Below the pieces are notes generated by a model, which saw nothing but the letters and a program-made list of their open reading frames with translations, did no database searches and was not told the origin of the DNA. 27,160 nt of DNA, taken from a virus. This document shows positions 1-27,160 of the stretch, piece after piece (positions within the stretch are counted from its first letter, which is position 1; each line of letters opens with the position of its first letter). The position numbers and the translations under genes were made by a program. The DNA is taken from positions 1 to 27,160 of IMG/VR virus record IMGVR_UViG_3300027969_000365. One strand, given 5' to 3'.

Positions 1-141
1 AAGTTGGTCAGTTGGGTTGCGCGTCCCGCTGGTATGAATGCGGAAGATGGCCTGGAGCAATGGGCCGATCCTGAGCCAGCACCTGTACGCAAAGCCAAGC
101 CAGCGCCTGCGCCCGTAATGGATGATGAAGAGTTTTTCTAA
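1..141 (+). CDS. C-terminal end of a phage protein, possible SSB-type acidic tail (5' partial)
   Basis: Frame 1 is open from the window edge to a TAA at 139-141, leaving the last 46 residues of a gene. The visible part has a Pro/Ala/Lys linker followed by an acidic, aromatic tip ending in MDDEEFF. Single-stranded DNA-binding proteins of bacteria and phages characteristically end in a flexible linker and an acidic tip with a terminal Phe that recruits replication partners. A primase-helicase gene follows directly, which fits a replication module. The folded domain lies outside the window, so SSB is only an inference from the tail and the neighbour. An intrinsic terminator follows 16 bp after the stop. 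Confidence 0.5.
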   Translation, partial: KLVSWVARPAGMNAEDGLEQWADPEPAPVRKAKPAPAPVMDDEEFF

Positions 142-156
142 CCAGTAATCTGGTGG

Positions 157-188
157 GCCGGTGGGTTGATCTCCACCGGCTTTTTTTT
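157..188 (+). terminator. Rho-independent terminator after the first gene
   Basis: A perfect 8-bp GC-rich stem (GCCGGTGG at 157-164, CCACCGGC at 173-180) with an 8-nt loop is followed at once by eight T (181-188). This is a textbook intrinsic terminator. It shows that the primase-helicase gene cannot start at the in-frame ATG at 153, because that ATG lies upstream of the hairpin. Confidence 0.9.
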
Positions 189-212
189 CCTCTAAAAAAT
201 GAGAACGAGACA

Positions 213-2285
213 ATGGACACTGAAACAATAGCCAAAGCTTTGGGCAACGCCAAGCACGTCAATGGTAATTGGCTGGCGAGTTGCCCTGTAGTTGGCCACG
301 GCAGAGGAAACGGGGACAAGAACCCGAGTCTCTCCATCAAGGAAGACAATGGGAAATTATTATTTCATTGCCACGGTGGATGCGACCAGCACTCTGTATT
401 CGACGCGGTCAGGGAACGCAACCTATTGCCAGCACTTCAGCGCCAGGAGTACAGTCTCGCGCTTATCAAAGGTGAATTGATGACTATGCCAACGCTGGAG
501 CAGGAGTGGGAGTACAAGGACGAGCAAGGCGAGACTCTATTCGTAAAGCGCCGGTTCAAGACCAACACCGAAAAGGGCAAGACGTACAGCTTGCATAAGG
601 TGGATGCCGCAGGCAGACGCCAGGGAACAATGACAGGTGCGCGGATAGTGCCTTACCGCTTGCCTGAGTTGCTGAATGCGCGTGAAGCTGGCCGCGCTAT
701 CTACCTGGTGGAAGGTGAGAAGGCAGCGGACGCCCTAGTCAGCATAGGCGCCATTGCCACTACGTCCCATGCTGGTGCAAGCCACTGGCCTGCTGACATT
801 ACGCAATACTTCACCGGCGCGGTGGTAATCGTTGTCCCAGACTGCGACGCACCAGGTTGGAAGTACGCCAAGCGGGTAGTGGAGGCGCTCTTACCTGTAG
901 CCAAGGCAATCCGCGTGCTGGACTTCAACCTACCCGAACTCGGTGACGATGCTTACGAGTGGGTTGCGGATGGCGGGGATCGGGCAAAGCTGGCAGAACT
1001 TGCCAAGGCGCTGCCCGTCATCACTAACTTAGACCAGGTGCTGACACCAGAGTGGATTGTTCCACGGGAAACTACCGAAGTTACTGTAGAACCCGATAAC
1101 TTTGATAGAAATGAGCCGCCCATCCTAGTACCACGGCAATTGCTCAAGATTGAATCCTGGGATGACATTGAGGACGAGCCGGTTGAGTGGCTAATCAAGG
1201 ACTTGCTACCACGGCGCTCTTTAGTGGCACTCTACGGTCCACCTGGCAGTTTCAAGTCATTTGTGGCGCTATCCATTGCGGAGGCAATTGCCACAGGCAA
1301 CCAGTGGATGGGACGCGAAGTAGAAACACCAGGTGCAGTCCTGTACATCTGCGGGGAGGGATTTGGAGGTGTAGGCGCAAGGATCAAGGCGTGCAAGATT
1401 TACAACAAGACGCCAGCGGGAACTGAAATCTACGTCATCAGGGCCGCGCTGAACCTGAGATCGAGCGCGGATGACTTTGATCTGCTGATGGCATCCATAA
1501 AAGACTTGATGGAGAAGACCGGCGTCCAGTTTGAACTGGTGCAGATCGACACGTTAGCCCGAGCATTTGGCGCTGGCAACGAGAACAACTCGGAGGATAT
1601 GGCGGCATTTATCCACAACACCGGCAGGATTCAGCGGATGTTGGGGTGTTCCATGATGGTCGTGCATCATTCAGGAAAAAACATTTTGGCTGGTTTGCGG
1701 GGACACTCAAGCCTGCTGGGAGCCGTGGACACTCAACTCGAACTGGCGAAGATTGACGCAACTCCCAACCTTGCAAGCCAGGTGGCTGGCAGCGGCATCC
1801 TGACAGTGTCAAAGCAAAAGGACGGCGAGACCGGAGTCAAGATAGGCTTTGAGATGGTTAAGGTGGAGATTCAGAGCAGCCAACTAGGCATCAGCGACGC
1901 ACAGATCAGCCTGGCGGTCAGGGCCAGTGACGAGGCGCTGAAGCAGGAAATGCAGCAGCAGGCAGTCGAGCGCCAGGCTAAACCACGCAAGTTGCAGGAG
2001 AACCAGCAGGCTGCGCTGGACTCTATCCACGACGCAATTAAGAAGAATGGGCATATGACAAATGTGGGTGAGGAGCGCCACAAGACGGTCTCAGTGTCCG
2101 AGTGGAAGGAGGCATTCGCCAAGCTGAAGGGTGACAGCAAGTCAATCGACAGCGACTTCTACCGTGGAAAGAAGGCGATGTTTGCCAAGAAGCTGGTCGG
2201 GTATCACGAGACGGATGTAGCGAATTACTGCTGGGTCATCTACCGCGATGGTGACAAAGATGAGCCGTTTGTGGAATCGGATTGA
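213..2285 (+). CDS. Phage primase-helicase (zinc finger, TOPRIM and RecA-type ATPase)
   Basis: A 690-residue replicative protein that would prime and unwind DNA at the phage fork. In order: a CHC2-like zinc ribbon (C24, H29, C53, C57); a TOPRIM core with the catalytic Glu in VEGEKAAD (about 166-173) and the acidic pair in VPDCD (208-212); a linker; then a RecA/AAA_25-type ATPase with Walker A GPPGSFKS (342-349), Walker B ending at D446 (ELVQID) and a VVHHSGK motif (483-489). The C-terminal 130 residues look helical and charged. I chose the ATG at 213 because the in-frame ATG at 153 lies inside the upstream terminator region; the ribosome-binding site at 213 is weak (GAGAACGAGA). Fused primase and helicase domains are usual in podoviruses. 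The role is inferred from motifs. Confidence 0.9.
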   Translation: MDTETIAKALGNAKHVNGNWLASCPVVGHGRGNGDKNPSLSIKEDNGKLLFHCHGGCDQHSVFDAVRERNLLPALQRQEYSLALIKGELMTMPTLEQEWEYKDEQGETLFVKRRFKTNTEKGKTYSLHKVDAAGRRQGTMTGARIVPYRLPELLNAREAGRAIYLVEGEKAADALVSIGAIATTSHAGASHWPADITQYFTGAVVIVVPDCDAPGWKYAKRVVEALLPVAKAIRVLDFNLPELGDDAYEWVADGGDRAKLAELAKALPVITNLDQVLTPEWIVPRETTEVTVEPDNFDRNEPPILVPRQLLKIESWDDIEDEPVEWLIKDLLPRRSLVALYGPPGSFKSFVALSIAEAIATGNQWMGREVETPGAVLYICGEGFGGVGARIKACKIYNKTPAGTEIYVIRAALNLRSSADDFDLLMASIKDLMEKTGVQFELVQIDTLARAFGAGNENNSEDMAAFIHNTGRIQRMLGCSMMVVHHSGKNILAGLRGHSSLLGAVDTQLELAKIDATPNLASQVAGSGILTVSKQKDGETGVKIGFEMVKVEIQSSQLGISDAQISLAVRASDEALKQEMQQQAVERQAKPRKLQENQQAALDSIHDAIKKNGHMTNVGEERHKTVSVSEWKEAFAKLKGDSKSIDSDFYRGKKAMFAKKLVGYHETDVANYCWVIYRDGDKDEPFVESD

Positions 2286-2502
2286 TAGGCAACTTATGAA
2301 GTTGACTATGGAAATATAGGCAGTTGCCTATGTACTTATGTTTGAGAAATATAGGCAACTTAGTGAAATATAGGCAGTTGCCTATGCTGCAAGTTGCACA
2401 GGAATAGGTAAAAACCTAGTCAACTTACAACTTCTTGCTTAATGCAAGAAGTAAGTTAACTAGGTTGACTACCTCGGAAAGTTGGTATGGTGAAGTTGAC
2501 TA
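2285..2502 (+). repeat. Iteron-like block of direct and inverted repeats
   Basis: This non-coding gap is unusually repetitive. The 16-bp palindrome ATAGGCAGTTGCCTAT occurs at 2316-2331 and 2370-2385, each inside an identical 22-bp repeat (2311-2332 and 2365-2386) 54 bp apart. ATAGGCAACTTA occurs at 2285-2296 and 2351-2362. TGAAGTTGACTA occurs at 2297-2308 and 2491-2502. Related GTTGACTA-type words lie at 2461-2471 and, inverted, at 2418-2428. Such clusters are typical of replication origins or multi-site operators. Its place right after the primase-helicase favours an origin or regulatory role, but this is inference. I see no convincing -10/-35 pair. Confidence 0.8.
2413..2466 (+). repeat. 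Long imperfect inverted repeat (hairpin)
   Basis: The arms at 2413-2438 and 2444-2466 are near-complementary around the 5-nt loop TTAAT. The inner stem is CTTCTTGC/GCAAGAAG; the outer stem has one mismatch; the left arm carries a 3-nt bulge. No T-run follows, so it is not a standard terminator. It belongs to the surrounding repeat block and could be a structured origin element, an operator or an mRNA leader structure for the next gene. Confidence 0.7.
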
Positions 2503-2517
2503 GATGAGGAGTTGAGG

Positions 2518-3165
2518 ATGGCATCGAAGAAACTTACGGATAGGGATGAGTTCCCGTCTGACCCGTTCAAGGTGTTTCAGCATTCGCTCATGGTTGAGAT
2601 GGAACTGGCGAAGATGGAGCATGAGAAGGTTTATGGCATTGACCGAGTGATCGATCTGGTGGATGCCGAGTTCCGCAGGAAGTTCAACGCGCAGCGGGAA
2701 CGCATCTGGGAGGCCAGCCAGGCGCGGGACGAGGAACGGTTGGAGAAAGCTATCAGGGGAATGATTGCGGCGTACAAGGCGCTTACCAAATGGGCGACTG
2801 AGGCAGGCATTGAGCAGATGCCTAAAATCGATTGCATGGAACATCGGATGGGTGACGGGAGCCTGATGGTCATCGTCAGGGATAAGCAGATGGCGACCTG
2901 GTATGAGCAATTCCGCAAAGCGCCAGGCGCGAGGTCGATTTGGACACTTGCGGAATTAGAGGTGGTGATGACGGGTCCGACATTGAAACAGGTACGCGAA
3001 ATCAAAGCAGCACTGCCAGGTACGACAATGGTTCCCGTGACGCCGCAAGGTTCCAACGGGTTTGAGGAGATGGAGAACGACATCGACATCAGCAAACCAT
3101 TCAAGGGCGGCAAGTTGTTTGACATAAAGGCAGCAGAAAGGGCAAGAGATGAGCGCAGGACGTGA
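2518..3165 (+). CDS. Conserved-looking phage protein of unknown function
   Basis: A 215-residue soluble, highly charged protein with no signal peptide or membrane segment. The ATG at 2518 has a good Shine-Dalgarno AGGAG (2507-2511) with a 6-nt spacer. A TTG at 2512 is in frame but lies directly against that site and is unlikely to be the start. The first half is helical and rich in Glu, Arg and Lys; the middle has a mixed pattern with an IVRDKQMATWYEQFRKAPG stretch; the C-terminus is charged. I do not recognise the family. It sits between the repeat block and the small terminase gene, so it could belong to either replication or packaging. Confidence 0.75.
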   Translation: MASKKLTDRDEFPSDPFKVFQHSLMVEMELAKMEHEKVYGIDRVIDLVDAEFRRKFNAQRERIWEASQARDEERLEKAIRGMIAAYKALTKWATEAGIEQMPKIDCMEHRMGDGSLMVIVRDKQMATWYEQFRKAPGARSIWTLAELEVVMTGPTLKQVREIKAALPGTTMVPVTPQGSNGFEEMENDIDISKPFKGGKLFDIKAAERARDERRT

Positions 3166-3229
3166 TTTATGGGACGAGGTGGTACGCAGGGTGCTTGCGC
3201 TAACGAAAAACGCTTGGAGGGTCATGTAA
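3149..3229 (+). CDS. Possible 26-residue coupled peptide
   Basis: An ATG at 3149 opens a 26-codon frame that overlaps the end of the preceding gene by 17 bp and stops at 3227-3229, where its TAA shares a base with the small terminase start (TAATG). It contains the strong Shine-Dalgarno GGAGG (3216-3220) of the next gene. Its own upstream sequence (GAAAGGGCAAGAG) is a plausible but modest ribosome-binding site. It may be a real small protein or a leader that couples translation to the terminase gene. The length is too short to judge coding potential. Confidence 0.3.
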   Translation: MSAGRDLWDEVVRRVLALTKNAWRVM

Positions 3230-3675
3230 TGCCTGGGAATCCAAAAGTGAGAGCCGATATTGCGCTGTTGGAGGACATCGACGACGAGTTGATCCTGTCG
3301 ATGTTTGAGGAAGGGCGCAGCAAGGCAGACATATGCCGTGGCCTAGGCGTTGGACGGCGTGCGCTCGATACTTGGATCGAAGATAACGACTATGAGGCTA
3401 AAATAACGCGCGCGCGGGTGGAAGCTGCCTCGCATCTTGCTTGCGAGACACTCACCATTGCGGACGGCATGGACGTTGACAACGGCCAGCGCGACGTGCA
3501 GCGCATTCGGACGCGCCAGTGGCTGGCCGAGCGCTGGGATCGGAAAACGTACGGCACTGAGAAAGCCAGCCAGGTCAACATCAGCATCCAGGGATTACGC
3601 ATGGAGGCGCTGCGCCACGTCGAAGTGGTTGAGCAGTTATCCACAGACCAGATGCCAAAGTTATCCACAGAATGA
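3229..3675 (+). CDS. terS: Terminase small subunit (Sf6-like)
   Basis: A 148-residue DNA-recognition subunit of the packaging motor. The N-terminal part has a helix-turn-helix pattern (about 28-50, including KADICRGLGVGRRALDTWI). This is followed by the characteristic Sf6-type region with repeated Arg, RTRQWLAERWDRKTYG, as in other TerS proteins that form a ring and bind pac DNA. The large terminase gene lies downstream. The start at 3229 is preferred over an in-frame ATG at 3169 because GGAGG at 3216-3220 sits 8 nt upstream. Its last codons encode two LST[DE] tripeptide-like units because two perfect DnaA-box sequences are embedded in the coding end. Confidence 0.85.
   Translation: MPGNPKVRADIALLEDIDDELILSMFEEGRSKADICRGLGVGRRALDTWIEDNDYEAKITRARVEAASHLACETLTIADGMDVDNGQRDVQRIRTRQWLAERWDRKTYGTEKASQVNISIQGLRMEALRHVEVVEQLSTDQMPKLSTE
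3637..3669 (+). promoter_or_regulatory. Two perfect DnaA-box sequences inside the terS end
   Basis: TTATCCACA, the consensus DnaA box of proteobacteria, occurs at 3637-3645 and 3661-3669 in the same orientation, 24 bp start to start. Both are within the coding end of the small terminase gene. Whether host DnaA binds them is not shown by the sequence. A third copy lies at 3856-3864. Confidence 0.6.
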
Positions 3676-4017
3676 GTGTATTTGCTCAAAGATTAAGCAG
3701 AAATAGGCATAACTACCCTGTTTTCATTCACATAATGGACACTGTATCAAATACACATTATGGGATTAGTGCTGACGATCAGCATAATCATCAATGGAAT
3801 CAATGTGTTACGCGCACCATAGCCAAGCGTCAGAGGAGACGTGCATCGTGCTGAGTTATCCACAGGATGCAGCCAATCGCCAGGTGGCCGCGCCCTGGCC
3901 GCTGGCCGCCCGACCCCCCCCCGTCTGGCCGTGGCGGCGGGGCGGTTGTGGCAGCACCTAAACACCTACCGAATGTCCTAATCCGCTGACCCCCTACCCC
4001 CTACCTGACAACGCACT
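3676..4017 (+). other. 342-bp spacer between terminase genes: possible origin or packaging region
   Basis: No convincing gene lies here. The first part (about 3676-3800) is AT-rich, with an inverted repeat CATAATG/CATTATG (3731-3737 and 3756-3762) and a small GCTGA-CGA-TCAGC palindrome. A third DnaA box follows, then a sharply GC-rich stretch (about 3866-3960) with CTGGCCG three times (3895, 3902, 3925), a run of nine C (3914-3922), and a CCGCCC/GGGCGG inverted pair. Just before the next gene is a CCCCCTA-type duplication. An AT-rich segment next to DnaA boxes recalls an origin. Terminase genes often carry the packaging site nearby, so a pac/cos role is equally open. Confidence 0.55.
3856..3864 (+). 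promoter_or_regulatory. Third perfect DnaA-box sequence
   Basis: TTATCCACA in the same orientation as the two copies at the end of terS, in non-coding DNA between the AT-rich and GC-rich parts of the spacer. Three perfect 9-mers within 228 bp is far more than chance would give. Binding by DnaA is inference. Confidence 0.6.
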
Positions 4018-5445
4018 ATGGTTACAAAAAAAAATTTGGAAGTTCCCGATAACCCGTTTATTGAGTTCGCCCTGCTGTATAAAAACAACCCTGTGCTATT
4101 TGTCAGGGAGGTGCTGAACACTGAGCCTGATGATTGGCAAGTGGAGTTTCTGAATCACATTGCAAAGGGAAACCGACGCATTAGCGTACGCTCCGGTCAC
4201 GGCGTGGGCAAGAGTACGGCATCGGCTTGGGCGATGCTGTGGTATCTGTTTCTACGGTTCCCTGTCAAGATTGTGGTTACAGCGCCAACGTCAAGCCAAC
4301 TTTACGACGCCTTGTTCGCGGAACTGAAGCGCTGGGTTAAGCAGTTGCCGCCTATGCTGGAAGATCAGTTGGACGTGAAGCAAGACAGGGTTGAGGTCAA
4401 GGAGGCTCCCAACGAAGCGTTTATCTCGGCCAGGACAAGCCGAGCAGAGCAACCCGAGGCGCTCCAAGGGGTTCACAGTGACAACGTCATGCTGGTGGCA
4501 GATGAGGCGTCAGGCATCCCCGAGGCGGTATTTGAGGCTGCAGCCGGTTCCATGTCGGGTCACAAGGCGGTGACGTTGCTACTCGGTAATCCGGTGCGGT
4601 CAACGGGTTTCTTCTACGACACCCACAACCGGCTCAAGGATGATTGGATCACCATGAAGGTGAGTTGCTCCGACTCTCCCCGCGTCTCAGAGGCGTACCT
4701 AGGGGAAATGGCGGCACGCTACGGCGAGGAGTCAAACGCCTACCGGATTCGCGTATTAGGCGAGTTCCCCAGGTCAGATGACGATACTGTCATCCCAATG
4801 GAGTTGCTAGAGATGGCGCAGCAGCGAGACGTTGAGCCGAGTCAGTCAGCGCCAATGGTCTGGGGTCTGGACGTTGCGCGGTTTGGCTCGGACAGGTCGG
4901 CACTTTGTAAGCGCAAGGGGAACGCGGTGACCGAGCCAATCAAGACCTGGAAGAATCTGGACCTGATGCAACTGACCGGTGCGGTGGTGTCCGAGTACGA
5001 GGCTCTGCCACCAAGCGAGAGGCCAATGGAAATTCTGGTGGATAGCATTGGGTTAGGCGCGGGAGTGGTTGACCGGCTGCGGGAATTAAATTTGCCCTGT
5101 CGCGGCATCAACGTCTCCGAGAGTCCAGCGATGGGCGCGACGTACCGGAATCTGAAGGCTGAGTTGTGGCATAAGGCCAAAGCCTGGTTGGAGGGTCGGG
5201 ACTGCAAGATGCCCAAAGACGAGGCTTTGGTTAGTGAATTGGCAATCGTGCGGTATTCGTTTACCAGTTCGGGCAAGATTCAGATTGAGGGCAAGGACGA
5301 GATCAGGAAGCGTGGGTTCCCGAGTCCAGACAGGGCAGACGCCTTTTGCCTGACATTTGCCAGCGACGCTGTGATCGGTGCATTTGGCGGTGCTAAAGTG
5401 TCGTGGAACAAGCCACTGCGCCGTAACCTTGCGCGAGTAGCATAA
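4018..5445 (+). CDS. terL: Terminase large subunit (ATPase and nuclease)
   Basis: A 475-residue packaging motor that pumps DNA into the prohead and cuts it. The N-terminal ATPase has Walker A SGHGVGKS (59-66), Walker B VMLVADE (157-163, catalytic E163) and the coupling motif LLLGNP (187-192). The C-terminal RNase H-like nuclease shows its acidic residues in GLDVARFG (D285), ILVDSIG (D342) and DRADAF (D438/D441). The length is normal for the family. The ATG at 4018 is the first start after an in-frame stop at 4006-4008 but has no visible Shine-Dalgarno, unusual for this window. It is separated from terS by a long spacer instead of overlapping it. Confidence 0.95.
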   Translation: MVTKKNLEVPDNPFIEFALLYKNNPVLFVREVLNTEPDDWQVEFLNHIAKGNRRISVRSGHGVGKSTASAWAMLWYLFLRFPVKIVVTAPTSSQLYDALFAELKRWVKQLPPMLEDQLDVKQDRVEVKEAPNEAFISARTSRAEQPEALQGVHSDNVMLVADEASGIPEAVFEAAAGSMSGHKAVTLLLGNPVRSTGFFYDTHNRLKDDWITMKVSCSDSPRVSEAYLGEMAARYGEESNAYRIRVLGEFPRSDDDTVIPMELLEMAQQRDVEPSQSAPMVWGLDVARFGSDRSALCKRKGNAVTEPIKTWKNLDLMQLTGAVVSEYEALPPSERPMEILVDSIGLGAGVVDRLRELNLPCRGINVSESPAMGATYRNLKAELWHKAKAWLEGRDCKMPKDEALVSELAIVRYSFTSSGKIQIEGKDEIRKRGFPSPDRADAFCLTFASDAVIGAFGGAKVSWNKPLRRNLARVA

Positions 5446-5472
5446 TTGCGCATCCAACCAAAGGGGTAATCT

Positions 5473-5643
5473 ATGAAGATTGACAAGGCCGCGAAGAAGA
5501 TCGCCAAAGTGATGGGCGAGTATAAGTCTGGGAAATTGCACTCGGGCATGACCAAGCGCGTCGTGAAGAATCCCAAGCAGGCAATTGCGATTGCATTGTC
5601 TGAGGCTGGCAAGTCAAAGCCTATGCCCAAGGGGAAAATGTAA
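5473..5643 (+). CDS. Small basic protein, DUF6496-like
   Basis: A 56-residue Lys-rich protein. The ATG at 5473 follows AAGGGG (5461-5466) at a suitable distance. The core VKNPKQAIAIALSEAGKSK matches my knowledge of the DUF6496 family, small basic proteins common in phages near terminase and portal genes; the function is unknown. The TAA shares a base with the next ATG (TAATG at 5641-5645), implying translational coupling. The high positive charge would suit nucleic-acid or acidic-protein binding, but this is only inference. Confidence 0.8.
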   Translation: MKIDKAAKKIAKVMGEYKSGKLHSGMTKRVVKNPKQAIAIALSEAGKSKPMPKGKM

Positions 5644-6131
5644 TGGCGACACGCGACGTTCCAGCCAAGTACCGGGCGGCGATGAATCAGATGATGACTC
5701 CAGCCAAAGAGGTGGCAAAGTGTCCTGCGCCTACCCAGGACGTGGTGCTGAATCTGAAGAATCGTGCCAAGGCGATCACCACTGCCGCCTATGGCCCCGA
5801 GAATCCGAATCTGCCGAACGAGGCTTTTTGGCGTAACAAGGCCGACACCTGGGACGTGAGCATCGAAGATTCAAAGAAGAGCGTATGCGGTAACTGCGCG
5901 GCGTTTAACGTGCAGGATTCAATCAAGCAGTGCATTGCGAAAGGAATTGGAAATGAAGCAGACCCTTGGGGAACTATACGCCTCGCTGACCTCGGCTATT
6001 GCGAGATTTTTGACTTCAAGTGCGCGGCTAGTAGAACGTGCGATGCTTGGGTTACGGGCGGCCCTAACGATGGCAGCGCAGACGGTGAAGAGTCTATGGA
6101 CACGGAACTAGAGGGCGGTGTTGAAGAGTGA
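5643..6131 (+). CDS. Cysteine-rich phage protein, possible metal binder
   Basis: A 162-residue protein of unknown function. After a polar N-terminus it has seven cysteines: C27, a CxxC pair at C82/C85, C97, C120, C127 and C133, six of them within about 50 residues. That spacing suggests a zinc or iron-sulfur site. The C-terminal 25 residues are strongly acidic and probably disordered. There is no signal peptide or membrane segment. The start overlaps the previous stop (TAATG). It lies between the terminase and portal genes with other small accessory genes. The metal-binding idea comes only from the cysteine pattern. Confidence 0.75.
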   Translation: MATRDVPAKYRAAMNQMMTPAKEVAKCPAPTQDVVLNLKNRAKAITTAAYGPENPNLPNEAFWRNKADTWDVSIEDSKKSVCGNCAAFNVQDSIKQCIAKGIGNEADPWGTIRLADLGYCEIFDFKCAASRTCDAWVTGGPNDGSADGEESMDTELEGGVEE

Positions 6132-6138
6132 AGAAGAA

Positions 6139-6834
6139 ATGATCTCACCGATCTGTATCTCGACAGTGCATGGCAAAGGTTTGCGGGTGATGCTTGCAAG
6201 CATTGCCGAGTATTGTCCAGAAGTGCCTGTCTACTTGCGCGGTCCAGAGTCAGTGATTGGCGGCTTTGAGACTGACCTCAAAATATTTGGTGCAGCGCAC
6301 AATTTTGGCGAAGATTACAACCATGTAATGGACCGTGCCTTTGCTGATGGTTTTGATTCTGTGATCTGCGCCAATGACGATATTGTGCTGACGCCCACCA
6401 GCTACAAGGATTTGCTGGAGGATGTTAGTCAGCTAAAGGCTAAAACTGATGATCCAGTGGGTTGGGTATCGGCGCGGAGCGATGCTGCGCGTCCAGGGCA
6501 GAACATTCGCAGCAACCCGTTTGACGAGAAGCTGCACTATTTTAAGTACCCATTTGAGCAATCCATTATGAAGATGGAGATTGTCAGTCCCATATTTGGG
6601 TGGATTGGACGCGACGCCTGGGACTGTTTCAAGTTTCCACCACTGAACTGGTACTCGGATGATGTCCACTGCAAAGACTTGCGTGCGGCGGGGTTTAATC
6701 ATTATGTGAGTACGTCATATGTGCATCACATTGGCAGTAATACTATTGGATTGAATGGTGAGGCACTGACCAGGGCGGCGATACCGTGGCTACTACAAAA
6801 CAGGCCACACTATGCAGAGGAGTGGTTCAAGTGA
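6139..6834 (+). CDS. Glycosyltransferase-like protein (GT-A type, putative)
   Basis: A 231-residue protein. The N-terminal half has the alternating pattern of a nucleotide-sugar-binding GT-A fold, with a DxD-like acidic motif in CANDDIVLTP (78-86, N79 D80 D81). Further on are an aromatic/acidic segment NWYSDDVHCKDL (170-181) and a His pair (H196-H197) where GT-A enzymes often place an acidic catalytic region and a metal-binding His. The ATG at 6139 is chosen; the frame also reaches a GTG at 6118 inside the preceding gene, without better signals. It overlaps the following methyltransferase by 4 bp (GTGA). The acceptor (phage DNA, virion protein or host surface sugar) cannot be read from the sequence. 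Confidence 0.65.
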   Translation: MISPICISTVHGKGLRVMLASIAEYCPEVPVYLRGPESVIGGFETDLKIFGAAHNFGEDYNHVMDRAFADGFDSVICANDDIVLTPTSYKDLLEDVSQLKAKTDDPVGWVSARSDAARPGQNIRSNPFDEKLHYFKYPFEQSIMKMEIVSPIFGWIGRDAWDCFKFPPLNWYSDDVHCKDLRAAGFNHYVSTSYVHHIGSNTIGLNGEALTRAAIPWLLQNRPHYAEEWFK

Positions 6835-7346
6835 GTCATCAATCTCAGATCAACTTTATCAGCAGCGTGAAGGCCAAATTCCCTGAGTTTTTTGTGGGTA
6901 GTCGAGTTTTGGAAGTTGGTTCATTGAACATCAACGGGACTGTGCGTGATTTCTTTGTAAATCCTGACGAGTATGTGGGCTGCGACTTAGGCGAGGGCAA
7001 GGGCGTAGACATTGTCTGTGCAGGGCATGAGTTGCCATATGCTGATGGATATTTTGATGTAGCCATATCGTGCGAGTGCTTTGAGCACGACCGGCACTGG
7101 CGTAAGACATTCTCAAAGATGATTGATTTAGTTGAGTTTGGAGGCTTGGTTGTATTTTCCTGCGCGACCACTGGCAGGCAGGAGCATGGGACAACGAGAA
7201 CGTCACCGACTGACGCGCCTTTTACCAATGACTACTACATGAACTTGGAAGCAGGACACTTTGGTTTGTTGGTGAAAAGGTTTTCACGGTATGAATTTAG
7301 CGAAAATCAGTCTCCAAGAGACTTGTATTTTTGGGGCATCAAATGA
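6831..7346 (+). CDS. SAM-dependent methyltransferase (class I), GTG start
   Basis: A 171-residue enzyme of the Methyltransf_11 type. Motif I is VLEVGSLNING (26-36), an acidic ribose-binding residue follows at D52 (YVGCDLGEG), then a post-motif YFDVAISCECFEH (74-86) and a GGLVVFS strand (104-110). The start is GTG at 6831, supported by AGGAG (6818-6822) 8 nt upstream and by the GTGA overlap with the preceding gene; an in-frame ATG at 6786 lacks a site. Tight coupling to the glycosyltransferase-like gene suggests that the two act on one product or pathway, for example a methylated sugar. The substrate is unknown. Confidence 0.8.
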   Translation: MSHQSQINFISSVKAKFPEFFVGSRVLEVGSLNINGTVRDFFVNPDEYVGCDLGEGKGVDIVCAGHELPYADGYFDVAISCECFEHDRHWRKTFSKMIDLVEFGGLVVFSCATTGRQEHGTTRTSPTDAPFTNDYYMNLEAGHFGLLVKRFSRYEFSENQSPRDLYFWGIK

Positions 7347-7633
7347 AGACAGCAGCTTGGCAACGTAAAGAGGGAAAGAGTCCAAGTGGCGGGTTAAATG
7401 CCAAGGGGCGCGCCAGCGCCAAGGCCGAGGGCATGAATCTGAAAGCGCCAGTGAAGTCTGGCGACAACCCGCGCAGGGCTTCATTCCTTGCGAGAATGGG
7501 CAATATGCCAGGTGCTGAGATGAAAGACGGTGAGCCAACGCGCTTGCTGCTGAGTTTGAAAGCCTGGGGCGCGTCAAGTAAGGTTGATGCACGAGCCAAG
7601 GCCAAAGCAATATCTGCAAGGAACAAGAAATGA
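7343..7633 (+). CDS. Small basic protein, DUF6321-like
   Basis: A 96-residue, strongly basic protein with start WQRKEGKSPSGGLNAKGRAS (5-24) and a later RRASFLARMGNMPG segment (about 49-62). These match the pattern I associate with DUF6321, a phage-enriched family of unknown function. The ATG at 7343 overlaps the methyltransferase stop (ATGA). An upstream in-frame ATG at 7331 is less likely. The gene ends in ATGA overlap with the portal gene, so it is co-translated with head genes. I am fairly sure of the gene and less sure of the family name. Confidence 0.8.
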   Translation: MKTAAWQRKEGKSPSGGLNAKGRASAKAEGMNLKAPVKSGDNPRRASFLARMGNMPGAEMKDGEPTRLLLSLKAWGASSKVDARAKAKAISARNKK

Positions 7634-9753
7634 ACATGAACGATATGCCAGTGACCACCGACGTGGCCGCCCAAGAGCAGATGGATGACACCGAACTTGA
7701 AGCGATCATTGGGCAAGACCTGACCGACGCCGTCAGTTATATCGACTCCGACATCTCGCCCATTCGGGCGATGGGTACTGCTTACTACCGAGGCGACCCG
7801 TTTGGGAACGAGGAAGATGGGCGAAGCCAAGTGGTAGCGATGGAGGTGCGCGACACAGTCAGCGCCATGATGCCTAGCCTGATGCGGGTGTTTTTCAGTA
7901 GCGAGAACACCGTTGAGTACGTCCCCGAGACACCGGCAGATGTTGAGTACGCCAAGCAAGCCACAGACTACGGCAACTTCATATTTAACTCGGACAACAA
8001 CGGGTTTATGACGACCTACGCCATCTTCAAAGATAGCCTGGTACGCAAGTGCGGAATTGCGAAATTCTGGTGGGAGGAGTCCGAGAAAGTTGATATTACC
8101 GACTTTAGCGGCCTGGATGACCAGACCCTGCAAATACTAATGCAGGAGCAGGCCGAGGTCAAGATTATTGTCAGCTACCCAGACCCTGATGCGCCTCCCA
8201 TGCAGCCGCAGATTGACCCTAATATGGGTCAGATGATGCCGCCTCCACCGGCTCCCATGCTGCACGACGTGCAACTCAAGCGCGTCACCAAGGACGGGCG
8301 CATCAAGATCATGGCAGTGCCACCAGAGGAGTTGCTGATTGACCGGCGTGCGCGATCCTTTGACGATTGCAGCCTGATCGCGCACCGCAAGATGGCGACA
8401 GTCGCTGAACTGATTGGGATGGGTTATGACGAGGACGAGGTGCTGGACAACGTCACCGCGTCTGACCTGGACGACAACGAGGAGTACCTGGCACGCCAGC
8501 CGTTGGCGACCGCTATCGGACAGACAGACAGTGCCAACCCTATGCAGCGCCGCGTCCTGTACATCGAAGCCTACGAGCGCATCGACTACGACGGTGACGG
8601 CATCCCCGAGTTGCGCAAAATCTGCTGCATGGGTTCTGGTTACAAGGTTGTGCGTAACTTGCCAGCGTCCCATATTCCATTCGTGGACTTCCCCTGCGAC
8701 CCCGAGCCACACACCAGCCCCATTGAGGCGATGTCCATATTCGACATCACGCACGACATCCAAGAGATCAAGTCCGAGATTCTGCGAAACACGCTGGATT
8801 CCCTGGCGCAGTCTATCCATCCACGCACTGCGGTGGTTGAGGGCCAGGTCAACATGGATGACGTGCTGAACAACGAGACCGGCGCGATCATTCGTATGCG
8901 TGCGCCTGGCATGGTGCAGCCGTTCTCTAGCCCGTTTGTGGGCCAGGCCGCGTTTCCCATGCTGGACTACATCGACCAGATCAAGGAAGACCGAACTGGC
9001 ATGAGCAAGGCCGCGATGGGATTAAATGCTGACGCATTGCAGTCCAGCACCAAGGCGGCGGTGGCCGCCACCATCAGCGCGTCCCAGGGCCGCATTGAAC
9101 TCACGGCGCGGATGATGGCCGAGGGCATGAAAAAGCTGTTCAAGGGCATCCTGTTCCTAATGGTGACTCACCAGGATAAGCCTCGCACGATCCGGTTGCG
9201 CGACAAGTTTGTGGAGATTGACCCCCGTGCTTGGAACGCCAACATGGACGTGAGCATCAACATCGGCCTGGGCAACGGCGACACCAACGAGCGCCTCCAG
9301 GCATTGATGATGATCAGCGGCAAGCAGCAGGAGGCGCTCACTCAGCTAGGCCCACAAAACCCACTGGTAAGCCCATCGATGTATGCCAGCACACTACGCA
9401 AAATCGTAGAACTTAGCGGGTTTAAGGACTCCAGCCAGTTCTTTAATGACGTCCCTGCCGACTACCAACCGCCAGCGCCGCCACCTCCTAAGCCGACACC
9501 GGAAGAAGTGCTGGCCGAGGTCCAGGCGAAGAGTATCGAGGCCGACATCCAGAAGAAGGCCGCCGAGTTGGAACTCAAGCGCGAACAGATGATCCGCGAC
9601 GATGATTTCCGACGCGACCAACTAGCGCAAGATGGTCTTCTGAAAAAATATGAAATAGAATTAAAGTACAACGCTCAAATAAGCAACGCTGAGATTCAAG
9701 CTGCAACCAGCATGAATCGAGAGGCAACCATCAACCAACCTGGAATGGCATGA
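7630..9753 (+). CDS. Portal protein
   Basis: A 707-residue protein forming the dodecameric channel at the head vertex through which DNA is packaged and ejected. The length fits large podovirus portals. Recognisable parts include the N-terminal AYYRGDPFGNEEDGRSQVV region (51-69), a Pro/Met-rich insertion (about 185-215), the conserved stem region beginning DITHDIQEIKSEILRNTLDS (about 373-392), and a long charged C-terminal helix from about 625, likely coiled-coil (barrel-like). It follows the terminase and accessory genes and precedes the scaffold and capsid genes, the standard order. It overlaps both neighbours by 4 bp (ATGA). Confidence 0.93.
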   Translation: MNMNDMPVTTDVAAQEQMDDTELEAIIGQDLTDAVSYIDSDISPIRAMGTAYYRGDPFGNEEDGRSQVVAMEVRDTVSAMMPSLMRVFFSSENTVEYVPETPADVEYAKQATDYGNFIFNSDNNGFMTTYAIFKDSLVRKCGIAKFWWEESEKVDITDFSGLDDQTLQILMQEQAEVKIIVSYPDPDAPPMQPQIDPNMGQMMPPPPAPMLHDVQLKRVTKDGRIKIMAVPPEELLIDRRARSFDDCSLIAHRKMATVAELIGMGYDEDEVLDNVTASDLDDNEEYLARQPLATAIGQTDSANPMQRRVLYIEAYERIDYDGDGIPELRKICCMGSGYKVVRNLPASHIPFVDFPCDPEPHTSPIEAMSIFDITHDIQEIKSEILRNTLDSLAQSIHPRTAVVEGQVNMDDVLNNETGAIIRMRAPGMVQPFSSPFVGQAAFPMLDYIDQIKEDRTGMSKAAMGLNADALQSSTKAAVAATISASQGRIELTARMMAEGMKKLFKGILFLMVTHQDKPRTIRLRDKFVEIDPRAWNANMDVSINIGLGNGDTNERLQALMMISGKQQEALTQLGPQNPLVSPSMYASTLRKIVELSGFKDSSQFFNDVPADYQPPAPPPPKPTPEEVLAEVQAKSIEADIQKKAAELELKREQMIRDDDFRRDQLAQDGLLKKYEIELKYNAQISNAEIQAATSMNREATINQPGMA

Positions 9754-10001
9754 CAGAACAAGTAATCCGCGCTGGCCGCAAGGCACAGGAACTTTTAGAG
9801 GACGAGACGTTCAATACGGCATTGAGCAAGATTGAAAACGACCAACTCTGGATTTTCAAGAGCAGCAAGCCCGAGGAATCCGCAAAACGCGAGATGGCCT
9901 GGTCCATGTTGAGGGCGATTGATAGCCTCAAAGGTGAACTGACAAAGACCATCGACAACGCAAAAGTGGCGCAACGCGCTGCGGAACGGGTTAATAAATG
10001 A
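9750..10001 (+). CDS. Small phage protein between portal and scaffold, unknown function
   Basis: An 83-residue, predicted all-helical, charged protein without signal peptide or membrane segment. It overlaps the portal stop (ATGA at 9750) and the scaffold start (ATGA at 9998), so it is translated in the middle of the head-assembly operon. I do not recognise a family. Its position suggests a role in head assembly, but the sequence itself does not show one. Confidence 0.8.
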   Translation: MTEQVIRAGRKAQELLEDETFNTALSKIENDQLWIFKSSKPEESAKREMAWSMLRAIDSLKGELTKTIDNAKVAQRAAERVNK

Positions 10002-10954
10002 CAGAATCACTCAATATGGACGCAGCAGTCCAGGCACTCACGGCCATACTTCCCGAAGAGGGAGAAAAGTCAACCGACGAGGCGTTATCTCAGGAAACTG
10101 AGGCGGCGGTGGATGAAGAATTGTCCGGTGATGCAGACGCATCGGACGATGAAACGCCTACCGAACAGTCGGAGGAAGATGAGGAATCAGAGGAGAGCGA
10201 AGAGCCGCAGACTTTCACCGTCAAAGTAGATGGCAAGGAAGTTACTGTAACGCTTGACGAACTCCAGCAAGGTTACTCACGCACTCAAGACTACACGCGG
10301 AAAACCCAGCAGATTGCCGAGGTGCGCAAGCAAGTCGAGCAAGAAAGCCAGGCCATCCGCGCCGAGCGTGCGCAGTACGCTCAATTGTTAGGAGCATTGG
10401 AGCAGCAAGTTCAGCAGGCGGCAGCGCCTCAAATCGATTGGGACCGTCTTTATCAAGAAGACCCCATCGAGTGGGTGAGGCAGAAAGAGTTAGTGCGTGA
10501 GAACCAGGCCAAGTACGCCGCTATTCAGAGCGAACAGCAGCGACTTGCAGAAATCTCTAACTATGAACAAGCGCAGTCTATGCAGGCATTTCTTGCTCAA
10601 GAGCAAGACAAATTAATGGAAGTCCTACCCGAGTGGAAAGACCCCGTCAAGGCCAAGGCAGAGAAAGCGTTACTCATTGAATTCGGCCAGAAGGCAGGAT
10701 TCCAGCCTGATGAATTGAAGAACATTTTTGACCACCGTGTCGTAAGCGTGTTGCGTAAAGCGGCACTGTACGAGCAGATGATGTCCAAGCGGGGCAACAT
10801 CAAGCCGGTGACTAACAATGGCCCAAGACCAGCCAAGCCAGGAGCAGCGGGTCGAGTCTCCACAACAAGCGAGTCAACGCGTGCAAAACAACGTCTTGCA
10901 AAAAGTGGTCGCGTCCAAGACGCGGTCTCCGCAATTGAACTTTTATTAAAGTGA
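9998..10954 (+). CDS. Capsid scaffolding protein
   Basis: A 318-residue protein that would guide prohead assembly and then leave or be degraded. It has the usual scaffold architecture: a very acidic, disordered N-terminus (residues about 20-70, rich in Glu/Asp/Ser); a short conserved strand segment TFTVKVDGKEVTVTLDEL; the signature QGYSRTQDYTRKTQ (about 90-103); long coiled-coil helices rich in Gln/Glu/Ala (about 105-245); and a basic C-terminal helix that in scaffolds binds the coat. It directly precedes the major capsid gene. The start overlaps the previous stop (ATGA). Confidence 0.9.
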   Translation: MTESLNMDAAVQALTAILPEEGEKSTDEALSQETEAAVDEELSGDADASDDETPTEQSEEDEESEESEEPQTFTVKVDGKEVTVTLDELQQGYSRTQDYTRKTQQIAEVRKQVEQESQAIRAERAQYAQLLGALEQQVQQAAAPQIDWDRLYQEDPIEWVRQKELVRENQAKYAAIQSEQQRLAEISNYEQAQSMQAFLAQEQDKLMEVLPEWKDPVKAKAEKALLIEFGQKAGFQPDELKNIFDHRVVSVLRKAALYEQMMSKRGNIKPVTNNGPRPAKPGAAGRVSTTSESTRAKQRLAKSGRVQDAVSAIELLLK

Positions 10955-10961
10955 GTAAATC

Positions 10962-11924
10962 ATGGCAATCGTAACTAATACTTTCACCACCTTTGACGCC
11001 AAAGGTATCCGTGAAGACCTGTCCAACATCATCACCAATATCGCACCCGAAGAAACTCCCTACATGAGTAACATCGGACGTGAGTCAATCAGCAATTCGC
11101 TGTTTGAATTCCAAAGCGATACCCTGGCGGCAGCAGCGGCTAACAAGCAGATTGAGGGTGACGATGTCGCCTCTTTTGACGCTGTTACCGCAACCGTTCG
11201 CCTGCAAAACTACGCTCAGATTTCGCGCAAGACAATCATCTTGTCCGCGACTGAAGAGGTGGTTAACAAGGCTGGCCGTCGCAGCGAACTGGCTTACCAG
11301 ATCGCCAAGCGTAGCGCCGAACTGAAACGCGACCAAGAGTTCACCATGCTGAACGGCGCTGTGGCTGCTGCTGGTAGCACCAGCACCGCACGCGGTACTG
11401 CATCTTTGGGCGCGTGGGTCAAGACCAACGTAGACAAGCAGACTGATGGTACTAACCCATCCTATACCACGCTGCCAAGCAGCGCCCGTACTGACGGCAC
11501 TGTGCGCACTTTCACTGAGACCATTCTCAAGAATGTGATTCAGCAAGTGTGGGCTGCTGGTGGTTCGCCTAAGATTCTAATGACCGGCCCTGTTAACAAG
11601 CAGCGCGTCAGCGGATTCTCTGGTATCGCCTCTAGCCGTTTCAACATCAACGGCGGTGAAAAACCTGCGACATTGATCGGCGCGGTTGATTTATACGTCA
11701 GCGATTTCGGGACAGTGGCCGTTATAGCGAACAGGTTCCAACGTGAGCGTGATGCATGGGTACTCGATCCTGAGTACGCCAAGATGGTTGTGCTGCGTCC
11801 TTACCAGCAAATTGAACTTGCTAAGACCGGCGACGCTGAGAAGCGTATGTTGCTGGTGGAGTGGGGTCACAAGGTGCTGGCCGAGAACGCCCACGGCCTG
11901 GCTGCTGACCTGATTACGTCGTAA
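10962..11924 (+). CDS. Major capsid protein (SU10 / DUF5309 type)
   Basis: A 320-residue HK97-fold coat protein. The N-terminus TNTFTTFDAKGIREDLSNII, the APEETPYMSNIG segment (about 29-40) and the C-terminal LVEWGHKVLAENAHGLAADL fit the DUF5309 family, named after the capsid of phage SU10. It contains a Gly/Ala/Ser/Thr-rich central loop (about 128-170). It follows the scaffold by 7 bp and is closed by an intrinsic terminator, a common way to end a highly expressed head operon. The name comes from recognised family features; the fold was not computed. Confidence 0.9.
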   Translation: MAIVTNTFTTFDAKGIREDLSNIITNIAPEETPYMSNIGRESISNSLFEFQSDTLAAAAANKQIEGDDVASFDAVTATVRLQNYAQISRKTIILSATEEVVNKAGRRSELAYQIAKRSAELKRDQEFTMLNGAVAAAGSTSTARGTASLGAWVKTNVDKQTDGTNPSYTTLPSSARTDGTVRTFTETILKNVIQQVWAAGGSPKILMTGPVNKQRVSGFSGIASSRFNINGGEKPATLIGAVDLYVSDFGTVAVIANRFQRERDAWVLDPEYAKMVVLRPYQQIELAKTGDAEKRMLLVEWGHKVLAENAHGLAADLITS

Positions 11925-11932
11925 TCAACTAG

Positions 11933-11962
11933 AAGGGATCAGGGCAACCTGGTCCCTTTTTT
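11933..11962 (+). terminator. Rho-independent terminator after the capsid gene
   Basis: AAGGGATCAGG (11933-11943) pairs along its whole length with CCTGGTCCCTT (11948-11958), with one U-G wobble. The loop is GCAA, a stable GNRA-type tetraloop, and a run of six T follows (11957-11962). It ends only 5 bp before the ATG of the next gene. Confidence 0.93.
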
Positions 11963-11967
11963 AACGC

Positions 11968-12282
11968 ATGAACAATCAAGTATTTGACGATAACAAGGAA
12001 GCGGGTATTACCCGCTTTTGGCATTACAACGATGAAACCGGCCAGGCAACAATTCAGACTCAGCAGGATGTCACAGCAGTTGTTGAAGCGAACAAGGCAG
12101 ATTTCAACCATGTAGATGAGCGTGCAAACTGGAAGGGCGAGTGGCATCACGTTGCCAGCATTCCAGAAGGCGTCTACTACAAACTCAAGGCCGAGGGCAA
12201 GCTGGATGATCAGGCGTACATGAAACGCTGGCTCAATGACCCCGACAACAGATTTTTTAGAACGAGACCTGGACAAGTATGA
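11968..12282 (+). CDS. Phage protein of unknown function
   Basis: A 104-residue soluble protein with a central motif DERANWKGEWHHVASIP (about 50-66) and a charged C-terminus. I have seen proteins of this type beside capsid genes in tailed phages, without an assigned function. It starts 5 bp after the capsid terminator and has no Shine-Dalgarno, so it must be translated from read-through transcripts, from a leaderless message, or by another route. It overlaps the next gene by 4 bp (ATGA). Possible roles near the head-tail joint are inference from position only. Confidence 0.75.
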   Translation: MNNQVFDDNKEAGITRFWHYNDETGQATIQTQQDVTAVVEANKADFNHVDERANWKGEWHHVASIPEGVYYKLKAEGKLDDQAYMKRWLNDPDNRFFRTRPGQV

Positions 12283-12944
12283 ATAACTACATTGCAGTCT
12301 GCACTCCAGCGCGGGACATGGTTCACGCCAACTTTACCTATTGCCTGGTGAATATGGTTTGCTACCACACGTTGAACACGACAGATGCAGTGAGTTTGAA
12401 AATCATGCAGGGTACGCTGATACAGAACCAGCGTGCTGATCTAGCGCTGGATGCGATGGCCGAGGGCTGCAGCCATATCCTGTTCATCGACTCCGATATG
12501 ACATTCCCCCAAGACATGATTGAGCGTCTGCTCAAGCACGATCTGGACATCGTGGCGACTAACTGCGCACGCCGACGTATCCCTACAGGTCCGACTGCCC
12601 AGAAGTACGATTCTGATGGAAAGCGCGAATTGATTTACACCATGCCCGAGTCAACCGGCATTGAGGAAGTTGGTAGCATCGGCATGGGCGTGATGCTGAT
12701 CAAGCGCAACGTATTTGAGAAGCTAACAGAACCTTGGTTCGAGACACCTTGGCGCACTGACGCCAGAGGCTACATCGGAGAGGACATCTTCTTCTGCCGC
12801 AAGGCGCAGGACGCAGGGTATAAAATCTACATAGACCACGACGTGAGCAAAGAGATCGGCCACATTGGGACGTTTGAATTCAAGCACGACCACACCTGGA
12901 TGATGCGCGACATCGAGAAGGAAAAGGCAGAGCATGGCACTTAG
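12279..12944 (+). CDS. Glycosyltransferase-like protein (GT-A type)
   Basis: A 221-residue enzyme-like protein. It has the strand and DxD metal/nucleotide-sugar motif ILFIDSDMTFP (67-77, D71 and D73), an ATNCARRRIPTGP segment (93-105), a GMGVMLIKRNVF stretch (135-146), the catalytic-region motif GEDIFFCRKAQDAG (167-180) and a metal-site-like His in GHIGTFE (H195). This is a good match to the compact GT-A glycosyltransferases common in tailed phages. It sits between the capsid and adaptor genes, coupled to both, so it may glycosylate a virion component; the acceptor is not shown. It is the second such gene in the window and is not closely similar to the one at 6139. Confidence 0.8.
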   Translation: MNNYIAVCTPARDMVHANFTYCLVNMVCYHTLNTTDAVSLKIMQGTLIQNQRADLALDAMAEGCSHILFIDSDMTFPQDMIERLLKHDLDIVATNCARRRIPTGPTAQKYDSDGKRELIYTMPESTGIEEVGSIGMGVMLIKRNVFEKLTEPWFETPWRTDARGYIGEDIFFCRKAQDAGYKIYIDHDVSKEIGHIGTFEFKHDHTWMMRDIEKEKAEHGT

Positions 12945-13554
12945 CACCTACGCTGAACTAAAAGCCTCGGTTGCCGATTGGCTCAACCGTAGCGATCTCA
13001 CATCTGCCATTACCGACTTTGTCTCTCTTGCTGAAGCGCAGATGGAGCGCACATTGCGCACCACTCAGATGATTACACGCGCTACAGCCACCATCGATGC
13101 CGAGTACAACTCAACGCCAAGCGACTTCTTAGAGGCGCGGACGTTCAAGATGGACACCAACCCAGTTAGCCCGTTGCAGTTTGAGACTATCGACAGTCTG
13201 GATGACTTACTGACAATTTATACATCTAGCGGGAAGCCTAAGTTTTTTGGCGTTGTCGGGTCTCAGATTCGCGTTGTCCCCATTCCAGATTCTAGCTACA
13301 CCGGAGAGTTGATCTACTACAGCAAACTCGCCAAGCTATCCACGTCCAACACTACCAATTGGCTGCTTACCAAAGCGCCTGACGTGTACCTGTACGGTTC
13401 ACTGCTCCAAGCTGCACCATACCTACAGGATGACGCAAGAATTCAAGTGTGGGCTGGCTTGTACCAGAGAGGTATTGAAGAACTGCAAATTGCAGATGAG
13501 CGCGGAGCGACTAGCGGTGGCGCTCTAAAGTCACGCGCAAGGTCTTTCGGTTAA
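12934..13554 (+). CDS. Head-to-tail adaptor protein (SU10-type)
   Basis: A 206-residue protein that would sit beneath the portal and attach the tail. The start LSTYAELKASVADWLNRSDL, the FVSLAEAQMERTLRT helix (about 29-43), the central PSDFLEARTFK strand segment and the C-terminal YLYGSLLQAAPYLQDD helix (about 151-166) match the phage adaptor family seen together with SU10-type capsids. It overlaps the previous gene by 11 bp and has AAGG upstream. The combination with portal, capsid and nozzle-like genes supports a podovirus head-tail joint. Confidence 0.85.
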   Translation: MALSTYAELKASVADWLNRSDLTSAITDFVSLAEAQMERTLRTTQMITRATATIDAEYNSTPSDFLEARTFKMDTNPVSPLQFETIDSLDDLLTIYTSSGKPKFFGVVGSQIRVVPIPDSSYTGELIYYSKLAKLSTSNTTNWLLTKAPDVYLYGSLLQAAPYLQDDARIQVWAGLYQRGIEELQIADERGATSGGALKSRARSFG

Positions 13555-13579
13555 AATTTTCCCAGTTTTGGAGAACAAA

Positions 13580-14134
13580 ATGCAATCTGAACGCATCAAC
13601 AGTAAAGACGCCGCAAGCGTAGTAATTTCACGCCAATCCGACATGAATGAAAGCATCGGCATCACCGGTTCTTATGAATTGACTTGCTTTGACAAGGATG
13701 GCAATCTGAAGTGGTCACAGCAAATAAAAAATTTGGTGGTGACTGTTGGTAAGAATGACTTGTTAGACAAGTATTTTGCTGGCTCTGCTTACACCGCAGC
13801 CTGGTACGTTGGCTTAGTTGATGGAGCCTCTACCCCAACCTATGCCGCTGGTGACACTATGTCCTCGCACGCTGGCTGGAGCGAGACTGTTCCTTACTCC
13901 AATGCAACCCGTCCATCGGTAGCATGGAACGCGGCCGCATCTGGTTCTAAGGCATCCACCGCTACATCTTTCACAATTAACGCCACAGCTACCGTGGCTG
14001 GTGCATTTCTGACCACTGTAAGCACTAAATCGGGTACTACGGGTATTTTGTACTCTGCTGGTAGCTTTACTGGTGGCAATCGTTCTATCGCCTCTGGTGA
14101 CACCTTGAACGTCACCTATACCGCGTCGGTCTAA
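13580..14134 (+). CDS. Putative virion structural protein
   Basis: A 184-residue protein. Residues about 25-60 form strands with an ELTCFDKDGNLKWSQQIKNL motif, followed by a Gly/Ser/Thr/Ala-rich beta domain ending in DTLNVTYTASV, the composition of phage decoration or tail appendage domains. The ATG at 13580 is chosen because GGAG (13570-13573) lies 6 nt upstream; a TTG at 13568 is in frame but overlaps that site. It lies between the adaptor and the fibre genes. The exact role (head decoration or tail attachment) is unknown. Confidence 0.75.
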   Translation: MQSERINSKDAASVVISRQSDMNESIGITGSYELTCFDKDGNLKWSQQIKNLVVTVGKNDLLDKYFAGSAYTAAWYVGLVDGASTPTYAAGDTMSSHAGWSETVPYSNATRPSVAWNAAASGSKASTATSFTINATATVAGAFLTTVSTKSGTTGILYSAGSFTGGNRSIASGDTLNVTYTASV

Positions 14135-14144
14135 GGAATTATTT

Positions 14145-14321
14145 ATGACATTCAAGACAGGCGATAGCGTGATCATTAGCGGAACATCCATGATCGGCAC
14201 AATTGTGGTCGGTGCAGTTGTAGATGACGAGTCCACCTTGCTGTTCAAGGTTCAATACACCGATCAATACAACCAGGCACAAGAGCGTTTCTTCAAAGAA
14301 AACGAACTTGTCGCAATCTGA
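14145..14321 (+). CDS. Small beta-rich protein (SH3/KOW-like pattern)
   Basis: A 58-residue protein with AAGGA (14133-14137) about 7 nt upstream of the ATG. The sequence alternates hydrophobic and polar residues, with GDSVIISG at the start, a repeated GTIVVGAVVDDES turn, VQYTDQYNQ and a final RFFKENELV. This pattern recalls small SH3- or KOW-like barrels in which a protein-binding or nucleic-acid-binding surface is formed. I do not recognise a named family. It sits between structural genes and is evidently translated within the same operon. Confidence 0.7.
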   Translation: MTFKTGDSVIISGTSMIGTIVVGAVVDDESTLLFKVQYTDQYNQAQERFFKENELVAI

Positions 14322-14337
14322 ACTATAGGAGTCTTTA

Positions 14338-15606
14338 ATGGCTCTAGTCCTTGATGACCGAGTACAGGAAACCACTACCACTACGGGTACTGGAACCATA
14401 ACGCTTGCCGGTGCAACGATTGGATATCAGTCATTTGCCGCAGTTGGTAATGGCAATACGACCTACTACTGCATTACCGACGGTACAAATTGGGAAGTTG
14501 GAATTGGAACCTATACATCTTCTGGTACAACACTTTCCAGGACAACTGTACTAGAGTCAAGCAACTCAGGCAGTTTAGTAAATTTTTCAGCAGGGACAAA
14601 AAACGTCTTTATTACATATCCTGCAAGCAAGGCTCTTTATACAGACATTCCAAACACATTTGGATTCAAAAACCGTCTTATCAATGGTCTGATGCAGATT
14701 GCTCAACGAGCAACTTCTGGGACATCTGGAGCAGCAGTACCGACTACTGCGCCTACCTACCCATCCATAGACCGCTGGTACGCTTACGCTACAGGAGCAA
14801 CAGTCACCGTAGCGCGAGTTGCTGGGTCGGGGTCAAATCAGTACAACCTACAGGTAACAGGAGCGGCATCTGTAACGGCGGTTGGAGTAGGTCAACGTAT
14901 TGAGCAGTCCAACAGCTATGACATGGCTGGAAGCACCGCCACGTTGTCTGTAAATATCTCAAATTCGCTGCTGACTACAGTTACATGGACTGCCAACTAT
15001 GCGACTAGTGCTGATACATGGTCTGCCAAAACACAAATTGCTACAGGCACTTTCACCGTCACATCGACCCTAACAAATTACACCGTAAACATTAGCATCC
15101 CAGCCGCAGCCACTACCGGCATTGAAATATTGTTTACTGTAGGCGCTCAGACAAGTGGAACTTGGGTAATTGGCAATGCACAATTAGAAAAGGGTAGTGC
15201 AGCTACAACTTTTGATTATCGGGACATAGGTAGAGAACTAATCTTATGCCAAAGATATTTTGAAAAAACTATAAATCAATCTCAAGCATTAGGTACACAA
15301 TCACCATCAAATAATAATTATAATCTTAGAAGGGTTGCTCCCACTAATGTCACAATGAGTGGAGTAATATACACCTTGTCACAGAGCTATATGGTGGTTA
15401 AAAGGTCTCAACCAACTATCACTCTATACGCCGCAGATGAGTCTTCTAGTGTGTCTGGGTCTTGGACTGGCTACCCAGCTACTGGGGCTAGTGGGTTAAT
15501 TGCACCTACCGTAAATAATATAGGGGATACATCTTTTGCAATGTATAGCTCTACAGCAACTTATGTATTTTGGCAAGGATTTTACGCGGCATCTGCGGAG
15601 TTGTGA
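14338..15606 (+). CDS. Tail fibre / receptor-binding protein with carbohydrate-binding domain
   Basis: A 422-residue protein. Residues 1-100 form a Thr/Gly-rich attachment-like domain (LVLDDRVQETTTTTGTGTIT at the start, TTVLESSN at 69-76) common in phage fibres. A second domain begins with FKNRLINGLMQIAQRA (110-125) and a DRWYAY motif (145-150), continues as a beta-sandwich, and has the QLEKGSAATTFDYRDIG motif (about 281-297) followed by LCQRYFEK. This set is typical of jelly-roll domains thought to bind surface sugars. AGGAG precedes the ATG. The next small gene has the look of a fibre-associated protein. Confidence 0.85.
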   Translation: MALVLDDRVQETTTTTGTGTITLAGATIGYQSFAAVGNGNTTYYCITDGTNWEVGIGTYTSSGTTLSRTTVLESSNSGSLVNFSAGTKNVFITYPASKALYTDIPNTFGFKNRLINGLMQIAQRATSGTSGAAVPTTAPTYPSIDRWYAYATGATVTVARVAGSGSNQYNLQVTGAASVTAVGVGQRIEQSNSYDMAGSTATLSVNISNSLLTTVTWTANYATSADTWSAKTQIATGTFTVTSTLTNYTVNISIPAAATTGIEILFTVGAQTSGTWVIGNAQLEKGSAATTFDYRDIGRELILCQRYFEKTINQSQALGTQSPSNNNYNLRRVAPTNVTMSGVIYTLSQSYMVVKRSQPTITLYAADESSSVSGSWTGYPATGASGLIAPTVNNIGDTSFAMYSSTATYVFWQGFYAASAEL

Positions 15607-15609
15607 ACT

Positions 15610-15765
15610 ATGTATAAATTATCAAAAGACCCAATGACGCAACAAACAAATAGCGTCCAGCGATTATCCGATAAAGCATGGATACCATTTGACCCCGCCA
15701 ACACCGACTATCAGCAGTATTTGGAGTGGATTGCTGAAGGCAATACGCCGTTACCGGCTGACTAA
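15610..15765 (+). CDS. Small fibre-associated protein
   Basis: A 51-residue protein; GGAG lies within the end of the preceding gene, 9-10 nt upstream. The core [20 protein letters not shown] (24-43) followed by GNTPLPAD is a motif I know from the ends of phage tail fibre genes and from small proteins encoded beside them. It may assist assembly or be a detached fibre segment. It has no signal peptide or membrane segment. The gene is certain in outline; the function is inference. Confidence 0.75.
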
Positions 15766-15767
15766 CC

Positions 15768-16802
15768 ATGTTCGGTCTTGCGCCATTCGGTACACCATTC
15801 AGCGCACCAGGCAATTCGTACTCTGTTTACGCTTCTTCTGGTGGCTATGGGGCAAATTTATATGGATATGGTGCGTATGGTATTGGAGGTTACGAGTCTC
15901 TTATAGGTGGATTTGGATATGACAAGTCGCTGACTGAGTCAGGATCAGCAGCAGATGATAATTCAGCAATTACAACGCTTGGCCTAACCATATCGGAGAC
16001 TCTATCAGCGTCTGACATCCTCACCAATATTGCCACGATGTTGGCAAGCATTGCTGAGTCAGCATCTGCTGCTGATGCGATAGATACCAGCCTGGTGGCA
16101 GTTGCCTTTGCCAGCGAGTCTGTAACGGCCTCCGATTCACGCAGCAGCACCATTGTATTTTTGGCGCTGGTATCTGAAAGTGCCAGCGCATCAGATGCGC
16201 AAGTTTGCATCTTGACAATACCGGTTCAAGTGTCGGAGACACTAAGCGTATCGGATGCAATCACAAACGCATTGCAAGCAGTGGCAGCTGTCTCAGAATC
16301 ACTTACCGCATCAGATACAAGCGTAAGTACGCTAACTATGTATCTTGCTGTTGCGGATGCACTGACTGCGACAGAGTCAATATTTCCAACATTTACATAT
16401 CAAGTATTTAATGATGAGTCCATAACGGCCTCGGACTCTTCAACTATGACAGCATCATTCCTAGTTGATGTTGCCGAGTATTTGGCCGCTATAGATGCGT
16501 ATGAGAACGTCGGGATTTTTGTAGGTGACATTTCCGAATCAGGATCGACGCTGGACGATTACTTGCCAGGCTTAGATTTCCTAGCGTCAATTTCTGAGGC
16601 TGCAAGCGCACTAGACTTTATCACTCAGAGGCTTAAATGGGAGCCAGAACCAATCAATCCAGAGACATGGACAGACTCTGGCACATCCACTACCACTTGG
16701 ACTACACAGTCCCCAGATTCGCGTAGCTGGACTATAATTTCTGACAATACCGATACTTGGACACCATTAGGCGTAACGTCCAAGGATTGGACAACCCAAT
16801 GA
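15768..16802 (+). CDS. Repeat-built tail appendage protein (20-residue repeats)
   Basis: A 344-residue protein with three parts. Residues 1-55 are Gly/Tyr-rich and hydrophobic (a likely attachment or flexible region). Residues 56-295 are twelve tandem 20-residue units of the form [ST]ESxxASDx(8)LxxV/I, with the SE and ASD positions recurring without any insertion. Residues 300-344 are four and a half 10-residue units carrying Trp at the same position. Such strict spacing implies a regular beta-solenoid or a fibrous shaft, probably trimeric, with a Trp-rich tip that could bind sugars. I do not recognise a named family. It sits among fibre genes. Start ATG 15768 is 2 bp after the previous stop. 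Confidence 0.85.
   Translation: MFGLAPFGTPFSAPGNSYSVYASSGGYGANLYGYGAYGIGGYESLIGGFGYDKSLTESGSAADDNSAITTLGLTISETLSASDILTNIATMLASIAESASAADAIDTSLVAVAFASESVTASDSRSSTIVFLALVSESASASDAQVCILTIPVQVSETLSVSDAITNALQAVAAVSESLTASDTSVSTLTMYLAVADALTATESIFPTFTYQVFNDESITASDSSTMTASFLVDVAEYLAAIDAYENVGIFVGDISESGSTLDDYLPGLDFLASISEAASALDFITQRLKWEPEPINPETWTDSGTSTTTWTTQSPDSRSWTIISDNTDTWTPLGVTSKDWTTQ
15933..16652 (+). repeat. Twelve 60-bp coding repeats
   Basis: Twelve exact-length 60-bp units encode the 20-residue repeats of the appendage gene. At protein level SE[ST]xxASD is well kept, while the DNA has diverged strongly between units. So the array is old and maintained by selection on the protein, not a recent slippage product. 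Units 8 and 10 are the most degenerate. Confidence 0.85.
16665..16799 (+). repeat. Trp-rich 30-bp coding repeats
   Basis: Four 30-bp units and one half unit encode TWTDSGTSTT, TWTTQSPDSR, SWTIISDNTD, TWTPLGVTSK and DWTTQ at the extreme C-terminus of the appendage protein. The Trp-Thr pair recurs every 10 residues. Confidence 0.85.
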
Positions 16803-16810
16803 GGTAAATC

Positions 16811-18412
16811 ATGGCTGATACGACAACGACCAACCTACTACTAACCAAACCCGAAATTGGGGCTAGTACTGATACTTGGGGAACCAAGATCAATACCGAC
16901 CTAGACTCGGTTGACGCGGTATTTGCTGCGGCTGGAACCGGAACTAGCGTTGGTCTGAACATTGGAACTGGTAAGACGATCACGCTTGCTGGAACGACTA
17001 AGTTTGCTGGGTCTACGTCAGGAACAACCACTGTGGTAGCCACAGCAGTTGCTGGCACTACAACTCTCACGCTGCCAGCGGCTACAGATACATTGGTTGG
17101 GAAGGCGACTACCGATACGCTTACCAATAAGACGCTGACTGCTCCTACTCTTGCATCTGCAAATATTACAACTGCATTGACTTTGACGGGTGCTTCTGGA
17201 ACATCAGGCCAAGTACTTACATCTGCTGGGTCAGGCGCTGCGCCTACTTGGACAACTGCTTCTGGTGGCGGCGGGGGAACCCTAACCATTTCCAACAAAA
17301 CGGGAGCCTACACGGTTGTTGCTGGTGACAACGGTACGGTGATTAACTGCACCAGTGGCACATTTACAGTGAGTCTGACTGCTGCGGCTACGTTGGCCTC
17401 TGGATTTAATGTTCAGATTATCAATACTGGAACGGGAACTATTACGATTGACCCATCAGGTTCTGAGACGCTTGACGCGAATACGACTTGGAAACTTTCA
17501 AAGGGGCAAGGTGTTCGTATTCTTTGCGATGGAACAAATTTCCAAACGATTGCAATCCGCACCAGCGGTCAATCAGCAAATAGCGTTGCTCTTGGGAATA
17601 ACAGCGGAGGCACTCCATCGGTAGCCATTACAGGCGCAGGAGCAATGGCGCTGGGTGGTTCCTACGCATCAGGTACAGATAGTTTTGCTGCTGCTATTAC
17701 GGATAATACAAGCACCTATGGTGCAACTGCCACTAGTGCAGTAGCACTTGGGTCAATAGCCGCTGCATCAGCAAATTATTCATTTGCTTTAGGGCAATAT
17801 GCTAGTACCTTTGCTGCTAATTCTGGAGTTTTTGCTGGTTCTTCTAATACCGCATCAACTTCTAGCGCGGTAGTTTTAGGTGGTGAAAATAACGCTGCTA
17901 ATGGTGTAAAGTCAGCCGTTATAGGTGGGAATTACGGCAGTGCTCGCGGAACTAATGGAAAAATAGTATCAGCAGCATCTGATGCACCAATTGCAAGTTC
18001 TTTGGGCGTTTCGCAGCTTGGAATGCTTATTCTTGGTAGGCAAACAACAAATGCAACTGCCACTGTAATAGCTTCTGATGCAAACACAGTATCAACAGAT
18101 AACCAGTTAACTTTACCCAACAATTCAGCATATTATTTTCGTGGTGAAGTCATAGCTGGTGTCACAGGCGGCGGTAATACCAAGGGTTGGTTTATTGAAG
18201 GCGCAATCAAGCGTGGTGCTAATGCTGCGGCTACGGCACTCGTTGGTACACCCACAGTGACATCAAGTTATGCAGATGCAGGGGCATCAACATGGGCAGT
18301 AGCTGTCACAGCAAATACTACTTTGGGCTGTATAACAATCACAGTTACTGGTCAAGCGTCCACCACAATTCGCTGGGTTGCACAAGTGCGAACAACTGAA
18401 ATGACTTACTAA
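16811..18412 (+). CDS. Tail fibre-like protein with YadA-head-like repeats
   Basis: A 533-residue fibre-type protein. Residues 5-38 ([19 protein letters not shown] and following) are a known phage-fibre N-terminal module. Next come a Thr/Ala-rich shaft with [19 protein letters not shown] (101-119), a Gly run (152-156), a beta domain (about 157-250), a segment of AxxLG-type repeats (257-383) like the left-handed roll of YadA-type adhesin heads, and a C-terminal beta-sandwich (about 430-533). GAGG precedes the ATG. It is probably a trimeric fibre or receptor-binding protein. The domain assignment comes from motif recognition, not from a search. Confidence 0.8.
17579..17959 (+). repeat. YadA-head-like repeat region (coding)
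   Basis: Residues 257-383 of the fibre protein contain recurring units such as [47 protein letters not shown] and [11 protein letters not shown]. The recurring x-A-[VFI]-x-[LI]-G pattern, spaced roughly 14-18 residues, is the signature of left-handed parallel beta-roll heads in trimeric autotransporter adhesins. Confidence 0.65.
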
Positions 18413-18422
18413 GGAAACAATC

Positions 18423-18722
18423 ATGGCTATTCAACTCAATCTCTCCACTTCGCAGTATGGCGTTCCTTTTGCGGGTGCTTACTTTCGCATTGTTACAGCA
18501 GCAGTAAGCCGCACGCGCAGCGTAGACAGCCGTCACTCAGTGATGATTGATGTCGCTGGCTACGCAACGCAGCCAAGTGATGATGACACGCGGGATGTGG
18601 ATTTTCGCCGTTACCACTGCCCGTTGGCTGAAGTAGAGGCGCAAACTGGTGCTACTTTCTTGGCTAAGTGCTACGCATGGGTTATGGCTCAAACTGACAT
18701 GACAGGGTCAACCGGCGTTTAA
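18423..18722 (+). CDS. Small phage protein after the fibre gene, unknown function
   Basis: A 99-residue protein with AAGGA (18411-18415) upstream of the ATG. The first half is beta-like (QLNLSTSQYGVPFAGAYFRI), the middle has an acidic DDDTRDVDFRRYHCP segment, and the end is helical. It has no signal peptide or membrane segment. It follows the fibre gene by 10 bp, so it may be a tail accessory protein. I recognise no family. Two cysteines (C66 and C82) are not arranged as a clear metal site. Confidence 0.75.
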   Translation: MAIQLNLSTSQYGVPFAGAYFRIVTAAVSRTRSVDSRHSVMIDVAGYATQPSDDDTRDVDFRRYHCPLAEVEAQTGATFLAKCYAWVMAQTDMTGSTGV

Positions 18723-18744
18723 CACTTAGCACTGGAGCGCGTAA

Positions 18745-18978
18745 ATGGAATTTCAACCAATGTTCAACTTCATCGGTGGAGCGATCCTGGTCGCCGTTGG
18801 CTGGTGGTGCAAAGAAATATGGGACTCGGTCAAGGCATTGAAGAATGACATCAAGGCCATCGAGATTGATCTGCCAAAGAACTACGTCAGCAAAGCAGAC
18901 ATTGAGAGCCGCCTGGACAAGATTGACGCGACATTGGAGCGCATCTTTGACAAGCTGGAAAACAAGGCAGACAAGTGA
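18745..18978 (+). CDS. Small membrane protein with coiled coil
   Basis: A 77-residue protein; GGAG lies 8-9 nt upstream of the ATG. A single hydrophobic segment FIGGAILVAVGWW (9-21) is followed by a charged amphipathic region (about 27-77) with heptad-like Leu/Ile spacing, IESRLDKIDATLERIFDKLE. It is the first of a run of small membrane proteins before the holin and endolysin, which suggests a lysis-related or accessory holin/spanin-like role, but there is no direct evidence for it. The start of the next gene overlaps its stop (GTGA). Confidence 0.75.
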   Translation: MEFQPMFNFIGGAILVAVGWWCKEIWDSVKALKNDIKAIEIDLPKNYVSKADIESRLDKIDATLERIFDKLENKADK

Positions 18979-19142
18979 TTGATCAGGTGGTCTCAGCAGA
19001 AAGTCCCTGGCCTAACACTGAGACAAAGACAGTTTTAGTTTGTCGGATTCCTAAACGAGAAGAGGACAAAAAGATGGGTGCAAACGAATTCACTGACAAA
19101 GATGGACGCATCTGCCGTTGGGTAGTTGTGAACGCAAAGTAA
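18975..19142 (+). CDS. Small protein with GTG start, unknown function
   Basis: A 55-residue protein, read from a GTG at 18975 that overlaps the preceding TGA (GTGA). The TAA at 19140-19142 shares a base with the next ATG (TAATG). The sequence has alternating strands (TKTVLVCRIPKRE and GRICRWVVVNAK) separated by a Lys/Asp-rich turn. Two cysteines (C23, C47) are present. The same GTGA coupling is used for the methyltransferase at 6831. I recognise no family; the double overlap and clean open frame are the evidence for a gene. Confidence 0.65.
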   Translation: MIDQVVSAESPWPNTETKTVLVCRIPKREEDKKMGANEFTDKDGRICRWVVVNAK

Positions 19143-19629
19143 TGGACCCCATAACGGCTTTTATGGCGGCACAAGCTGCTGTTGCTGGAATAAAAAAGCC
19201 ATTGCTCTTGGTAAAGACATCCACGGCCTATACAAAGAATTCAGCGGTTTTTATCAAGCAGCGGATACAGTTCACCTAGCAAGCAGCAAAGCCAGGATTG
19301 CGAGCATAGGAAAGACAGATGCACAAATCAGTTCTCAGGCTCTACAGATTGCAATGGCATCTAAAGCATTGCGGGAACATGAGAAGGAACTGAAGGACAT
19401 TCTCTTTTATTCGGGGAATGCCCAGGTTTGGGAAGAGATGATGGCAGAGCGCACCAGGATGATCAAGGAGCGCAACACGCTAGAGAGAGAAGAAGCGGAG
19501 CGCAAACAAAAGGACAAGGAAGTGAAAGTTGCAATCATTATGAACACACTCTGGATTTCTGGTGCATCAGCTATCGTTGTTCCGTTACTGAGTATTACGG
19601 TTCACGTTATAACGAACAGGGGTTTTTGA
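19142..19629 (+). CDS. Membrane/coiled-coil protein split by a -1 frameshift at A_AAA_AAG
   Basis: The ATG at 19142 (TAATG coupled) opens a 45-codon frame that ends at TAG 19277-19279. At codons 18-19 it carries the slippery heptamer A_AAA_AAG (19192-19198), correctly phased. Slipping back one base there joins it to the -1 frame, open to TGA 19627-19629, giving 162 residues: a helical N-terminus (MDPITAFMAAQAAVAGIKK), a coiled-coil centre rich in Glu/Lys/Arg (about 91-127), and a C-terminal hydrophobic segment (SGASAIVVPLLSITVHVI). The -1 frame has no ATG/GTG/TTG before 19354, yet its codons upstream of that point read as the same kind of protein. It is either programmed frameshifting or an indel or sequencing error in the A-run. 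Confidence 0.7.
19192..19198 (+). promoter_or_regulatory. Slippery heptamer A_AAA_AAG for -1 frameshift
   Basis: In the frame of the ATG at 19142 the codons are ATA AAA AAG, so the heptamer A AAA AAG is in the phase needed for simultaneous tRNA-Lys slippage. A_AAA_AAG is one of the most efficient bacterial -1 sites (dnaX uses it). I see no strong stem-loop just downstream and no clear internal Shine-Dalgarno upstream, so efficiency is uncertain. Confidence 0.6.
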
Positions 19630-19630
19630 T

Positions 19631-19978
19631 ATGAGCGAAGAGAAAATCCAAGCAATGGAAACAAAAAGCGCCTTGGTTGAGAAAATCACATTTGCTTTGT
19701 TGCCGCTATTGTTTTCGTGCGTGGTTTATCTCATGTCGGCTCTGTCTAACCTGTCCCACGAAGTCACTATTCTCAATAGCAAAATAAGCTTGGTGGTGAC
19801 CTCTGACAACAAGCAAGCAAGCAACACGGGCGCTGAGTTGGCAAGGGAAAAGTTACGCCAAGACTTGGAAAAAGAAATCCAAAAAAACAGGGATGACATT
19901 CAAGTCAACCGTCTGCACATTGCCATTTTGGAAGACAGGGCCGGGATGAAAACCACGTTTAAAAAGGAAGATAAATGA
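19631..19978 (+). CDS. Small membrane protein with coiled coil, lysis-region
   Basis: A 115-residue protein. A hydrophobic segment ITFALLPLLFSCVVYLMSAL (19-38) is preceded by a short charged N-terminus and followed by a charged helical domain with coiled-coil character (about 40-105, EKLRQDLEKEIQKNRDDIQV). CAGGGG lies about 9 nt upstream. It stands between the split membrane protein and the holin and is coupled to the holin gene by ATGA. A role as an accessory holin, inner-membrane spanin or antiholin is possible from topology; none is shown. Confidence 0.75.
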   Translation: MSEEKIQAMETKSALVEKITFALLPLLFSCVVYLMSALSNLSHEVTILNSKISLVVTSDNKQASNTGAELAREKLRQDLEKEIQKNRDDIQVNRLHIAILEDRAGMKTTFKKEDK

Positions 19979-20487
19979 TTCCAATCATCGGCGCACTACT
20001 CAGCACGTTAGCTGAAAGCGGTTTAGGACTGCTATCCAGCGCTATCCAGGCCAAGGGTAAGGAGGTGGTCGAAAACACGCTAGGCGTGAAGATTCCCGAC
20101 AATCCAACTCCCGCTGATGTTGAGCGCTTGCGTGAGTTGCAGTATCAGCACGAAGAGCGCCTGATTGAATTGGGTATTGAGAAGGCCAAGTTAGAGATGG
20201 CCGAGTTGGAACTGCTGGCAAGGGCGGCACAGTCTGATGCGGAGAACGTTACAGACCGTTGGCAGGCAGACATGAACTCTGATTCATGGCTCTCAAAGAA
20301 CATTCGGCCTATGAGCCTTATAGCCATATTTATGGGCTATTTCCTGTTTGCCATGATGAGCGCCTACGGCCTCAACGCCAACGAGTCCTATGTGACCCTG
20401 CTGGGTAACTGGGGAATGCTAATCATGGGCGCTTACTTTGGTGGCAGAACGGTAGAGAAGCTGGCAGAAATGAGGAGTTCAAAATGA
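19975..20487 (+). CDS. Holin (GTA-type, 3TM family)
   Basis: A 170-residue membrane protein expected to make holes in the inner membrane at lysis. An N-terminal hydrophobic helix (about 1-22) is followed by a charged coiled-coil-like region (45-95), the motif DRWQADMNSDSWLSKNIRP (94-112), and two transmembrane helices (about 113-132 and 139-157), ending GGRTVEKLAE. This pattern is that of the 3TM holin family first named in gene-transfer agents. AAGGA precedes the ATG, which overlaps the preceding stop (ATGA). The endolysin gene follows with another ATGA overlap, a classical lysis pair. Confidence 0.88.
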   Translation: MIPIIGALLSTLAESGLGLLSSAIQAKGKEVVENTLGVKIPDNPTPADVERLRELQYQHEERLIELGIEKAKLEMAELELLARAAQSDAENVTDRWQADMNSDSWLSKNIRPMSLIAIFMGYFLFAMMSAYGLNANESYVTLLGNWGMLIMGAYFGGRTVEKLAEMRSSK

Positions 20488-20822
20488 GCCTAAGTCAAGA
20501 GCAGGCAGCTTTCCTGCTGGATATGTGCAAGCTGATCCAGCACGCCACAGAACAGGGTTTTATGGTCACTGGTGGCGAGTTAGCCCGTACACCGGAGCAG
20601 CAGGCCATCTACGTTAAGACAGGTCGGTCTAAGACCATGAACTCTATCCACCTAAAGCGGTGCGCGATGGACTTAAACTTCTTCAAGGATGGAAAAATAA
20701 TCTGGGACAAAGCTATCCTGGCTCCGATTGGAGCCTACTGGGAAAGCCTGTACCCAAAGAACCGCTGGGGCGGTAACTTCAGATCGCTGGTGGATTGCCC
20801 ACACTTTGAACGAAACATATGA
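20484..20822 (+). CDS. Endolysin, M15-type zinc peptidase
   Basis: A 112-residue L-alanyl-D-glutamate or D-Ala-type peptidase that cuts peptidoglycan peptide bridges, related to the T5 endolysin group. The zinc ligands and catalytic region are visible as SIHLKRCAMDLNF (H56 and D63) and DCPHFE (D104, H107). RTPEQQ (35-40) is a common motif upstream of the site. There is no signal peptide or wall-binding domain, as usual for endolysins of phages of Gram-negative bacteria, so it depends on the holin encoded just upstream. GAGGAG provides a strong ribosome-binding site. Confidence 0.9.
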   Translation: MSLSQEQAAFLLDMCKLIQHATEQGFMVTGGELARTPEQQAIYVKTGRSKTMNSIHLKRCAMDLNFFKDGKIIWDKAILAPIGAYWESLYPKNRWGGNFRSLVDCPHFERNI

Positions 20823-21472
20823 GCGATTACAGCGGCCAGATCACAACGCCAGCGCAGCCGAATATCGGTAACCCTGGTGATACATATGACCGCCTGTTCT
20901 TTAGCCAGACATTCAGCAACATCGGGAACTACGCTAACCGCGTCACAAACGCCCTAGCAGCGTTATTTGGACCGCGTGGCGGCAAGTATCTCAACGCACC
21001 TTATGGCGCGTTCCAGGACTCCACAGACCAGGTGGCGGCTAACACTACAACCGCCTACGCCATCACGCTTAACACCACCGACTTCAGCAACGGCGTTACG
21101 CTCTCAAACTCATCTAGGCTGAACGTATCGCAGTCTGGCATCTACAACGTGCAGTTTTCTATCCAGTTTACGAACACGACAAACGCATCTCAAGACGTTG
21201 ACGTTTGGTTCAGAAAGAATGGAACAAACATTGACAAGTCGAACTCAAGGTTTGGGTTTGCACCCAGAAAAGGCGCTGGCGATCCGTTCCACATAATTGC
21301 CGCAATGAACTTCTTTGTCAACCTTAACGCAAACGATTATGTGGAAATCATGTGGCGGCCTACTGATGTCGGAGTGTCGATTGAGCAGTATCCGGCAGGC
21401 ACTTCCCCAACCAGGCCAGCAGTACCGTCGGCCATCGTTACACTGTCGTTTGTCTCCAACCTATCGGTGTAA
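20819..21472 (+). CDS. Fibre-type protein with C1q/TNF-like domain
   Basis: A 217-residue protein. The N-terminal part (to about 62) contains a helix with FFSQTFSNIGNYANRVTNAL, likely an attachment or trimerisation segment. Residues about 63-217 form a beta-sandwich with SSRLNVSQSGIYNVQFSIQF and DVDVWFRKNGTNI motifs, typical of C1q/TNF-like jelly-roll domains that form trimers in phage tail appendages. The start overlaps the endolysin stop (ATGA), so a structural gene directly follows the lysis genes. It is probably a receptor-binding or fibre component. Confidence 0.8.
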   Translation: MSDYSGQITTPAQPNIGNPGDTYDRLFFSQTFSNIGNYANRVTNALAALFGPRGGKYLNAPYGAFQDSTDQVAANTTTAYAITLNTTDFSNGVTLSNSSRLNVSQSGIYNVQFSIQFTNTTNASQDVDVWFRKNGTNIDKSNSRFGFAPRKGAGDPFHIIAAMNFFVNLNANDYVEIMWRPTDVGVSIEQYPAGTSPTRPAVPSAIVTLSFVSNLSV

Positions 21473-21474
21473 TC

Positions 21475-22953
21475 ATGGCACTCATTCCTCTCAAAATTCC
21501 CCCAGGCGTTTACCGCAACGGCACTGAGTACCAGGCGGTTGGCCGCTGGTACGACTCCAACTTGGTGCGCTGGTTTGAGAATACTTTGCGCCCGATTGGC
21601 GGGTGGCGGGTCAAGTCCACGTCTGCCATGACGGGTAAGTGTCGAGGGCTTATCACCTGGAGAGACAACAGCGCGGCACGTTTTGCTGCTGCTGGTACTC
21701 AGTCCAAGTTGTACGCGATGAATGTCGGAGGTACTCTGAAGGACATCACGCCAACAGGGTTTACTGCGGGTTCCGCTGACGCCACCTCCACAACCGGATA
21801 TGGTTACTACACTTATGGGAATTTATCGTATGGCACTGCGCGTCTTGACACCGGATTAGTACCGGCCACAACTTGGAGCATGGATACCTGGGGAGAGTAC
21901 CTGGTTGCGTGCAGCAGCACAGACGGCAAGCTATACGAATGGCAACTAGGTTTCACAACTCCTACGCTGGCGGCAGTTATCACCAACGCACCGACAAGCT
22001 GCGCGGCGGTGATGGTCACCAGTGAGCGCATCATGTTTGCTTTGGGTGCATCGGGTAACCCGCGCTTAGTAAAGTGGTCGGATCAGGAGAACAACACAAC
22101 CTGGACGGCGGCAGCCACCAACCAGGCCGGTGACTTTGAATTGGCGACACCAGGTTCTTTGAGGTGCGGCAAGCGCGTGCGTGGCGTCAACATCTTGTTT
22201 ACCGACACCGACGCGCACGTCGCCAGCTACATCGGACTGCCCTACGTCTACAGCTTTGAGAAGGTTGGTAGCGGGTGCGGCGTCATCTCCTCGCAAGCTG
22301 TAGCGGCAATCGACACGTCCGCAATGTGGATGAGTCAATCTGGATTTTGGAGTTACGACGGGTTTGTCAAGCCTATGATGTGCGACGTTGGTGACTATGT
22401 ATTCAATAACATGAATCTGAACCAAGCGTCCAAAGTCTACGCCGTCCACAACTCTAGCTATGGAGAGGTGACCTGGTTGTACCCGTCACTATCCTCAACC
22501 GAATGTGATAGCTATGTCACCTATAACTATCGGGAAGGTACATGGTATTTCGGACTGATGGCACGCACCGCTGGAACAGATAGAGGCGTATTTGTCAACC
22601 CTATGATGGTTGGAACTGACGGGTACATCTACGACCATGAGGTCGGATATACATACGACTCGGTGGCTCCTTACGCGCAGTCCGGTCCGATTGAACTTGG
22701 GAACGGCGACAACGTGATGGCCGTAAGATCGGTAATTCCTGACGAGCAGACTCTGGGAGAGGTCGCCATCTCATTCACGGCCAGGATGTACCCGACATCG
22801 GCAGAGACAAGCTACGGCCCGTTTAACGCCAAAGCGCCAACCGATACCCGATTCTCTGGCCGGTCAGTCAAGATGAAGGTAACCGGCAATGTCCTGGAAG
22901 ATTGGCGGGTTGGCGTGATGCGGTTGGAGGCTACGTCGGCAGGGAAACGGTAA
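21475..22953 (+). CDS. Tail nozzle / gp10-like tail protein
   Basis: A 492-residue beta-rich protein. The N-terminus IPPGVYRNGTEYQAVGRWYD and then NLVRWFENTLRPIGGWR (29-45) is a motif I associate with phage tail proteins of podoviruses that form the hub/nozzle below the adaptor (comparable in role to P22 gp10 and T7 gp12). The repeated Gly/Trp/Tyr beta-blade-like segments (about 60-400) fit a propeller-like fold. There is no signal peptide. It is followed by probable ejection protein genes, the usual order. The family role is inferred; a virion protein is nearly certain. Confidence 0.75.
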   Translation: MALIPLKIPPGVYRNGTEYQAVGRWYDSNLVRWFENTLRPIGGWRVKSTSAMTGKCRGLITWRDNSAARFAAAGTQSKLYAMNVGGTLKDITPTGFTAGSADATSTTGYGYYTYGNLSYGTARLDTGLVPATTWSMDTWGEYLVACSSTDGKLYEWQLGFTTPTLAAVITNAPTSCAAVMVTSERIMFALGASGNPRLVKWSDQENNTTWTAAATNQAGDFELATPGSLRCGKRVRGVNILFTDTDAHVASYIGLPYVYSFEKVGSGCGVISSQAVAAIDTSAMWMSQSGFWSYDGFVKPMMCDVGDYVFNNMNLNQASKVYAVHNSSYGEVTWLYPSLSSTECDSYVTYNYREGTWYFGLMARTAGTDRGVFVNPMMVGTDGYIYDHEVGYTYDSVAPYAQSGPIELGNGDNVMAVRSVIPDEQTLGEVAISFTARMYPTSAETSYGPFNAKAPTDTRFSGRSVKMKVTGNVLEDWRVGVMRLEATSAGKR

Positions 22954-23312
22954 TGGAGGACTTCTGGCGGTTGGCACAACACATTGAAGCCGCCTTAGAA
23001 TACTCAGAAGGCACTCATACCCTTGAAGATGTTGCGCAGGGTGTTGAGGAAAACAGATTCCAGCTTTGGCCTGGGGTCAATAGCGCAGTCATTACAGAGA
23101 TCATTGTCTATCCGCGACTCAAGAATCTGCACTATTTTCTTGCTGGCGGCGACCTAGATGAACTCAAGCGGATGCGACCATACATCGAGGCTTGGGGTAA
23201 GCAGATTGGTTGCACGCGAGTTACCTTGGCTGGCCGTAAAGGTTGGGCAAGGACATTTTTAGCAGATGAAGGATATGTCCCTAAATGGCATATTTTGTCT
23301 AAGGAGTTGTGA
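22953..23312 (+). CDS. Small phage protein, possible GNAT-like fold
   Basis: A 119-residue protein. The ATG at 22953 shares a base with the preceding TAA (TAATG); a longer in-frame start at 22902 lies inside the upstream gene and is less likely. The pattern, an N-terminal helix pair, strands VITEIIVYP and LHYFLAGG, a long helix with LKRMRPYIEAWGKQIGC, then RVTLAGRKGWARTFLADEGY, resembles a small GNAT N-acetyltransferase or a phage relative that has lost activity. I cannot see a clear acetyl-CoA signature loop. It lies between the nozzle-like and internal-protein genes. Confidence 0.7.
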   Translation: MEDFWRLAQHIEAALEYSEGTHTLEDVAQGVEENRFQLWPGVNSAVITEIIVYPRLKNLHYFLAGGDLDELKRMRPYIEAWGKQIGCTRVTLAGRKGWARTFLADEGYVPKWHILSKEL

Positions 23313-23313
23313 T

Positions 23314-24354
23314 ATGAGTCTAGGTGGTCAAAATGCATCTCCATCAGTGATTGTGTACGGTCCTGATGGGACAGCGTATGGTAGTCCTGCTGATGCAGCA
23401 GCCGCTGGCGTGAGCAACGCTACTATGTCGCAGCCTATTGGCGTTCCAGATAACCAATATGTACCTATGCAGGTTCGTACGCCTCAATACTACACTCCTC
23501 CAGCATATCAACCCTACACGCCAGTTGCTGCGCCACTACCTAATATCCCAACTCAACCATCTGGTGGGCGTAATCGTTATGCAGAGATCATGGCGAATTA
23601 CCAGCAAGCGCAGCCTAGTATGCCGCCTAGCTACAGCGGTGGGTTTACTGGGTATCCATCCGACTACACCGGAGGATTTACGCCGTACAAACCCACAGTT
23701 CCGACCCCCGCACCTATAGTAGATCAACCATCATCTGGTGGACTTCTTACTGGTGGCGGGGGCGGTAAATATGGCGCATCCTCTGATGGAGAACCAGGAG
23801 CAGGATTTATTGCACCGACTAGCCAAAATGCATATGACGTATCTCAGCTTGGAAAAAATATAAGCTATGTATCTCCTTTAGTTGGCTCTTTAACTGGTAT
23901 GTACGGGAATTATTTGGCAAGCCAAGTAGACCCAAACTACAGCAATGAAGGAAGAAACTATCCAGCACCAACTGGTGGGTTTGTCAGCACACCAGACACG
24001 CAAGCAGTTCGGGATGCCATAAACAGCACTGACTTTTCTGGAATGGATAGGGGTAGCGGAGATAGAGGTGGTGACAGTGATGGTGGTGGCAGAGCCACTG
24101 GTGGAAACAATGGTGACGCATCAGGCGGCGGTGATCGCGGAACACGCGGTGGCTTTGCGCAAGGCGGCTACGTCTCCATGCAGAACTTGGGAGGACTAGA
24201 CCCAATGGGACCAGATGACGGTTACGCCACTCTCAAGGATGGCGAGTTTGTCATCAACGACAAGGCGGTCAAGAAGTACGGTATCGAATTGATGAACGCT
24301 ATCAACTCGGGCAAGATTTCAAAGGGCAAGCTACGCGGCTTGCTCGAAATGTAA
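23314..24354 (+). CDS. Probable internal virion / ejection protein
   Basis: A 346-residue protein. The ATG at 23314 follows AAGGAG (23300-23305); an in-frame ATG at 23266 lies upstream inside the previous gene. Residues 1-270 are low-complexity, rich in Pro, Tyr, Ser and Gly, and appear disordered. The C-terminal 60 residues hold GGYVSMQNLGGLDPMGPDDG and the compact end KDGEFVINDKAVKKYG followed by a helix, a C-terminal motif recurrent in proteins encoded at the ejection-protein position of phages. Together with the two following genes this looks like an ejection set. Confidence 0.7.
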   Translation: MSLGGQNASPSVIVYGPDGTAYGSPADAAAAGVSNATMSQPIGVPDNQYVPMQVRTPQYYTPPAYQPYTPVAAPLPNIPTQPSGGRNRYAEIMANYQQAQPSMPPSYSGGFTGYPSDYTGGFTPYKPTVPTPAPIVDQPSSGGLLTGGGGGKYGASSDGEPGAGFIAPTSQNAYDVSQLGKNISYVSPLVGSLTGMYGNYLASQVDPNYSNEGRNYPAPTGGFVSTPDTQAVRDAINSTDFSGMDRGSGDRGGDSDGGGRATGGNNGDASGGGDRGTRGGFAQGGYVSMQNLGGLDPMGPDDGYATLKDGEFVINDKAVKKYGIELMNAINSGKISKGKLRGLLEM

Positions 24355-24364
24355 GGAGAACGAT

Positions 24365-26068
24365 ATGTCTAAAGGCGGCGGCAGCACAACTTCAACAACA
24401 TCCATTGACCCTGATCTGAAGAAGGCTTATCTAGCCAACATCGGACAGGCTCAGAGCGTGGCTGGTGCATTACCAGTACGGCAATTTGCAGGGTTCAACC
24501 CGCTGTACACGGCGGGTGAAGAGCAACTGATAAATACAGGACTTAATGGCCCAGGTATTCAGTCAGTTGACCAGGCTGCATATCAAACTGCTCAAGCTGG
24601 AGGCTACCAACCTCAGATGGTTGGAGGAATTAGCGGTGGACCGGCGGCAATGGCTGGTGCAACTGGTTACCAAGCATCTAATTTTGGTGGAGCGCAAACA
24701 GGACCAGCATCAATGGCCGGTGCAATGGGCTATCAGGCAGCTAATTTTGGTGGAGCGCAAACTGGACCGGCAGCACTTGCACGTTCACAAGGTTATCAGG
24801 CAGCTAATTTTGCTGGAGCGCAAACAGGCCCAGCAGCATTAGCTGGCGCAATGGGTTATGGTGCAAGTGACGTTAATGCGGCGCAGGCAAACATGGGTGA
24901 CATTGGGCGCTACATGAACCCATACTCGCAAAACGTCACTCAAAATGCTTTGTCTGATTTAGAAAAACAGCGTCAAAAATCCTTGCTTCAAATTTCACAG
25001 CAGGCCGGTGCTGCAAAAGCATTTGGTGGATCGCGCCAAGGAGTTGCAGAGGCACAAACCAACATTGGATATGGGACTGAGGCTGGCAATTTATCGTCAA
25101 AATTAAATGAGCAGGCTTACAACAATGCTATGGCTGCGCAGCAGCAAGACCTTGCACGCCAACAGCAAGCTGCAATGCAGAATGCTGCGCAACGTACATC
25201 TGCCTCACAGTTTGGCGCTGGTGCAGCAAACCAAGCTGCATTGGTAAATGCCGCTGCTAAAAATGCAATGGCTCAATTTAATACTGGCAATTTGCAGCAA
25301 GCCGGTTTGAGTAATGCAGCATCACAAAATGCTGCCTCACAGTTTGGCGCTGGTGCAGCGAACCAGGCTGCACTAACTAATGCCGCTGCTCAAAATGCAA
25401 TGCAACAGTTTAATACTGGAAATTTGCAGCAAGCCGGTTTGAGTAATGCAGCATCACAAAATGCAGCTTCACAATTTGGCGCTGGTGCAGCGAACCAGGC
25501 TGCACTAACTAATGCCGCTGCTCAAAACGCAATGGCTCAATTCAATGTTGGTAACCTCCAGCAAGCCGGTTTGACTAACATGGCCGCACGAAATGCAGCA
25601 TCACAGTTTGGCGCTGGCGCACAAAACCAGGCTCAGTTAACTAATGCTGCCTCTATAAATGCAATGAATCAATACAATGCGGGACTCGCGCAGCAGTCTG
25701 CACTGGCTAACCAAAACATTGGGCTTGCTGGCGCTCAGTTTAGGCTTGGCGCTGCAAACCAGTTGGGTAATCTTGGAACTCAGCAGCAGGGTCTGCGAAT
25801 GAGTGGTGCGCAAGCAGCAATGCAAGCTGGAAGTGCGCGTCAGCAGTTGGAGCAGGCTCAGATGGATGCAATGCGCAACATCGGTATGGAGAAACTGGGG
25901 ATTTCATCTGGCGCTCTTTCCGGTCAGCTACCCAACCTTGGCATGACTCAGACGCAACCGTACTACCGTAACCAGGTTGGTGGTGCTTTGGGTGGTGCTG
26001 CTGCTGGTTACCAGTTTGGTGGACCAATTGGCGCTGGTATCGGCGGTCTGCTTGGATACTTTGGATAA
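24365..26068 (+). CDS. Ala/Gln/Asn/Gly-rich internal virion (ejection) protein with two repeat arrays
   Basis: A 567-residue protein with AGGAG upstream. Residues 92-175 are four 21-residue repeats of the type GPAxMAGAxGYQAxNFxGAQT. Residues about 180-270 are charged and helical. Residues 280-455 are four 44-residue repeats, each two related 22-residue halves (ASQFGAGAANQAALxNAAxx and MxQFNTGNLQQAGLSNAASQ type). The C-terminus (about 538-567) is a Gly-zipper-like hydrophobic segment GGALGGAAAGYQFGGPIGAG. Alanine-rich helical repeats plus a membrane-active Gly-rich end fit proteins injected with the genome to cross the cell envelope. This is inference from composition and gene position. Confidence 0.75.
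   Translation: MSKGGGSTTSTTSIDPDLKKAYLANIGQAQSVAGALPVRQFAGFNPLYTAGEEQLINTGLNGPGIQSVDQAAYQTAQAGGYQPQMVGGISGGPAAMAGATGYQASNFGGAQTGPASMAGAMGYQAANFGGAQTGPAALARSQGYQAANFAGAQTGPAALAGAMGYGASDVNAAQANMGDIGRYMNPYSQNVTQNALSDLEKQRQKSLLQISQQAGAAKAFGGSRQGVAEAQTNIGYGTEAGNLSSKLNEQAYNNAMAAQQQDLARQQQAAMQNAAQRTSASQFGAGAANQAALVNAAAKNAMAQFNTGNLQQAGLSNAASQNAASQFGAGAANQAALTNAAAQNAMQQFNTGNLQQAGLSNAASQNAASQFGAGAANQAALTNAAAQNAMAQFNVGNLQQAGLTNMAARNAASQFGAGAQNQAQLTNAASINAMNQYNAGLAQQSALANQNIGLAGAQFRLGAANQLGNLGTQQQGLRMSGAQAAMQAGSARQQLEQAQMDAMRNIGMEKLGISSGALSGQLPNLGMTQTQPYYRNQVGGALGGAAAGYQFGGPIGAGIGGLLGYFG
24638..24889 (+). repeat. Four 63-bp coding repeats
   Basis: Four consecutive 63-bp units encode the GPA[AS][ML]A-x-GY-x-A 21-residue repeats of the large Ala/Gln-rich protein. 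The second unit is a close DNA-level match to the first and third, and the fourth has diverged in its second half. Confidence 0.85.
25202..25729 (+). repeat. Four 132-bp coding repeats with 66-bp halves
   Basis: Units start at 25202, 25334, 25466 and 25598, each exactly 132 bp (44 residues). Long stretches are identical between units 2 and 3 (for example the DNA coding GAGAANQAALTNAAAQNAM), so the array has expanded or been homogenised recently, unlike the old 60-bp array at 15933. Each unit holds two related 22-residue halves. Confidence 0.9.
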
Positions 26069-26078
26069 GGAGAACAAG

Positions 26079-27160
26079 ATGGCATACCCATATGATTATT
26101 TAATGGAATTAAATCGTAGAAAAATTGCTCCACTAGATTTACTTAGCACGCAAGCAGAAGTTCCACAAATACCATCTCCGCAATCCAATTGGGAGCGTTA
26201 TTTATTAGAAAATTCTGGACCATATCAAGTGGCTCCAGGGGATAACCCAATGGGAATTCCTCTTGGTAATCTAGCCGCTAATGTTCCTGATATGGCACTT
26301 CAAAATCAGGCACAGCAAGCAGCGCCACCAGCAGCACCACAGCGCACACTTGGTTTGCTGGGTGATATGTTTGGCGGTGCATCCGCGCTAAACGAGTACA
26401 TGACGCCAGAACAAAAGGCGCAGCTACAGAACCAAGGAGTTATGGCAGCGGCCATGCAACTGCTGGCATCGTCAGGCCCGAGCCGCACGCCTGTGGGACT
26501 CGGTCAGGCGCTTGGTCAGGCTTATGGCGCAGGACAGCAGGGCTACACGGCAGCGCAGCAGAATCTGCTACAGAGCATGGAAGCCAAGCAGAAGATGGAA
26601 GAGGCAAAATCCAAAAAGGATATGCAGGCCAATGTGTCAAATTTTCTGTCGCAGAAAGCACCGGAAGGTATTGAAGCTAATGCATTCAAGGCGCAGCAGT
26701 ACATGAAGTTGGCAGACGTTTACGCTGCCAGCAATCCTGACCAGGCCAGCAAGTTTTTTGACATGGCGCAGAAGCTGATGCCTGCAAAAGAGGCAACTCC
26801 TGATGACATCAAGAAGTTGCAGGCTTTGAATCTGCCCATTACTTTGCAGAATTTGCAATCATTGAAAGAAGAAGCAAGTCCTGCTGAAGTCAGAATTTTG
26901 AAGGCTACAGGTACACCAGTGACCTTTGAAAATGTAATGAAACTACGTCAATCAGGTGCTGCTGGTGGAACAAACGTATCGGTGAATACTGGTGAAAAAA
27001 CAAGAGCCGTTGAAATCAACAAGGACATTGTTGCTCAAATGGGCGCAATGACAGATCAAGCTAGGTCTGCCAACGAGACCCTAATGAATGTTGATAGGAT
27101 TCTTCCAGCACTCAGCGGAGCTATTACCGGACCATTGGCCGACTACCGCACCACTCTCAC
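26079..27160 (+). CDS. Large internal virion / ejection protein (3' partial)
   Basis: The ATG at 26079 follows AAGGAG (26067-26072) and the frame is open to the window end, giving 360 residues without a stop. The N-terminal 110 residues are Pro/Gln/Ala-rich and likely disordered; from about 110 on it is mainly helical with coiled-coil stretches (for example QAYGAGQQGYTAAQQNLL, about 147-164). Near the window end, VSVNTGEKTRAVEINKDIVA is followed by DQARSANETLM, a motif I know from large proteins at the end of podovirus structural operons. It is probably the third member of an ejection set with the two upstream genes. The C-terminal part, and any lytic domain, lies outside the window. Confidence 0.75.
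   Translation, partial: MAYPYDYLMELNRRKIAPLDLLSTQAEVPQIPSPQSNWERYLLENSGPYQVAPGDNPMGIPLGNLAANVPDMALQNQAQQAAPPAAPQRTLGLLGDMFGGASALNEYMTPEQKAQLQNQGVMAAAMQLLASSGPSRTPVGLGQALGQAYGAGQQGYTAAQQNLLQSMEAKQKMEEAKSKKDMQANVSNFLSQKAPEGIEANAFKAQQYMKLADVYAASNPDQASKFFDMAQKLMPAKEATPDDIKKLQALNLPITLQNLQSLKEEASPAEVRILKATGTPVTFENVMKLRQSGAAGGTNVSVNTGEKTRAVEINKDIVAQMGAMTDQARSANETLMNVDRILPALSGAITGPLADYRTTL

Follow-up and report, generated by a model that had tools for sequence, protein, structure and literature searches.

A gene of the phage lysis region split at A_AAA_AAG and very probably expressed by programmed -1 ribosomal frameshifting

The 27,160-base virus record IMGVR_UViG_3300027969_000365 (G000, a freshwater phage; the whole of this stretch is called the window) carries at 19142–19629 a gene divided between two reading frames, which raises the question of whether the halves are joined during expression and how, or whether the gene is simply broken. 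An earlier note had described an ATG-started frame of 45 codons and a -1 frame of 143 codons that meet at an in-phase A_AAA_AAG, and this layout is confirmed base for base. The elements are:

19074–19142, + strand: upstream open reading frame of 22 codons, MGANEFTDKDGRICRWVVVNAK, with pN/pS 0.49 against 1.1–1.2 in the other frames
19142–19279, + strand: 0-frame open reading frame of 45 codons, MDPITAFMAAQAAVAGIKK followed by a tail, the first 19 codons of which form helix 1
19192–19198, + strand: slippery heptamer A_AAA_AAG at codons 18–19, in -1 phase relative to the ATG at 19142
19198–19629, + strand: -1 frame of 143 codons plus TGA, encoding the remainder of the helical protein including the C-terminal membrane segment

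The 0 frame starts with ATG at 19142–19144, reads GGA ATA AAA AAG CCA around the slip site and ends with TAG at 19277–19279, while the -1 frame opens with GCC at 19198 and closes with TGA at 19627–19629. A reading-frame scan of the -1 frame finds no ATG, GTG or TTG between 19198 and 19354, the earliest being at 19354, and fusion of the two frames at the heptamer yields a product of 162 residues; the earlier note was correct on both points. The TAA of the upstream 22-codon frame overlaps the ATG at 19142 (TAATG), which makes it probable that translation of the split gene is coupled to that of the small frame; in 61 of 102 relatives the same boundary is an AAATGA overlap. The 22-codon frame is conserved within the clade and may be the 3' part of some longer open reading frame.

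Relatives were collected from IMG/VR with the fused protein and its relatives as queries, and by a second search with a DNA pattern taken within the main frame and therefore blind to the heptamer. The blind scan contributed 14 new gene sequences, and the heptamer is present in all 14. In all, 138 distinct gene sequences had upstream context, 102 of them with the heptamer and the break and 36 continuous. No relatives were found in genome_contigs, and tblastn with the fused protein at E < 0.01 gave no match among named phages, which appear only when a continuous homologue is the query.

The motif ATA AAA AAG and the same break are invariant in all 102 distinct members of the clade, which strongly supports the earlier proposal of a programmed -1 frameshift. 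In these sequences the Gly codon immediately 5' of the heptamer occurs with each of the four third bases, and there is free variation in the codons for Val, Ala and Pro. Synonymous changes were counted on a tree of 91 of the 102 members with a total length of 6.5 substitutions per site: no change has occurred at either synonymous position of the heptamer, as compared with an average of 12.2 changes over a set of 96 further conserved degenerate codons and with 1–20 in the other Ile and Lys codons. The heptamer is thus conserved beyond chance.

Purifying selection acts on both halves of the gene, pN/pS among the 102 clade members being 0.084 in the 0 frame 5' of the heptamer and, 3' of it, 0.094 in the -1 frame. 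Within the -1 frame constraint is strongest in the first 26 codons past the heptamer (pN/pS 0.046). The 0-frame tail, the 26 codons that follow the heptamer, has a pN/pS of 1.74 and the -1 frame upstream of the heptamer one of 5.6, so that both behave as non-coding, and the coding constraint changes frame at the heptamer. The tail is 26 codons long in 62 sequences and a single codon in 28, six continuous relatives being included in the count. Since the tail is unconstrained and variable in length, selection most likely acts on the full-length protein, although the conserved first 19 residues may have a role of their own. The earlier suggestion that slippage sets a ratio of two functional lysis products finds no support in such a tail; it is more likely that the shift serves as a gate on expression of the helical membrane protein in its full length.

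Continuous homologues are found in Puniceispirillum phage HMO-2011, Roseobacter phage CRP-4, Limnohabitans phage DC31, Manatee Spring phages and sister contigs. Some of them have ATC AAA AAA GCA (L104 and L198) or, still in a single frame, a seven-A run in ATA AAA AAA GCA (L222, L224 and L245), and others have ATC AAA GCN. The broken clade is one base shorter here, ATA AAA AAG C, where a -1 slip restores the I-K-K-A encoded by L104. Relatives with an A-run that unites the two frames had been named in the earlier note as evidence against frameshifting; they do exist, but the seven-A sequences belong to a separate continuous branch that probably represents the ancestral state, and they do not refute it. 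Among 80 loci from a more distant branch there is no frame break, 78 reading through and two being cut by the contig end. A tree built without the heptamer places one gain of the break and one exit, and a single 1-nt loss probably created the slip site once.

The exit, the only one seen among 104 sequences, is represented by L012 and L077, which read through again with ATC AAA AAG GCC and a TTG start that overlaps the upstream stop as TTGA. In these two (L012:2980–3060 and L077:205–280) the heptamer is lost, and an extra T upstream puts the old ATG out of frame. The frame from the old ATG breaks at CCT TTT C GTT, similar to known +1 sites (UUU_CGU); a +1 shift at this place was considered and set aside, as the in-frame TTG yields a continuous protein.

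An RNA stem of 12 bp, a bulge and 4 bp, found by a conserved-helix scan, lies just downstream of the heptamer. The earlier note had overlooked it. It is made of the following parts:

19203–19206, + strand: 5' arm of the outer stem, 4 bp, 4 nt past the heptamer, with 19206 pairing to 19260
19207–19218, + strand: 5' arm of the inner stem, 12 bp, 8 nt past the heptamer
19247–19258, + strand: 3' arm of the inner stem, the two arms being separated by a 28-nt loop
19260–19263, + strand: 3' arm of the outer stem, following a 1-nt bulge at 19259

The key pairs at the foot of the stem are conserved in 97 of 102 clade sequences. Synonymous change is lowered in codons +3 to +21 (112 changes against 184 expected, permutation p = 5e-5), a region that coincides with the stem, while the continuous relatives, of which only 16 sequences were usable, show no synonymous reduction over the same codons. 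Among 52 distinct aligned sequences 92.4% of the cells of the stem are paired, as opposed to 37–57% in slid controls, and the covariation score is reached by none of 500 shuffles. At 19206/19260 the pair alternates between C-G and U-A, one or the other being present in 88 of the 91 sequences. When the element is left out of the tree, the two sites change 13 and 14 times singly and 14 times as a pair, and the concordance of this pair ranks first (tied) among 6,745 pairs of variable sites. Most sites lying between its arms show no linkage to this pair, which speaks against plain linkage as the cause.

The stem is present in the minimum-energy fold of each of the 50 representatives taken outside a group of five sequences described below, and 29 of 34 continuous relatives contain no stem pair at all. 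Column-permuted alignments fold more poorly in 200 of 200 trials. Judged by energy alone the stem is not exceptional: its free energy is modest (z -1.86, mean codon-shuffle z -0.60), and RNAalifold, with a consensus of only -3.7 kcal/mol, by itself recovers just part of it. An initial structure test in 60-nt windows found nothing, the window having stopped one base before the 3' arm. No SD-like motif is present in the 20 nt 5' of the heptamer in 98 of the 102 clade members, and no Rfam family or tRNA was found in the 27,160 bases.

The main stem base is missing from five sequences, the L042 group (L042, L051, L075, L076 and L078). These can fold an alternative compact hairpin in the same place, in which CCUUG pairs with CAAGG or UAAGG around AAGGAC/GUCUUU, possibly a replaced stimulator. 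An A-C mismatch at 19214/19251 occurs together with an outer C-G pair at 19206/19260 in 42 sequences and with an outer U-A pair in none of 91, and the stability of the stem may be kept within limits. Lowered synonymous change also reaches past the stem, over 19260–19318, to about codon +40. A pseudoknot is possible between bases +40 to +44 of the stem loop and bases +97 to +101, but both of its arms hardly vary.

The heptamer, its phase, its spacing and the stem agree with bacterial -1 frameshift signals, and A_AAA_AAG ranks in E. coli with the strongest and most shift-prone -1 sites (PMC4066793, PMC5009743). The conservation of the heptamer, the constraint in two frames, the single origin and the covarying stem are computational results, and on such sequence evidence the gene is very probably expressed by programmed -1 ribosomal frameshifting, in which ribosomes would slip at A_AAA_AAG under stimulation by the stem and the full-length protein would be made in limited amount.

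In the proposed mechanism, where the ribosomal nature of the slippage, its efficiency and its regulatory purpose are inferred, ribosomes would initiate at the ATG at 19142, probably in coupling to the stop of the small upstream frame, and on arriving at A_AAA_AAG (codons 18–19) would be held by the stem-loop that starts 4–8 nt downstream. Some would then slip back by one base, restore the ancestral I-K-K-A and complete the 162-residue, all-helical protein anchored in the membrane by its C-terminus, while those that do not slip would terminate after a short peptide with a tail that carries no selected sequence. The shift would thereby probably restrict or regulate the supply of the full-length protein and, through coupling, perhaps that of the next genes too.

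Other explanations of the split have to be weighed against this mechanism. The earlier note had offered as its alternative a loss or gain of an A or a read error, in which case the true gene would be continuous or dead. One-frame relatives with seven A or with ATC AAA AAA GCA do exist, but alignment of homologues goes against this explanation: the break is kept in 102 distinct sequences, the first 76 loci of which come from 52 metagenomes, purifying selection on the -1 frame is strong, and a different contig, L001, carries identical bases across the split-gene stretch. An error or a fresh indel has virtually no chance of being correct, and the relatives already refute it. Slippage of the RNA polymerase on the six A, giving a mixed mRNA pool from which some fused protein is translated, would explain why the A run is invariant. 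Polymerase slippage is described for A runs longer than 7 (PMC3711429), and a run of six is short for it; it would have no need of a downstream stem, whereas a conserved, covarying stem at the usual spacing suits a ribosomal stimulator, and the heptamer sits exactly in the ribosomal -1 phase. Transcriptional slippage is accordingly rated as very unlikely. A further possibility is that the locus yields two proteins, one a short N-terminal peptide and the other the main frame started independently at a non-canonical codon or at the ATG at 19354, which would fit frames that differ and a 0-frame peptide conserved as far as the heptamer. The strongest constraint on the -1 frame, however, begins at the heptamer, no shared start in that frame precedes it (chance ones occur only in L018 and L074), L012, L074 and L079 have Leu in place of the internal Met, and in continuous relatives a single protein covers both halves, which makes separate initiation extremely unlikely.

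The explanation with most weight among the alternatives concerns purpose and is compatible with the programmed -1 mechanism: a 1-nt loss may have happened to create an adequate slip site, so that the shift does take place but confers no regulatory advantage. The origin is single and clade-specific, continuous relatives manage without the break, the tail of the short form is unconstrained and L012 and L077 have apparently returned to one frame. Against this, the downstream stem is found only in the clade and is kept through compensatory change, and just one exit is seen although A-runs mutate readily. A mere accident is therefore unlikely, though far from negligible, and the persistence of the break could in part reflect slippage that is tolerated rather than advantageous. 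The fuller scenario, in which the loss of a single base in a freshwater clade turned a continuous gene into a frameshift-gated one, compensatory change has kept the stem and slippage at codons 18–19 would set the amount or timing of the membrane protein encoded beside the holin, is an evenly balanced proposition.

The gene product is predicted to be a helical protein with a C-terminal membrane anchor. The fused protein matches PHROG 32327 (E 3.7e-9, residues 1–137 on profile positions 2–130 of 152), and the similarity to this family and to the continuous homologues spans both halves. The model of the continuous relative L104 is all-helical with a mean pLDDT of 71 and places the slip site within helix 1. 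Pfam and PHROG searches with the fused protein gave no match to a lysis family, including holins and Rz-like spanins, a fold search of the PDB gave no match with E below 0.5, and the best BFVD matches are uncharacterised phage proteins. The genes that follow are:

19631–19978, + strand: next gene, 115 residues, with an N-terminal membrane segment and a coiled coil recognized by eye and a very weak Rz-like spanin match (E 0.095)
19975–20487, + strand: holin (PHROG 3427; GTA_holin_3TM below cut-off)
20484–20822, + strand: M15-type peptidase endolysin

The split gene thus belongs to a series of small genes terminating in the holin and the endolysin, and in several other phages, too, members of the PHROG 32327-like family lie near genes for a holin, a lysozyme or an M15 peptidase. 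As no lysis family is matched, the label “lysis-related” depends on gene position, from which a direct role in lysis is inferred as putative. Elsewhere in the window, 24365–26068 encodes what is probably a virion protein, with numerous internal repeats that are almost identical to one another (QFGAGAANQAALTNAAAQNAM and similar).

If the proposed mechanism is correct, the clade would offer a traceable birth of a programmed frameshift that acts as an expression gate instead of a maker of two products. The origin can be followed because sister lineages retain the continuous gene: a 1-nt loss, the heptamer, the stem and one later loss. In such contigs gene finders are likely to report the split protein as truncated or to overlook it. 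A survey of literature titles and abstracts on frameshifting together with lysis cassettes or uncultivated viruses gave no report of the split gene, and none of the papers found describes a frameshift in this gene family.

The nearest relatives of the gene, the family of PHROG 32327 and HMO-2011 gp60, share its N-terminal MIDPxxAF...GIK...GKD pattern and C-terminal membrane segment, but are in one frame in every other branch examined. The same heptamer is used by dnaX of E. coli, an unrelated gene, and both have a downstream stem-loop at short spacing. The dnaX signal includes an upstream SD, while the phage gene has no SD-like element; the unshifted product of dnaX is a functional shorter subunit, while the phage gene shifts at codon 19 of 162 and without a shift gives a short peptide. 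The known cases of frameshifting in tailed phages are mainly tail chaperones and capsid and tail proteins, with two working products. The tail assembly chaperone G/GT of lambda and many tailed phages likewise has a conserved -1 frameshift, which lies close to the 3' end and gives rise to two functional proteins, unlike the shift close to the 5' end in the lysis-region gene. In prfB, the gene of release factor 2, a shift near the start codon gates the full protein as in the phage gene, and the short product has no known function. The prfB shift is a +1 at CUU_UGA with a stop-codon sensor and an SD-like stimulator, whereas the phage shift is -1 and lacks an SD, and most members of the phage clade have no stop codon at the slip site. 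The kind of frameshift is thus known; the member, the position near the start codon and the traceable origin are new.
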